From Promethearchaeota archaeon (lineage in GTDB: Archaea; Asgardarchaeota; Lokiarchaeia; Sigyniarchaeales; Promethearchaeaceae), in contig JABCSI010000001.1 in the NCBI GenBank assembly GCA_018238965.1, forward strand, positions 1 to 55,416: 55,416 nt of DNA, read 5' to 3'. Of this stretch, positions 1 to 55,416 are shown piece by piece (the first letter of the stretch is position 1; every line of letters starts with the position of its first letter). The translations under genes were made by a program, and so were the position numbers. The notes under the pieces are model-generated. The model worked only from the letters and a program-made list of their open reading frames with translations, ran no database searches and was not told the origin of the DNA.

Positions 1-1
1 T

Positions 2-1051
2 AGATTTGATTTGGATGTTGCAATAATACTACAAGTTCGAAAATGGTTGAGACCCGATCGCCCACTCCATATGTTTGGATTGGGATTACCTGCTTTTTTT
101 CCTCTGGCAGTGGCTTCTGGAGTTGACCTTTTCGATTCAGCCGCTTATATTCTATACGCGAAAGATAATCGCTATTTTACATTGACAGGTACCAAAAAAT
201 TGGGTGAATTGAATGATTTACCCTGCCATTGTCCAATATGTACAAGTTATACTGCTGCAGAATTGCGAAAGTTACCAAAAAATGAAAAAATAATCGCCTT
301 GGCCGAACATAATTTATATCATTCATTTTCAGAAATCCGTTCTATTAAAAATGCGATCAAGGAGGGCACTCTTTGGGATTTAGTGGAACACCGTGTTCAT
401 GCACATCCTAAATTTGTAAAGGCACTCCGCCAAATTAAGAAAAATCCCGATTACTTTCTAAATCAATTGAATATGAATAAAACCCGAGGACAGATGATAT
501 TAAGTGATTTTTCTTTTTATCGGCCACATTTTAATTATTTCCGCACAAGAATGCAAAGTTATAACCTTCCACAATCAAAATCCATTATTTTCTTCTTACC
601 TGAATTGGATCTTCCCAGTTATCATAATCCATCAGTTAAGCAGTGGATCAAATCCATTAATAGACTTGAAAATCAAGAAGAAATCCAAATAATTCTGATT
701 AGCAACATTCTAGGTATCATTCCTATAGAATTGGCAAGCTATTATCCCGCAAGCCAGCATGAAGGTAACTTAATACCCCAAGAATATATAAACATTCAAG
801 AAGAATTAACACGTGGAATGATGAGGGTTTTAACTAAAATCGTCACCCCAGAGATGAAATTATTTTTCTTGATCCCTGAAACATTTAAAAACGAATACAA
901 TGAAGAAGAGGTATTTTCTAGGGAAAATCATATCATAGACCATCTACAAAAGTCTCTACAGGCCACACTAGAGACAAATTCAAAAACTAAATTGCCGATC
1001 ATCCATATTACTGAAATTGAAAATGTAGAGGATTTTCCAGATGGAGTATGA
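2..1051 (+). CDS. tgtA: Archaeosine tRNA-guanine transglycosylase, 5' end cut by window edge
   Basis: The enzyme exchanges guanine-15 of tRNA for preQ0 on the way to archaeosine. The reading frame is open to the left edge (R-F-D-L-D-V), so the start and much of the catalytic barrel lie outside. What remains is the end of the TGT domain, with the GLGLPAFFPLAVASGVDLFDSA stretch split here as GLGLPAFFPLA and GVDLFDSA, the zinc motif CHCPIC (CxCxxC) with the later histidine in LAEHNLY, and the FSEIR region. A further domain of about 170 residues follows (LGIIPIEL, YYPASQHEG), matching the C1 region of archaeal TgtA. No PUA domain is present; it is often a separate protein. The end overlaps the next gene by 11 bases, so the genes are probably translationally coupled. 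Confidence 0.93.
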   Translation, partial: RFDLDVAIILQVRKWLRPDRPLHMFGLGLPAFFPLAVASGVDLFDSAAYILYAKDNRYFTLTGTKKLGELNDLPCHCPICTSYTAAELRKLPKNEKIIALAEHNLYHSFSEIRSIKNAIKEGTLWDLVEHRVHAHPKFVKALRQIKKNPDYFLNQLNMNKTRGQMILSDFSFYRPHFNYFRTRMQSYNLPQSKSIIFFLPELDLPSYHNPSVKQWIKSINRLENQEEIQIILISNILGIIPIELASYYPASQHEGNLIPQEYINIQEELTRGMMRVLTKIVTPEMKLFFLIPETFKNEYNEEEVFSRENHIIDHLQKSLQATLETNSKTKLPIIHITEIENVEDFPDGV

Positions 1052-1526
1052 TGAAGCTTTTCTTCAAAAAATAAAACCCAACATTTTGGATTATGTAACC
1101 TCATTGGGCCATGTTAATGTAAGGGGAGACCATCCCACGACATTGGAAATTACAACTGAGGATTTTCTCACGCTCAATGGAAATTGCATTATTGGCATTA
1201 AATCTTCAAAGGGTTGCCATCAATTAAACCCAGACCTCAAAGCAAGAATTCAACGGGGAGATGACATCGGTATTTTTTTAAAAGCGGGGAATAATTACGA
1301 TTGTTTTACGGGAAAGGGAAATTCTCAATTACTCTTAACAAATAATATTTCAATGGTATTCAGGAAAAGTACTTTTATCTCTGATCGCACCGTGCTTATT
1401 GAATGCACGAAATACGCAGAGCAAATTAATCGAGATCTTATTGAATGGATGCAGAATCCAACCCATATTTTGGAGTTATTCTTTTTTAATCTGGACGGAT
1501 TAGGTGATCATAAGCTTGAAAAATGA
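1041..1526 (+). CDS. DUF371 family protein
   Basis: A 161-residue protein whose N-terminal half carries the DUF371 signature seen in archaea: HPTTLEITTEDFLT, then GNCIIGIKSSKGC. The family has no established biochemical role that I can state. It is wedged between tgtA (11-base overlap) and trm5 (23-base overlap), so it is almost certainly co-transcribed and perhaps translationally coupled with two tRNA-modification enzymes. No membrane segment or signal peptide is visible. The C-terminal 40 residues are less family-like and contain a hydrophobic FFFNL patch. Confidence 0.85.
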   Translation: MEYDEAFLQKIKPNILDYVTSLGHVNVRGDHPTTLEITTEDFLTLNGNCIIGIKSSKGCHQLNPDLKARIQRGDDIGIFLKAGNNYDCFTGKGNSQLLLTNNISMVFRKSTFISDRTVLIECTKYAEQINRDLIEWMQNPTHILELFFFNLDGLGDHKLEK

Positions 1527-2682
1527 ACCGGAAGAGCAGAAATCTTGGGAGTTAAGGAGTTTCTTTCCGAAATTTATAGCTACTGTGCCAAAAATATCCG
1601 GTAATGATGTGATTGCTTGGTTTCAAGAAAAAAACTTGATAGATCAGAATTTTCGGATCAAGGTCGATGGAAATAATATTATAATTCCATTAACTTCCCA
1701 AATAACTCCATCTGAAATAAATAAGCAGATGATCTCTCAGTTTCCAATTGAAATTAAATCCAATAAAGAAAATCGATATCAAGTTTTACCCAGAAATACT
1801 ACACCACGTAACATCCATGAAATCTTACAAAATTTGATTCCCAAAGAATTACATGAAATCATCCCTCGGTCTTTTGATGTCATTGGGGAAATCGCCATTA
1901 TTGAATTGAATCGCGAAGATCTGGCGCCTCTACGTCCTTACATCTCCGATATAGGGAATTCCATCCTACAAACCCACCCCAATATAAGATCAGTATTTGA
2001 AAAGGCCAGCAATATTTCCGGTGTCTATCGCTTACGGAATTTAAGCCATGTTGCTGGGATAAATACAACACAAACACTCTATCGAGAGAACCATTGTGTA
2101 TTTCAATTGGATATTGCCAAAACATTTTTTTCCCCGCGTTTATCTTTTGAACGGAATCGCATCGCACGGTTAGATACAAAATTCAACCATGTAGGAGCAA
2201 TCTGGGATATGTTCTGCGGAATTGGGCCATTTTTCATTCAAATTGCTAAAAATCACCCCGAGAGCACATTTTTTGCTACCGATATCAACCAAGATGCCAT
2301 AACCTATGCCCATCAAAATATTATCCGCAATCACCTAATCAATTCAATTTCCTGTTTCCAACAAGATGTGAAGAGTATTACCCAAAATGAAAATTTTTCT
2401 CGTATGGAAGGGAAAATCTCCCGCATTATAATGAATTTACCGGAAAAAAACATAGAGTTCTTACCTCTTCTTCCTCCTTTTCTCCATCCAGATGGGTGTT
2501 TGCTGCATATCTATCAATTTTCTGAAAAAAATGAAGATTTTCAGACAATCCAAAATACTTTTAGTCAACAACTAAATAATGCGGGACTCATTGTAGATAA
2601 GATTGAAAATATTCGGCGCGTAAAACCATATTCCCCTGCCTTAGATACTACTGTTATAGATGTTGTAATTCACAAAGCATAA
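1504..2682 (+). CDS. trm5: tRNA (guanine37-N1)-methyltransferase Trm5 family
   Basis: A 392-residue class I SAM-dependent methyltransferase that methylates G37 of tRNA, with possible overlap with Taw2-like roles in wyosine synthesis. The catalytic domain has FFSPRLSFERNRIA before the SAM-binding DMFCGIGPFFIQIA (residues about 236-249), then FATDINQDAI and the NLPEK catalytic-loop motif near residue 310. The N-terminal 190 residues contain the D1/D2-like domains of archaeal Trm5, with VIGEIAII leading into the core. The start is GTG at 1504, inside the end of DUF371; no better in-frame start lies upstream without a longer overlap. Separating Trm5 from Taw2 would need an alignment. Confidence 0.9.
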   Translation: MIISLKNEPEEQKSWELRSFFPKFIATVPKISGNDVIAWFQEKNLIDQNFRIKVDGNNIIIPLTSQITPSEINKQMISQFPIEIKSNKENRYQVLPRNTTPRNIHEILQNLIPKELHEIIPRSFDVIGEIAIIELNREDLAPLRPYISDIGNSILQTHPNIRSVFEKASNISGVYRLRNLSHVAGINTTQTLYRENHCVFQLDIAKTFFSPRLSFERNRIARLDTKFNHVGAIWDMFCGIGPFFIQIAKNHPESTFFATDINQDAITYAHQNIIRNHLINSISCFQQDVKSITQNENFSRMEGKISRIIMNLPEKNIEFLPLLPPFLHPDGCLLHIYQFSEKNEDFQTIQNTFSQQLNNAGLIVDKIENIRRVKPYSPALDTTVIDVVIHKA

Positions 2683-2783
2683 GCGTGTTAAATCGTAAGA
2701 AATTGATAATTATAATCGATCTTAAACAGGAAGAACAGAAAAGAAGAAAAAACGCCCAAATTGGCGAAACTATATGATTTGGG

Positions 2784-3614
2784 TTACAATTTTTGACCCT
2801 TGATGAAGGGATACATTAACGCTTGTTTGAAAATAGTGACTAGATCTTGGATATTGGAATAGAACCCAGAAACTTGAGTCTCGCTGGTAAAAGCAATGCT
2901 CACATCGGCACCATCAGCACTTATCATCAGGAAGTTTTCATCAGCATAATTTGTGACCACCCAACCCCGATCTTTCCATCCATCCACGAGAGCTTTGTGC
3001 TCTCCTAAATCCAAAGATGTAGCAATATTGACTACGGAACTGTTTGGTAATTGATCAAGCATTTCCAAGATTTCAAATTCTCTCAGAAATTCCACAGTGG
3101 GCACTACAATCCGTAATGATCGAGTTGCGTTTCTTATTCGATCTTTGATATACTCTACAACCAACTCCATGTCGTATAATATTCCAGTTAGTCCCATAGA
3201 TACCGAATCTGCTTTCTCTTTGATTTCTTGGATCGTTCGTTCTTTCTCCTCAACTTCCTTTTTCATTCGATCCACTTCAAATGAAGATCCGATGAGACCG
3301 TCTTGGGCTTGTCTCTGCTTTGCTTTTAATTTCTTGATTTTATCATCCCGTTGAGACAATTCTTGCTTCAAACCTGTAACTTCCAGATTAGTTTGTTCAC
3401 GTTCTGCAGAAATTTCCTTCATAAGCTCGATTTTAGCCACTAAAGCGTCATCTTTCTCTTTCGAGGCGACAACTAGCTTTTCCGTTAATTCTGCAATACG
3501 TTCATCTTTAGAACCAATAGTTTGGTCCTTCTGCGTCAATTTATCTTTGAAGTCTTGTATATTTGACTTAATCTCTTCCACATTTTGCGAGATTTTTGAA
3601 ATTTGGTCTTCCAT
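2784..3614 (-). CDS. Coiled-coil protein with C-terminal PLD/TrmB-like globular domain (short paralogue)
   Basis: A 276-residue protein not matched to a named family. Residues 1-130 are a highly charged coiled coil (heptads rich in K, E, Q and I). The C-terminal 125 residues are globular: an amphipathic helix (VEYIKDRIRNATRSL), alternating beta strands (RIVVPTVEFL, VVNIATSL, WVVTNY, FLMISADGADVSIAF), and an ending PFIKGQKL. That strand pattern recalls the inactive PLD-like sensor domain at the C terminus of TrmB-type regulators, but the HKD catalytic motif is absent. The larger gene just upstream on the same strand shares the whole C-terminal domain and the ending. They are tandem paralogues differing mainly in coil length. 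Confidence 0.8.
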   Translation of the reverse strand: MEDQISKISQNVEEIKSNIQDFKDKLTQKDQTIGSKDERIAELTEKLVVASKEKDDALVAKIELMKEISAEREQTNLEVTGLKQELSQRDDKIKKLKAKQRQAQDGLIGSSFEVDRMKKEVEEKERTIQEIKEKADSVSMGLTGILYDMELVVEYIKDRIRNATRSLRIVVPTVEFLREFEILEMLDQLPNSSVVNIATSLDLGEHKALVDGWKDRGWVVTNYADENFLMISADGADVSIAFTSETQVSGFYSNIQDLVTIFKQALMYPFIKGQKL

Positions 3615-3711
3615 TTTTTTCCCCTATGATATCTATGATAGTATGTAATTCGATTTATCCTATAAAATCTTGTGGCATCCCTTGATTTTTACTCACCTAA
3701 TAATTTCGGCT

Positions 3712-5046
3712 TTAATTCAATTTCGTTCCTTTGATGAAGGGCGTCATCACTGCTTGAGAGAGGTATTTGACCAGTTCGCTATTGCTTGAAAAAATACCCG
3801 TTACTGCTTCCGTGCTCTCTTCAAAGATCCCAACCGCTGCGATAGCGTTGTCAATCGCCAGCGCAAATAATTTTGTATCTTTGTAGTCGGTTACCTTAAA
3901 ATTCCTGCTTTTCAGCTCATCGAGCATTTCACCATCCCGACTGGGATCGACATTACAAGCAAGATTTTTAAGTACAATATTGGGAAGTGCAAAAAGGGTC
4001 TCGGATAAATCGTATTTTTCTATAAAGGACAATTCGGGTAAAATTAATCGAATTGTTCGGTTGACATTAGCCATTTTAAATTTAAAATGCGTAATGAGGG
4101 CAGAAACACTTTGATAAGTTCCAGTTTCTCGTTCAAAGAGATCATCTGGTATACCGGCAAGTCCTTTGGATCCCCCTCGTCCCCCTTTTTCAAATTCTTT
4201 TAATTTTAATTCCAGGGAGGCGATTTTTTCTTTATATTTTTTGATCTTCCCCGGTTTACTGCTTTCATCATTTAATTTACGCATTATCTCGAATTGCTTG
4301 ATCTGCTCGGGAGATTTTTTAATCAGAAGAGTGAGCTGTTCATTTTCTTCCTTTATGCGGTCATTTTCTTGATTTGTTTCCTGCAATTCCAAGGATATTT
4401 TTGAAGCCTCTTCTCGCACCTTTTCCATCTCGAAGGAAGCACCCAATAATCCATCTTGGGCATCCCGCGATTTTTTCCGTAAGTCTTTAATCTTTCGATC
4501 TTTCTCCTCAAGTGAACGCTCACTTTTGCCCAGTTTCTCAACCAATTCCAATTTTTCGTTTGAGACCTGTTCCATAAAGGAGAATTTTTCGGCTTGATAT
4601 TTTTCAGTGGCCAAGGACATCACATCAAACTTTCGGCGGAAATCCTCAATTTTCTCATCCTTTTCGACAATTAGAAGATCTTTAGTATGGAGCTGCTTCT
4701 CCTTAGAAAGTAGCATTTCCTCTTTCACTTGTAAACTTTGATTTGTGGTTTCAACCATGTGGGCAAATTGCTGCAATTGAATGTTAAAAGCATCAATTTC
4801 CTTGATCAATCTATCCCGTTCCCGTTCGAGGTTCTTTTTATCTGTTTCCAATACAGACATCATGCTTCGATAATGACGGCTGTCAGAAGAGGCTTTAACC
4901 GAATCATTGGTCAGCTGGTTAATCTTCTCACTCAGTGCTAAAATTTTTTCGTCTTTTTCTGAGATATCGGAACTTTTCTTCTTTAATGCGCTCTCTAATT
5001 GGGAGACCCGTTCTTGTAATTCGAGAAATTCTTCTAATTGACTCAT
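3712..5046 (-). CDS. Coiled-coil protein with C-terminal PLD/TrmB-like globular domain (long paralogue)
   Basis: A 444-residue paralogue of the gene 97 bases downstream. About 280 residues of near-continuous coiled coil (repeats of ISEKDEKILAL, SLEEKDRKIKDL and similar) lead through a glycine-rich hinge (GGRGGSKGLAG, about residue 292) to a globular domain with strands TIRLILPELSFI, IVLKNLACN, FKVTDY and AIAAVGIF, ending PFIKGTKLN. Both paralogues contain DAQDGL(L/I)G-S-FE in the coil, so similarity is not confined to the C terminus. No membrane segment is seen. A cytoskeleton-like, tethering or scaffold role would be a guess; the C-terminal fold may bind a ligand or partner. Confidence 0.8.
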   Translation of the reverse strand: MSQLEEFLELQERVSQLESALKKKSSDISEKDEKILALSEKINQLTNDSVKASSDSRHYRSMMSVLETDKKNLERERDRLIKEIDAFNIQLQQFAHMVETTNQSLQVKEEMLLSKEKQLHTKDLLIVEKDEKIEDFRRKFDVMSLATEKYQAEKFSFMEQVSNEKLELVEKLGKSERSLEEKDRKIKDLRKKSRDAQDGLLGASFEMEKVREEASKISLELQETNQENDRIKEENEQLTLLIKKSPEQIKQFEIMRKLNDESSKPGKIKKYKEKIASLELKLKEFEKGGRGGSKGLAGIPDDLFERETGTYQSVSALITHFKFKMANVNRTIRLILPELSFIEKYDLSETLFALPNIVLKNLACNVDPSRDGEMLDELKSRNFKVTDYKDTKLFALAIDNAIAAVGIFEESTEAVTGIFSSNSELVKYLSQAVMTPFIKGTKLN

Positions 5047-5142
5047 TTTACTTCCCTTTTCTTCTATGCTTCTTTACTACTTTACTTCTTTATTTCTTCT
5101 TCCCTTCGGTAAATTATCACTTGGATTACTAATACGTAAACT

Positions 5143-5183
5143 CTTGCTTACATTAATCTAACACTTGCTTACTCTTGCTTACT
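5143..5183. repeat. Short direct repeats CTTGCTTAC(T/A)
   Basis: Three copies of a 10-base unit occur here, the last two in exact tandem and the first with one mismatch and an 11-base gap. They sit in the divergent promoter region. They may be slippage products or binding sites; nothing else indicates function. Confidence 0.5.
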
Positions 5184-5282
5184 CTTAATTAAACTCTGAC
5201 TCGGTTATGTTTAAATGTTTATACTTTAAATTTTTAAAGGTTAAAAATCAATATTTTTTAATACGGTCGGCTTCCGCTTCCA

Positions 5283-5298
5283 CCTTCCCGCGGGAAGG
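5283..5298. promoter_or_regulatory. Perfect 16-bp GC-rich palindrome
   Basis: CCTTCCCGCGGGAAGG is a perfect palindrome in an otherwise AT-rich intergenic region, about 30 bases upstream of the TATA-like element of the Roadblock gene. It fits a dimeric operator; as an RNA it could not form a loop without opening its centre. Function is inferred only from position and symmetry. Confidence 0.4.
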
Positions 5299-5326
5299 AT
5301 CAGAATTTAATGGAGAGGATGCTTAA

Positions 5327-5335
5327 CATATATAA
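5327..5335 (+). promoter_or_regulatory. TATA-box-like element for the Roadblock gene
   Basis: CATATATAA lies about 37-45 bases upstream of the ATG at 5372, a plausible archaeal TATA position for a transcript with a short leader. No clear purine-rich BRE precedes it. Confidence 0.4.
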
Positions 5336-5371
5336 CGTACCTATCTCACCACACGCAAAACGTGACCTATT

Positions 5372-5782
5372 ATGACTCAATTTGGCAGCGACATTGGATT
5401 GGAACCCGGGGATATAATGAAATTAGAGCCCGAAATAACCTATATCACATCAAATTGCAATATTGAAGCAATAGCACTTACAACCGATACTGGTTATCAG
5501 ATAGCATACGCCGCCCTTCCAACTTATACAGTGGATTCGGATGCTTTGTCTGGAATCGCTTCTGCTTTGATGATGACGGGAAAAATGGGTATGCAGAGCA
5601 TGTTTTCGGAGCCCCTCTCGGAGGCAATCATCCGTGCCGATAACGGATACGTGGTGGTGACGAATGCGGGACGCTTTGTGTTAATTGGAGCGGGAAGGGA
5701 TATTAAAAACTTAATGAAAACCGTCAAAATCTTTCGGATCGCCGCGCAGCGCATTGCAGTTAATTTTCCTGCGCTCAGGTAG
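5372..5782 (+). CDS. Roadblock/LC7 domain protein
   Basis: A 136-residue single-domain protein of the Roadblock/LC7 type, a family that typically pairs with Ras-like GTPases as a regulator or scaffold. The pattern fits residue by residue: an early helix, then strands IEAIALTTDTGYQIAYAAL, a central helix (DALSGIASALMMTGKMG), IIRADNGYVVVTNAGRFVLIGAG and a final helix (NLMKTVKIFRIAAQRIA). Expansion of this family is a hallmark of Asgard archaea. The gene stands alone; two GTPases are elsewhere in the window, so any partnership is not shown by linkage. Confidence 0.85.
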   Translation: MTQFGSDIGLEPGDIMKLEPEITYITSNCNIEAIALTTDTGYQIAYAALPTYTVDSDALSGIASALMMTGKMGMQSMFSEPLSEAIIRADNGYVVVTNAGRFVLIGAGRDIKNLMKTVKIFRIAAQRIAVNFPALR

Positions 5783-6003
5783 AGTTACGAATCATTGTTA
5801 TTTTTTGAATATCCTTTTTGAAAAACTTAATTTTCCTTTTACCTTAAACTGATTTTAGTTGTATTTCATACCAAGGGAAGATATTAAGGGATCTATTATG
5901 TAAAGTAAGAAAGTTGAAGCAAGCTAATTAAAGATAGAATAATAACATAGGAGAATTAAAGAAAAAAACTTTTAGAGGAATTTAGTGGATTACCAAGGAT
6001 CGA

Positions 6004-6609
6004 TTACCAAGGATCCCAATCCGTTTCCTTCAGCATCCGTTCACGGCGCGATTTGTTTTCTTCGGTTACGGGATCTTCTTGTGAAGAACTTGTTGGTAAC
6101 GCTTCAGATGGAGATGGAGAAGATTTTTGCGCAGGAGACTCAGTTGAAGTGAAATTTTTCAATAATTCCTCAATTTCTTCCTCATCCGACCGATCTTTTT
6201 GTGGGGTCCAGGGTGTTTTTTGCTCCTGGGATGCCGTTGTACGGATAGAGGGGGCAGAATTCGATTCGAAATTAGATGGGGTATGGGATTCGTAACTTGG
6301 TTCTCTTTGTGTAACTGGTCTCGAATGGGGAATTGGATCTTCTGAAATCATGTGATTCATCGAAGGCACCATCTTCGATTGATCTCCTTGGGGATTTCGT
6401 GTCATATCTTTAAAAGATGTCAAGATCCCGAAGAAATTTTGAAACTCACTTTGATTCATATCAAATTCAATAATTTCATCGCCTCGTTCTAAGGCAATTG
6501 CCACCCGGGTCACTACTCCCCCCATTTCGGTGGATCGAAGGATGAATTTGCCTTCATTTTCCTTCCGTTTAATGCTCCATACTGTTTCGTTGGCCTTCTC
6601 GAGCTTCAT
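6004..6609 (-). CDS. Unknown protein: small beta-rich domain, disordered linker, acidic aromatic tail
   Basis: A 201-residue protein not assigned to a named family. Residues 1-75 form a compact beta-rich unit (VWSIKRKENEGKFILRST, VTRVAIALERGDEIIEFD, then an amphipathic helix EFQNFFGILTSFKDM), loosely like a single PUR-type nucleic-acid-binding repeat. Residues 80-185 are a Ser/Pro/Glu/Gln-rich linker predicted to be disordered. The chain ends in a basic patch and a short acidic aromatic tip, KETDWDPW. The layout resembles single-stranded DNA-binding proteins, whose acidic tip recruits partners, but the fold match is weak. It is monocistronic on the minus strand. Confidence 0.7.
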   Translation of the reverse strand: MKLEKANETVWSIKRKENEGKFILRSTEMGGVVTRVAIALERGDEIIEFDMNQSEFQNFFGILTSFKDMTRNPQGDQSKMVPSMNHMISEDPIPHSRPVTQREPSYESHTPSNFESNSAPSIRTTASQEQKTPWTPQKDRSDEEEIEELLKNFTSTESPAQKSSPSPSEALPTSSSQEDPVTEENKSRRERMLKETDWDPW

Positions 6610-6769
6610 ACTAAGTAATCTTCCTTTGCATTTCTTACTATTTAATAGATTTGTTGAGGACGGTTTAAAATTTTCCCTTCCGCATTCGATGGAATGCTCT
6701 CCACCCCCTTAACATTTTCCAAAAAATCAAAAAATTCATAATTTATTGAAGCTTAAAAAAAATATCGGT

Positions 6770-6898
6770 GGAGCCGTGGCCTAGCCTGGACCGATATTAA
6801 ATCGGGCATTAATTTGTCCGATTCCATAATTCGGAGGAATATAGGGCACTGGACTTCTAATCCAGCCGCCGCAAGTTCGAATCTTGCCGGTTCCGCCA
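6770..6898 (+). tRNA. tRNA-Arg(UCU) with an intron in the D-loop
   Basis: The cloverleaf can be folded by eye. The acceptor GGAGCCG (6770-6776) pairs with CGGTTCC (6888-6894) with one G-U, followed by discriminator G6895 and an encoded CCA (6896-6898). The D-stem GCCT (6779-6782) pairs with GGGC (6844-6847). The anticodon arm CTGGA/TCCAG (6849-6853, 6861-6865) holds the loop CTTCTAA with anticodon TCT at 6856-6858. The T-arm GCAAG/CTTGC (6871-6875, 6883-6887) holds TTCGAAT. The cloverleaf closes only if about 51 bases inside the D-loop are removed. The mature tRNA decodes AGA and, by wobble, AGG. Confidence 0.9.
6791..6841 (+). other. tRNA intron in the D-loop (junctions approximate)
   Basis: Removal joins ...CCTGGA to TAGGGC and restores a standard D-arm. 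A bulge-helix-bulge-like fold can be drawn: CCT (6785-6787) with AGG (6835-6837), a 3-base bulge GGA (6788-6790), then CCGA (6791-6794) with TCGG (6831-6834). A second bulge lies near 6838-6841. The central helix has only three clear pairs, so this is a relaxed motif. Cut sites may be off by one or two bases. Confidence 0.7.
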
Positions 6899-7061
6899 CT
6901 CTCTCTTTTCTTTAATCTTCCCAAAAATTCTATTTTTCTTATTTCATGAACATAGAGGTTTTCCGAATGTGTGAAACCCATATAAAAAATTGCTAAACGG
7001 GATAAAAGATGAAGAAAATTAGATAAAATGAAAAGAAGACCCACAAAAAAAAAAGAAAATT

Positions 7062-8006
7062 TTAGGCTTGCACCGGAACAGGTCTGGGAACGGTGGGAAT
7101 CTTCACAAACTTGAGAATTTCCTTGAAGCGGGAGCGCAAAGTCACTTCCGTCACTTGCACGGTTTTTGCGATCCTACTCTGGGATCGGGATTCGTTATGA
7201 TAAAGGCACGCCACGTAAATAGCCGCTGCCAAAATACCTTTCGGGTCTCGACCTGCCACATTATATCGTTTGCGATAATGATTGATGATCTTAATGGTTG
7301 TTTTTTCTACGTCATTGGACAATTGCAGAGTTGCAATGAATTTGGGAACCAGAAGAACAGGGTCCAAAGTGGGCACAGTAAGCTTCAATTCCCTAATAAT
7401 GGTGCGATAGCAACGGCGTACATCCCGTGGATTGCTGTCGGAAAATTTGAGAATCTCTTGCATAGTGCGGGGAATTCGCTCGGCTCTGCATGAATAATAT
7501 AGACAGGCCGCTACCATTGCCTTTATGGATCTTCCCCTGAGTAATTTCAATTTAAAGGCTTGACGATAAATTTTTGCTGCATACTCCTTTACTCGTAAGG
7601 GGAGATTAAGCAAACCGCCAATCCGTTTAATTTCAGTTGCTGCAATGAGCATATTTCGATTTGACCAGCTCATGCGAGTGTTCCATTTAATGATTCGCTT
7701 CATTCGATGTGATAATTGGGTGTTTGTATCAATAACAGTGGTTAACCCCAAATCGGGTAACAGGGCAGAAACGGGACTTCCAGTCTGATCTCGTTTGCTT
7801 TTCTCTATCTGAGAAAAAGCTCTCCTGCCTTCTCTTGCATTGTCAATTAAATGATGGGAGAGCACTAACCCACAAGCAGCGCATACACTTTCTCCGCGCG
7901 ATTGGTCTAATATTATGTTAAAGGACGTACATTCAGGACATTGCGAGATTTCTCCATGGAAGGAATATTCCGGGAGAGAATTTTTAAAATTTGACGCAGC
8001 ATTCAT
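7062..8006 (-). CDS. tfb: Transcription initiation factor B (TFB/TFIIB)
   Basis: A 314-residue archaeal TFIIB that recruits RNA polymerase to TBP-bound promoters. The N-terminal zinc ribbon is intact (C23, C26, C42, C45 in CPEC and CAAC). A B-reader/linker stretch follows (EGRRAFSQIEKSKRDQTG), then two cyclin-like repeats (about residues 115-205 and 210-300), with RSIKAMVAACLYYSCR and DPKGILAAAIYVACLY as matching core helices and a recognition helix ending TEVTLRSRFKEIL. Length is normal. It is transcribed alone, and the 312-base upstream gap should contain its promoter. Archaea often have several TFBs; this window shows one. Confidence 0.97.
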   Translation of the reverse strand: MNAASNFKNSLPEYSFHGEISQCPECTSFNIILDQSRGESVCAACGLVLSHHLIDNAREGRRAFSQIEKSKRDQTGSPVSALLPDLGLTTVIDTNTQLSHRMKRIIKWNTRMSWSNRNMLIAATEIKRIGGLLNLPLRVKEYAAKIYRQAFKLKLLRGRSIKAMVAACLYYSCRAERIPRTMQEILKFSDSNPRDVRRCYRTIIRELKLTVPTLDPVLLVPKFIATLQLSNDVEKTTIKIINHYRKRYNVAGRDPKGILAAAIYVACLYHNESRSQSRIAKTVQVTEVTLRSRFKEILKFVKIPTVPRPVPVQA

Positions 8007-8318
8007 GTTTTTGGTTTCCTTATGATTTTGGTTTAATTATGAGTATGGTAAATTAGATGATGAAGTGAAAATAATGATGAATTAATAAAATTCTGGGAAT
8101 TTTTTATTATGATTATATATTTATCAATTCAGCTTAAGTATTTAAAAATTGTAGAAAACCCTTCCGCAGATTAAGGAAAAAAATTATAATTATTCCCAAA
8201 TCGAGCAAAAAACACGAAAAATGGCTTCAAAAAAAAGGGGAAAAATTAGAAAATCATGCAAAAATACCATGTGAAATTGGAAAAATAATTGGAAAAATTC
8301 CCACCTAAGATGTTGATC
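8007..8318. other. Intergenic region between TFB and the parvulin gene
   Basis: These 312 bases are very AT-rich and hold no credible gene or RNA fold. Both neighbours are read on the minus strand, so the stretch contains the TFB promoter (TATA-like runs near 8111-8120 and 8149-8156) and the 3' end of the parvulin transcript. T-rich runs on the minus strand just after the parvulin stop could act as a simple archaeal terminator. Confidence 0.4.
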
Positions 8319-8627
8319 TTATTTGGTACGCTTGATGATATGATAGCCGAATTTGCTTTTTACGGGCTCGGAGATCTGGTTAACTTGAAGTTTAACACAA
8401 GCGTTCCAAAAAGCATCTACCATCATACCCTTACCAAATTCACCTAAATTTCCCCCTTTATTCCTACTGGTGCATTCAGAATATTTACGCGCCAATGCGG
8501 CAAAATTTCCACCTGATGCCAATTCATCTCGGATGTCTTGCGCCGCACCAAGCTTTTTAACTAATATGTGGCTTGCTTTCATCTTTCCCCCTTTTAGGGG
8601 CGCTCCACCGGTTTTAGATTTACCCAT
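8319..8627 (-). CDS. Parvulin-type peptidyl-prolyl cis-trans isomerase
   Basis: A 102-residue single-domain parvulin that speeds cis-trans isomerisation of peptidyl-proline bonds. Diagnostic stretches are KASHILVK, the FAALARKYSEC helix, GGNLGEFGKGMMVDAFWNA and the ending FGYHIIKRT. The lysine/glycine-rich N terminus (KSKTGGAPLKGGK) resembles the basic tail of Pin4/Par14-type eukaryotic parvulins. The start was placed at the ATG at 8627 because GTGAT lies just upstream and an extension to 8717 would overlap the HAD gene by 35 bases. No secretion signal is present, so it should be cytosolic. Confidence 0.92.
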   Translation of the reverse strand: MGKSKTGGAPLKGGKMKASHILVKKLGAAQDIRDELASGGNFAALARKYSECTSRNKGGNLGEFGKGMMVDAFWNACVKLQVNQISEPVKSKFGYHIIKRTK

Positions 8628-8682
8628 GATAATCACTAATGTTAATGCAAAATCCTTTTTCAAGTCTGGCTTATGAAGGAAA

Positions 8683-9405
8683 CTAAGTGTATTTTTCCAT
8701 AATGGGGAATAGATCATGCAAATTATTGAGGTGGTAATCGGGTTTTACCGAATACTTTTTCTTGGTCAAATTGGGATCATATTTTGTTCCCCGGTGAATC
8801 AAAACCGTAATAATACCCACCTCCTTGGCAGGAATGATATCATTGTCTATCCGATCACCTATATACATAACCTCATGGGGTTGTAAGCCTTGGTGGGCCA
8901 AAAAGAGTTCGAAGAGAAAGGAATTGGGTTTTCGGGCAGCCACTTCATCCGATATGATAATTTCATCAACCAGGTTTTCAAGTTTCAACCTGAGAATTTT
9001 TTCATATTGTTTCTTCGGAGATCCGTCTGTGATGATGGCAGTTTTTATCCCTTGTTCCCTCAAACGCTCCAATGTTTTAATAACATCCTTAAAGGGGTGA
9101 AAATGCTTCACTTTTTCTCTGTGATACCCCATGATCCCGGCAGCAACGAATTTATTCAAGTTATATTTGGGATCCAATTGAATTTTGGGGTCATTTTGTA
9201 AACGTAAAATCAAATTATCCAAATGATTCTCGCTATTGCTCCCAAATTCTTGAACAATTTCATGTAAAACCTTAATGGCATAATCTTCTGGAACAGGAAG
9301 GCCGTATTCAATCATCATTTGAACGGAAGCGATACGGGCTTTTTCAACTAAAAGAGTACCATTGAAGAGGGTGTCGTCTAAATCGAAAGCTATGCAACGA
9401 ATCAT
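8683..9405 (-). CDS. HAD-superfamily hydrolase
   Basis: A 240-residue haloacid dehalogenase-type phosphatase. Motif I is DLDDTLFNG (nucleophile Asp8, acid Asp10), motif II is AIITDGS near residue 121, the motif III lysine is in EVAARKPNSFLFEL, and motif IV is YIGDRIDNDIIPA. A helical C1 cap lies between motifs I and II. The substrate cannot be told from sequence. AGGT precedes the ATG. It lies 55 bases upstream of the parvulin gene on the same strand and may share its transcript. Confidence 0.93.
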   Translation of the reverse strand: MIRCIAFDLDDTLFNGTLLVEKARIASVQMMIEYGLPVPEDYAIKVLHEIVQEFGSNSENHLDNLILRLQNDPKIQLDPKYNLNKFVAAGIMGYHREKVKHFHPFKDVIKTLERLREQGIKTAIITDGSPKKQYEKILRLKLENLVDEIIISDEVAARKPNSFLFELFLAHQGLQPHEVMYIGDRIDNDIIPAKEVGIITVLIHRGTKYDPNLTKKKYSVKPDYHLNNLHDLFPIMEKYT

Positions 9406-9487
9406 GGGAAAGACCTACTGGAGTTGATAATATTTAGAAGAATAACGAATGGAAGGGTAATGATGAAATAGTAATGATGAACGGAGG

Positions 9488-10654
9488 TTACTCAGAATTG
9501 GTCTCCTCGTCTTCGGAAGTGATACGTCGGTAGGAATATGCTTGGGCAATATAACCTTTGGTTTCCTTGGGTAATAATCGTTTAAGGTATTCTGGAAAAC
9601 TTGCAGTCAACATCACGTCGGATACGAGCAGAAAGAGGTGCTCCCCCGCATAAGAAAAATCCTGTATAATATTCATCTTTCCCAAGAGTTCCAAATTATT
9701 CAAAAGATTTTTGGATGAATTCTCCGAATAAAGGGCTAAAATTTTATCTTTTGGCAAAGGACCATCCCGTAATTTGGTAATAACATTATAGAGTTTCGGA
9801 TCGTCAAAGATTTTAAATAATGCCAGCGAATCCTCCGAATTGGGCTCGTATTCTTCGAAGATATCCCGGACTGCGTTGATATATAGTTCGGTCAAATCTG
9901 CCGTTTCAGGAGAAAATTCCTCCATTTCAATAATGCAATCCGGGGGAACACGCATGATAAACACTTCCTTCACTAAAAGGACATAGGTATCCTGACCGAT
10001 GGAATTGATAAAAATGAATTTTTCCTGTTCCAATTCCTGCAAAATTTTATCAAGATCGTAGGTGGCAAAATGTATATCAAACCATTTTTCCAAATCCTCC
10101 TTAGCCATAGGGCCCTTTGATATTTTCTTTATTACATTGAAAATCTCAGGCTTGCTCATAACCGAAGCCCACTTTTCCTCTTCTGTGCGCTCCCGCAGCT
10201 CCTCTACCCCCATCCAATACAGCTCCTTCAACCAAATTCGAATATCGGAACTAAAGGATTTGATATCGGAAAAATCCTCTTCAGACACTTGTGCGTCTTC
10301 TGTGGTATAAAATGCTTTGAACAAATTGGTTTGTCTTTTGAGTTTCTGAGCAAAATTGCTGGTAGCCTTTTTCAATAGGGCTTCGATCATTTGGGTTGGT
10401 GTTTTGTCGATAACAAAAGAAATCATCAACATTTCCTTATTTCCCCGCGCCCAGTCGCTGTTAATTTCGAAATAAAAATTCATCGAAGCGAGTTTGCCAA
10501 ATTTGTGAGTGAAAAATCCCTCTTCATAAATCTGATCCATGAACTCTGCCAATCGGGCCTTTTCCTCCTCGACCAATATCTCTTCGGGGAAAGTATAATA
10601 GACTATGGGTCCGATCTTCCGATGGAAATACGAAATAGCGACAGCTGCTTGCAT
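9488..10654 (-). CDS. Longin-like domain protein with two winged-helix domains
   Basis: A 388-residue protein with an unusual layout. Residues 1-115 look like a longin/uDENN-type alpha-beta domain (AVAISYFHRKIGPIVYYTFPEEIL, ASMNFYFEINSDWARGN, MLMISFVIDKT). Two similar winged-helix units follow: EIFNVIKKISKGPMAKEDLEKW...ELEQEKFIFINS near residues 170-250, and KLYNVITKLRDGPLPKDKILALY...LELLGKMNIIQDF near residues 285-370. Longin domains normally serve membrane trafficking GTPases, and winged helices serve DNA or protein binding (as in ESCRT-II). Which applies here is not shown. No membrane segment is visible. Confidence 0.75.
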   Translation of the reverse strand: MQAAVAISYFHRKIGPIVYYTFPEEILVEEEKARLAEFMDQIYEEGFFTHKFGKLASMNFYFEINSDWARGNKEMLMISFVIDKTPTQMIEALLKKATSNFAQKLKRQTNLFKAFYTTEDAQVSEEDFSDIKSFSSDIRIWLKELYWMGVEELRERTEEEKWASVMSKPEIFNVIKKISKGPMAKEDLEKWFDIHFATYDLDKILQELEQEKFIFINSIGQDTYVLLVKEVFIMRVPPDCIIEMEEFSPETADLTELYINAVRDIFEEYEPNSEDSLALFKIFDDPKLYNVITKLRDGPLPKDKILALYSENSSKNLLNNLELLGKMNIIQDFSYAGEHLFLLVSDVMLTASFPEYLKRLLPKETKGYIAQAYSYRRITSEDEETNSE

Positions 10655-10805
10655 TTAAATTTAGATCTCCCTAATGATAATAGTATGGTAGAGCTTAAAA
10701 TATATATCGTCAAATAACCTTTGAAGCAAAGTAAAAAGAAAAAAATAAACAAAATCTCGATTATGGCTTGAAATCCATGCAGATTCGATATTATTCGCGA
10801 AAATT

Positions 10806-12014
10806 TTATGTGGTCCGCTTTCCCTCGATAAACTCCTTGACCCACTGTTTGGCCAAGACATCGGAAGCGGGTTGAATGTGGGGATGCTTAAAACTGAAGG
10901 AACTGATGGATTCTAGGCGCCCGGCAATCTTGCGATCTAGGGCTAACTTCATCACTCGAATGATGTCGCAGACAACACCTGCAGAATTTGGAGAATCCTC
11001 TACTCTTAATTTCATATCGGCAATCAATGGAAGACCACCAAAGGTGACTCCTTCCATGCGAATGTAACAGATTTTTTTATCTTTGAGAAAGGGCACATAA
11101 TCCGAAGGTCCGATACGACAATCAATGTCATAGGGGAGCACGCTGGTGACTGCACTGGTTTTAGATTTACGCTTGGTTGTCAACCTATTTTCCATTTTCA
11201 TGTTTTCAAAATCGGTATTTCCCCCAATATTGAGTTGATATGTATTTTTAATTATAACTCCCCGATCGAGGAACATTTTGGCAAGCACACGATGGGAAAT
11301 TGTGGCACCCACTTGACTTTTGATATCATCTCCGGCGCAAGGTAATCCCTTCCTCTCGAATTCAGCCACCCAATCGGTATCCCCTTCCACATGTTCACTC
11401 ACGATAAATTCGGGAATGGCATTAATGAAACCGCATCCTGCATCCAAAGCCGCTTGGGCGTATGCCCGAGATGCATTATAGGATCCCACCGGTAGAAAAT
11501 TAACCAGTATTTCCGCTTCGGAGTCTCGAAGCACCTGTGCCACATCACAAGTAGGCGTTTTGGTTGGATCGTAGCAAAAAAAACTATCCATCATATGGGG
11601 TGCGCACCCGTCTAGGATCGGCCCTGCTTGTACTATAACACCGAGGTGTGGCATATTATCATGTTCTACGATTGGTTGTACCACATTTGGAGGTTCATAC
11701 ATAGCATCGGCAACATCTTTACCTATTTTTCGACCATTAATCTCAAAAGCAGCCACGATTTCGATATCCCGGTATAGATATCCCCCAACACTGGGATTCA
11801 TCAAACCGTTAACATACGAATCTTCGGGACTGATATCTTTGTAATATTCAATTCCCATCACTAAAGCAGTAGCGCAATTCCCCAATCCTGCAATTGCTAC
11901 GCGGATTTTGCGGTCAGCATCGGATTTTTGGGCGGGTATACTATCACCAATGGTCATTTCCGAATGTTCGGCCACTTTATCTACAATTGTTTTTTCCTCA
12001 ACCATGATTCTCAT
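10806..12014 (-). CDS. ino1: Inositol-3-phosphate synthase
   Basis: This NAD-dependent enzyme isomerises glucose 6-phosphate to inositol 3-phosphate (formerly inositol-1-phosphate), the precursor of phosphatidylinositol-type archaeal lipids. The 402-residue protein has the Rossmann motif VAIAGLGNCATALVMGIEYY near residue 40, the central LVNFLPVGSYNASRAYAQAALDAGCGFINA region, and DDIKSQVGATISHRVLAKMFLDRG followed by NIGGNTDFENM, which carries catalytic lysine-region residues. Length fits the archaeal/actinobacterial form, shorter than the eukaryotic one. Two ATG starts (12014 and 12005) are equally possible. Confidence 0.95.
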   Translation of the reverse strand: MRIMVEEKTIVDKVAEHSEMTIGDSIPAQKSDADRKIRVAIAGLGNCATALVMGIEYYKDISPEDSYVNGLMNPSVGGYLYRDIEIVAAFEINGRKIGKDVADAMYEPPNVVQPIVEHDNMPHLGVIVQAGPILDGCAPHMMDSFFCYDPTKTPTCDVAQVLRDSEAEILVNFLPVGSYNASRAYAQAALDAGCGFINAIPEFIVSEHVEGDTDWVAEFERKGLPCAGDDIKSQVGATISHRVLAKMFLDRGVIIKNTYQLNIGGNTDFENMKMENRLTTKRKSKTSAVTSVLPYDIDCRIGPSDYVPFLKDKKICYIRMEGVTFGGLPLIADMKLRVEDSPNSAGVVCDIIRVMKLALDRKIAGRLESISSFSFKHPHIQPASDVLAKQWVKEFIEGKRTT

Positions 12015-12125
12015 TCCAATATTTTAGCCGATTAAAAATAAAACTTATTTAATATTCAATCCTAAAATAGGATCAAAATAGGATCTAATTTTAAAACTCT
12101 CTTACTTAGAATATTATCATATACC

Positions 12126-12593
12126 ATGCATCGTGATCCCCAAAGTCGCCTCAAGCTTTACATCCCGTGTGCAAAATTTGCATTATGGGAAAGAACACTC
12201 CCTGAGATACATCCAAATTCCAATTTTTTTACGAATTTTAATCAATGGGTTCGAGATTCCATCCAAACACTCCCGAATCCAGGAGATATTCCGCTTTATC
12301 CGCCTGTGCAAAAAACACCTATCGAAGGAGAATTACATGATGAAAAAAAAATAAAGAAAAATATTGAAAAATCTCTTTGGATTGCCACCAATGTGAAGAA
12401 TGCCCTTAAAATCAAGAGAGGACATCTTAGTTTAAATGCTTACGTTATTTCAATTTTGGATCTGGCTGTTTTTGAGCACTCGAGCTATGATACCGTGTTA
12501 AATCAAGTAATTAATTTGCGGATGGTTGTCCAAAAACTCGAAGCCCGCCTGTTTAAAATACAAGACGAAATCAGGCTAAAGTATGAAAAATAG
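12126..12593 (+). CDS. Hypothetical protein, basic-helical C terminus
   Basis: A 155-residue protein that I do not recognise. The N-terminal half is proline-rich and probably partly extended (ERTLPEIHPNS, TLPNPGDIPLYPPVQKTP). The C-terminal half is helical, with a lysine-rich stretch and a final amphipathic coil (VINLRMVVQKLEARLFKIQDEIRLKYEK) suited to dimerisation. It is divergent from the inositol-phosphate synthase gene, with 111 bases between starts. No signal peptide, cysteine motif or membrane segment is visible. Confidence 0.65.
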   Translation: MHRDPQSRLKLYIPCAKFALWERTLPEIHPNSNFFTNFNQWVRDSIQTLPNPGDIPLYPPVQKTPIEGELHDEKKIKKNIEKSLWIATNVKNALKIKRGHLSLNAYVISILDLAVFEHSSYDTVLNQVINLRMVVQKLEARLFKIQDEIRLKYEK

Positions 12594-12738
12594 AGAAAAT
12601 AGAGATATTATACTCTTCGGAATCAAGATTTCTCCATTTTCAGAAATGTTCTAGCAGAAAAGAAACAGTGGGACATACGAAACCCTTATATATTTTTTAG
12701 AACAAAGTGATTATCAGAACTCTTGGAGTTTTTTAAAA

Positions 12739-13464
12739 ATGATAACACCCTTAACTTTAGTTTTAGGAATTTCATCGCTCGTTTTATTAGCGCTTGGATA
12801 TACCTATGCGGTTCTTTTTATGGTAAAATATATTTACGTGAAAAAAATCCTCGTTCCCATTGTTGCCACAGTAGCATTTTGCACTGGATCTTTTTATCTG
12901 GGTCCGTCGGTAAGCTTTCTTAGCCTCGTTTTTACGGGAAATAACATCGCCCCAGCAACATATTACATCCTATCATATGTATGGCTGCCAATTGCTACTC
13001 TAAGTATTAATCTTATGGCTCTCACTGTTTTCAAGCCCAGCATGCGAAAGCCGGCTGTTATAATTTACGGCGCTATTTCTATTGTATTTTGGGTTCTGAT
13101 GTTTGGATTTACAGATCAACAATTTACTACGGAACCTGTAGGAACTGGCGAATTATTGGATGTAAGTCATTCGGGTGGTGCTTTGATAATAGTAGCAATA
13201 ACTTTATTGAGTGTTCTGATAATTGACGCTGGGGGATTCTTCATGCTTTCCCGAAAATTAAAACAAAGGGATTTTCCCAAAAAGGATGTTAGAAAAGCAG
13301 CCATGATAGGTTTGGGTTGGCTAATCTTCGTTGTCGTGGGAACTATGGATTCAATAGTTCCACCCCAGACAGTGGGGTTTGCTATCTCAATTCGAGTAAT
13401 CATGTTAGTAGCATTTAATTTAATATATCTCGGATTTTGGTCTAAGCCTGTTAAACTAGAATAG
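12739..13464 (+). CDS. Seven-helix integral membrane protein, unknown function
   Basis: A 241-residue polytopic membrane protein with seven predicted transmembrane segments near residues 5-28, 36-60, 73-97, 106-125, 146-168, 187-208 and 214-234, and almost no soluble tail. The layout resembles the seven-helix sensor modules joined to histidine kinases, but no kinase follows. No retinal-type lysine in a rhodopsin context is recognised. TTGGAG about ten bases before the ATG fits a ribosome binding site. It appears monocistronic. Confidence 0.75.
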   Translation: MITPLTLVLGISSLVLLALGYTYAVLFMVKYIYVKKILVPIVATVAFCTGSFYLGPSVSFLSLVFTGNNIAPATYYILSYVWLPIATLSINLMALTVFKPSMRKPAVIIYGAISIVFWVLMFGFTDQQFTTEPVGTGELLDVSHSGGALIIVAITLLSVLIIDAGGFFMLSRKLKQRDFPKKDVRKAAMIGLGWLIFVVVGTMDSIVPPQTVGFAISIRVIMLVAFNLIYLGFWSKPVKLE

Positions 13465-13609
13465 ATTCTTAAAATGAAGAAGAATCAGACCAGATAACTC
13501 GAAAACATTCAATATCTGAATTTTTTTGTTATTTAATTATTTTTACTTGATTTAATTTTATATTTCGAACTCTATTTATTGATTTGAGAACTCTATTTAT
13601 TTATTCAGA

Positions 13610-14155
13610 ATGAGAACTCTCGCAGATAAAGATAAATTAATCTATTTTGAAAGAAATTTTTTCACCCTGGATGGTCTTTGGATGGTTGAAACAGAGGAAA
13701 TTTTAGATTTTGAAACTGCTTTAAAGATAGATCTGGCTGTATGGAACCGCTTCTTGAAAATTGTTATTCGGCGGCTCACAAAATATCTAAACATAACCAC
13801 AAATACCATAGATGATATTGTAAATATTCTCACATTCCGCTGGGCTGCCGAAGGGTGGATTTATGAAATTCTAAATGAGACAAATGAGGAAACGGACAAA
13901 AATATAAGCAAAGAAGCTCGCAAAGAAACTATCATTCATATTATCAAATGCCCCTACAAAGAAGCCATGCAGAGAAACCCCGATCGTCATTCCCGCATTC
14001 CAAAAATATGTAAAAGGATGTGCTTGCCCTTTTATCAGAAAGTCGTGCAGGATTTCAATCCAGAAATTCAGTTAAACCGAACCAAATTTCAAGGATTAGG
14101 GAATAAAATCTGTGATTTCGTGTTTACAGAAAAAAGCAAAATACCGTTAAAATGA
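13610..14155 (+). CDS. DUF6125 / ATC-hydrolase-like protein
   Basis: A 181-residue protein resembling the family annotated as DUF6125 or L-2-amino-thiazoline-4-carboxylate hydrolase-like: an N-terminal FERNFFTLDGLWMVETEEILDF...ALKIDLAVWN, then a conserved cysteine in IIKCPYKEAMQR, and cysteines in ICKRMC and NKICDFVF near the C terminus. The substrate is unknown; the hydrolase label reflects distant similarity, not a demonstrated reaction. The stop overlaps a possible 31-codon reading frame in ATGA fashion. Confidence 0.65.
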   Translation: MRTLADKDKLIYFERNFFTLDGLWMVETEEILDFETALKIDLAVWNRFLKIVIRRLTKYLNITTNTIDDIVNILTFRWAAEGWIYEILNETNEETDKNISKEARKETIIHIIKCPYKEAMQRNPDRHSRIPKICKRMCLPFYQKVVQDFNPEIQLNRTKFQGLGNKICDFVFTEKSKIPLK

Positions 14156-14247
14156 TGAATATAAGGATGGGCTCAGAGTGGGGCGACAACATCATCGTGT
14201 TTTGCACTCTGCTTGTCATAGGATCATCATTGCCCGAATTTACTTAA
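14152..14247 (+). CDS. Possible 31-residue small membrane peptide
   Basis: A short frame starts at the ATG that overlaps the preceding stop codon (ATGA) and encodes a peptide with a hydrophobic core (NIIVFCTLLVIGSSLPEF) long enough to span a membrane. The same DNA contains an inverted repeat CAGAGTG/CACTCTG (14174-14180, 14205-14211), so it might instead be a structured RNA element. Evidence for translation is only the coupling-like overlap. Confidence 0.25.
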   Translation: MMNIRMGSEWGDNIIVFCTLLVIGSSLPEFT

Positions 14248-14313
14248 TTTGAGTGTAAGCGCTTATTTAGATTACTTTGTATAAGTGCATGGAATTTAAA
14301 AAACATAAGAAAA

Positions 14314-14610
14314 TTAGAAACATTCCTTGATGCATTTTAGGAATTCAAGACCGAGGGATGTAATTTTGAAATGATCAGTAGTGTGCTCTTCCAATAGTTT
14401 AAGATTCAAGAGCACGGGCATTCGACCTGTAATACACCCGTGTGGAACACCGGATAACATTTGGATCGATTCACTATTTTCTGCTCCACGCGCAACTGCA
14501 GTGAGCATGGCGACACCAAAATCTCCCAATAAATATTTGTAACTTCGTAATTCTTCCATCTCATTCTGCGTTGAGTGCAGAATTTCCTCGGAATTATCAG
14601 ACCCGGCCAT
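14314..14610 (-). CDS. Small winged-helix-like protein
   Basis: A 98-residue protein with a helix-turn-helix-like middle (AMLTAVARGAENSESIQMLSGVPHGCITGRMPVLLNLKLLEEH) followed by a strand-like wing (HFKITSLGLEFLKCI), the layout of small archaeal winged-helix regulators such as the MarR/ArsR relatives. The ATG at 14610 is preferred over a TTG at 14619. Targets are unknown. It lies downstream of the RNase P operon on the same strand, with an 80-base gap. Confidence 0.6.
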   Translation of the reverse strand: MAGSDNSEEILHSTQNEMEELRSYKYLLGDFGVAMLTAVARGAENSESIQMLSGVPHGCITGRMPVLLNLKLLEEHTTDHFKITSLGLEFLKCIKECF

Positions 14611-14690
14611 AATTTGCAACCATAGTTTTAAAATGCTTTAATAATCACAATGCATCATTTAAAAAAAATTTTATGAAAAATCCAAGAATT

Positions 14691-15164
14691 TCATTGTAAA
14701 TGATCTTGAAAAGTAATAATTTCTCCTACACACAAGGCTATATTCGGGAGTTGACTCAAATTATCTACGATTTGTCTGATAGGTTCTCTAGATTCAATAG
14801 TCTCATTTCGATGCCCTGTTGAAATATAATATTCCACCGAATATTGAAGGTTATGCTCACTTAGTCCCGTTGTGTGTATAATTTCGAATTTTTGAAGCAC
14901 TTGCGAAATTTTCCCAATTAAGTTGAGATCGGGTGATTTGAGCTCCAAATGAAGTTTGTAGATCCTATAGGTGGAAATTGGATAGCATGTTATACGTGAC
15001 AGGCGGGGATAGAGCGCATATATGCAGAGCATCGGGGAAGATTCCTCATACAATCGAGGTAACTCCGAAGAAACTAGAAGCGCATCGAATTCCCGATTTT
15101 CGAGGAGAAAACCATATGTTAAGGGAGTGATGGTTTTGGAAGAAGGGTAAATCTCCCGATTCAT
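14691..15164 (-). CDS. Hypothetical protein, last gene of the eL15/RNase P operon
   Basis: A 157-residue protein not recognised. The middle (YRIYKLHLELKSPDLNLIGKISQVLQKFEIIHTTGLSEHNLQYSVEYYI, residues about 68-115) has the beta-alpha-beta-beta rhythm of an ACT-like domain, and the C terminus could be a second partial unit. It begins 21 bases after the stop of rnp2 on the same strand, so it is probably co-transcribed with the RNase P proteins. In other archaea a proteasome gene often follows here; this is not one. Confidence 0.6.
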   Translation of the reverse strand: MNREIYPSSKTITPLTYGFLLENREFDALLVSSELPRLYEESSPMLCIYALYPRLSRITCYPISTYRIYKLHLELKSPDLNLIGKISQVLQKFEIIHTTGLSEHNLQYSVEYYISTGHRNETIESREPIRQIVDNLSQLPNIALCVGEIITFQDHLQ

Positions 15165-15185
15165 AATACTATATCCGAAATGAAG

Positions 15186-15554
15186 CTATTTAAAATCACG
15201 TTTGGGAGGTTCCGTTTTAAAAAACTCTCGCCATCGCTTGAGGGTTTTTTTGACAGTTCCGGATGTTTTCCGTGAGTGAAAAATAACAGGAACCCCCTCG
15301 AGTTTGCGAATAAAGGCCATACTGGCAATAAGTTCTAGTTTAGAAACATTATCGACACGGATGATTCCAATCCGATGCATGGAATCCCATCGAATCATCC
15401 ATAGTCCCGCGTTAAAGGTTTTCTTTTGGCCAAATAAGGTGAACAAGGAATCCCACAGTGCTTTCATGATCAGTTCTTGTGAAATTTCCATTGCAGGGGC
15501 CTTAGGGGGCAAGATAATTTCAAAAAGGATGTAACGTTGCCTGATATTTTTCAT
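15186..15554 (-). CDS. rnp2: RNase P protein component 2 (Pop5)
   Basis: A 122-residue Pop5 homologue, which pairs with Rpp30 to activate the catalytic domain of RNase P RNA in 5' maturation of pre-tRNA. Diagnostic features are the opening RQRYILFEI, the helix LIMKALWDSLFTLFGQ, and the strand pair GLWMIRWD...RIGIIRVDN with SKLELIASMAFI. Its ATG overlaps the rnp3 stop by four bases, matching translational coupling of an obligate pair. The C-terminal tail is Lys/Arg-rich and probably contacts RNA. Confidence 0.92.
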   Translation of the reverse strand: MKNIRQRYILFEIILPPKAPAMEISQELIMKALWDSLFTLFGQKKTFNAGLWMIRWDSMHRIGIIRVDNVSKLELIASMAFIRKLEGVPVIFHSRKTSGTVKKTLKRWREFFKTEPPKRDFK

Positions 15555-16354
15555 TCCTTTTCCTCCTTATCTTTACGATCCACAATTTCTATGCCAGGTT
15601 CAATGAATAAATGCTGATCTCGTTTCAAAAACAATAGAGCAAGTTGTTCCGTATGATCCCTCACCATCATTTTTACGTGTTTTTCAGGAAGCCCCAATAA
15701 AGACGTTAGAACAGCACTAATTTCCCGAGGTCCACTCAGACTCCACAGATGTTTCTCAGAACGCGTATGCCCTGATCCAAATATATAACGATGGGAGAAA
15801 GGTTTTGCTTGTTTGAACATTTTGAAATAATTACGCAGTAAACGGGTGCGTTTATTTCCATAACTTGTAAGTAGTTCCCCAAAGTGGAGATCTATATAAA
15901 TTCTGTTCTGTTTAATTAAAGAATAAATTCCTTTACTGAGATCCTTAAAATACCCCATTGAAGGAAGAGAAATCATATCCACACGCCCGTCCCGAGCAGC
16001 CACCTCTAAAATCGTTTTATCGGTAGATTGTACCGCAATTATACATCTTCTTCCAACCCATTTTGCCAAATCTGATTTCAAAACGTGGGCATTTTTGGGT
16101 TCGAGGGTGATCCGGGGGAAAACTATCAAGGGAGATAACTCAGACCGATAATGGGTAATACTATTAATACTCAATGGAAAGGTCAACCGGGGTCGCTTTT
16201 TCGAAAAATAACCAGAATCCAGAAAGGCGCGATATTCCTTATCGGTGGAAAAGTCAACGAATGCGCCCTGATAACCGCATTTAAAGGTTAGATCTACAAG
16301 GTTCCGAAATTTATTTTCATCGGCATCCCATGGGATGCAACTATTGAAATACAT
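15551..16354 (-). CDS. rnp3: RNase P protein component 3 (Rpp30)
   Basis: A 267-residue TIM-barrel protein of RNase P. Recognisable parts are GYQGAFVDFS, LEPKNAHVLKSDLAKWVGRRCIIAVQS, the strand DMISLPS, YIDLHFGELL, and the late SGHTRSEKHLWSLSGPREISAVLTSLLGLPEKHV. The start at 16354 is chosen because AAGGAGA lies just upstream; a TTG at 16372 would swallow that site. Its 3' end overlaps rnp2 by four bases. The C-terminal tail is highly charged. Confidence 0.92.
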   Translation of the reverse strand: MYFNSCIPWDADENKFRNLVDLTFKCGYQGAFVDFSTDKEYRAFLDSGYFSKKRPRLTFPLSINSITHYRSELSPLIVFPRITLEPKNAHVLKSDLAKWVGRRCIIAVQSTDKTILEVAARDGRVDMISLPSMGYFKDLSKGIYSLIKQNRIYIDLHFGELLTSYGNKRTRLLRNYFKMFKQAKPFSHRYIFGSGHTRSEKHLWSLSGPREISAVLTSLLGLPEKHVKMMVRDHTEQLALLFLKRDQHLFIEPGIEIVDRKDKEEKE

Positions 16355-16373
16355 GGTGTCTCTCTCCTTCAAA

Positions 16374-16988
16374 CTAGATATTTGACAATAAGTGATGTTG
16401 TTTTAAATAAGTGCGGATATCTTCCAAGGTCATCGCATATTGGGGATTCTTATTCTGGAAAGCAAGGATTATAACATATACATCCGAATGGGTAACCAAG
16501 ATGAAGTTGCCCAAAATAGCCGCCTGTTTGTCAAACCGTAAAAAGATTTTGAATTTTTCATCGCAACGCTGAGCCAATTCGGAATCCAGCTGTATTTTGA
16601 CATTAAGGAGGATGCTTTGCCCCAATTCTTTTAAAAAGCCTTGAATTTCTTTTTGGTTTGTAATCTTCAGTACCAGGGAATCGATGGACTGGCCATGTGA
16701 GCCGGTACATTGTATTGGGTTGAATCGTTCATCTTCAAATTCCTTGATTACCCCAGTTTTTTCAATATTTTCAATTTCCTCAATTTCTTCGATTCCACCA
16801 GCAGACCCGGATTCTTCAATATTTTGGGCACTCTCGATTTTCTCAACAGAATCTAGATTGGAATGTAATAATTTAGCTATCGGTGAAATTACTTTCGAGG
16901 ATGATTCGGTTGCATGAATGAAGGTTCGAATTTCTAATTGTCGCAATTTAATTTGAGCCGAAGAACCAGTAGGAGATTTTGATACCAT
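16374..16988 (-). CDS. COG1325-type RNA-binding protein with an acidic N-terminal insert
   Basis: The C-terminal 115 residues (QSIDSLVLKITNQKEIQGFLKEL, the strand NVKIQLDSE, FKIFLRFDKQAAILGNFILVTHSDVYVIILAF) match the archaeal COG1325 family, predicted RNA-binding proteins encoded between eL15 and Rpp30 and often annotated as exosome-associated. Between an N-terminal stretch (IRTFIHATESSSKV) and this part lies a low-complexity acidic segment of about 45 residues (ESGSAGGIEEIEEIENIEK) that looks like an expansion. Position in the operon (eL15, this gene, Rnp3, Rnp2) strongly supports the assignment. Confidence 0.8.
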   Translation of the reverse strand: MVSKSPTGSSAQIKLRQLEIRTFIHATESSSKVISPIAKLLHSNLDSVEKIESAQNIEESGSAGGIEEIEEIENIEKTGVIKEFEDERFNPIQCTGSHGQSIDSLVLKITNQKEIQGFLKELGQSILLNVKIQLDSELAQRCDEKFKIFLRFDKQAAILGNFILVTHSDVYVIILAFQNKNPQYAMTLEDIRTYLKQHHLLSNI

Positions 16989-17070
16989 TTCTGTGTCGCC
17001 CTAATCCATGGATTTCCCCATTTTGAGAAATAAGGAGAAAAAGAAAAAAAGAGAATTTTCGTATTTGTAA

Positions 17071-17655
17071 TTAATGTAAATTTCGATTTGCACGCAAAGA
17101 AGGTCGAATCTTCTCAGTTCCTTTCCCTTTGCGATGGAGACCACGAGTTTTCTTTCCAGCAGAAGTTAATCCTCGATATACTCGGGAATGATTGTTCGAT
17201 GCTGCAATCCAATTGATCTTTGGGTCTTTTTTAATGACAGGATGATTTGGATCGATTAAAATCACTTCAAAGAAGTGGGATTTCCCATCGGATCCAATTT
17301 TATAGGAATTTAATATTTGCATATTTTTGTATTTCTTCGCGGTGCGTTCTTCGGCGATCCACTTTAACGATTTCTTAGTGGTGATCCGATTAACACCTAA
17401 ATTGCCGGGTTTCCGCCCCATTTTTGGACGAATTTTGTGCATTGTTCCCCGCCGGACTTTGGTTACAACAATAATATACCCTTGTTTGGCTTTATATCCT
17501 AAGGAACGAGCGCGTGCAATATTTGTGGGGTGCTCTAAGCGGGCAACGGTAGGACCTCGTCGAAATTGAATCATTCGCTTCCAATGTTCTGATTGGAAAG
17601 ATTCATCGTGATTTTGAAAAGTTTGAGTAACGTAACTATAACCTGATTTAACCAT
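17071..17655 (-). CDS. rpl15e: Ribosomal protein eL15
   Basis: A 194-residue eL15 of the large ribosomal subunit, shared by archaea and eukaryotes. It is easily recognised from RMIQFRRGPTVARLEHPTNIARARSLGYKAKQGY, VRRGTMHKIRPKMGRKPGNLGVNRIT, the SLKWIAEERTAKKYKNMQILNSY motif and the terminal GLTSAGKKTRGLHRKGKGTEKIRPSLRAN. A GAGGT ribosome binding site stands about eight bases before the ATG. It heads the operon that runs through the RNase P proteins; the upstream 190 bases should contain the promoter. Confidence 0.98.
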   Translation of the reverse strand: MVKSGYSYVTQTFQNHDESFQSEHWKRMIQFRRGPTVARLEHPTNIARARSLGYKAKQGYIIVVTKVRRGTMHKIRPKMGRKPGNLGVNRITTKKSLKWIAEERTAKKYKNMQILNSYKIGSDGKSHFFEVILIDPNHPVIKKDPKINWIAASNNHSRVYRGLTSAGKKTRGLHRKGKGTEKIRPSLRANRNLH

Positions 17656-17845
17656 TTTTTTTACCTCGAACTTGCTATGGTTTTAAAAGAGCGACATAAA
17701 ATAATAATTTTTCCTAAATCTTGGATCCCTCGCGCTTAGGCGAAAGATTTAATAAGAATCCATGTAGCATTTCGTTTGCACAAAACTATCCATGGTAAAA
17801 AGATAATATCAAGTGAAAGATGAAAACCAAACTATAAATCTGTGC

Positions 17846-18538
17846 TCACAATTCGGGCACATTATCCGATAACTTCACAGGTTTATTTGTTACTGGGGCT
17901 TTTCCATCCCCGTATGATTGATACAATGCTGTACGCCGTGCAAGCTCTGCAAATACGTTATAGATATTTGTGGCATTCGAATATAGGGCAATAGTTTCAT
18001 ATACAATCGGATTCCATGTATGTAATTCATGTCCCGGGGGATAAAATAGGTTTTCTTGAGCCAAGATTTCCTCCACTTCCTTTTTCTTCATTGAATTGGG
18101 CAAATCTTGCTTGTTTACCATCACCAGCAAGGGAATTTCCGTAATAATTTTACCACCCGCTACGTTCTTTAATTCTTTCAGTGAACTGATGTTGTCCTCA
18201 AGTCGACTACGCTGACTATCAAACACGAAAATGGCTCCATCGGTTCCCATGAAGATTTTCTTCCGCAGTGGGCTAAATCTTTGCTGACCGGCAACTGTAT
18301 AGACATGATAAAAAATTTGGCTCTGTTTCTTGGATTGAAAGATGCCTCGGTCAAAGTATAGCGTAGATCCGCTTGCCATGGCGATTTTCGTCAAATTACC
18401 AGTGGGTTCTACAACATCGTTGTATTTTTCCTTACAAAGGCGATGCAGTGAATCAACAGCAGTTGTTTTTCCACTTCCAGCACAGCCCCAGTACAACAAT
18501 TTCACGAAAACTTCATCATTTTTGTTTATCCGAACCAT
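17846..18538 (-). CDS. MglA-like small GTPase
   Basis: A 230-residue Ras-superfamily GTPase of the MglA-like branch. From the chosen start: P-loop GCAGSGKTT (18-26), a switch II reading TVAGQQRF instead of DxxGQ as in MglA (TVPGQ), the strand GAIFVFDSQRSRLEDN, and G4 VNKQD. The C-terminal tail is extended and polar, with no lipidation motif. The start at 18538 has GAGGATTG upstream; the longer start at 18553 has not. It is divergent from a zinc-ribbon gene. Roadblock proteins are the usual partners of MglA-like GTPases; the one at 5372 is a candidate only by type. Confidence 0.88.
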   Translation of the reverse strand: MVRINKNDEVFVKLLYWGCAGSGKTTAVDSLHRLCKEKYNDVVEPTGNLTKIAMASGSTLYFDRGIFQSKKQSQIFYHVYTVAGQQRFSPLRKKIFMGTDGAIFVFDSQRSRLEDNISSLKELKNVAGGKIITEIPLLVMVNKQDLPNSMKKKEVEEILAQENLFYPPGHELHTWNPIVYETIALYSNATNIYNVFAELARRTALYQSYGDGKAPVTNKPVKLSDNVPEL

Positions 18539-18722
18539 GGTTTCAATCCTCAAAGTGTAAAGTGTGATTGTGTGGTAATCTTGCTCCTTTGGTCGGAAAT
18601 AGGCGATTTTAATTTTCTAAGAAAACCAAACCTTCTATTTAAGTCCAAAGTTATTACTAATAGAGTATTTTTTTTGTTGCCTAAAAATTTTTTTAGATCG
18701 AACGGTGATAAAGGTGAAAAAG

Positions 18723-18941
18723 ATGGAAAATTCCAAGGAAGGGTATTGTATCGCATGTGGGACGAAAATCCATTTTAATCCCGAAAATCCATATTGTGCA
18801 TTATGTGGGGGAGGATGCAGTGCGTGTAATCGCTTCTCGAGCACCGAAAGTGTTACAATGTATTGTCATGCTTGCGGGGATCCAGTATATGTGAATGAGA
18901 AGCAACCAATTTGTTCCGAATGTTTGAACCCATTGCAATAA
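18723..18941 (+). CDS. Small double zinc-ribbon protein
   Basis: A 72-residue protein with four CxxC-type knuckles (CIACG, CALCGG with a following CSAC, CHACG, CSEC), enough for two zinc sites. The ATG at 18723 is preferred over a GTG at 18705 because GGTG lies at a suitable distance before it. Such stand-alone ribbons are often protein-protein or RNA-binding modules. It is divergent from the MglA-like GTPase; no direct link is shown. Confidence 0.75.
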   Translation: MENSKEGYCIACGTKIHFNPENPYCALCGGGCSACNRFSSTESVTMYCHACGDPVYVNEKQPICSECLNPLQ

Positions 18942-19013
18942 ATAAATTAATTGGGAAAAAAAGATTTGATTAAAAATTCAAACAAAAATTCAACTCAATA
19001 ATCATTTCAAAAT

Positions 19014-20291
19014 TTAACCCATAACCGTCTTGCCATTCATATACGGAATGAGAACTTCTGGAATTTTAACCGTGCCATCCTCTTGTTGATAATTTTCGAG
19101 GATACAGCAGATCGTGCGCTCTGTAGCGATTGCTGTGCTATTTAAGGTATGCAAAGACTGATATGTTGTTTTATCTCCGAGGGTTCCGCAGCGAATATCC
19201 AATTTCCGGGCTTGAAAATCGGTACAGTTAGAACAGCTAACTAGTTCACGGAATGCTTGGCTTGCGGGAAAATATGCTTCCAAATCTAATTTTTTCGCTG
19301 CATTATCGTTCAATTCACCGCTAGCAATATTCACGATGCGATAAGGTAGTCCCAATTGTTTGTAAATTTCTTCGGCATTGGAAATTATTTCATCCTGTAA
19401 TTCAGGTGAATCTTCCGGTTTACAGAAGATAAATTGTTCTATTTTTTCAAATTGGTGAACTCGGAAAATACCCAGAGTATCTTTCCCATGGGATCCCGCT
19501 TCCTTTCTGAAACAGGTTGAAATACCGCAATATCTACGTGGTAATGTTTTTTCTTCAAGAACCTCTCCTCGATGGAGTGCAGCCAGAGTTTGCTCGCTGG
19601 TAGCGATTAAGTAAAGATCTTCCCCTTCAATTTTATATAGTTGTTCCTCAAAATCCCCTAATTCTGCTGCTTCGGCCATTACCTCATGTTTCATAAAAAA
19701 AGGAGTCCAATAAGGAGTATAACCTTTCTCCATGAGCAGATCGGTGGCAAAACGTAATAGTGCCAGATTTAGAATGACAAGGTCTCCCTTCAAATAATAG
19801 AAACGCGACCCAGCAATTGCTGATGCTTTTTGGATCTCCGCACCGTCGATACTTTCCACTAGTTCCACATGATTGAGAGGGGTAAACGTGAATTTGGGAA
19901 GTGATCCCGATTCTTTAATGGTCTGGTCTCCTGTCTCATCTTCGGCTATTGGTACATCCGACATGAGGATATTTCCTACTTTATATCGATATAGATCCCT
20001 TTGATCGAGATGTTCCTTAACGAGGGGTTCTAGTTGGAGAATTTCTTCCTTAATTTGAGAAGATTGTTGCTTCAATTCTTGAATTTTATCCTTTCCTTCT
20101 TTTGCTGCTGATTTGAAGGATTTGGAGATTTTATTGCGTTGGGCGCGCAGATCTTGTAATTTTTGCAGCGTATCGCGCCATTTATTGTCAAATTCAATTA
20201 CTTTTTCAACATTATCGGTGGTTCGGAATCGATTCCGTTCCGATTCCCGTATGGTCTCGGGAGTATCGCGAAATAACTTAATATCCAACAT
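19014..20291 (-). CDS. serS: Seryl-tRNA synthetase (bacterial/eukaryote-type class II)
   Basis: A 425-residue class II synthetase that charges tRNA-Ser. It has the N-terminal antiparallel coiled-coil arm (residues about 25-100) that binds the long variable arm, motif 2 FRKEAGSHGKDTLGIFRVHQFEKIEQF, and motif 3 with NSTAIATERTICCILENYQ. The common type is used, not the rare methanogenic SerRS. Usual motif 3 reads LNGSG; here LNSTA is a mild variation. The start at 20291 (MLDIKLFRD) has a clear AAGGTGAGAAG ribosome binding site; upstream extension is not conserved-like. Confidence 0.96.
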   Translation of the reverse strand: MLDIKLFRDTPETIRESERNRFRTTDNVEKVIEFDNKWRDTLQKLQDLRAQRNKISKSFKSAAKEGKDKIQELKQQSSQIKEEILQLEPLVKEHLDQRDLYRYKVGNILMSDVPIAEDETGDQTIKESGSLPKFTFTPLNHVELVESIDGAEIQKASAIAGSRFYYLKGDLVILNLALLRFATDLLMEKGYTPYWTPFFMKHEVMAEAAELGDFEEQLYKIEGEDLYLIATSEQTLAALHRGEVLEEKTLPRRYCGISTCFRKEAGSHGKDTLGIFRVHQFEKIEQFIFCKPEDSPELQDEIISNAEEIYKQLGLPYRIVNIASGELNDNAAKKLDLEAYFPASQAFRELVSCSNCTDFQARKLDIRCGTLGDKTTYQSLHTLNSTAIATERTICCILENYQQEDGTVKIPEVLIPYMNGKTVMG

Positions 20292-20365
20292 TCTTCTCAC
20301 CTTGAAAAAGAAATCATATATTTTCAATTTTATGAAAGCAGTTAAAAGAAACCGAGATATTAGTT

Positions 20366-22060
20366 CTATACCAATTCTGCCAAAACCAACCGATCACTCA
20401 AAATCTGTATGACGCAAACCGTTTGATAGGTACCAAGATATCGTGCGCCGTTGTTCACAGACACTTTGGGACCCCCTTCCAACATCCATCCGATCGCATC
20501 CGATTTATGGAGTGAATTTATTTCCGACAAGAATACCCGTATATGCTGTCCGACCAATCTATTCTTCTGAATTTTGTTATATCGAATGATATACCTCTTG
20601 ATCTTCTTGTAACTTTGCAATAATTTTTTGGATGGTCTGGGCAAAGTGCGAGATATTCGATAAAAGGGAGAACCAGGAAGTTCCTGATATCTATACAAGG
20701 TAATTTTATCGATGTTTAGCTGGGCAAACCGGTCCATCAAATCTAAGGTGTCTTGGGCAAACTCAGGAGTATCCCCTGGTAATGAATGAATAAAATATAC
20801 ATGGATCCGAATTCCGAGAGCAATGGCGCGCTTAACCGCCTCCAATACGATAAGGGGATCCGAGGGACGCCCCAAAATATCTGCAAACTCTGATGATCCT
20901 GTTTCACAACCGATTGAAAATATCGGCGAAGGTATCCGGCTGAGAATTTGGAGGGCGCGGTCGGTGCACAGGCTCGCTTTAATATTCTCGACAAAAAGCT
21001 GAACCTCATGATCACGGATCAGGGGGTTTTGCAGAAGATTTTCAATCAAAGTTTCCAAAGCTTGATAATTGGGTTCGGGTTTTGATGGATTAATGAGTGC
21101 CTTTGGGGAAGACCTTTCCCGATAAAAATCCAGAAAATCCGGACCTCCGAGAACTATGCGCTTGGCACCCATCTCAATTAAATCATTGATTTCTTTAACG
21201 ATGGCATTAATATCACGAGAATTCACAGTGCCGAACTGGGCGATAGTGGAACAAAACCCACATCCCGGTGGGATCTCAGCAGGGCATAGGAGTTGGGTCG
21301 TAAACGTGTCCCCTCGACAAATCTGGCATTCTTCATCTGTGCATTGATTTTTGCTGAAAAGTTTCAGGGAAGTGCGACGATAGTTGGAGCAACCGCGCAA
21401 ACACTCCACATAGATTCGGGCATGTTGAAAATCGGAGTACTGTCTAATTTTTTTGGGATACCCGCTAGATTTTTGAAAAGCTTGCTGATTTACGGTTGAA
21501 TCAACTGAAGGATTGAAAATTGATGCCTGTGAGGTGGAATCGCGATACAAAATTCCGGGTATGTTTGAAAACAATTCAGATTTCCACTTATTGGTGGGGA
21601 CATTCTTACTGGAATGACCTTTAAAGGAGAAAATAGAAAACAATTTCTCAAAATTATCTTTGAACAAACATGTTAAGGACTCTTCCGCTTCTCCCTGGAT
21701 GGCAAAATCAACATTCAGGGTATGCAGAATTTTATCATCGCAGACGATCGGACCGCCCAAAAAAGACAACCTGAGAGAAGGAGTGGGATGATAATTATGC
21801 CAAAGAGCTAGAAGTTTCTTCACAATGGGAATATCCATGGTCATTGATGAAAAACCAATAACAGCATACCGTGAAAGCACTGATTTTGCATTTTCCAGAA
21901 TGGTATCCCCCCGAACAAGATGAACTTGAGCTTTATGTTTGGAGATTGCTTCAATAAACCCGGTAACGTACCGTGGTCCCGACCCAATAAAATCCCTCGT
22001 AAATTTTCGCGTTCCTTCACCCGCAGTAAGACAGTCTACCAATAATATATCTAAACCCAT
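20366..22060 (-). CDS. Radical SAM protein with B12-binding-like N terminus and TRAM-like C terminus
   Basis: A 564-residue enzyme of the radical SAM superfamily. Residues 1-130 resemble a B12-binding Rossmann-type domain (ILLVDCLTAGEG, YAVIGFSSMTMDIPIVKKLL, LSFLGGPIV, DFAIQGEAE). The radical SAM barrel follows, with VLGGPDFLD, FSIGCETGSSEFADILGR and YFIHSLPGDTPE. The likely cluster motif is CPAEIPPGCGFC (C-x7-C-x2-C, about residues 259-270), not the standard CxxxCxxC. Upstream cysteines (CLRGC; CTDEECQIC) may bind another cluster. The last 65 residues (LVGQHIRVFLSEI...AILSDRLVLAELV-like) are TRAM-like, hinting at an RNA substrate. The reaction is unknown. Confidence 0.8.
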   Translation of the reverse strand: MGLDILLVDCLTAGEGTRKFTRDFIGSGPRYVTGFIEAISKHKAQVHLVRGDTILENAKSVLSRYAVIGFSSMTMDIPIVKKLLALWHNYHPTPSLRLSFLGGPIVCDDKILHTLNVDFAIQGEAEESLTCLFKDNFEKLFSIFSFKGHSSKNVPTNKWKSELFSNIPGILYRDSTSQASIFNPSVDSTVNQQAFQKSSGYPKKIRQYSDFQHARIYVECLRGCSNYRRTSLKLFSKNQCTDEECQICRGDTFTTQLLCPAEIPPGCGFCSTIAQFGTVNSRDINAIVKEINDLIEMGAKRIVLGGPDFLDFYRERSSPKALINPSKPEPNYQALETLIENLLQNPLIRDHEVQLFVENIKASLCTDRALQILSRIPSPIFSIGCETGSSEFADILGRPSDPLIVLEAVKRAIALGIRIHVYFIHSLPGDTPEFAQDTLDLMDRFAQLNIDKITLYRYQELPGSPFYRISRTLPRPSKKLLQSYKKIKRYIIRYNKIQKNRLVGQHIRVFLSEINSLHKSDAIGWMLEGGPKVSVNNGARYLGTYQTVCVIQILSDRLVLAELV

Positions 22061-22208
22061 TTACCTAACCTTCTTTAATGCACAATGTTTACTATTATAT
22101 TATTGCGATGGATTCCTTGTATATTTATTGCCTTTAGCTGAAAATAATGCAAGCGTATGATGCGCTTTTTTTAAGATTGGGTTTTGGATTCAATGGGAAG
22201 TGTGACCC

Positions 22209-22970
22209 TTGACACTGGCAACATCGATTGTTCATGATTTTTGGATTGCATTATTCACAGGGGTTTTCGTGTTAGGTTCTGTTTTTATCCCAAAAATTTT
22301 AAAGGAACGGGGAATTATTTCCAAATCTGTGGCCCGAAAATTGATTCATAGTTTTTCGGGATTGGCGATTTTTATCGCCCCTTATCTCAATTATCCAGTG
22401 ATTGCAGGATCACTATCATTAGTAATGACAATTTTCATCCGAGGAAGTAGAAATAAGAGTAAAACCAAACCGCTACGGGAGCTCTTTCATGCGATTAGTG
22501 AAGATGAAGAGTTAGAAAGCGGTTATCTCCAAGGTCCTTTCTCCTACTGCTTAGGTATTACCATTCTGATGCTTATTTTTATCCCCTTTGCAGATAAATA
22601 TTTTTTTCCGATTACTGCAATTTTGGTTATGATGTTTGCTGATCCATCTGCTGCTTTCATCGGCCGAAAATACGGCAAACATCACATATCCATCCCTTGG
22701 GTAGGTTCTAAGCGCACAGTTGAGGGTAGTCTGACATTCTTCGTGGTTGCTCTAATCCTATCTTTTCTGAGTTTTGGATTTTTTGGTAGTATTTTACCGG
22801 GAAATTCCATGGTTTTAGACTTGGGACTTATAATATTGTTTAGTATATCTCTAAGCTTGATTTCCACTGGTTTGGAGTTGATAAGTCCCTCTAAGTATGA
22901 TGATTTAATTATTCCTCTGGGTTCAACATTGGTAATTTCTCTATTGGCACTAATATTAAATATTTGGTAA
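22209..22970 (+). CDS. Dolichol/phytol kinase-like membrane protein (CTP-dependent kinase family)
   Basis: A 253-residue polytopic membrane protein of the family containing SEC59, DGK1 and VTE5, which phosphorylates polyprenols or related lipids using CTP. The signature is present: RKLIHSFSG near residue 37, DPSAAFIGRKYGKHHI near residue 142, and KRTVEGSLTFF near residue 165. About seven hydrophobic segments are visible. In archaea such enzymes may salvage geranylgeraniol or dolichol; the substrate is not fixed by sequence. The start is TTG at 22209 with GTGA just upstream. Divergent from the radical SAM gene. Confidence 0.85.
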   Translation: MTLATSIVHDFWIALFTGVFVLGSVFIPKILKERGIISKSVARKLIHSFSGLAIFIAPYLNYPVIAGSLSLVMTIFIRGSRNKSKTKPLRELFHAISEDEELESGYLQGPFSYCLGITILMLIFIPFADKYFFPITAILVMMFADPSAAFIGRKYGKHHISIPWVGSKRTVEGSLTFFVVALILSFLSFGFFGSILPGNSMVLDLGLIILFSISLSLISTGLELISPSKYDDLIIPLGSTLVISLLALILNIW

Positions 22971-23046
22971 TGTACTTGAGAGGTTTGCCCTAGTTTTTAG
23001 AAAGATGATGAAAAAATTTTTAACTTTTTGCTGACTTAGACTTCCT

Positions 23047-23700
23047 ATGTCCAGTGATGAAGAAACCCAACTTAAAAAACAGAAATTTGTTTTTAATTGC
23101 ACCAAATCCGGTGTATGTTGTGTGAAACGGGGGCCAATTCCCTTAGTGATGAACGATTTAGTGATGTGGGCAAAGAATAATGTTGTTGCAAACATGATGC
23201 CCTACATAAAATTTATCAAAACTCCCCAAGGTGCTCTGGATTTGGTTCTCACCAGAAAGGATCAAGATCCCTACGCCTTTTTAAAACAGAGTGAGGAAAA
23301 ATCCGAAGATGAAAAACCTATCGATTTAAGTTGCCCACTCTTCAATAAGGAAACAAAAGAATGCACAGTTTATGACAATCGGCCCCTAAGCTGCCGTACT
23401 TATCCATTGGAGTATGACGGAGAAAAATATATGGTTGTGAATTCAGATGAATGCGAAGGCATCGGCAATGGGGAAATGACGAAAGAAGCTCGAATGGAAA
23501 TGCGTGAATTGGCCAAGGAAATGAATCATGCGCTAACCGAAATGCGAATTTGTATGCCCGTGTTAAGTCAAGCGTTCCAACCCTTTGTGTTACAGGAACT
23601 CATGCAAGCCCAGCAAAAATTTATGGAAGATCTCGAAAAAATGCCTCCGGAAGAACGGGAACGCATTGAAAAGCAGATGATGAAAGATCAGCAAAAATAA
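23047..23700 (+). CDS. YkgJ-type cysteine-cluster protein
   Basis: A 217-residue protein with the YkgJ (CxxCxxCC-like) arrangement: FNCTKSGVCCVKRGPIPL near residue 17, CPLFNKETKECTVYDNRPLSCRTYP near residues 98-122 and a further cysteine in SDECEGIG. The family is thought to bind an iron-sulfur or zinc site, with no single known reaction. The C-terminal 60 residues are helical and Met/Gln/Glu-rich. Start at the first ATG; no strong ribosome binding site is visible. Confidence 0.85.
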   Translation: MSSDEETQLKKQKFVFNCTKSGVCCVKRGPIPLVMNDLVMWAKNNVVANMMPYIKFIKTPQGALDLVLTRKDQDPYAFLKQSEEKSEDEKPIDLSCPLFNKETKECTVYDNRPLSCRTYPLEYDGEKYMVVNSDECEGIGNGEMTKEARMEMRELAKEMNHALTEMRICMPVLSQAFQPFVLQELMQAQQKFMEDLEKMPPEERERIEKQMMKDQQK

Positions 23701-23780
23701 TTTGAGGTTTCAAAGCCCCTAAACCTTTTTTTACTCCTCTTTCTTGTTCATTAGTTATCTATTATTTCCCTTTTCTTGGT

Positions 23781-24875
23781 TTAGAGGATTTCAGAAGCAG
23801 CTTTCCTTAAACGATTCATAACAGCCAAACCTTCAAAATCTTCAGAAATTCCTCCAATGAGAATATACTCAACTTTTTGGTCATCGAGTTTCCTGAGGGT
23901 GCTAAATAAATGCTGTGCAATATGGGAATGTAACTGAACCTTATCTTGGAACACTTCCATTTCTGAATCAGGGTATGTTAAGTCGATAAAAAAATCGCCC
24001 AATTGATCTCGGTACTGTTGTGGAATGGTGAAGTTAGCTTGCGTATGAATATAACCAAAGCGAGATTTTTGAGCAATTAATTCGTCCAACCTCTTGAGGA
24101 TAGGCTGTTCAATCCCAAGGAGCCTATATTCTATCAATATCAAACTGGCGGTAGGAGAATAATGACGATATTTTAATCCCGGAGTACTGGGTCGAGCTTC
24201 CAATTCCTCATTTGGTATTATTTTATCGTAGATTTGTATGTTAGGGAGATATTTACGCAAATTCTCGAAATTTAAACCCCCTGGACGCAAAATTAGTGGA
24301 GGAACCCGCTGCACGTCAATTACTGTCGATTCCACACCCACAAAACAAGGTCCACCATCTAGGATAAGGGGAATTTTTCCATTAAAATCATGGAATACAT
24401 GTTCTGCAGTAGTAGGACTGGGTCTTCCTGATATATTGGCGCTCGGGGCCGCGATTGGAACTCCTGCAAGATCAATTAATTTTAAAGCAATTGGATTATT
24501 GGGCATCCTCACAGCCATGGTCGGAAGATGGGCAGTGACTTCGGGTAAAATCTTTTCTGATTTTGGGAACAAAATAGTAAGGGGTCCGGGCCAAAAGGCT
24601 TCGCAGAGCTGCTTCACGTTTGGGGATATCTCGTCTACGATATTATTGAGCATTTCCATGGATGAAATATGCACAATGAGGGGATTGTCCATCGGTCGAC
24701 CTTTAGCTTGAAAAATCTTCTTAATCCCTGAAGCGGAATAAACTGATGCACCTAATCCGTAAACAGTTTCAGTCGGAAAGGCAATAATTTCACCTTGACC
24801 AATCAAATTAGCTGCCTGTTTTAAATCCTCTTCCGAAAACTTTTCTGGGTCAATAGGCAACAGTCTTGTATCCAT
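23781..24875 (-). CDS. sua5: L-threonylcarbamoyladenylate synthase Sua5
   Basis: A 364-residue two-domain Sua5 that makes threonylcarbamoyl-AMP from threonine, bicarbonate and ATP, the first step of the universal t6A37 tRNA modification. The YrdC domain has AFPTETVYGLGASV, KGRPMDNPLIVHI, SANISGRPSPTTAEHV and DGGPCFVGVESTVIDV. The linker RPSTPGLKYRHYSP and a C-terminal Rossmann-like Sua5 domain (residues about 235-364) distinguish it from single-domain YrdC/TsaC. Transferase partners (Kae1 and KEOPS) are not in this window. Confidence 0.96.
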   Translation of the reverse strand: MDTRLLPIDPEKFSEEDLKQAANLIGQGEIIAFPTETVYGLGASVYSASGIKKIFQAKGRPMDNPLIVHISSMEMLNNIVDEISPNVKQLCEAFWPGPLTILFPKSEKILPEVTAHLPTMAVRMPNNPIALKLIDLAGVPIAAPSANISGRPSPTTAEHVFHDFNGKIPLILDGGPCFVGVESTVIDVQRVPPLILRPGGLNFENLRKYLPNIQIYDKIIPNEELEARPSTPGLKYRHYSPTASLILIEYRLLGIEQPILKRLDELIAQKSRFGYIHTQANFTIPQQYRDQLGDFFIDLTYPDSEMEVFQDKVQLHSHIAQHLFSTLRKLDDQKVEYILIGGISEDFEGLAVMNRLRKAASEIL

Positions 24876-24960
24876 GACATCTCCCTTAACCTAAGTTAAT
24901 TCACCATCAAACAATAATTTTTAGACCAAGTGATGATAAGTTTTTTGTATTTGAGGTAAT

Positions 24961-25257
24961 TTAAACTTCGATTAAGGGAACATTCAAAATCCGCGAGAGT
25001 ATCCATGCAGCATAGAAAATTAAGAAATTTGCGAATAGACGGGATATGAATACCGAGGTCTTCAATTCATGGTTAAATTTTTGGAAAAACGTCCAAAAGA
25101 TGGAAAATACCCCTAAGAAAAGTAATCCTCTTAGCAGATACACTATGTAATGATCAATATTCTGGAGAAAATCGAGAATTAAATTGGAAAATCCAAGGAA
25201 CACATCATCGCTATATCCCAGAATACCCAGAAGGGCATATTTTAAACCACAAGTCAT
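24961..25257 (-). CDS. Small membrane protein, unknown
   Basis: A 98-residue protein with about three hydrophobic segments (IVYLLRGLLFLGVFSIFWTFF near residues 37-57, FANFLIFYAAWILSRIL near 75-92, and a weaker amphipathic N-terminal region). No family is recognised. It follows a small charged protein gene on the same strand with a 52-base gap and may be co-transcribed. Confidence 0.55.
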   Translation of the reverse strand: MTCGLKYALLGILGYSDDVFLGFSNLILDFLQNIDHYIVYLLRGLLFLGVFSIFWTFFQKFNHELKTSVFISRLFANFLIFYAAWILSRILNVPLIEV

Positions 25258-25309
25258 TATTATTCGTTACGCAATCAAATATAAAAACTCCGAGAGGTAT
25301 TTCAAAGAC

Positions 25310-25549
25310 TTAGGGATTTTCTTTTTTTTTTATCACCGAATTTAAAGATGAAAATTCTTTTCGAAGCATTTTTCGTAAACTGGTTTTACGTAGATTATCA
25401 TAATTTTCAATTTTTGTATTGCGGTTCGGTTTGATAATTGAAACATCGGATTTAGGAACTTTATTTTCCAGGATTTCCTGAAATTTGTCTAGTTCGGAGG
25501 TATAATTGAATTTATTCGGAAAGTCTTTTTCATAGCCCATGAGGTTCAT
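25310..25549 (-). CDS. Small charged hypothetical protein
   Basis: A 79-residue, lysine- and asparagine-rich protein with little hydrophobic core, probably disordered or helical (LRKTSLRKMLRKEFSSLNSVIKKK). No family is recognised. It lies between a membrane protein and a winged-helix gene on the same strand. Coding status rests on an intact frame with an ATG. Confidence 0.4.
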   Translation of the reverse strand: MNLMGYEKDFPNKFNYTSELDKFQEILENKVPKSDVSIIKPNRNTKIENYDNLRKTSLRKMLRKEFSSLNSVIKKKENP

Positions 25550-25635
25550 CTCGGTCTGGTCTGATCGGTATCTTATTGGTGTCTGATTCGCATAACATTT
25601 TATAAAGGATAATAAAGATAAAAAAATTCCGGCGA

Positions 25636-25887
25636 TTATTTGTTCTCTTCGCTAATTTTAAAGAATACAAGCGGTCGACCACGGGAATTCGTTGGGCGGG
25701 AATATTTTTTTATGAGATTATAATTATTCAATCTCATCAAATTATCATATACAGTTGTTCTTGGAGAATCTACACGACTCACTAATTCAGCTCGGGTCAT
25801 TGGACCGTTTCGTTCCAAAACATTAATCAATTCCTTTTGCAAGGGACTGAATATCATTCCATCCTCATATTTGGTTAAATCTACCAT
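25636..25887 (-). CDS. Winged-helix transcriptional regulator
   Basis: An 83-residue DNA-binding protein of the archaeal TrmB/MarR-like winged-helix type: LQKELINVLERNGPMTRAELVSRVDSPRTTVYDNLMRLNNYNLIKKY, with the recognition helix PRTTVYDNLMRL, then a basic wing (RPTNSRGRPLVFFKI). There is no sensor domain. The ATG at 25887 is preferred over a GTG at 25899. It is divergent from the gene at 26132, and the gap between them carries strong inverted repeats that may be its operator. Confidence 0.8.
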   Translation of the reverse strand: MVDLTKYEDGMIFSPLQKELINVLERNGPMTRAELVSRVDSPRTTVYDNLMRLNNYNLIKKYSRPTNSRGRPLVFFKISEENK

Positions 25888-25983
25888 TTTTGCACACACT
25901 CATTTTTTGTTACCCTGATTTTCTGGTCACCCAACTCAAAGTTATGCATGAAAATCCGCATATTTATGAGTTGTATCTTTTTA

Positions 25984-26010
25984 GCAACTATAAGAAGCTA
26001 ATAAGCAACT
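25984..26010. repeat. Direct repeats AGCAACT, 21 bases apart
   Basis: AGCAACT occurs at about 25983-25989 and 26004-26010, one start to the next being two helical turns, upstream of the divergent pair's shared inverted repeat. The spacing suits cooperative protein binding on one DNA face. Two copies of seven bases can arise by chance in AT-rich DNA, so support is weak. Confidence 0.3.
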
Positions 26011-26020
26011 TGACCATTAT

Positions 26021-26049
26021 ATTTATATACGTGTGATGCCTATATAAAT
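26021..26049. promoter_or_regulatory. Perfect 9-bp inverted repeat ATTTATATA-N11-TATATAAAT
   Basis: The two arms (26021-26029 and 26041-26049) are exact reverse complements around CGTGTGATGCC. Each arm also reads as a TATA box, so the element may position divergent promoters for the winged-helix gene (left) and the gene at 26132 (right) and be an operator at the same time. Confidence 0.5.
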
Positions 26050-26131
26050 TTGTCGATTATTATCGTATTAACATGGATTGATTCGGATAATATCGGATTA
26101 ATAAAATTTAAACTTCAGGATATGACTTAAT

Positions 26132-26593
26132 ATGGCAGGTTCACCCAAAAATAAAACCAATTCTTTGCATACAAGCAAAGACACGCACAAAATTTGGGTA
26201 ACTTTAACAACCAAGTATACAGATATTCTAGATATCTTGGCCGATGATACACCGGACAAAACCCGGTCAAATCGTAAATCGGTGCTTATTGAAAAAATGG
26301 TTGATGAATATTTGGAAAAACATGAAAAAGAATTAAGTGATGATGGTAAATGGGATAAAATCATCAGTGTACGCAAACGAGCAGCCAGTAGACTGGAGAA
26401 ATCGATTCAAGAAAAGATCATTTTCATTGATAATTATCTTCCTGCTTATACAGAATTAAAATCTTTGTCCAAATATTGGGAGACAGCCAAAGAAATTGAA
26501 GATATTGCTATAATCGATAAAATTTATTTGAAAGTACAAGAAAAACGGGGAATAATTACCCAAGAATTAGATGATATACTCGCTAAAATTTAG
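26132..26593 (+). CDS. Hypothetical helical protein with a ribbon-helix-helix-like N terminus
   Basis: A 153-residue protein without a recognised family. The N-terminal part (HKIWVTLTTKYTDILDILADD...NRKSVLIEKMVDEYLEKH) has the strand-helix-helix rhythm of an RHH DNA-binding domain; the rest (residues 75-153) is helical and charged. It is divergent from the winged-helix gene and shares its upstream inverted repeat. A hairpin with a T-run follows the stop. A regulator or antitoxin-like role would be inference only. Confidence 0.55.
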   Translation: MAGSPKNKTNSLHTSKDTHKIWVTLTTKYTDILDILADDTPDKTRSNRKSVLIEKMVDEYLEKHEKELSDDGKWDKIISVRKRAASRLEKSIQEKIIFIDNYLPAYTELKSLSKYWETAKEIEDIAIIDKIYLKVQEKRGIITQELDDILAKI

Positions 26594-26601
26594 TACCAAA
26601 T

Positions 26602-26636
26602 GTTGCTAATTGGCAACTTTATTTTTTTATTATTTT
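26602..26636 (+). terminator. Hairpin plus T-run terminator
   Basis: GTTGC (26602-26606) pairs with GCAAC (26613-26617) around TAATTG and is followed by a long T-rich run. It lies nine bases after the stop at 26593, as expected for its terminator. Confidence 0.55.
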
Positions 26637-26676
26637 TGACGTTTGTAGTTCCTAGCAAAACCTCAATTTCATCAAG

Positions 26677-26790
26677 TTTCCAATGGAAAAGATGAACCAG
26701 GAAAAAAATATTGCCCACTTATTTTTTTTTATTGCGCCATAAATAAAATAAATATTTGAAAGGAAGAAGGGTACGTTTTCCACTGGAAAA
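26677..26790. promoter_or_regulatory. Two copies of an inverted repeat TTTCC-ANT-GGAAA
   Basis: TTTCC-AAT-GGAAA lies at 26677-26689 and TTTTCC-ACT-GGAAAA (about 26776-26790) about 99 bases later. A third partial copy, TTTTCC-AAT-GGA, is at 27117-27128. The arms are perfect in the first two. They resemble operator half-sites in an otherwise featureless AT-rich stretch; the binding factor is unknown. Confidence 0.4.
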
Positions 26791-26912
26791 ATAAAAAAAT
26801 TAGGAAAAATAAAAAAATTAATTAAAAATTTACTGTTTAAATATATTATAATAAAATTATTGCCCTATTTTTAGCTTATTTGATATTATTTAAATTACTT
26901 TATTAACCCAAT

Positions 26913-27113
26913 CTAGTTTTTTAACCCATTCCTGGTAGGGTTTTCCCTTAAACCATTAATAAAATCACTTAGGTTTTCCTTAAATCTGTTCATCAAAAAA
27001 TTTACAGAATCGAGTTTATTTGCTATAAGTTCTCTCGTTAATATCCTATACGTAATCTCAAAATAATAATCGAATTTTTCTATTTGTTTGGAAAAATAAA
27101 ATTTAGAAATCAC
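26913..27113 (-). CDS. Possible small helical protein
   Basis: A 66-codon frame with a GTG start encodes an amphipathic, helix-rich peptide (YYFEITYRILTRELIANKL, NFLMNRFKENLSDFI). The composition is protein-like, not a reading of plain AT-rich DNA. No homologue is recognised, and an ATG or ribosome binding site is lacking. The third operator-like repeat lies immediately upstream of its start, which is mild support for a regulated gene. Confidence 0.35.
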   Translation of the reverse strand: MISKFYFSKQIEKFDYYFEITYRILTRELIANKLDSVNFLMNRFKENLSDFINGLRENPTRNGLKN

Positions 27114-27163
27114 AAATTTTCCAATGGACGGATATCTTCTCCCCCCAGTTTGGAAAATGAAAA

Positions 27164-27505
27164 TTATGTCAATCTGGCGGTTTTCAAAAATAAAATTGCT
27201 TTTTCAGTAAGGAAGTAATGATTGGTTTCAGGTGATTCTTCATGACATTGGGCAATCGTGTTAAAGGGACATCCCTCACATCCTTGCATACAGCTATGCT
27301 TCCCAGGAATATTTTCGGCTTTTGTCCTTTTTTTCTGGGTAAGGAATCCCTGTAGGAATAAAAAATCAACCAATTGTTCTGCTTGTTTTAAAGATAATCC
27401 CAATTCAGATGCTAATACGTGCCGGGATAAAATACCATAATCTTGGAATATAATGAGTGCGTCAACTTGGTTTTTAGTAGAAAAAATTGGATGATTGGGT
27501 TGCAT
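27164..27505 (-). CDS. Winged-helix protein with a four-cysteine cluster
   Basis: A 113-residue protein with a winged-helix N terminus (residues 10-60, HVLASELGLSLKQAEQLVDFLFLQGFL as the helix-turn-helix) and a C-terminal CMQGCEGCPFNTIAQC (C72, C76, C79, C87). The cysteines recall FeoC-like or other Fe-S winged-helix regulators, where a cluster senses iron or redox state; a zinc site is the alternative. It follows the membrane-protein gene at 27512 by six bases, so the pair is surely one transcript. Confidence 0.75.
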   Translation of the reverse strand: MQPNHPIFSTKNQVDALIIFQDYGILSRHVLASELGLSLKQAEQLVDFLFLQGFLTQKKRTKAENIPGKHSCMQGCEGCPFNTIAQCHEESPETNHYFLTEKAILFLKTARLT

Positions 27506-27511
27506 TGAGGT

Positions 27512-28528
27512 TTACTCCCTTTCAGGATAATCTTTTCGAAATCTTTGTAATTTTCCTGTCAACTTGGTCATCTCCTTTCGATGTCGAATTTTTTTAGCAT
27601 GCATTAAAACATCTTTGAGTAGTGTATCCATTTCCTGACGAATTTTATTATACTCGACGGGGTCATCAAAATTTTTGGCTTTTTTAAGAGATTCAAATTT
27701 TACCTCAAAATCTAGCATGGGTTGCTTGGTTTTGAGTTCATACAACTGCTTCTCGATCTTCCGTCGGATTACATTAGCCTCTGAAAGTTGTTGGTATTTT
27801 TTCCCTTTTTTCGCTATTTTGATAAGTTCAGCACTTTTTCTATAAATATTATTCAAACATTCAGTCGCATCATCAGAATTGTTTTCTGACAGAAGAACCA
27901 TGCTTAATTCTTGAATATCCATGATATTTTGATGTAATTGGGTGTAACTCTTAGATTGGAACCCTAACTTTTTTTGCATTTCTCCCAATTCTTGAATACT
28001 TCCTTGATCGTGTTTCATTACACTCCAAAACTGGAGTAACAAAATGACCAGAACAAGTAAGGTTATTGCATTAATAAAGAAAATTGTGTAACTGGAGTAA
28101 AATACACCCCAAAAGAAGATCCGTCCAACCATGACACCAACATCCAAGACCATGAAGATACCAAATTGTTTGTACGTAGTCAAGATATTTGTCGCATCTT
28201 TATCAAAAGAACGCATAGACCCCGGTGTAAGCAAAATAAATGCTACGCATATTATGATGCAAATTTCATAAACGGTTAAGATTATAGGCCATATATCAAA
28301 AAAACCATAACCCATTAAAAAGACAAGAAGTATGAAAACGATAAAAGTAAGAAGAGGTACTAGGATTAAAGTACGAAACTGACGGTCATAATCGGGATTG
28401 TCAACTAAATTTTCCTTTTTTCCTCGAAAGAGGTCAACAATTTCGTTGATTATAGCATATATCATTAATAAAAGGAAATTTATCCCCCAAAATAATGAAA
28501 TGAAAATTTGAATGTATTTTTTTTTCAT
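27512..28528 (-). CDS. Membrane protein with a cytoplasmic coiled-coil tail
   Basis: A 338-residue protein with about five transmembrane segments in residues 1-175 (near 6-28, 54-75, 82-103, 120-142, 150-172) and a charged, helical cytoplasmic tail of about 160 residues (QGSIQELGEMQKKLGF, LTGKLQRFRKDYPERE). No family is recognised. The gene immediately downstream encodes a cysteine-cluster winged-helix protein on the same transcript, so a membrane-sensing-to-DNA link is possible, but only by position. Confidence 0.6.
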   Translation of the reverse strand: MKKKYIQIFISLFWGINFLLLMIYAIINEIVDLFRGKKENLVDNPDYDRQFRTLILVPLLTFIVFILLVFLMGYGFFDIWPIILTVYEICIIICVAFILLTPGSMRSFDKDATNILTTYKQFGIFMVLDVGVMVGRIFFWGVFYSSYTIFFINAITLLVLVILLLQFWSVMKHDQGSIQELGEMQKKLGFQSKSYTQLHQNIMDIQELSMVLLSENNSDDATECLNNIYRKSAELIKIAKKGKKYQQLSEANVIRRKIEKQLYELKTKQPMLDFEVKFESLKKAKNFDDPVEYNKIRQEMDTLLKDVLMHAKKIRHRKEMTKLTGKLQRFRKDYPERE

Positions 28529-28656
28529 ATCAGATCCACGCTCATAGCTTATTTAAGAAGGAATGGCTAAAAAAATCTACATTGTCCAAAATTATATAGC
28601 GCCAAAAACCCAATTTAATCTATAGTAATATTATTATAATCAAGGATCAAAAAACC

Positions 28657-31062
28657 ATGGGTTTAACTACGAGTGATGCGATACAGAAGCAGTTAACGGT
28701 CATCTTCGGCTTTAAGGGTTATCATGAGATTGAAGTGGGAGAAATACAAGGCATTGGGAGGCTTAGCGCCCACCATACAGATGATTTAATTAAAGAAACC
28801 TTAGAATTTCTGCAAAATTTTGATGTAATGTTGCGGGATTTCGCCGGTTGCAGGCTGTTTTCTATCGAATTTGAATTGAATCAATATGAAAAACGCTCCG
28901 ATACAAAAATCATGCCTAAGTCCATGCTTTTCATCCCTGGAATATTTAAAAACTCGCAATCATTGTTCTTATTACTCGCACCCCAATTAAGTTTAATGGA
29001 AACACAAAAACCGAAAGATTCTATCAATTATATAAATAAGCTATTGTATGAAATTGAAGAGGTGCTTGACGTTGAAGGTCTCACAAAAGATCAAAAACAT
29101 ATCATTCTGCAAAAATTTGCCCATCGCTTTACCTTAAAATTACAATCAGAGGTTATCGATACCAAGTGGAATCGCAAGTTAGTAGGTCTTCGGGATGAAG
29201 TTCAAGACATGTCCTACCTTACCCTTAATATGGAAAGCCGAAGAGATTGGCAAAATCGTGAAATTTCGGTAAAAAATCCTCGGTTTGGATATCCGCGTAT
29301 GCGGCTTTCTGAAGAGGATAAGTTTGAGTTCGCCAAGTACAGTATAAATCCGAGTATTGCGTATATCATTGCGCAGAAATCCTTTCAATTGGGAGCTAAT
29401 TTACTCAAAATTGCCAATACTGGTACCACCGATGATACACAAAAATCCTTTTTAGTTCTCTTTCTAAATATTTTTCAGGAAAGCGTAATTCAATCTTCAG
29501 AAAAAGTTGATTTTGATCAATTTATTTCGCTATTTAAGGCATTTCTAGTAGAATGTAGAGAATGGATTGATGAATTTGAGAAAAGATACCAAAAATACAT
29601 AAATCTGATCGCTTTGAAGTCGATTAAAGAAATTGAGGAAGACTATAACTCCCGATTTCGCATCAGTAACGAATCTTCCCTAAAAGAGAAATTTATCTTC
29701 TCCTTAGGTCAGATTGTCTTAAATCACCTGAAAAATTTCCGGTATTCGTTTCAATCCTATGATAAAATTCGCGTTGCAGAATTACAAACTCCATTGCTCT
29801 ATATACATGAAGCAATGAAAGATTGTTTGCAAAAAATCAATCGGTTATATCAATACTATATGCAATTTTTCTATTATGATGCCATTATTGACGAATTGAT
29901 GCAATTATTGTATCGAAATCTCTTTACAATTGAAAATCAATCCATTCTAATCCTCGGTGAGAAATATTTAGCAAAGTTTAAGAAATATCTCTCCTCGGAA
30001 TATGAATTGAAATCTAAGGAGAAACTCGTTCGTAATCAAGTTCATCTACTCTTGGAGTTTAAAACGCTAGCAAAAACCATGATTGAACCCTTCATTAAAA
30101 CTGCCACTATTGAAATTAGTGATCTGCTGGATTACTGTAGCCGGAAGTTTTCCGAATTACCAGAATTTTTAATCCATATTCAGAAATTAGCGACTTTTAC
30201 TGAAGAAATTGAGTTTATCTGGGGGTTAATTCTCAGAAATTCCACTTTCCAGCAATTTTTAAAATATTTTCCAGAGGATCTCGAATTTAGCCCTTTGAAT
30301 TTTGGGACAGAATTCATTAATTTCCTGAAACAGGGGCGCATCGCGGCTTTTAATTTAAATTGGCGAGATATTATCTACGGTTATATCTCGGACATTATTA
30401 CTCCAAATCAGACCCAATATGAGATCGATAAAGAAAATGGGAGCATTTGGTCCAAAAATAAAATAATCTCCATTTTTGTTGAATCAATTAGCAATCGGGT
30501 GAAGAAAGAAACCAGTGTAGAGGGATTTATCGAGCCTATGAAAACATATATTGATACACATGCCATTGCCAGCATTCAAAATCGGGATTTGGTCAAAATT
30601 TACCAAACATATATTGAAGGATTGGAGATTCTTGATCAATTTCCGGACTATCTTCGCCAGATATTTTATGTATCCATTGAAAATTTAACCCGTTTCAACA
30701 AATTCTATCCTATCTCGAAAATAATCGGACCTCTAAGAACAATGGAGGAGGTGATGACTTCTGAAATGAAAGATCTCAGAGAAAGTTTTGCTACGGATAA
30801 ATCATTGTATAGTTATGTGGTGGGTGAAGAAATGAAATATTTCAGTAGCCTCTTACCGTTTCCCATGGTCTTAAATCTCCATTCGCTGGATGCATCTATT
30901 GGAGAGAAATTACCCATCACACATAAATTGGAATTTCAAAATTTAAGGGATAAATTTGTAAAAATGACATTGTCGACAAATTTCAAAGGAATGAAATCTG
31001 AAAGTAAGTCTGATTTGAAACCAAATGCTAAAATAGGCACAAGATCAACGGAGGGATTGTAA
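28657..31062 (+). CDS. Large helical protein, first of an overlapping pair (801 residues)
   Basis: An 801-residue protein that I do not recognise. Nearly all of it is predicted helical with long amphipathic stretches and few glycines or prolines; no membrane segment, ATPase or nuclease motif is seen. A beta-like N-terminal stretch (QLTVIFGFKGYHEIEVGEI) is the only clear exception. Such architecture is typical of scaffold or tethering subunits. The stop (TAA) shares its last base with the next start codon, so the two proteins are translationally coupled and likely partners. AAGGAT upstream of the ATG is a plausible ribosome binding site. Confidence 0.7.
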   Translation: MGLTTSDAIQKQLTVIFGFKGYHEIEVGEIQGIGRLSAHHTDDLIKETLEFLQNFDVMLRDFAGCRLFSIEFELNQYEKRSDTKIMPKSMLFIPGIFKNSQSLFLLLAPQLSLMETQKPKDSINYINKLLYEIEEVLDVEGLTKDQKHIILQKFAHRFTLKLQSEVIDTKWNRKLVGLRDEVQDMSYLTLNMESRRDWQNREISVKNPRFGYPRMRLSEEDKFEFAKYSINPSIAYIIAQKSFQLGANLLKIANTGTTDDTQKSFLVLFLNIFQESVIQSSEKVDFDQFISLFKAFLVECREWIDEFEKRYQKYINLIALKSIKEIEEDYNSRFRISNESSLKEKFIFSLGQIVLNHLKNFRYSFQSYDKIRVAELQTPLLYIHEAMKDCLQKINRLYQYYMQFFYYDAIIDELMQLLYRNLFTIENQSILILGEKYLAKFKKYLSSEYELKSKEKLVRNQVHLLLEFKTLAKTMIEPFIKTATIEISDLLDYCSRKFSELPEFLIHIQKLATFTEEIEFIWGLILRNSTFQQFLKYFPEDLEFSPLNFGTEFINFLKQGRIAAFNLNWRDIIYGYISDIITPNQTQYEIDKENGSIWSKNKIISIFVESISNRVKKETSVEGFIEPMKTYIDTHAIASIQNRDLVKIYQTYIEGLEILDQFPDYLRQIFYVSIENLTRFNKFYPISKIIGPLRTMEEVMTSEMKDLRESFATDKSLYSYVVGEEMKYFSSLLPFPMVLNLHSLDASIGEKLPITHKLEFQNLRDKFVKMTLSTNFKGMKSESKSDLKPNAKIGTRSTEGL

Positions 31063-33506
31063 TGAGCGATATTAAAGCCATTATCACCTCTTCCACTGCG
31101 GAGGAGAGTTCAGAAAAATATTTTCAGACTATTAATTTGCTTTTAACTAGGTTCAAACGATCGCAAAATCGTAAAGAAATTTATAAGCTTACAACCACCC
31201 AAAATACCCTCTCAAATTTTCTTGTAGGTGCTTGCGCAATTCAATGTTATCATTACGTGGGGATCCGTACCAAATCGAAAGAAGTCATGATATCGCGAGA
31301 AACCAATGAGAACATTCAAGAAGTCGAAGAAAAACAAGAATTATATGAAGAAATATCTCTATTATTTAAGGATTCATTAGCCAAAGAAATCGATCTCTTG
31401 TCAAAATTTTTATCCTATGAACAGAAAATCATCGAGAATTTGAAAAACATAGCAGGACTTCAAGAATTTTCCTTGAATGAAACTCTCCGAAATGAATTGG
31501 AAGATTTTCTTTATGAGTCGTTTCAAATTTACGCTGATGTATTTTGGTTAGATGACATCGGTGAATGGATCGGCTTTAAAAAGATGGCAAAAAAGGCAAT
31601 CTTGAAATCTTCTGCGGGGATTAAGCCCACTTCTGTAGATCTAGAGAAAAGACTGGTAAATGAATCTACAGATGATAAATACATGGAATTGTCGACAATT
31701 AAACTCATTCATAATCGAATAAAAAATGATTTCAAATTTAAATCATTACGAGAATTTCATCATGATCGAAAACCCATTAAAAAAATCACCGATCTCATTC
31801 TAGATTATCAAATGACTCGATATCCAATATCAGAAGAGAGGCTCACCCAATTTTTAGAAGCCACAAAAATTAAGATTGTTTTCTTCGAAAAGCTCAAGCA
31901 GGCAAATTCGGAACAAATTCATTTTGAACAATTGGAATCCAGACTGAAAACTTGGCTAGTTCAGCAAATCAAAGAAAAAGCCTTAGCCAATCCTTCAAAT
32001 TTTGATTATTTCCTGCAAAACTTGTTGGATATGAATCAAAATGAATTACACATGTATCTGAAAGAGTTTGGGTTCGAAAATATTAACCAATTTAGTGAAA
32101 TTCAAGGATTTGAGACATCCAAATTTCTCCACGATGTCCATATGAACCAGTTATCTCAGATTGATTTCTTAAAAATCGAAGAACACGACCAAAAATTAGC
32201 CACAGTGCAGAAATTCATCGATCAAATTTACTCCAATAACAATTTAAAAGATTCAAAAACTCTCGCAGAGATATTAGTCACTAATGATGAATTAGAACTG
32301 GAAATATTACACCAAGCGTGTGATCTTGCAAAATTGAATTTGAATTTAATAAAAGAAATCTACATGAAGCGTGTTATCATTTCATCCACCATCCAACCCA
32401 AATATCCCATCTCAGGTCATTTATCCAATTATAGTCTGCTCTATGATATTGATCAAATTAATACAAAGATTGGAAATCAAATCTATTTTACACTTTTTGC
32501 AAAAATTTGTGTTCAAATTGCCCGCATATATGAAAGTTTCATGAAAGTGAAAGATGATAAAGGAATAATTCTTCTCGGTTTGAAACGAATCTTTGATTCC
32601 ACGCAAGAGGAAGATTGGATTAGAGTTAAGATTGAGGAATTGATCATCCAACGTTTGTTAAATCGCCAGGAAGAAATTGCATTTGTTTTGGATGCCCAGA
32701 ATCAAAGTTTCTTTGTAAATTCGTTTATTTATGCTCGTCTGTTTGATACCACCTTGAATCGAGCTCTAAAAATTTTTAAAGAAGAACCCGCCCAATTTTA
32801 CGCAGATGTAGCTTCAATTAGGCTACCAGCTGAAAAATTATCTCCAGTGTCCTATATATTTGCGTACGAAATTTTGGAGAGGTTTAAGTTATCACGGTTA
32901 AAAATTCGAAAGGATCGGGAACAGTTAAATGAAGATCTTGAAGAATCCGAGAAAGAGAAAAAGAAAAATATTAAATCCCAACAGCAGCTGAGTACTTTGA
33001 ACTGGATTGAACGAAAAATTACAACTTCGTTAGTTTCAATCTCGGCTGTTACAGTAAATCCAACTTCTTTCTACTGGAGTGAAAAAGACAGCAAAATGGG
33101 ATTAGAGGGGCTTCTAATTCATGCTAGATTAGGTTCACGGCAAATATGTGATGAATGTGGAGAAGATACAACGACTTCTCCTTGTGAGAAGCATCCTTCA
33201 CATAATTTGGATGCTACTCCATTGGATTTAACTGCGCAATTCTACTCTTTCACACTCAATAGAATTCAATATTTATGGCCAAAAATTAAAATTCCCACTT
33301 TCCGAGAATTACGGGATGAAATCCGAGGTTATATGCAAGAAGAGATGGAAGGAAGGTTAAAAACGAAAATAACACGGGAAATCTCAAAAGAAATTTTGGA
33401 TGGAGAACTTCGGGATGTAGGCTTTAAAATTGTCAATCGAATCGGAAAATATCTTGATAAAGCAATTTATAAGAAATTTAAGGCGAATTTACGCAAAAAC
33501 CGATGA
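31062..33506 (+). CDS. Large helical protein, second of an overlapping pair (814 residues)
   Basis: An 814-residue, mostly helical protein with no recognised family. It differs from its partner in carrying a zinc-knuckle-like segment near residues 695-715 (ICDECGED then a later cysteine and histidines in SPCEKHPSH) and a charged helix before it (SEKEKKKNIKSQQQ). The basic C terminus (KFKANLRKNR) could bind nucleic acid. It starts in the last base of the preceding stop, so stoichiometric co-production is likely. The two proteins do not show obvious sequence similarity to each other by eye. Confidence 0.7.
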   Translation: MSDIKAIITSSTAEESSEKYFQTINLLLTRFKRSQNRKEIYKLTTTQNTLSNFLVGACAIQCYHYVGIRTKSKEVMISRETNENIQEVEEKQELYEEISLLFKDSLAKEIDLLSKFLSYEQKIIENLKNIAGLQEFSLNETLRNELEDFLYESFQIYADVFWLDDIGEWIGFKKMAKKAILKSSAGIKPTSVDLEKRLVNESTDDKYMELSTIKLIHNRIKNDFKFKSLREFHHDRKPIKKITDLILDYQMTRYPISEERLTQFLEATKIKIVFFEKLKQANSEQIHFEQLESRLKTWLVQQIKEKALANPSNFDYFLQNLLDMNQNELHMYLKEFGFENINQFSEIQGFETSKFLHDVHMNQLSQIDFLKIEEHDQKLATVQKFIDQIYSNNNLKDSKTLAEILVTNDELELEILHQACDLAKLNLNLIKEIYMKRVIISSTIQPKYPISGHLSNYSLLYDIDQINTKIGNQIYFTLFAKICVQIARIYESFMKVKDDKGIILLGLKRIFDSTQEEDWIRVKIEELIIQRLLNRQEEIAFVLDAQNQSFFVNSFIYARLFDTTLNRALKIFKEEPAQFYADVASIRLPAEKLSPVSYIFAYEILERFKLSRLKIRKDREQLNEDLEESEKEKKKNIKSQQQLSTLNWIERKITTSLVSISAVTVNPTSFYWSEKDSKMGLEGLLIHARLGSRQICDECGEDTTTSPCEKHPSHNLDATPLDLTAQFYSFTLNRIQYLWPKIKIPTFRELRDEIRGYMQEEMEGRLKTKITREISKEILDGELRDVGFKIVNRIGKYLDKAIYKKFKANLRKNR

Positions 33507-33669
33507 AAATATACTTCATCATTAAATTTGTCCCCATTTTTTCCCTATAGAGATAAATTTTTTTGTATCGAGAAATTATTTGCCTTAGAAATCTACAAGC
33601 ACTACAAAACCCAATTGTTCGTTCAAAAAAATTTTAATTTTATTATCCTTTTTCAAGCTTTAGATTACT

Positions 33670-33918
33670 ATGGGAATTTCAATAAACACAGAATATGGTA
33701 TGAAAGCCTTAATTTCTGCATTAGGGCTTATGATTGCTCCAATTATTGGAATATTTTTGCGGCTTTCTCAAGCAAATGGATTTTTAATTGGGTCCATTGT
33801 TTCAATCTTAAATATTGGAGCTCTAATCGGAATCGGATTTTATTTGAAAAACGATTTTATTCCTTCAGAACAGAAAAATCTTGGAGAATCCGAAAAACAA
33901 GAAAAATCTTCAAAATAG
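33670..33918 (+). CDS. Small membrane protein with two transmembrane segments
   Basis: An 82-residue protein with two hydrophobic helices (ALISALGLMIAPIIGIFLRL, residues 13-32, and FLIGSIVSILNIGALIGIGFYL, 38-59) and a charged Lys/Glu-rich C-terminal tail. No family is recognised. It lies 163 bases after the large helical pair on the same strand and could be their membrane anchor, but only position suggests this. Confidence 0.6.
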   Translation: MGISINTEYGMKALISALGLMIAPIIGIFLRLSQANGFLIGSIVSILNIGALIGIGFYLKNDFIPSEQKNLGESEKQEKSSK

Positions 33919-33972
33919 CGAAAATTTTTATCCCAATGACTGATTACTCACTAAATTTTTGGTTATTGGCAA

Positions 33973-34833
33973 TTATTTGCATTCCTTTTTCTTCAGTTTA
34001 AATGCTTTTATGATTTTTCTCCATTTTAATGAGGGGTTTCCATACAAGCTGATTGCCCCATCAATATCTGAGAGTAATATTCTTGGATCATATAACCATC
34101 CTTCATCCTTATTGAAGGATACGCATAAAACCTTTTCTAATTGGAGATTATTTTGTAAAATTAACCCGTATATGGCTACCTGCGGTAATGATCGTAAAAA
34201 ATAACCTTCAGGTTTATAATCGACGATGATTAGACATTTTTCGTGAGGATCCCACATAAGAAGGTCAATATGGCCTGTGATCGAATGAGGAAACTGGCAA
34301 TTAAACAAAGGTTCATTATCCTTAGAAATAATAAATTGTTCTAATGAAGATTTTCGGCGGGTCCAGACAGGAACTTCTGTGGATAATGTGAAATCGTGGG
34401 TTAATAGGATTTGGGTCAAAATATCATCGTGGGATGGCTTGTAATCTAAAAATCCTTGGTTCTCATACTCTATAAAAACTTCTTTTGTAATTTCAATCAA
34501 AGAACAGATGTGTGAAAGTTCAGGGGATTTGTTTACTGTAGAAATCGTAAATGGTATGATTTTATTCTGTTCAATTAAGCTTAATTTTATTTCTGTTTGT
34601 GCTCCTCTATGCAGATGCTTTATTCGGAAACTAGAACATCTTAGAATTCGAGGATTATTAAATAAATCATGAGGAATGTTCTTTTGGGAGATAACCTGAA
34701 AATATTCTGTAATTTTTTTTGCGGATTCTATAGGAATTTGTGCAATTACATCCCTTTTTTTGGCCCATTTGAACACATATTCGATTCGATTGTGTTCAAA
34801 TCGAATTTTTTGATAATCATCCATTGCACTCAA
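33973..34833 (-). CDS. PD-(D/E)XK nuclease-like protein, RecB/Cas4 type, copy A
   Basis: A 286-residue protein whose C-terminal half has the RecB/Cas4 core in the right order: GHIDLL with the metal-binding Asp, the strand LIIVDYKPEG (D-x-K) and the LPQVAIYGL helix supplying QxxxY. The N-terminal half has its own conserved block (RILRCSSFRIK) shared with the neighbouring paralogue. No Cas4-type four-cysteine cluster is visible. The expected activity is nucleic-acid cleavage or end processing; the target is unknown. No CRISPR, helicase or methylase lies nearby. Confidence 0.75.
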   Translation of the reverse strand: MSAMDDYQKIRFEHNRIEYVFKWAKKRDVIAQIPIESAKKITEYFQVISQKNIPHDLFNNPRILRCSSFRIKHLHRGAQTEIKLSLIEQNKIIPFTISTVNKSPELSHICSLIEITKEVFIEYENQGFLDYKPSHDDILTQILLTHDFTLSTEVPVWTRRKSSLEQFIISKDNEPLFNCQFPHSITGHIDLLMWDPHEKCLIIVDYKPEGYFLRSLPQVAIYGLILQNNLQLEKVLCVSFNKDEGWLYDPRILLSDIDGAISLYGNPSLKWRKIIKAFKLKKKECK

Positions 34834-34894
34834 TCATCTTAAAAGAATATTCCAATAAAAAACAAATACATTTGCGGTTTATCAAACTCCCTCA

Positions 34895-35704
34895 TTAAAG
34901 CGAATAAACCACATTTAGCCATTCTAAATCAGGATTTCCATACATTTTTAGATATTCAGGTATCACTGTGCGGATAATTTCAGGGTTGTATACCCATGCT
35001 GATTCACGATCAAAGGAAACACACTTAACATTATTATATCCAATGATTTGCTTTAATACTAATCCATAAATTGCAACTTGGGGGAGAGACCTTAGGAAGC
35101 TCCCCTCCGGTTTATAATCTGCAACTATTAAAGAACCATCTCGTTCATCATAAAGAAGAATATCAATATGTCCAGTGAATATCTCATCGGCATCACAATT
35201 AAATTGGGAGGGTTGAATATTTCGATTATTTATGGCATCCAGTGTTACCGTCCATATTGGTAATTCTGTTGCTAATGCTTGCTCATTTATCTCCAATATC
35301 TTCGTTAAAATTGGATCATGCCCTGGATTTCCATCACTCAATTGACAATTTATGTCGTACCAAATTTGAGCCATCCGGGGTAATTTACCGATCGATTTGA
35401 TAGGGAAATTTTCTGCATTTTTCTTTGTAATTACCGATACATGATGATTTTTAATGAGTTGGAGACTAATTTTTTTCTGTCCATGGGTTATCAAATTCTT
35501 AATTCGAAAAGATGAACATCTCAGCCCATTTCGTTGATTGAAAAAGGATTCTGGAAATCCTCCCGATTGTGTAAATCGAATAAACTTCAATAATTGAGAT
35601 CCATACTTCTGAACAATGACAGGTCGCGAAAAGCGAGATTCTGCCCACTTGAGGGTATATATTAGACCATTATGATAAAAATCGTGGTGGGATATTTCAA
35701 CCAT
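34895..35704 (-). CDS. PD-(D/E)XK nuclease-like protein, RecB/Cas4 type, copy B
   Basis: A 269-residue paralogue of copy A, 61 bases upstream of it on the same strand. Conserved blocks line up: GLRCSSFRIKNL, GHIDILLYDERDG, LIVADYKPEGSFLRSLPQVAIYGL, VKCVSFDRESAWVYNP. The Asp/Lys and QxxxY residues are intact in both copies, so neither looks like a dead copy. Outside these blocks they diverge strongly, which points to an old duplication with specialised partners or targets. Confidence 0.75.
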   Translation of the reverse strand: MVEISHHDFYHNGLIYTLKWAESRFSRPVIVQKYGSQLLKFIRFTQSGGFPESFFNQRNGLRCSSFRIKNLITHGQKKISLQLIKNHHVSVITKKNAENFPIKSIGKLPRMAQIWYDINCQLSDGNPGHDPILTKILEINEQALATELPIWTVTLDAINNRNIQPSQFNCDADEIFTGHIDILLYDERDGSLIVADYKPEGSFLRSLPQVAIYGLVLKQIIGYNNVKCVSFDRESAWVYNPEIIRTVIPEYLKMYGNPDLEWLNVVYSL

Positions 35705-35825
35705 ATAGTATCACTAGAAGAAACCCTCGGGTTTTTAAAAAAACTCCTCTTAATCTGTTAATGAATTCCAATTTGGGATTAAAATGAAATAAAAAAAATT
35801 ATACAAAAAGATAAGATCAATTAAA

Positions 35826-36071
35826 TTATGCTGCTGAAATATCGGCTGCAGTAACGCGTTTGCGCTTATCGGCTTTGACCAATTTGATTGCTTCTTTCGT
35901 TTTTGTTTGGGCGGCTTTGGTTAAAAGTTCAATTAAAAATTCCAAAGCGTCTTCGGCAACAAGGGAGGCGCCTTCATTCTTCATTAATCGTCGGATAGGT
36001 GCCTTTGCAATGTAAGAACTGCGAGCTGCAGTCTTTTTTGCATTCTTTTTCTTTGCTGGTTTCTTTGCCAT
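35826..36071 (-). CDS. Archaeal histone with a lysine-rich N-terminal tail
   Basis: An 81-residue histone-fold protein. The core is a single fold: IAKAPIRRLMKNEGASLVAEDALEFLIELLTKAAQTKTKEAIKLVKADKRKRVTAADISAA, split in order as IAKAPIRRLM, SLVAEDALEFLIELLT and KRKRVTAADI. The preceding tail (AKKPAKKKNAKKTAARSS) is strongly basic and longer than in typical tail-less archaeal histones, recalling eukaryotic tails and those reported in some Asgards. ATG at 36071 is preferred over 36080. A GTGAT site and a TATA-like element are upstream. It should wrap genomic DNA as dimers or multimers. Confidence 0.95.
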   Translation of the reverse strand: MAKKPAKKKNAKKTAARSSYIAKAPIRRLMKNEGASLVAEDALEFLIELLTKAAQTKTKEAIKLVKADKRKRVTAADISAA

Positions 36072-36088
36072 AATAATCACTTTTTAAA

Positions 36089-36107
36089 TATATCCTCCGT
36101 GGATATA
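36089..36107. promoter_or_regulatory. Perfect 7-bp inverted repeat in the histone leader
   Basis: TATATCC (36089-36095) and GGATATA (36101-36107) are exact reverse complements around TCCGT, centred about 27 bases upstream of the histone ATG. It may be an operator, or a hairpin in the mRNA leader if the transcript starts upstream of it. Confidence 0.4.
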
Positions 36108-36127
36108 ATCTAATAATACTTCTATCC

Positions 36128-36137
36128 ATATTTAAAT
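36128..36137 (-). promoter_or_regulatory. TATA-like element of the histone gene
   Basis: Read on the minus strand this is ATTTAAATAT, about 57-66 bases before the histone ATG. With normal archaeal spacing, transcription would start about 25 bases downstream and give a leader that includes the inverted repeat. Confidence 0.4.
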
Positions 36138-36532
36138 GTTTGGGATATTTTCTGAATTTTGGCAGATTTCCTAAGCCGAATTACATCGAACGCACATTTT
36201 ATTTCCCACAAAAATAAAAGAAGGGGATCGAGAAAAAAATCTATCATCTGCACTCTTCAAATATTTCTCATTTAAGGTAAGATGTTTCATTTATCCTCCC
36301 GCAATTTTTCCCACAAGAACGCATAAAATTTTTTGTCGAGAATCCTAATCAATACCAGACATCACACATAATGACCTTTTGACTTGAAGAATTATATCCA
36401 AATTTTTGAAAATTCCGAATTACATGCAAAGGAAAATTCAGATCCGTGGAATTGGATGAAAAAACGAACGACAAAAATGTTAAAGAAAATTGAAAAAAAT
36501 TGAAAAAAATGTTTTCCATGAATTTCATGCTA
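36138..36532. other. Intergenic region between histone and trpB2
   Basis: This 395-base stretch between two minus-strand genes holds no credible reading frame or tRNA. It is AT-rich with repeated TTGAAAAAAAT-like runs at about 36489-36511, which on the minus strand read as T-rich terminator-like tracts after trpB2. Nothing else is visible. Confidence 0.4.
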
Positions 36533-37978
36533 TTAGATTATTGATTCATCAATATCAGGAAAGTCTTTCATAGCTTGCTGTATTGCAACGTCTGGATATT
36601 CATAATCCACCAGTGTTCCTGCATGATAACTCTCATATGCGTGCGTATCAAAATATCCATGACCTGAGAAATTGAATAAAATTGTTGATTTTTGGCCATT
36701 TTCTTGAGCTTCAACGGCTTTATCAATTACAGCCGCAATTACATGATTAGTTTCAACAGCAGGGAGGATCCCCTCGGTACGTGCCATCAAAATTCCTGCT
36801 TCGATGGTTTTTATTTGATGAACCATAACAGAATCAATTATTTTATGGTTTTTGAGCATAGATACTAATGGGGCAGCTCCATGATATCGTAGGCCACCTG
36901 CATGAACTGTCGGAGGAATAAAATTCGCACCTAACGAATACATTTTCACGATAGGGGCCATTTTGGCAGAATCTCCGTAATCCCAAGTATATTTTCCTTT
37001 GCTTAAAGAAGGACATGCATAGGGTTCAACTCCGATAAATTCCAAATTCGGGTTATCACCTGTAAGTTTATCTTTGATGTAGGGAAAACTTAATCCTGCG
37101 AAATTGCTTCCTCCTCCAATTGAGCCCATGATAATCGTAGGTGTTTCTCCAACTTTGCTCATTTGGATCTTTGCTTCCAATCCAATAACAGTTTGATGAA
37201 GAAGGACAAAATCAAGGACAGAACCTAAAGCATATTTATATCTGGGAGTAGTCATTGCCGTTTCAACAGCTTCGGAAATTGCGATTCCAAGACTTCCCGG
37301 ATGATCTGGATTTTTAGAATAAAATTTTTGTCCAGTTTGGGTTATGTTTGAAGGAGATGGATATAATTCAGCGCCAAAATTCTGCATCATTACTCTACGT
37401 CCCGGTTTATCATTATAGGAAGCTCTTACTTGAAATACTTTAGTGTTTAATCCCATCATAGTATTTGCCATTGAAAGCGCACTTCCCCATTGTCCTGCCC
37501 CTGTTTCCGTAGCAAATCCTTTAGTTCCTTCCATCTTTGCGTAATATGATTGTGCAATCGCAGTATTGGTTTTATGAGAGCCAGTTGGACTTACAAATTC
37601 ACATTTAAAATAGATTTTCACACGATCACTATCAACTCCAATCGCCTTCTCTAGTTGAAATGCTCTTTGTAAGGGCGTTGGTCGATTACATAGAGCATAT
37701 AATTCGCGGATTTTGGTCGGAATTGGTATGTATTCCTCTTGGGATCCCGCTTGTATGACACATTCGGTTGGGAATAATTGTGTCATGATTTCAAAACTGG
37801 CAGGTTTATTATTTGCTAAGAGTGCAGGAAAAGGCTTCTCAGGAAGATAAGGTACAATATTGAACCATTCTTTTGGAATTTCATTTGGATTGAGTAAAAC
37901 TCGATTCGATATAGGGGAGATATTGACTTCTCTATATATTTCTTCTGGATTTGAATTTTTTTTTCCTTGGATAGTCAT
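36533..37978 (-). CDS. trpB2: Tryptophan synthase beta chain, TrpB2 type
   Basis: A PLP enzyme of about 481 residues condensing indole with serine. Recognisable are the PLP lysine in SPTGSHKTNTA, ETGAGQWGSALSMAN, the phosphate-binding GSIGGGSNFAGLSFP, and FNFSGHGYFD. The TrpB2 form differs from TrpB1 in the extended N terminus and in not needing TrpA, and stands alone here as is usual. The start is placed at 37978 (MTIQGKKN) because GACGGTGAAAA precedes it; a frame extending to 38149 adds 57 residues unlike the family. Confidence 0.93.
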   Translation of the reverse strand: MTIQGKKNSNPEEIYREVNISPISNRVLLNPNEIPKEWFNIVPYLPEKPFPALLANNKPASFEIMTQLFPTECVIQAGSQEEYIPIPTKIRELYALCNRPTPLQRAFQLEKAIGVDSDRVKIYFKCEFVSPTGSHKTNTAIAQSYYAKMEGTKGFATETGAGQWGSALSMANTMMGLNTKVFQVRASYNDKPGRRVMMQNFGAELYPSPSNITQTGQKFYSKNPDHPGSLGIAISEAVETAMTTPRYKYALGSVLDFVLLHQTVIGLEAKIQMSKVGETPTIIMGSIGGGSNFAGLSFPYIKDKLTGDNPNLEFIGVEPYACPSLSKGKYTWDYGDSAKMAPIVKMYSLGANFIPPTVHAGGLRYHGAAPLVSMLKNHKIIDSVMVHQIKTIEAGILMARTEGILPAVETNHVIAAVIDKAVEAQENGQKSTILFNFSGHGYFDTHAYESYHAGTLVDYEYPDVAIQQAMKDFPDIDESII

Positions 37979-38495
37979 TCTTTTTTCACCGTCAATATTC
38001 AAGTTTGATGAAATCTGGAAGCTGGCAAATTTAATATTCCAGATAGCTGTGAACGAGTATGCAGACGTATTACAACGAAGATTATCCTGAATCCTAAAGT
38101 ATCTTAGTTCAGATGGCATCTCATATCCACTATATGGGATCCTCTTCAATTTTTATTAGGTTTCAGTGATTCGGTAAAGTTCTTATAGGAAAAATCTTGA
38201 AAGATAAGAAATTTACAAAATCAAAATCAGACGCTCTAAGTTAGCTTATATCTCGCATTTCATTCCAAAGCTATCTTAGAGCTATTGCCAAGGCCAGAAT
38301 TCGCACTGTAGATTAAACTTAAAATTAGACACAGAATTTAAAGGTAGCGTTCGTGGGTGCATAAGATTCATCTACAGAGTAATAACTTGATAGGAAACTA
38401 ATAGCATCAATAATATTTAAATTTTCGGTGAAATCAATTATTGGTTGGAGAAGATGATAAAAAAAATAACATAAAAAAAATTGTGCAAAATCTGA
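37979..38495. other. Intergenic region between trpB2 and the permuted porB
   Basis: These 517 bases contain the trpB2 promoter region and the porB 3' end. A frame continuous with trpB2 runs to 38149 but is not family-like. I looked for remnants of a second porB copy, as a permutation by tandem duplication might leave, and saw none. A- and T-rich tracts at 38458-38480 could be the por operon terminator. Confidence 0.4.
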
Positions 38496-39599
38496 TTAGA
38501 TTTTTAAATCTTTGTTCATAATTTGGAAGCTTGAGCTTCTAACTATCGCAGATTTAAGGAATTGGAAACCAATATTCACAGTGGATCCATCTCCACCTAT
38601 ATGGATAACATATGGCACTTCTTTCTTGATTCCTTTGTTATACATAATTCGGTAGGCGGTAGAAATTGCATCTGCGACAGTAGCACCTGATTCAAAGAGT
38701 TGGTGCATCCATGAGACATTCCAACTAGAAACATCGTCTTTACTGGTCGATACTTCCACACAACATGTGTTATTCACATAGATGATGTTTTCTTTGGCAA
38801 CCAATTGAGCTGCTGATGCTAATTGGTTTAGCATAAAACCTGCACCGCACCCTCCGCATAAACCATGACCTGGGTTCAGATGTTTTTGAGGTGGTACTTT
38901 GGAATGCTTAACAGAATATCGAAGTTTGCGGTCGTCCACTCCAAATTGTCCCAATAATTTATTAAGATTGGCATTGCGAGCTTTTACTTGACCGAAGAGT
39001 TCATCGATATTCGTTTCTAGGAATTCAGGTTTGAAAAGATGACGGAATTTTCCTTGAGATTTCAGAAGTTCAATCAATTTCTCATCGTTGGTTCCAATAT
39101 AATCATTTTCATTCTCAGGTTTAGCCATTCCAGGTACAGTGTTATAGTAGTAGGTGGGTTCACCATTTTTAACCTTAATAGTTATTAACGGCCAATATCC
39201 TGATTCAGTAGCAATTTTTGCAATCCGATTTGTATCTCCACCATCATGGCGCCAACCTCTTGGGCAAGGGGCATAAATTTGAATAAACCCGCCTCCCGGT
39301 GTTTTCATGGCATCCATTACTTTACCTATGAAATCCATTGGATAGGCGACATTGGCGGTGGCAAAATAGGCGCTTTTGTGACCTAATAAGGAGAAACCAG
39401 GCAAATAATCTTCTTTAATACCAATTTTTCCCTTTATTAGTTCTCCTCCAGGACCAGTTGTGGTAGAGGCACCGTAGGGGGTGGTTCCACTTTCTTGAAT
39501 ACCGGTATTCATGAATGCTTCATTGTCATACCCGATATATAAAACAGTGTTACGCTCGGAACGAGCTAAAATGTCTTCCATTTTTATGGTTGTAGTCAT
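38496..39599 (-). CDS. porB: Pyruvate:ferredoxin oxidoreductase beta subunit, circularly permuted
   Basis: The 367-residue ThDP- and Fe-S-binding subunit has its two parts in swapped order. Residues 1-225 match the part that normally follows GDG: LYIGYDNEAFMNTG (21-33), SGTTPYGAST, CPRGW with C112, and SQGKFRHLFKPE. After a linker, residues 244-367 match the normal N terminus: PGHGLCGGCG (C248, C251), NNTCC (C279/C280) and HIGGDGSTVNIGFQFLKSA (GDG 336-338). The ThDP motif GDG...N is thus split between the ends, and the helix at the break appears twice (ILARSERN at 10-17; QFLKSAIVRSS at 346-356). All cluster cysteines remain. The start has GAGGTGATT upstream, 16 bases after the porA stop. Confidence 0.9.
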   Translation of the reverse strand: MTTTIKMEDILARSERNTVLYIGYDNEAFMNTGIQESGTTPYGASTTTGPGGELIKGKIGIKEDYLPGFSLLGHKSAYFATANVAYPMDFIGKVMDAMKTPGGGFIQIYAPCPRGWRHDGGDTNRIAKIATESGYWPLITIKVKNGEPTYYYNTVPGMAKPENENDYIGTNDEKLIELLKSQGKFRHLFKPEFLETNIDELFGQVKARNANLNKLLGQFGVDDRKLRYSVKHSKVPPQKHLNPGHGLCGGCGAGFMLNQLASAAQLVAKENIIYVNNTCCVEVSTSKDDVSSWNVSWMHQLFESGATVADAISTAYRIMYNKGIKKEVPYVIHIGGDGSTVNIGFQFLKSAIVRSSSFQIMNKDLKI

Positions 39600-39615
39600 T
39601 CATAATCACCTCGGG

Positions 39616-40842
39616 TTAGAAATTAACCTCCCACATTTTGCCTTTGCTTTCTCGGACTCCCAGATAATCATACAATTTTCCACGATTATCGTTCACATCC
39701 CTCATCTTCATGGTTGCATATTGTATTTCATCTTTGGTTACATCCCGACCACCCAATCCAACAATAAAGGATCTGAGGATTATTGGCAATCCAACAAGAG
39801 ATGTACTTATAGATGCAGCCACGGGAGGAAGATGACCAGATAAATCATCATCTTTCTCAAGAATGAAGATTTTTTCGATATTATGATCCTCGATAATTTT
39901 TCGGAGTTGTTCTGCAGGGAAGGGTCGCCAGGTTCGGAGTTTTATTAAACCGATTTCTTTATTATCTTCCATCCAAGTTAAGATATTTCCTACCATGGAG
40001 CCCATCGTTATACAGACAGTCTTGGAAGGGTTATCCAAATTATAGGTTTCAATTGAATGGTACGCACGTCCCGTCATTTTTTCAAAATCTCGGAATGCTG
40101 TCTCGATTTTATCCAGAACAGTATTCTTTTCCAATTCAAGGGCAAGCCGTCCTTCCATAAAGTAATCTGGAGTAATAAGACTTCCCCATGTTCCGGGTCT
40201 TTGGGTTTGTATATGATGTCGAGGTTTCTTCGGAGTGTATTTCAAGACATCTTCATCGGGGATTGCCATGAATTTTTGAGCACTGTGGGAAATAATGAAT
40301 CCATCATGCACAAAATGGGTTGGAAACAAAGTATCTTCAGAAATTCGTGAAGCGATGATGGAAGCATCATATGTTTCTTGGACATTTTCCGAGACGATAC
40401 AATTCCAGCCAAATCCTGACAATAACGTGAATTCCCAAGAGTTCCAAATTGAAATATTTGGGGAATTAAATGCTCTTGCTGAAATCATCATTGTTAAAGG
40501 TACACGCCATCCAACAGGCATTGGTAGACATTCAGCCATTAATAATAATCCTTGGGAGGCCGTGGCAATAAACGTTCGCGCCCCAGCTGCACATGTAGCT
40601 GTGCTATATGCTAAAGCTGCGATCTCGGATTCTACATTTACAAAAGCTGCCTTTAATCGACCATGGTTGACAACATCGGATAGTCCTTCTACTGATTGGG
40701 TTTGAGGCGTAATCGGGAAGGCACAAATCACATCAGGATCAGTTTGTGTAACTCCCCCGGCGACCGCGTAGTTACCAGTCATTGTTAATTCAACGGGTTC
40801 TTTGATTTTTTTAAAGAATGGGTTCATTGGTTGTACTGACAT
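39616..40842 (-). CDS. porA: Pyruvate:ferredoxin oxidoreductase alpha subunit
   Basis: A 408-residue alpha subunit carrying the pyrimidine-binding domain of the ThDP enzyme that converts pyruvate and CoA to acetyl-CoA, CO2 and reduced ferredoxin. Motifs in normal order: TGNYAVAGGVTQTDPDVICAFPITPQTQSVEGL, VESEIAALAYSTATCAAGARTFIATASQGLLLM, SWEFTLLSGFGWNCIVSENVQETYD, FPTHFVHDGFIISH and the C-terminal VGLGGRDVTKDEI. The alpha subunit is not permuted. GGTGA lies just after the porGD stop and serves as its ribosome binding site. Confidence 0.96.
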   Translation of the reverse strand: MSVQPMNPFFKKIKEPVELTMTGNYAVAGGVTQTDPDVICAFPITPQTQSVEGLSDVVNHGRLKAAFVNVESEIAALAYSTATCAAGARTFIATASQGLLLMAECLPMPVGWRVPLTMMISARAFNSPNISIWNSWEFTLLSGFGWNCIVSENVQETYDASIIASRISEDTLFPTHFVHDGFIISHSAQKFMAIPDEDVLKYTPKKPRHHIQTQRPGTWGSLITPDYFMEGRLALELEKNTVLDKIETAFRDFEKMTGRAYHSIETYNLDNPSKTVCITMGSMVGNILTWMEDNKEIGLIKLRTWRPFPAEQLRKIIEDHNIEKIFILEKDDDLSGHLPPVAASISTSLVGLPIILRSFIVGLGGRDVTKDEIQYATMKMRDVNDNRGKLYDYLGVRESKGKMWEVNF

Positions 40843-40854
40843 TTTTTTTTCACC

Positions 40855-41835
40855 TTAACATTTCATCCTCATGGTCAAAGCCTTATGCTTTTCACCAGTT
40901 TCTTTATCTTTCTTACCAGGGCATACTTCCACACAATTTCCGCAGCCTTTGCAATGGAATTCATCAACTCCGACTACTTCCCATTTTCCATCTTTTTCTT
41001 CCCGTAAAATACAAAAATCGGGACAAATGAAGGCACAATTGCCACATTGAATGCAATATTCGGGGTGGTATTGGGCAACTGAAATGCCCCATGCTCCAGT
41101 ATTAACACGGCGAGATCCTCCATCTATTTGATCAACATGCCAAACACCTGCTAGATCCCATTCTTTTGCACCAATATTATCTATTTTGATATGACTCCAA
41201 GCAGTTTTGAAATCTTTATCGTAGGATAATTCCGGTGCATTTTCATCCATAAACACTTGTGTTGCATCGGGTACCACTTTAATGGCGTCTATATTTTTTT
41301 GGGCAATTTTTGGACTGAATTGTTCAGCAATTGCATCGGTTAGTTGGGCAAGTGTAAAAATTTCGGGGGCAACTTTCAATAATGCACCCAAAATCAATGT
41401 ATTGGTAATATTTCTCCCTAAATATTCAAGTGCAAGATTAGTTGCATCGATCAGTGCAATATGGATTGCAAGAGGGTTATTTTTTCCAATAATTTCCTTG
41501 ATTTCTTCTATTGGCCGGCATGTATTAATGACTAAAAAGCCTCCAGGTACCATTCCGGCTGTACAATCAACATCAAATAGCAAAGAATCATCCAAAACAG
41601 CAACATATTGTGGAGAATAGACTTGTTCATTGGTTCTGACCTTTTCATAATTTTGTGACATTTTAACAAATGAAGCAACAGGGGATCCCATACGTTCTGC
41701 TCCAAATGTTGGCATACAAGTTGCCGGACCATCAAATGCCATTGAACAAAGTTGTGCTGCCGTGACTGCTCCTTGTCCCCCTCTTCCATGGAACCTAACG
41801 AGGAAACGGGGTGCGTCTTTCACGATTTCAGACAT
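40855..41835 (-). CDS. porGD: Pyruvate:ferredoxin oxidoreductase gamma-delta fusion subunit
   Basis: A 326-residue fusion. The gamma part (residues about 8-185) has RFHGRGGQGAVTAAQL, TFGAERMGSPVASFVKMS and NTLILGALLK. The delta part (about 195-326) is a ferredoxin with two [4Fe-4S] motifs: CIQCGNCAFICPDFC and CKGCGNCVEVCP. Normal order is kept. GTGA just before the ATG at 41835 favours that start over a GTG at 41850. It is the first gene of the operon porGD-porA-porB. Confidence 0.95.
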   Translation of the reverse strand: MSEIVKDAPRFLVRFHGRGGQGAVTAAQLCSMAFDGPATCMPTFGAERMGSPVASFVKMSQNYEKVRTNEQVYSPQYVAVLDDSLLFDVDCTAGMVPGGFLVINTCRPIEEIKEIIGKNNPLAIHIALIDATNLALEYLGRNITNTLILGALLKVAPEIFTLAQLTDAIAEQFSPKIAQKNIDAIKVVPDATQVFMDENAPELSYDKDFKTAWSHIKIDNIGAKEWDLAGVWHVDQIDGGSRRVNTGAWGISVAQYHPEYCIQCGNCAFICPDFCILREEKDGKWEVVGVDEFHCKGCGNCVEVCPGKKDKETGEKHKALTMRMKC

Positions 41836-41974
41836 AATTATTTCACTCAATCCTATTTCGATAAAATTTCACGAAACGTTGGTTTTGAAAATCTTTTAAA
41901 ACTGAAAAAGTTTGTGCGCCTTTACCATAAAGTATTTAGAATAGTGTAGAAAAAAAACTGAAATAGATAGGGCT

Positions 41975-43483
41975 TTAGAAATCGAAGATTTTACCGAATT
42001 TCATTTCAGCATAATCGATGAAATAGTGAGGATTGATGGGTTCACTGGATAATTTTTCGATAAAGGGAACTGGATCATACATATTTCCGATTTGATGAAC
42101 ATTTGTAACCAACCATTTCTTTATTTCACTAAATTTTCCTTGACGGAGGTGATCTTCCCACTCAGGGATTTGTTTTTCCATTGTATGCAACATTTGGCTA
42201 TTATATAAGTTTCCCAGCGCATAATCAGGAAAATATCCAAATAATCCTGCATACCAATGCGTATCTTGTAAGACACCTTCTGCATCATTGGTAATTTCTT
42301 GTTGTAAATAATGATCCATCTTCTCATTCCATACTTGGGGCAATTCATCTACCGAAATTTTTCCAGAAAACAGATCCCGTTCGATTTCAAACCGTAAAAT
42401 AATATGCAAGCTGTAAGTAACTTCGTCAGCATAAATACGAATTTTAGAACTCTGAATCGCGTTTAAAGCTCGGATAAATTGAGTGGAATTGAAGGCTCCA
42501 AAGGGCGGTAATATTTTTTGCAGCTTGGGAAATATATACTCAAGAAACGCAGGGTTTTTTCCTACAATATTTTCAATAAATCTGCTTTGGGATTCGTGAA
42601 TCCCCATTGAAATCGCCTGTCCCCGTAATGTGAATGCGGAATCCCGGGGTAAATTCAAGTCATAAAGTCCATGCCCAGCTTCATGCATAACCGATGTAAA
42701 CGAGGCCATTGGTTGACCTTCTTGATAATGGGTAGTTATACGCACATCATCCAACATTCCGGTTGTAAAAGGATGAGCGGTCTCATCGACTCTGACGCGT
42801 TCAGGATCCATTTCTAGAAAATCCATCAGTAATTTACTAACTTGTTGTAATTGCGCTTTAGTTGCAGGTGCATCCAATAATGAGGGATTGGGAACGTCAT
42901 AACAATCTTGAATAGCGTTTTGGTAATTTTTTACAATTTTAATTGTTGCATCCCGAACGGGCGTAAACCATTTAGTTATTTGTTCCCCAGAGACATTTGG
43001 TTCATATTCGTCTGCTAATACATCCCATGCAGGTCTAGAACTATCAATGTAATCTGCCTTTTTTTGGACCAATCCCACCAATTCTTCCAGATCTTTTTTT
43101 ACAAGGGAAAAGTCATTTGCTTTCCGTGCCTTAACCCATAGATTTTCAGTAATACTAGCTTTTTTAGAAAATTTGGCAACAAAATCCGCGGGTATTTTCG
43201 TTTCCCGATTGTATTCCCGCTCTAAAAGATATAATTCGCGTTGTTGAGCCTGCGTAAGATCTGGGAGTTCTTGACATGTTTTGAGCAGTTCTCCCATCTT
43301 TGGGTGTGTGAGCTTATTATGATTGATTTTTTGTAGAAGAGACATGGCAGTACCACGCTGATCAATACCTTTCTGAGGCATGTACGTACGCATATCCCAA
43401 GCCAAAATCGAAGTCGCATAACTGACATGTAATATTTCTGAGATACGGGCTTCTAAATCTTGGTATATCGATTGATTGGACAT
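41975..43483 (-). CDS. M32 family carboxypeptidase (Taq type)
   Basis: A 502-residue zinc metallocarboxypeptidase removing C-terminal amino acids from peptides. The active-site motif is MHEAGHGLYDL (HExxH) near residue 266, the third zinc ligand region is GIHESQSRFIENIVGKN near residue 294, and the N-terminal TSILAWDMRTYMPQKG block and PHPFTTG-like stretch (AHPFTTGMLDDVRIT) are typical. Length is that of the family. It lacks a signal peptide and is cytosolic. It lies upstream of the por operon on the same strand, with a 139-base gap. Confidence 0.95.
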   Translation of the reverse strand: MSNQSIYQDLEARISEILHVSYATSILAWDMRTYMPQKGIDQRGTAMSLLQKINHNKLTHPKMGELLKTCQELPDLTQAQQRELYLLEREYNRETKIPADFVAKFSKKASITENLWVKARKANDFSLVKKDLEELVGLVQKKADYIDSSRPAWDVLADEYEPNVSGEQITKWFTPVRDATIKIVKNYQNAIQDCYDVPNPSLLDAPATKAQLQQVSKLLMDFLEMDPERVRVDETAHPFTTGMLDDVRITTHYQEGQPMASFTSVMHEAGHGLYDLNLPRDSAFTLRGQAISMGIHESQSRFIENIVGKNPAFLEYIFPKLQKILPPFGAFNSTQFIRALNAIQSSKIRIYADEVTYSLHIILRFEIERDLFSGKISVDELPQVWNEKMDHYLQQEITNDAEGVLQDTHWYAGLFGYFPDYALGNLYNSQMLHTMEKQIPEWEDHLRQGKFSEIKKWLVTNVHQIGNMYDPVPFIEKLSSEPINPHYFIDYAEMKFGKIFDF

Positions 43484-43713
43484 ACTAAAATACTTAGTTT
43501 GGACTATAAAAAATCATTGGAAAATATTCACTGCCCTAAATTTCAAATTTCGATAACTTTTTGGAAATAGAATGATGGAAATTATTATAGGATAGAATAC
43601 GATATTAATTATCAGTGAAAATTTTAATTTTAAGGGAAAATACGAAATTATCTGAAAATTTGATCAAAATTAGCATTAAAGTAATGAAAGGCTAATATTG
43701 GAGCGAAATACAT

Positions 43714-45321
43714 ATGGGAGATAGTGAAGATGAAGGTTCCATTGATTTAAATTACTCTTTAACTTCTGCAGTTTCTGATTTTAAAAAAGGTATCATTTAT
43801 TATCAAAAAAGAAAGTGGAAATCGGCATATCCATTAATTAAACGCGCGATCTCCAAATTTCAAGAGGAAAAACAAGCAAAAATGACACTAGAGTGTAGTT
43901 TTTTGCTGGGAAATATTCTCTTGCAACTGCAGAAATATATTAATGCCATTCCCTACTTTGAACTAAACCAAGATTTGGCTCAAAAAATGTCTCATTCACA
44001 ATATTGGGAAATATCTACTTTCAATATAGCTTATTGTAGTTATAAATTAGAAAATTTTGATAAGGCAATACATTTTTTCTCCCAAATTGATTCCAATAAG
44101 ATTCTTTTCATTAATTTAGTTCATTACTATATTTTCTTCGGACGATCTCAAGCAAAATTAAATAATAATGAAGAGGCAAGCGAGAACCTGTTAAAATCAA
44201 TTTCACTACTGCAGGAAGATTCCAAATCCTCATCAAAAGATCAGATCCAATTAGCTAAGGTTTTTTCGGAATTAGGTCAAATCACCTTTTCTATGAATCT
44301 GCGCGACATAAAACGGAAAGGGTTTCAATTCTTGCAAACAGATATCTTTAACAATAGAATAAATCAATCAATTGAATACTATTTAAAATCTGAAGACCTA
44401 TGGGTGAAACTGGAAGATAAAAATCAACAAATTGAGATCCTCCAAATTATTGCTAATATTTATGGATTCTTACAAGATTATAGATCACAACTTGAATTTA
44501 TGAAAAGAGCTCTTGAATTGGCAGAGGAAATTCATGATTTCCAAAAAATTATTTCAATTCTGCAATATTTGACACAATTTCATAAAAAGATGGGGCACCA
44601 TCAAGAAATCATCACTCTTTTGCAACATGCTTTAGAATCCTTTAGCCAATATGTCTATACTGATCAATTAATCATTGCTGAATTTCGATATCAGTTGGGA
44701 AATTCCTTATTTCATATTGGTGAAATCAAAGATGCATTAAAACAGCTATTTGCTGCACTGAACACCTACCAAAATGTGGAGATTCCTTTGGAAAATGAAC
44801 TTGATACCCTATATTTGGTCATTAAAATATACAAAGCTCAACAAGAACACGAAAATCAAGCGTATTACCAAAGAAAATTCGATTCACTTAAACTTAAAAT
44901 TCAGAATACTCCTCTTTCAAGGGAATCTCGCATTGGGGCTTTGGAAGATCTCTGGATATTTACCCAAAATGGGATTGAAATATATTCATATAATCCTAAC
45001 TTGAAATTGAACCCTTCTCTCTTTGGGGGGTTTGTTAGTGCTCTCCACTCACTATCAATAGAAATTACGAAAGAAACATTGAAATCCTTTGTGATTGGGG
45101 ATAGTAGATTCACAATTTACGCTGAACCAAAGCAAAAATTGCATATTTTGGGGCGATCCCTATTAACCGTTCCTGAGAATTTGGTTGTTGGAATTTTACG
45201 TAGAATTAATCAAATTTTTTATGAGAAATATGAAATTCATATAATAAATTTTGCCGGAAATGTTACACCGTTTGGAAATTTTACCGAATATTTATCCCAA
45301 GTAGATTTCAACTTATTATAA
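43714..45321 (+). CDS. TPR-repeat protein with a C-terminal longin-like domain
   Basis: A 535-residue protein with about eight tetratricopeptide-type helix pairs in residues 20-400 (ECSFLLGNILLQLQKYINAIPYFELNQDLAQ, ISTFNIAYCSYKLENFDKAIHFFSQID and others) followed by about 125 residues of longin-like fold: EDLWIFTQNGIEIYSYNPN, LFGGFVSALHSLSIEI, SRFTIYAEPKQKLHILGRS and LVVGILRRINQIFYEKYE. TPRs bind peptide partners, and longin domains in this setting may bind small GTPases. Such fusions are a feature of Asgard genomes. It is divergent from M32 and upstream of the beta-sandwich gene on the same strand. Confidence 0.8.
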   Translation: MGDSEDEGSIDLNYSLTSAVSDFKKGIIYYQKRKWKSAYPLIKRAISKFQEEKQAKMTLECSFLLGNILLQLQKYINAIPYFELNQDLAQKMSHSQYWEISTFNIAYCSYKLENFDKAIHFFSQIDSNKILFINLVHYYIFFGRSQAKLNNNEEASENLLKSISLLQEDSKSSSKDQIQLAKVFSELGQITFSMNLRDIKRKGFQFLQTDIFNNRINQSIEYYLKSEDLWVKLEDKNQQIEILQIIANIYGFLQDYRSQLEFMKRALELAEEIHDFQKIISILQYLTQFHKKMGHHQEIITLLQHALESFSQYVYTDQLIIAEFRYQLGNSLFHIGEIKDALKQLFAALNTYQNVEIPLENELDTLYLVIKIYKAQQEHENQAYYQRKFDSLKLKIQNTPLSRESRIGALEDLWIFTQNGIEIYSYNPNLKLNPSLFGGFVSALHSLSIEITKETLKSFVIGDSRFTIYAEPKQKLHILGRSLLTVPENLVVGILRRINQIFYEKYEIHIINFAGNVTPFGNFTEYLSQVDFNLL

Positions 45322-45372
45322 TAGTCCCCCGCACAATTTTCAACCTAAGAAACTTATTCAAACTGGTAAAAA

Positions 45373-46686
45373 ATGACAGAAAAACCTCGATCCTTGAAAA
45401 ATGAAATTAATGGTTCTAAAAATCAGCCAGATGTCACTTCCCATATTGATCGCTTGATGTATTTGGAGCAAGGATTGGAAAATATAGATCGGGAAAGTCT
45501 CATTGAGGAATTAGATAAGATACTCACAGTCTGCATGGAACAAAAAGAAAATCTTGCAGCACTTATGAATTGTAAGAATATTTTAGCCATATTAAAGGAT
45601 GAATCAGATGAAAAAATTAAATCGAAATATTCGAATTTATTAGATAAATTTCGGGCTAATCAACTTCAACAGAACAAAAAAAAATGGGAAGAAATCAATA
45701 AAATTCACCGAAATATGAATCATATTGAAAATATAATTAATATTGATCCTGATGTTGCACCTAATTTAGAAATAATTCCATTTGAAGAGTTGGAAATCGA
45801 TAAATTCCAATTAGACCAAATGTTAAACGAAGCAGATAAAATACTTGAAACCCATCGTGTTGAAGTTAATCATGCCGGTTCACGAAATGGGGCAATTCAG
45901 TTAGCATCTGGAAAAGTATTGCCAATCAATGAAGAATTTATGATATCACCAGATTTGGATTTCGAAGAAATTGAATCAAATCAACCAAATCTCAATATCA
46001 TTGCTGAACTAACTATTAGCGTTGATAATCAGGAAGAAGATCCTATTGAGGATGCATTTATTGAAGATATGATCCCATATAACTATGAGGTGGTGGATGT
46101 TGAAATTAATAATGAATCTGCGAGATGTCTTCCCACTAAAAAATTACGTAAGGAAGGTTTAGAATTGTCTTGGCACTTAACTAACTTAAAGGAAACTGGA
46201 CCGATCAAATTTAAGTATCATTTACGGCCTCGAATTTCACGGACAATTCTGGTTCCAACAGAAAAAGAACTACAGGTAATCCATACTCATTCCAATTTGC
46301 AAGATTCTGAATCAGTTGAGGGTAGCTATCGAACATGGCTTGAATTCCGGAATGAATATGCTCAAGAATTAAATAATGTGCTGCTCGAAGATATAATTCC
46401 TGAATTTTATACCTACGAAGTAGAGGAAAAAAAGCGAGGAGATTTTGAATCTTCAAAGCAATCAAGTCCATTTTTAGTAAAATGGCAACTATTCGACATG
46501 GAAAAACAATTTACAAGCGAGCATGAATATCAGCTTACTGAATTTGAGATGATCGAGCAAAAAAAGCGTGAAGCCGAACGTCTTCTAGCTATGGACATCA
46601 AACAAATTTTCTTCTTCAAAAGAAAGAAGTGGAAGAAAAAACAAGAAAAAGCACGCTTATATTTAGCTAAATTCTCTCGGATTTGA
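45373..46686 (+). CDS. Coiled-coil plus beta-sandwich protein
   Basis: A 437-residue protein with helical charged residues 20-165 (likely coiled coil; QLQQNKKKWEEINKIHRNMNHIENI) and then two beta-sandwich-like units of about 100 residues each (LNIIAELTISVDNQEED...IKFKYHLRPRI and QVIHTHSNL...FLVKWQLFDMEK), resembling DUF11-like or adaptor-type folds. The C terminus is a basic helix (FKRKKWKKKQEKARLYLAKF). There is no signal peptide or membrane segment. It follows the TPR-longin gene by 51 bases on the same strand and may act with it. Confidence 0.65.
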   Translation: MTEKPRSLKNEINGSKNQPDVTSHIDRLMYLEQGLENIDRESLIEELDKILTVCMEQKENLAALMNCKNILAILKDESDEKIKSKYSNLLDKFRANQLQQNKKKWEEINKIHRNMNHIENIINIDPDVAPNLEIIPFEELEIDKFQLDQMLNEADKILETHRVEVNHAGSRNGAIQLASGKVLPINEEFMISPDLDFEEIESNQPNLNIIAELTISVDNQEEDPIEDAFIEDMIPYNYEVVDVEINNESARCLPTKKLRKEGLELSWHLTNLKETGPIKFKYHLRPRISRTILVPTEKELQVIHTHSNLQDSESVEGSYRTWLEFRNEYAQELNNVLLEDIIPEFYTYEVEEKKRGDFESSKQSSPFLVKWQLFDMEKQFTSEHEYQLTEFEMIEQKKREAERLLAMDIKQIFFFKRKKWKKKQEKARLYLAKFSRI

Positions 46687-46689
46687 GTT

Positions 46690-47034
46690 TTATCTTACTT
46701 TAGCATTCCAATATTCCGGATCATAACCATTAGATATGAAATCTTGCGAATCAATCCGGAAAATCACGAATGGAGAAGCCATTCGAGAACGGAGAGCATA
46801 TTTTTTCTGTACCCACTTTTTAATTGCAGATTTGATCTCGAGATCTAAGTGATCTATATACAACCATTTGAATGCTACATTCTTATCTTTTAACCATTGA
46901 ATCCCTTTTTTACAATAAGCGCATGTTGTCAAACTAAAATAGAAAATTTCGGTTTTCTGCAAACCTTGGTGATTCTCGTTTTCGATAATCCAATCTAATG
47001 TGGGTAAAATATCAGTTTCGAGTTTGAATTCCAT
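46690..47034 (-). CDS. Glutaredoxin-like thiol protein
   Basis: A 114-residue thioredoxin-fold protein with the redox motif CAYC (FYFSLTTCAYCKKGIQWLK) near residue 37, a helix after it and an ending strand SPFVIFRID that keeps the cis-proline-like Pro in ASPFV. An N-terminal extension of about 25 residues precedes the fold. It is convergent with the beta-sandwich gene, stops three bases apart. Likely a disulfide or glutathione-type reductase; the partner is unknown. Confidence 0.8.
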   Translation of the reverse strand: MEFKLETDILPTLDWIIENENHQGLQKTEIFYFSLTTCAYCKKGIQWLKDKNVAFKWLYIDHLDLEIKSAIKKWVQKKYALRSRMASPFVIFRIDSQDFISNGYDPEYWNAKVR

Positions 47035-47073
47035 AATTAAATCACAATTTGGGGCAATAATAAGGTGTTGCGT

Positions 47074-48120
47074 TTATACATCATAAATTGGGGTTTTAAA
47101 CAAGTTCCATAAAGCGCCCTGTTCATAATTGATTTTTTTTATCGCCAATTTTATTTTGGGATATTTCTTCATTAATTCCCCTAATTCATTTACCACACTA
47201 CGCCCTTCAGATAATTGATGAATTAAATGAGTACATTTATCGGTTGGGATCTCGAAATACATAGCTTCGTGTAATATCAATTTTTGATATAATTCGAAGG
47301 TTTGTTTCCGAAAAGTAATAAAAATACGGTCCACAGAATTCGAAAATGATGAAAATTGATTTGGATTGGATATCCCGCTTGAAACAGTCAAATTTAAGAC
47401 TTCTTGGTATTCCTTTTCAAAAGTAGATGTTAATTCAAAAGCCAAATCTTCCAATATCGGTTCGATTAGATAGTTGATTTTCATCTCCCTATTTGATAAT
47501 ACCGCAATGATAATACTTTCCCCCTTATGAAACCGAACTTCTACATCATCGGCTCGAATTAAATTTAGGCCATCCTTCCATCCCATTCTATCAGCAAATA
47601 TATTGATGGCTGTAAACAATCCAGAGATTAAATTTTGATTTAATGGATTTGGATTCGGTCGCCCATAGAATTCAAAATGAAATAAGCATAACCCCGTTGG
47701 TGCAAATATAAATATTTCTGGAATATCCACTGTCTTTGGAAGAGTTAAAGGAATGATATTACTTGAAGATAGTAAGTTACTATCATCTCCTTGATTTATG
47801 AGATTATTCACTTGATTTGGGTTTGAAGAATCGAATAATGTACGAATATGATTTAAGTAATCAATGTACTGTATGAATTCGGGCAAAGCAAGGGTAATAT
47901 CACTCAGATGTAAACTAAATTCTGGTTTTGCCCCCTCGTTTTCTATTGTGGTAATTTCTATTGGAGCCAAGTTTTCCTCCTTAATTTTCCAACGAGTTAT
48001 TTTCTGTTTTTCGAGCTCCAATGATGCCATCTCCGATTTAAAATCAATACATATAATACTGGTACTGGAAATTAATTTGTTTTTACATTCTTGAAAAAGA
48101 TTCTGATCGCTTTCTCGCAA
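47074..48120 (-). CDS. Longin-like domain protein
   Basis: A 348-residue protein with a longin/Roadblock-like central domain at about residues 130-240: EIFIFAPTGLCLFHFEFYG, LISGLFTAINIFADRMG, DDVEVRFHKGESIIIAVLSNREMKINYLIEPILEDLAFE. The N-terminal part is poorly conserved, and the C terminus is a helical repeat-like stretch (FRKQTFELYQKLILHEAMY). It is divergent from the GTPase at 48149, start codons only 28 bases apart, which suggests a GTPase and its regulator or effector, but linkage is the only evidence. Confidence 0.7.
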   Translation of the reverse strand: MRESDQNLFQECKNKLISSTSIICIDFKSEMASLELEKQKITRWKIKEENLAPIEITTIENEGAKPEFSLHLSDITLALPEFIQYIDYLNHIRTLFDSSNPNQVNNLINQGDDSNLLSSSNIIPLTLPKTVDIPEIFIFAPTGLCLFHFEFYGRPNPNPLNQNLISGLFTAINIFADRMGWKDGLNLIRADDVEVRFHKGESIIIAVLSNREMKINYLIEPILEDLAFELTSTFEKEYQEVLNLTVSSGISNPNQFSSFSNSVDRIFITFRKQTFELYQKLILHEAMYFEIPTDKCTHLIHQLSEGRSVVNELGELMKKYPKIKLAIKKINYEQGALWNLFKTPIYDV

Positions 48121-48148
48121 TTTTTAAGGATTTTCCTAAAACAATGAT

Positions 48149-48697
48149 ATGGAAAAAAAAGCAATATATAAGATTGTGCTTGCAGGGGATGGAGGTGTGG
48201 GAAAATCAACCCTTCTCGCCACCAAAACCTCTGGAAAATTTAGTTATTGTTCTAAAATAACAATAGGGATCGATTTCAACTGCTTTTTAGTCGAAAACAG
48301 TGAAAAATCTCTCTCATTTCTTGTATATGATTTGGGAGGGCAAAAACGTTTTCATTTTTTGCACGACGCTTACCTTAAGGGAACTAAGGGAGCAATCATT
48401 TTATATGATTCAACCCGGATAAAAACTTTTGAGAATGTACCTCACTGGATTAATTTGATGTTAAACGAGAATGCTGAAATGCCAATTATTTTGGTTGGAG
48501 CAAAAATCGATCTAGTTCAACCTGAAGATATACAGTTGTATCATCTGAAATGGGAAAAATTAAAATTGGTTATTCCTGGATTTGAAAATATTGTAGCCCA
48601 TACATTCATTTCTTCCAAAGATTTAATCGGTTTGGATGAACTTTTTGCCACACTTCTAGATCAATTCGAAGTTTCTCAAGCATGTTATGTTCAATAA
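48149..48697 (+). CDS. Rab/Arf-like small GTPase with a variant G4 motif
   Basis: A 182-residue Ras-superfamily GTPase. G1 is GDGGVGKS (13-20), G2 is the Thr in TIGIDF (T38), G3 is DLGGQKRF (D61 to F68, catalytic-type Q65), G5 resembles SSKD (residues about 154-157). G4 reads GAKID instead of NKxD: the Asn that contacts guanine is Ala118, while Lys119 and Asp121 remain. The C terminus (ACYVQ) has no CAAX or double-cysteine prenylation motif. It is divergent from the longin gene. The motif order is that of an Asgard Rab/Arf-like GTPase, not of bacterial Era/Obg types. Confidence 0.88.
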   Translation: MEKKAIYKIVLAGDGGVGKSTLLATKTSGKFSYCSKITIGIDFNCFLVENSEKSLSFLVYDLGGQKRFHFLHDAYLKGTKGAIILYDSTRIKTFENVPHWINLMLNENAEMPIILVGAKIDLVQPEDIQLYHLKWEKLKLVIPGFENIVAHTFISSKDLIGLDELFATLLDQFEVSQACYVQ

Positions 48698-48721
48698 AAA
48701 AAAATTAAAACTAATTTTCCG

Positions 48722-50725
48722 CTATTTTCGAGCATTTTTGATGATTGAATCTACCAATTCATCAGTGGCAACGAAGGGGATTGTAATGTGCCCCTTTCCT
48801 TGATTCCGTACATTCCATTCACTGGCCGTTTCAATTGCGTGGGGATTTCTCGCCCATGCTCTTCTAGCAATTCCGCAATGAACATCCCAGTCCAAGGCAA
48901 TTTCAATGATTGTATCAACCCGTTCTGATCCGTCCAATACTAAACCAAACCCTCCATTGATAACCTTTCCTGTTCCAACCCCTCCTCCATTGGATAAGAT
49001 GCACATTGTCATTCCGCGGGCTGCATTCCCCACCCAGTTATGATGAGACATATCTGCCATGATATTACTCCCATCCTTAATGTTGGAGGTTTCTCGAAAG
49101 GGGCTATCTGTACCTGAGACATCATGATGGTCTCGACCTAGCATAATCGTTCCAATTCGACCATCTCGCACCAATTTATTGAAAGCTTTGGCTATTTTCA
49201 CCCTTCCAGGACCGTCAGCATACAAAATTCTTGCTTGCGTTCCAACAACAAGTTTATTTTTATCCGCATCTCGGATCCAAACGAAATTGTCCCGATCTTG
49301 ACCCCTTCGATTTGGATCAATACAATTCATAGCGGCTTTATCGGTTACTAACAAATCTTCATGCTTTCCACTAAGACAAACCCAGCGAAATGGACCATAT
49401 CCATAATCAAAACATAAAGGACCCATAATATCCTCAACATATGATGGGAAAACAAATCCAATTTTTTGATCTCCATCAATAGCAACATCGGTTGCCCCGG
49501 CATCATACACCGCTTTTAAAAAGGAATTACCATAATCCCAAAATTTAGTTCCTCGAGATGTCATTATTTGAATCAAAGAAAATTGTTTTTTCAACGATTC
49601 ATCAACGAGGTGACGGAATTTATCCCGATCAGACTTCAGAAGTTCTCTTCCTTCTTCAAATGTTATTCCAGCAGGGGTATATCCTCCCTCATACACTGCA
49701 TGACAGCTGGTTTGATCTGAGGCTAATTCAACTAAAATGTTTTGATCGACCACATATTGCCATACATCAACAATATTTCCATGATAGGCAATTGAAAGGG
49801 TACCCTTTTTTTCGCGGTGCTCCTCCACCCATCTAAATACTTCTTCTAAATTATCCGAAATTCGATTGACCCACCCTTGCTTATGGCGAGTTTCAATCCG
49901 GGATTTATCAACTTCTGCTATCAAACTAATTGTTCCAGCTATATCTGCTGCTTTGGATTGTGCCCCACTCATCCCCCCCAATCCTGAACTAATATAGAGT
50001 ACACCACTTAAATCTTCATCATCTTTCTTGCCGAGATATAGCCTTCCAGCATTTAATAAAGTAATATATGTTCCATGGACAATTCCTTGAGGTCCAATGT
50101 ACATCCATCCTCCAGCGGTCATTTGACCATAATTGGCAACTCCTAATGCTTGGGCGCGTTGAAAATCATCTGGATTGTCATACATTCCAATCATTAAACC
50201 ATTCGAGAAAATAACTCTTGGAGCGTTTCGTTTCGTGGGAAATAAACCTAAAGGATGACCGGACATTACCACTAATGTTTGATCTTCTTTCATTTCTTCC
50301 AAATATTTCTTAATCAAGCGGTATTGCATCCAATTTTGGCAAACTTGCCCACTTTCTCCATACGTCACTAATTCATAGGGATACAAAGCGATTTCAAAAT
50401 CTAGATTATTATCAATCATTACTTGAATGGCTCTGGCTTCTTCAATACCTATATATTCGTTGATAGGTTTTCCCTTAATAGACCCTTGTGGGCGGAACCG
50501 AAACCCATAAATTCTTCCAAGCGTGGTTAATTCGTTTAAAAATTCAGGAGCAAGGATAGCATGTAAATTTTCTGGGATATATCTAAGTGCATTTTTCAAG
50601 GCAATTTTTGTTTCTGCGGGAGTTAGATTATATCCCCGATTGGGAGCTCTTTGATATTTAGGATCAAATAGAGGTTCTGGTGGTAAAACTGAAGATAATT
50701 GGAATTTCACAATCTCATCTGACAT
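48722..50725 (-). CDS. hutU: Urocanate hydratase (urocanase)
   Basis: A 667-residue NAD-dependent enzyme hydrating urocanate to imidazolonepropionate, the second step of histidine breakdown. The NAD-binding block SSGLGGMSGAQSKAADIAG is near residue 247, the active-site cysteine lies in the later ILSNGGGVGTGKV region, and GLVLDGSERVD is at the C terminus. At 667 residues it belongs to the longer urocanase type, like the eukaryotic enzyme, instead of the roughly 550-residue bacterial form. It is divergent from hutH, 121 bases apart. Confidence 0.94.
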   Translation of the reverse strand: MSDEIVKFQLSSVLPPEPLFDPKYQRAPNRGYNLTPAETKIALKNALRYIPENLHAILAPEFLNELTTLGRIYGFRFRPQGSIKGKPINEYIGIEEARAIQVMIDNNLDFEIALYPYELVTYGESGQVCQNWMQYRLIKKYLEEMKEDQTLVVMSGHPLGLFPTKRNAPRVIFSNGLMIGMYDNPDDFQRAQALGVANYGQMTAGGWMYIGPQGIVHGTYITLLNAGRLYLGKKDDEDLSGVLYISSGLGGMSGAQSKAADIAGTISLIAEVDKSRIETRHKQGWVNRISDNLEEVFRWVEEHREKKGTLSIAYHGNIVDVWQYVVDQNILVELASDQTSCHAVYEGGYTPAGITFEEGRELLKSDRDKFRHLVDESLKKQFSLIQIMTSRGTKFWDYGNSFLKAVYDAGATDVAIDGDQKIGFVFPSYVEDIMGPLCFDYGYGPFRWVCLSGKHEDLLVTDKAAMNCIDPNRRGQDRDNFVWIRDADKNKLVVGTQARILYADGPGRVKIAKAFNKLVRDGRIGTIMLGRDHHDVSGTDSPFRETSNIKDGSNIMADMSHHNWVGNAARGMTMCILSNGGGVGTGKVINGGFGLVLDGSERVDTIIEIALDWDVHCGIARRAWARNPHAIETASEWNVRNQGKGHITIPFVATDELVDSIIKNARK

Positions 50726-50846
50726 GATACTCGTTTTTGATATCGTTCACATCTAATTAAAACGTTTTGATCATATTGCTCCCGTTTTCTACCCACATAA
50801 ACAAATTTTATTTTATGGGAACGTACCTTAGTAAATTGAGAATATT
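50726..50846. promoter_or_regulatory. Divergent hutU-hutH promoter region
   Basis: These 121 bases separate the two hut genes and hold both promoters. A perfect 10-bp palindrome AAAACGTTTT lies at 50759-50768 near the hutU start, a candidate operator. A TATA-like ATTTTATTTTAT lies at about 50807-50818, roughly 30 bases before the hutH ATG. Confidence 0.4.
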
Positions 50847-52379
50847 ATGTCAGAATCGTTTCGATATGGAATTGATCATTTAGATATTTCAAAAGCATTG
50901 CACCTTGCACATGGTAAATTACATGGAATTTTTTCGGATGAAGCGAAGGGTAAAGTTTTGAAATGTTATAATGCTGTCCAAAAAATTTCCGAAGGGGAAA
51001 AGCCCGTTTATTCCATTAACACTGGATTCGGCTCTCTTTGTACTACAAAAATTTCCCGGGAAGATGCAGGAAAATTACAAGAAAATTTACTAAAATCCCA
51101 TAGTGTTGGAGTCGGGAATCCCATCGATGCGGAAATTGCGAAATTAATGCTCATTCTTAAAGTTCATGCTCTCTGTCAAGGATATAGCGGAGTTTCTGTA
51201 AACTTGATTGAACGCATAATATGGCATATCGAGCATAATTACATTCCTCAAGTTCCAGAACAAGGATCAGTTGGTGCATCTGGAGATCTTTGTCCATTAG
51301 CTCATATTTTCCTCCCATTAATTGGTTTGGGGAAACTTACTAACGATGGTGGAAAAACCTATATTTCTACTCAGAAAGTGTTTGAGGAGCACCAATTACA
51401 TGTGATGACTCTCGGTCCAAAAGAAGGGCTTGGATTAATTAACGGTACTCAATTTATCACTGCCCATGCAATTAAAGTGGTTGAACGATTACAAAATTGT
51501 TTAAATCATGCTGATTTAATCGGCGCCTTGAGTTTGGAAGGATATCTTGGATCTGATGCTCCATTTGATTCCCGTTTGCATGCAGTTCGCCCCCATCCTG
51601 GTGCAAAAATTGTTGCTAAAAATTTAAAAAAATTATTGCATGGTTCCCAATTTATTGAATCGCATGAAAAATGCAATCGAGTTCAAGATCCTTATTCATT
51701 TCGTTGCATGCCTCAAGTTCATGGGGCAAGTCGAGATGCATTAGCCCATTTAAAGGAGGTAACAATATGTGAAATGAACTCGGTCACCGATAATCCTAAT
51801 ATTTTTGTGGATGGTGACGAGGTTGTCGCAATCTCAGGTGGAGGTTTTCATGGCGAACCAATGGCATTACCGTTAGATTATGCTGGATTGGCAGCTTCAG
51901 AATTGGGAAATATTTCAGATCGCCGATTATATTTGCTTTTAGGGGAAACTGGTGAATATGGCCTGCCATTATATTTAATTCAAGGTTCCGGACTAAATTC
52001 CGGCTTTATGATTGCCCAATACTGCACTGCAGCTTTGGCTAGTGAGAATAAAACTATGTGCTTTCCGGCTAGCGCGGATTCCATCCCTACCAGCAATGGT
52101 GTTGAAGATATCGTTTCAATGGGATCCATTTCAGCTAGGAAAACCCTGAGAATTATTAATAATATTGAAAAAATATTAGGAATCGAACTAGTATGCGCAT
52201 GTCAAGCTATGGATTTTCGCCGTCCGCTTAAGAGCTCTTCTATTTTAGAAAAATGTCATTCTTATGTCCGTCAATCTATTCCATTCATTGAAGCCGATGA
52301 AGTTTTGTCCACTCATTTGAATAAAGCGGCAGACATCGTACGCTCAAAACATCTCCTTACATTAGCTCCTTTAGAATAG
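50847..52379 (+). CDS. hutH: Histidine ammonia-lyase
   Basis: A 510-residue MIO-dependent lyase that removes ammonia from histidine to give urocanate. The catalytic prosthetic group forms from ASG within GSVGASGDLCPLAH near residue 148. Also typical are YSINTGFGSLC, the GLGLINGTQF block near residue 200, the long helix bundle with SVTDNPNIF near residue 310 and IPTSNGVEDIVSMG near residue 415. It starts the catabolic pathway whose second step enzyme is the neighbour HutU. Confidence 0.96.
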   Translation: MSESFRYGIDHLDISKALHLAHGKLHGIFSDEAKGKVLKCYNAVQKISEGEKPVYSINTGFGSLCTTKISREDAGKLQENLLKSHSVGVGNPIDAEIAKLMLILKVHALCQGYSGVSVNLIERIIWHIEHNYIPQVPEQGSVGASGDLCPLAHIFLPLIGLGKLTNDGGKTYISTQKVFEEHQLHVMTLGPKEGLGLINGTQFITAHAIKVVERLQNCLNHADLIGALSLEGYLGSDAPFDSRLHAVRPHPGAKIVAKNLKKLLHGSQFIESHEKCNRVQDPYSFRCMPQVHGASRDALAHLKEVTICEMNSVTDNPNIFVDGDEVVAISGGGFHGEPMALPLDYAGLAASELGNISDRRLYLLLGETGEYGLPLYLIQGSGLNSGFMIAQYCTAALASENKTMCFPASADSIPTSNGVEDIVSMGSISARKTLRIINNIEKILGIELVCACQAMDFRRPLKSSSILEKCHSYVRQSIPFIEADEVLSTHLNKAADIVRSKHLLTLAPLE

Positions 52380-52612
52380 AACAGAATCTGGAACGTCTAA
52401 GAATTTTCCTCTTTTGATTTACCAATTCTATTATGAGTTACGGCTTTTTTACTATTCTTTATATGGGATTATAAATTTTTGTTTCAAATCCAGTCCAATT
52501 TTGCCCCTACATAATCTCCTTTCCGATGTTATCGGATCACTTTTAAAAGGTACCAAATTCTATGTAAAATACAAACTACCATCACTACCGTAGCGTGATA
52601 ATGTGAATCATT
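52380..52612. promoter_or_regulatory. hutH-ftcD intergenic region with two short inverted repeats
   Basis: This 233-base gap holds no credible gene. It contains CCGAT-gtt-ATCGG at 52523-52535 and ATCAC-N9-GTGAT at 52581-52599, just upstream of the ftcD start, with GTGA at 52604-52607 as a possible ribosome binding site. The length and spacing suggest that ftcD has its own promoter. Confidence 0.35.
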
Positions 52613-54145
52613 ATGCCATTAATTGAACTCGTCCCCAATTTTAGCGAAGGGCGGAACCAAGAAAAGATTGATGCTATTTTGGCCGCTCTTAAATCTGCAG
52701 GCACCGCAAAAGTATTAGATGCGCGAGCCGATCCTGATCATAATCGTTTAGTAGTTACAATGGTTGGAGAACCCGATGAATGCTTCAATGCTGCATTTGC
52801 GGGAATTAAAACCGCCTCCGAACTCATAGATATGGACCAACATTCGGGAGAACATCCCCGGGTTGGAGCCACCGATGTGGTTCCATTTGTTCCGATTTCA
52901 GGAATAACATTAGAGGAATGCGCCGATTTAGCCAAAAAGTTAGCCGAAAAAGTTTCAAATGAACTGGGTATTCCCACTTATCTCTATGAAGCTTCTGCGA
53001 CTCGACCCGATAGAGTCAATTTAGCCAATATTCGCAAAGGTCAATATGAAGGACTAAAAGAAGATATTAAAACAAATCCTGATCGTAAACCCGATTTTGG
53101 ACCCTCCGAATTACCTAAAGCAGGTGCCACAGTGATTGGTGCTAGGGAATTTCTCATTGCTTACAACATTTATTTGAACACAGATGACGTCTCAATTGCA
53201 AAACGTATCGGTGTGAATATTAGGCATAAAAACGGCGGATTTGCTTTTTGCAAATCTATGGGTTTTGCTACTAAGCCCTACGTCCAAGTCTCTATGAATC
53301 TCACCAATTATAAAAAGACTCCAATGCATATGGTGGTGGAGACTGTTCGACGGGAAGCTGCTCGATTCGGAGTAATGATTACCGAAACGGAAGTCTATGG
53401 TATGATTCCTGTTGATGCTTTAATTGAAGCTTCTGAGTTCTATTTGCAACTCAATGATAAATGGGAGCAAAATCAAATCATTGAGAAGAAAATGGATGAA
53501 GTGGCGCGTAGTGAAACCCCCCAATTAAAGGATCTAAGTGTCCATGGATTTATTCGAGAATTAGCTTCTGATTCTCCCGCTCCTGGTGGAGGATCTGCCT
53601 CTTGTGTTGCTGGATCTATCGGTGCCGCTTTAGCAGCTATGGTAGCCAGATTGACGATTGGTAAAAAGGGGTATGAGGAATTATCGCCATATTTTGAGGA
53701 ACAGAAGAAGAAATTGGATGATCTTCACAATGAACTAACTCTTTTAATCGATAAAGATGCTAATGCCTTTAATGGTGTTATGAAAGCCTTTAAATTACCT
53801 AAGGAGACCGATGAAGAAAAAGCAGCACGTTCTGCAAAAATTCAAGAAGAATATAAAGTTGCTGCACTTGTTCCTATGGAAACTGTACGAACATGTAAAG
53901 CTGTGCTGGATATTATTCTAGACATTGGTATTAAGGGAAACAAAAATGCACTGTCGGATATTGCTGTTGGCGCTATGAATGCTTTAACTGGGTTGAAGTC
54001 GGCCGCATTGAATGTTGAAATCAACCTTCCCTCAATTAAGGATGATAATTTCAAAACCGAAATGAAGGCTGAACTCGCTACAATTTTAACTAACTTGGAT
54101 GAGAAGGTCAATCTTTTGGTAGAAAATGCTCGAAACAGTTTCTAA
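52613..54145 (+). CDS. ftcD: Glutamate formimidoyltransferase-cyclodeaminase (bifunctional)
   Basis: A 510-residue fusion that transfers the formimino group of formiminoglutamate to tetrahydrofolate and cyclises it to methenyl-THF. The transferase occupies residues 1-300 (ELVPNFSEGRNQEKIDAI, DHNRLVVTMVG, HPRVGATDVVPFVPI, LYEASATRPDRVNLANIRKGQYEGL). The cyclodeaminase follows (SVHGFIRELASDSPAPGGGSASCVAGSIGAALAAMVARLTIGKKGY...). Both modules look intact. It fits downstream of HutH and HutU, but imidazolonepropionase (HutI) is not in the window, and tetrahydrofolate use in archaea would need checking. Confidence 0.93.
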   Translation: MPLIELVPNFSEGRNQEKIDAILAALKSAGTAKVLDARADPDHNRLVVTMVGEPDECFNAAFAGIKTASELIDMDQHSGEHPRVGATDVVPFVPISGITLEECADLAKKLAEKVSNELGIPTYLYEASATRPDRVNLANIRKGQYEGLKEDIKTNPDRKPDFGPSELPKAGATVIGAREFLIAYNIYLNTDDVSIAKRIGVNIRHKNGGFAFCKSMGFATKPYVQVSMNLTNYKKTPMHMVVETVRREAARFGVMITETEVYGMIPVDALIEASEFYLQLNDKWEQNQIIEKKMDEVARSETPQLKDLSVHGFIRELASDSPAPGGGSASCVAGSIGAALAAMVARLTIGKKGYEELSPYFEEQKKKLDDLHNELTLLIDKDANAFNGVMKAFKLPKETDEEKAARSAKIQEEYKVAALVPMETVRTCKAVLDIILDIGIKGNKNALSDIAVGAMNALTGLKSAALNVEINLPSIKDDNFKTEMKAELATILTNLDEKVNLLVENARNSF

Positions 54146-54402
54146 GATTAATAATTATATTTTTCTTCGATTTTTTTAGTATATATTTTCCTTACTTTTC
54201 CTCTCCTCTTTTTTGAAACATTCTTCAAATTTTTAATTTTCAAGGGTTAGCAGTGGCAAAATTAGGACGCAAGATATTAAAAAAACAAGATTAATTGGAA
54301 AGTTCCTCAAAGATTCGCTACTACCTAAATCTTATAATCGCAATATTAAAATCCCTTCCTTAATTGTACTAAGATATTCTAATATCACTTGTGTGATCTC
54401 CC

Positions 54403-54612
54403 ATGCCTGATTTTGATTCCGATTTGAAGTCGTTTTCTGAAATACAATTACCTAAAAGTATTCAAAATATGCCCCGTTGTGAGTGGTGTGATAAGCCTTT
54501 GCCGAAACGCCATGTTACCCATGTGAATTTACAGCAAGATCCTCCAGAACATAAATTTTGTTCTCGGTTATGCAAAGAAAAATGGTGTGCTAACGCCGGA
54601 AAGAAGAAATAA
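54403..54612 (+). CDS. Small TRASH-like zinc-finger protein
   Basis: A 69-residue protein with a metal-binding pattern PRCEWCDKPL (CxxC) then HKFCSRLCKEKWC, close to the TRASH/MYM-type knuckles that bind zinc or other metals in archaeal regulators. The tail is lysine-rich (ANAGKKK). No HTH is present, so it could act as an accessory or metal-binding module. It is monocistronic. Confidence 0.7.
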   Translation: MPDFDSDLKSFSEIQLPKSIQNMPRCEWCDKPLPKRHVTHVNLQQDPPEHKFCSRLCKEKWCANAGKKK

Positions 54613-54722
54613 ACCTTTGCATCACCTTCTATCCTCGCCAATTTTTATTCAATAGGCACCAAATTCAATATTTTTTTATTTTTCTGGTTTTCGTTCCCCC
54701 ACACAGAATCTCATTAGCGTTC

Positions 54723-55416
54723 TTATATTTTTGAATCCTTTTCCAAGAGTAAGCGAATATCTTGGATTTCCGATTCCATTTCCATCCATTCCAATTGAGA
54801 TTGGGGTTGAAAACTTTGAATTGCTATTGCTCGCTTCTTCCCAATCCCATCAATTGCTTCCAGTTCTTTTTGGCTTAATTTGATTAGCTTTATCGGATTT
54901 TCCAGACAAGTCAAAGACCTAAATCCATAGTTGACAACGACTAAATCGTAATATTGATATAATGGCATTATTTTTGGAACATAGCAAGTAATTGGATATG
55001 TACCGACTTGGCGGCAAAGCGTTGCATTACCATCATGCTTTTCTGCATACACATGCCTTATTACTCTTCCAAAGGGAAAAACACGCTTTAGCATGGGTTG
55101 ATCAATAGATTCTCGAATCTGCGTTTTCCAATGAAAATATTTGCTTCGAAATTTATGCATATGTTTGGAAACCCACTTACGGGTTGATGGATCCGTTGTT
55201 GTTGGAACCAAAAACTTTCGTAAATTGATCCTGCGAATGAGATACCCTTTATTGTATATTGATTGGAGAAAATTGTATGAAATTTCTAAGGATTCTTGCG
55301 TTTCACCCGGCAACCCCATTATAAAATTTAAACCGGGCAAGAATTGAGATATACCATTATCACCAACGGCTTTTCCCAATTCATTTACCATTTTGATGGC
55401 TATCTCAATTTCAGAA
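54723..55416 (-). CDS. COG1031-type radical SAM protein with C-terminal helix-hairpin-helix, 5' end cut
   Basis: The frame runs through the right edge (S-E-I-E-I-A-I-K before the first internal Met), so the start and the SAM-cluster cysteines lie outside. Visible are the end of the radical SAM barrel (FLPGLNFIMGLPGETQESLEISYNF, INLRKFLVP), a central region with CRQVGTYPITCYVP, and a C-terminal helix-hairpin-helix (LSQKELEAIDGIGKKRAIAIQSF) typical of archaeal COG1031 proteins. The HhH suggests a nucleic-acid substrate. The reaction is unknown. Confidence 0.85.
   Translation of the reverse strand, partial: SEIEIAIKMVNELGKAVGDNGISQFLPGLNFIMGLPGETQESLEISYNFLQSIYNKGYLIRRINLRKFLVPTTTDPSTRKWVSKHMHKFRSKYFHWKTQIRESIDQPMLKRVFPFGRVIRHVYAEKHDGNATLCRQVGTYPITCYVPKIMPLYQYYDLVVVNYGFRSLTCLENPIKLIKLSQKELEAIDGIGKKRAIAIQSFQPQSQLEWMEMESEIQDIRLLLEKDSKI

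Follow-up and report, generated by a model that had tools for sequence, protein, structure and literature searches.

The nearest known relatives of the locus analyzed here are three structurally characterized 2-oxoacid:ferredoxin oxidoreductases (OFORs) and the canonical PorB proteins of other Asgard archaea. PorGDAB of Methanosarcina acetivorans (9bt4), the nearest solved structure for the alpha, beta and gamma subunits, has the same subunit set and cofactor residues, but in the Lokiarchaeial complex the beta halves are swapped, gamma and delta are fused, and the alpha subunit lacks the arginine that holds the carboxylate of the substrate. The beta subunit of Moorella thermoacetica oxalate oxidoreductase (5c4i) matched the protein from the window (the whole stretch of DNA that was analyzed, 55,416 nt) in the same two swapped pieces in our PDB search (chain 5c4i_C), and its 315-aa delta chain is, by length and matches, a gamma-delta fusion like the porGD of the window; however, it has the canonical beta order, retains Arg109, and reads YPIRP in place of the FPITP of the window (PMC5020499). 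The two-subunit OFOR of Sulfolobus tokodaii (5b46-5b48) belongs to the same superfamily and shares the PITP motif with the window, but differs in its canonical order, its subunit make-up and its arginine, which is present and essential (PMC5020499). Substrate carboxylate is bound by Arg114 in the PFOR of D. africanus, by Arg344 in S. tokodaii and by Arg109 in oxalate oxidoreductase, and single mutants of this arginine were inactive or strongly impaired (PMC5020499). In other Asgard archaea (families f8-f29), canonical PorB carries the same motifs, and its profile matched both halves of the window protein, yet its order is CxxC-GDG-DNE-C, unlike that of the window protein. We found no title or abstract in the open-access literature that describes a permuted ferredoxin oxidoreductase or a permutation of Lokiarchaeal PorB; preprints and most subscription papers were outside the scope of that search.

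The beta-subunit gene of the window is an open reading frame of 367 codons on the minus strand, with an ATG start and no interruption. Its parts are as follows.

38496..39599, minus strand: porB-like gene for a circularly permuted OFOR beta subunit, 367 aa, recognized from its ORF, its translation and its swapped two-piece matches
39501..39530, minus strand: YDNEAFMNTG, residues 24-33, the second half of the ThDP/Mg motif, here at the N-terminus
39264..39266, minus strand: Cys112 of CPRGW, invariant, the expected fourth [4Fe-4S] ligand
39033..39056, minus strand: QGKFRHLF, residues 182-189, from the canonical C-terminal region and inside the match to profile positions 132-317
38895..38954, minus strand: approximate junction of the canonical C-terminus with the canonical N-terminus, residues 216-235; the profile match stops at 215 and resumes at 236
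38844..38873, minus strand: PGHGLCGGCG, residues 243-252, with Cys248 and Cys251, the canonical N-terminal CxxC cluster motif
38760..38774, minus strand: NNTCC, residues 276-280, in which Cys280 is invariant and Cys279 variable
38586..38594, minus strand: GDG, residues 336-338, the first half of the ThDP/Mg motif, here at the C-terminus, invariant

We took CxxC - C - GDG - about 24 residues - DNE - CPxGW as the canonical order of an OFOR beta subunit, and the window protein did not conform to it, its order being DNE - CPRGW - CxxC - C - GDG. In the phmmer search of the PDB, residues 233-355 matched positions 2-116 of chain 9bt4_C and residues 17-151 matched positions 117-247. A profile derived from canonical PorB of Asgard archaea (17 sequences) likewise matched with its positions 132-317 on window residues 18-215 (1e-47) and with its positions 14-133 on residues 236-358 (6e-32), and the reversed window sequence, used as a control, gave zero matches to it. 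Against a doubled copy of the window sequence the same profile aligned to the second piece and then the first, with ~22 additional residues where the old break lies. The old C-terminus and the old N-terminus are both retained and are fused near residues 216-235. The window ORF encodes an OFOR beta subunit whose halves have changed places. The cysteines expected to hold the cluster (C248 and C251 of the CxxC, the further C280, and C112 of CPxGW) and both parts of the ThDP/Mg motif (G336-D337-G338 and D25-N26-E27) are present, and every one of these residues was invariant in 35 permuted sequences, down to 50% identity. Mean column identity over the whole permuted alignment, both junctions included, was 72%. 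An earlier, sequence-only reading had proposed the circular permutation, the uninterrupted frame, the retention of all cluster and ThDP/Mg ligands and the separation of GDG from its partner Asn, one at each end of the chain, and all of this was borne out. Its motif order was also right, although it put YDNEAFMNTG at 21-33 instead of 24-33. The Pfam TPP_enzyme_C score of the protein was 20.6 against a cut-off of 21.9, and the NCBIfam PorB equivalog score was 212 against 405, hence below the cut-off; we attribute these low scores to the permutation.

An AF2 model built from 35 sequences had a pTM of 0.82 and a mean pLDDT of 75. In the model, strand 19-25 ends at YDNE and strand 330-336 leads into GDG; confidence fell under 50 across most of residues 28-70, a stretch that should face ThDP and PorA. 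All 23 Foldseek matches with E up to 0.001 were PFOR or oxalate oxidoreductase, but they covered only part of the chain and local confidence at residues 28-70 was weak. The alignments spanned 154-260 columns with TM scores of 0.25-0.34 by query length. This partial coverage and these low TM scores are as expected when a sequential aligner meets a permutation.

Two genes upstream encode the partner subunits.

39616..40842, minus strand: porA, alpha subunit partner, 408 aa (PF01855 1e-45, PF17147 1e-10, 9bt4_B 9e-52)
40405..40452, minus strand: PorA residues 131-146, SIWNSWEFTLLSGFGW, where others have ..D..D...RD.GW; the substrate-carboxylate arginine is absent
40855..41850, minus strand: porGD, fused gamma and delta, 331 aa (TIGR02175 5e-43, above cut-off; ferredoxin domains; matches to 9bt4_E and 9bt4_G)

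We found porA 4-55 nt upstream of the permuted porB in 51/51 loci with enough sequence, preceded by the fused porGD in 48 of them; co-encoded alpha, gamma and delta subunits, expected of an OFOR of this type, thus occur as porGD-porA-porB in the window and in those 48 loci. The window PorA keeps the PITP (FPITP) and VESE motifs. At the carboxylate-binding segment, Lokiarchaeial PorA reads SIWNxWE(F/Y)-variable-GW, and the arginine was missing in 61/61 sequences, as against 25/25 other alpha subunits that kept it, among them the paralogues of the window genome, a Sulfolobales sequence and the locus L099, with KRDAIW. A pyruvate enzyme would be expected to have both the PITP threonine and the carboxylate arginine in its alpha subunit, and only the former is met here. 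The Lokiarchaeial PorA partners grouped in a single clade (100/100) whose stem is 1.5, parallel to PorB, and the NCBIfam PorA equivalog score was 281, short of the cut-off of 550. The claim that the neighboring porA is normal fails at one important position, since every Lokiarchaeial partner lacks the arginine matching Arg114 of D. africanus PFOR; for the same reason the name PorB, in the sense of a pyruvate enzyme, is not established. The window genome also carries at least two canonical-order beta paralogues with an arginine-bearing alpha subunit adjoining (G000:C322:1000-4500, L166; G000:C4:17500-19888, L167), and the permutation is therefore limited to the porGD-porA-porB operon.

Since the PorA arginine is lost although it binds the substrate carboxylate in every characterized relative, substrate recognition probably changed together with the permutation. 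Given the arginine loss, the paired long stems and the unmet equivalog cut-offs, we describe the Lokiarchaeial complex as a distinct, co-diverged OFOR subfamily and not as a pyruvate enzyme; it is probably active and working like PorGDAB, an activity that is inferred, on an uncertain substrate. A stronger version, in which the complex is a functionally new OFOR acting on a non-pyruvate substrate and the permutation and arginine loss mark a new substrate class, is possible and we hold it only tentatively. The residue missing from all 61 partners is essential in the Sulfolobus OFOR (PMC5020499), alpha and beta both sit on long stems, and neither subunit reaches its NCBIfam POR equivalog cut-off, but the PITP threonine, the VESE glutamate and the ThDP and cluster residues are retained, the arginine might be replaced by another residue, and the nearest solved relative by sequence, 9bt4, is a pyruvate enzyme. 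Such a reading is compatible with a permuted OFOR and adds to it. With similar reserve, and at somewhat less than even odds, we suggest that Lokiarchaeia have a separate OFOR class, made of a permuted beta and an arginine-less alpha subunit with another substrate or another mode of holding it, which took the place of the ordinary pyruvate enzyme at the root of the class.

The search of Asgard genomes for the same order, proposed in the sequence-only reading, was made with a permuted profile over 228 genomes. Permuted porB was found in 66 of the 83 Lokiarchaeia genomes (61 complete and 5 partial, the count taking in full-length and contig-end-truncated permuted matches), spanning families f1, f2, f3, f4, f6 and f7, and no full-length permuted match was found by this search in the 145 other Asgard genomes. 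In these others, the matches listed cover one half (about 21-205) within frames of ~330 aa; direct reading of about twenty of the 145 showed the canonical order, and the canonical spacing from GDG to YDNE was exactly 27 residues in 17/17 Asgard sequences. The nearest relative, Ca. Harpocratesius repetitus FW102, is a 4.36-Mb single contig in which the gene is collinear over residues 1-367 with 88% identity. The chromosome record CP070831 also carries permuted porB. Among the 17 class genomes without it, a Lokiarchaeial porA reaches the contig end in several (G024, G033, G158), and others seem to have no operon. A pattern-based scan over 84,980 species, able to reach no more than close relatives, detected no other carriers, and the absence beyond Asgard rests solely on it. 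We noted that a 3.7-kb contig filed as Bathyarchaeota (L088) has a permuted porB that groups inside Sigynarchaeal sequences; a binning error is therefore the simplest explanation, and the contig is probably misbinned.

When 25 permuted PorB sequences were rotated to canonical order, they formed one clade (100/100) with a stem of 1.22 changes per column, and from this single clade we infer that the permutation arose once. The canonical order is taken as ancestral because it is universally distributed. The break separates the helix that follows GDG from the strand leading to YDNE. Over its first 20 residues, the segment following GDG resembled the canonical helix better than any of 1000 shuffles (0/1000 as good), but no likeness to that helix was found at the N-terminus, in the residues that precede the strand leading to YDNE, where 639-779 of 1000 shuffles were as good. 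A helix at both ends of the chain had been claimed; only the C-terminal copy is recognizable. Tandem duplication with trimming is the standard route to circular permutation, and we infer it here without having demonstrated it; the duplicated sequence that it would be expected to leave at the break was not detected at the N-terminus. The absence of a recognizable duplicated helix there would also suit a porB that was split into two genes and re-fused in the opposite order. We regard this second route as unlikely, as no convincing separate half-genes were found in the 83 class genomes, apart from contig-end pieces or clear relics, and the internal junction preserves both old termini, C and N, in full.

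In four genomes belonging to two genera, permuted porB contains an insertion of 30-31 nt with a hairpin after DNEAFMNTG, in each case with a bulge-helix-bulge fit.

L080, 2920-3060: porB insertion
L093, 5983-6120: porB insertion
L098, 5977-6120: porB insertion
L102, 5983-6130: porB insertion

We applied the bulge-helix-bulge rule of two 3-nt bulges around a 4-bp helix, with cuts after the second bulge base, and the excision derived from it restored exactly NTGIQESG in all four. The helix had 4/4 pairs in L098 and L102 and 3/4 in L080 and L093; the cut fell at a common position in L080, L093 and L102, and the L098 junction lay 6 nt further on. The excision that restores NTGIQESG was unique among the 155 (L080), 122 (L093) and 222 (L098) excisions that leave the frame open, and in L102 it was one of four equivalent among 151. 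A loose scan for the structure was uninformative alone, as it matched 59/60 intronless loci, and a stricter scan also matched 165/400 shuffled windows. The scans being unspecific, the weight rests on the coincidence with an excision that restores frame and consensus. These insertions fit strict or near-strict archaeal bulge-helix-bulge introns, with splicing inferred in the absence of RNA data. Translational bypassing was considered and rejected, no matched in-frame take-off and landing codons being apparent by eye. Bulge-helix-bulge mRNA introns are documented in crenarchaeal cbf5 (PMC2738675); we found no description of them in Asgard archaea in the open-access literature, preprints and most subscription papers again lying outside the scope.

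Several rearrangements were also noted around porB. In E44_bin85 (L101, 5980-6090), porGD-porA is followed by a porB stump that is broken after ..DNEAFMNT, near the intron site of other genomes, and a complete porB lies on another contig (L095, 3702-7065) beside a gene for a 714-aa cysteine-rich protein, without porA. In BC3 (L093, 2965-5983), porB has no upstream porA and is preceded by a 963-aa treble-clef zinc-finger protein. It is possible that mobile elements target porB. At five loci an intact porB is followed, 0.8-2.5 kb downstream, by a truncated extra porB 3' end that spans about 41-118 codons and includes GDG.

L067, 2106-2231: truncated porB 3'-end copy
L048, 6147-6269: truncated porB 3'-end copy
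L026, 562-684: truncated porB 3'-end copy
L094, 2963-3085: truncated porB 3'-end copy
L076, 3602-3934: truncated porB 3'-end copy

The intact porB and the 3'-end fragment of L094 are separated by a PIN-domain (VapC-like) pair, and the sequence past the fragment matches what follows the intact porB in L048, as if a module came in with its own porB 3' end. Elsewhere in the window, two tandem related ORFs (33973-34833 and 34895-35704, minus strand) share GHID.LL..VDYKPEG.FLRSLPQVAIYGL and resemble, by eye, PD-(D/E)XK nucleases.

An inactive, moonlighting relic could account for the long stem branches and the missing arginine, but we consider it very improbable, as the cofactor residues are all invariant over a wide divergence and the operon with its ferredoxin subunits is conserved. 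A misassembly or chimeric join of two porB fragments was excluded, even though the window comes from a 374-contig draft and extra porB fragments and contig breaks lie nearby in some relatives, because the same order and junctions recur in 66 genomes from independent projects, including the 4.36-Mb single contig and CP070831, with the 72% mean column identity extending across both junctions.

We therefore favor, with a probability of roughly 0.9, a PorGDAB-type OFOR with a permuted beta subunit whose fold should be nearly unchanged and which is probably active. The order, its conservation, the operon and the single origin are its established part; a PFOR-type fold is predicted, and activity and cofactor geometry are inferred. 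In an ancestor of Lokiarchaeia the two original termini of the beta subunit would have been linked and new ones created in the loop that separates the post-GDG helix from the strand leading to YDNE, leaving the folded domain nearly unchanged. GDG and DNE would then stand at the ends of neighboring strands and jointly bind ThDP-Mg, and Cys112, 248, 251 and 280 would hold the proximal [4Fe-4S] cluster. The roles of these beta-subunit ligands are taken from established PFOR structures. With GDG and DNE meeting and the four cluster cysteines in place, decarboxylation of a 2-oxoacid with PorA should persist; the permuted beta subunit and PorA would yield acyl-CoA, the electrons passing via PorGD to ferredoxin. 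The complex may thereby feed an oxidative 2-oxoacid degradation like that proposed for Prometheoarchaeum in its syntrophy model (PMC7015854).

A natural, class-wide permutation that runs through the cofactor motif of a core anaerobic enzyme tests how chain order matters in the ThDP fold. With an arginine considered essential lost alongside the permutation, substrate recognition in the superfamily becomes open to direct testing. Since the permuted protein scores low in profile-based annotation, the oxidative 2-oxoacid step may be overlooked or misnamed when the metabolism of archaea near the eukaryotes is reconstructed, which is relevant to syntrophy models such as the one for Prometheoarchaeum.
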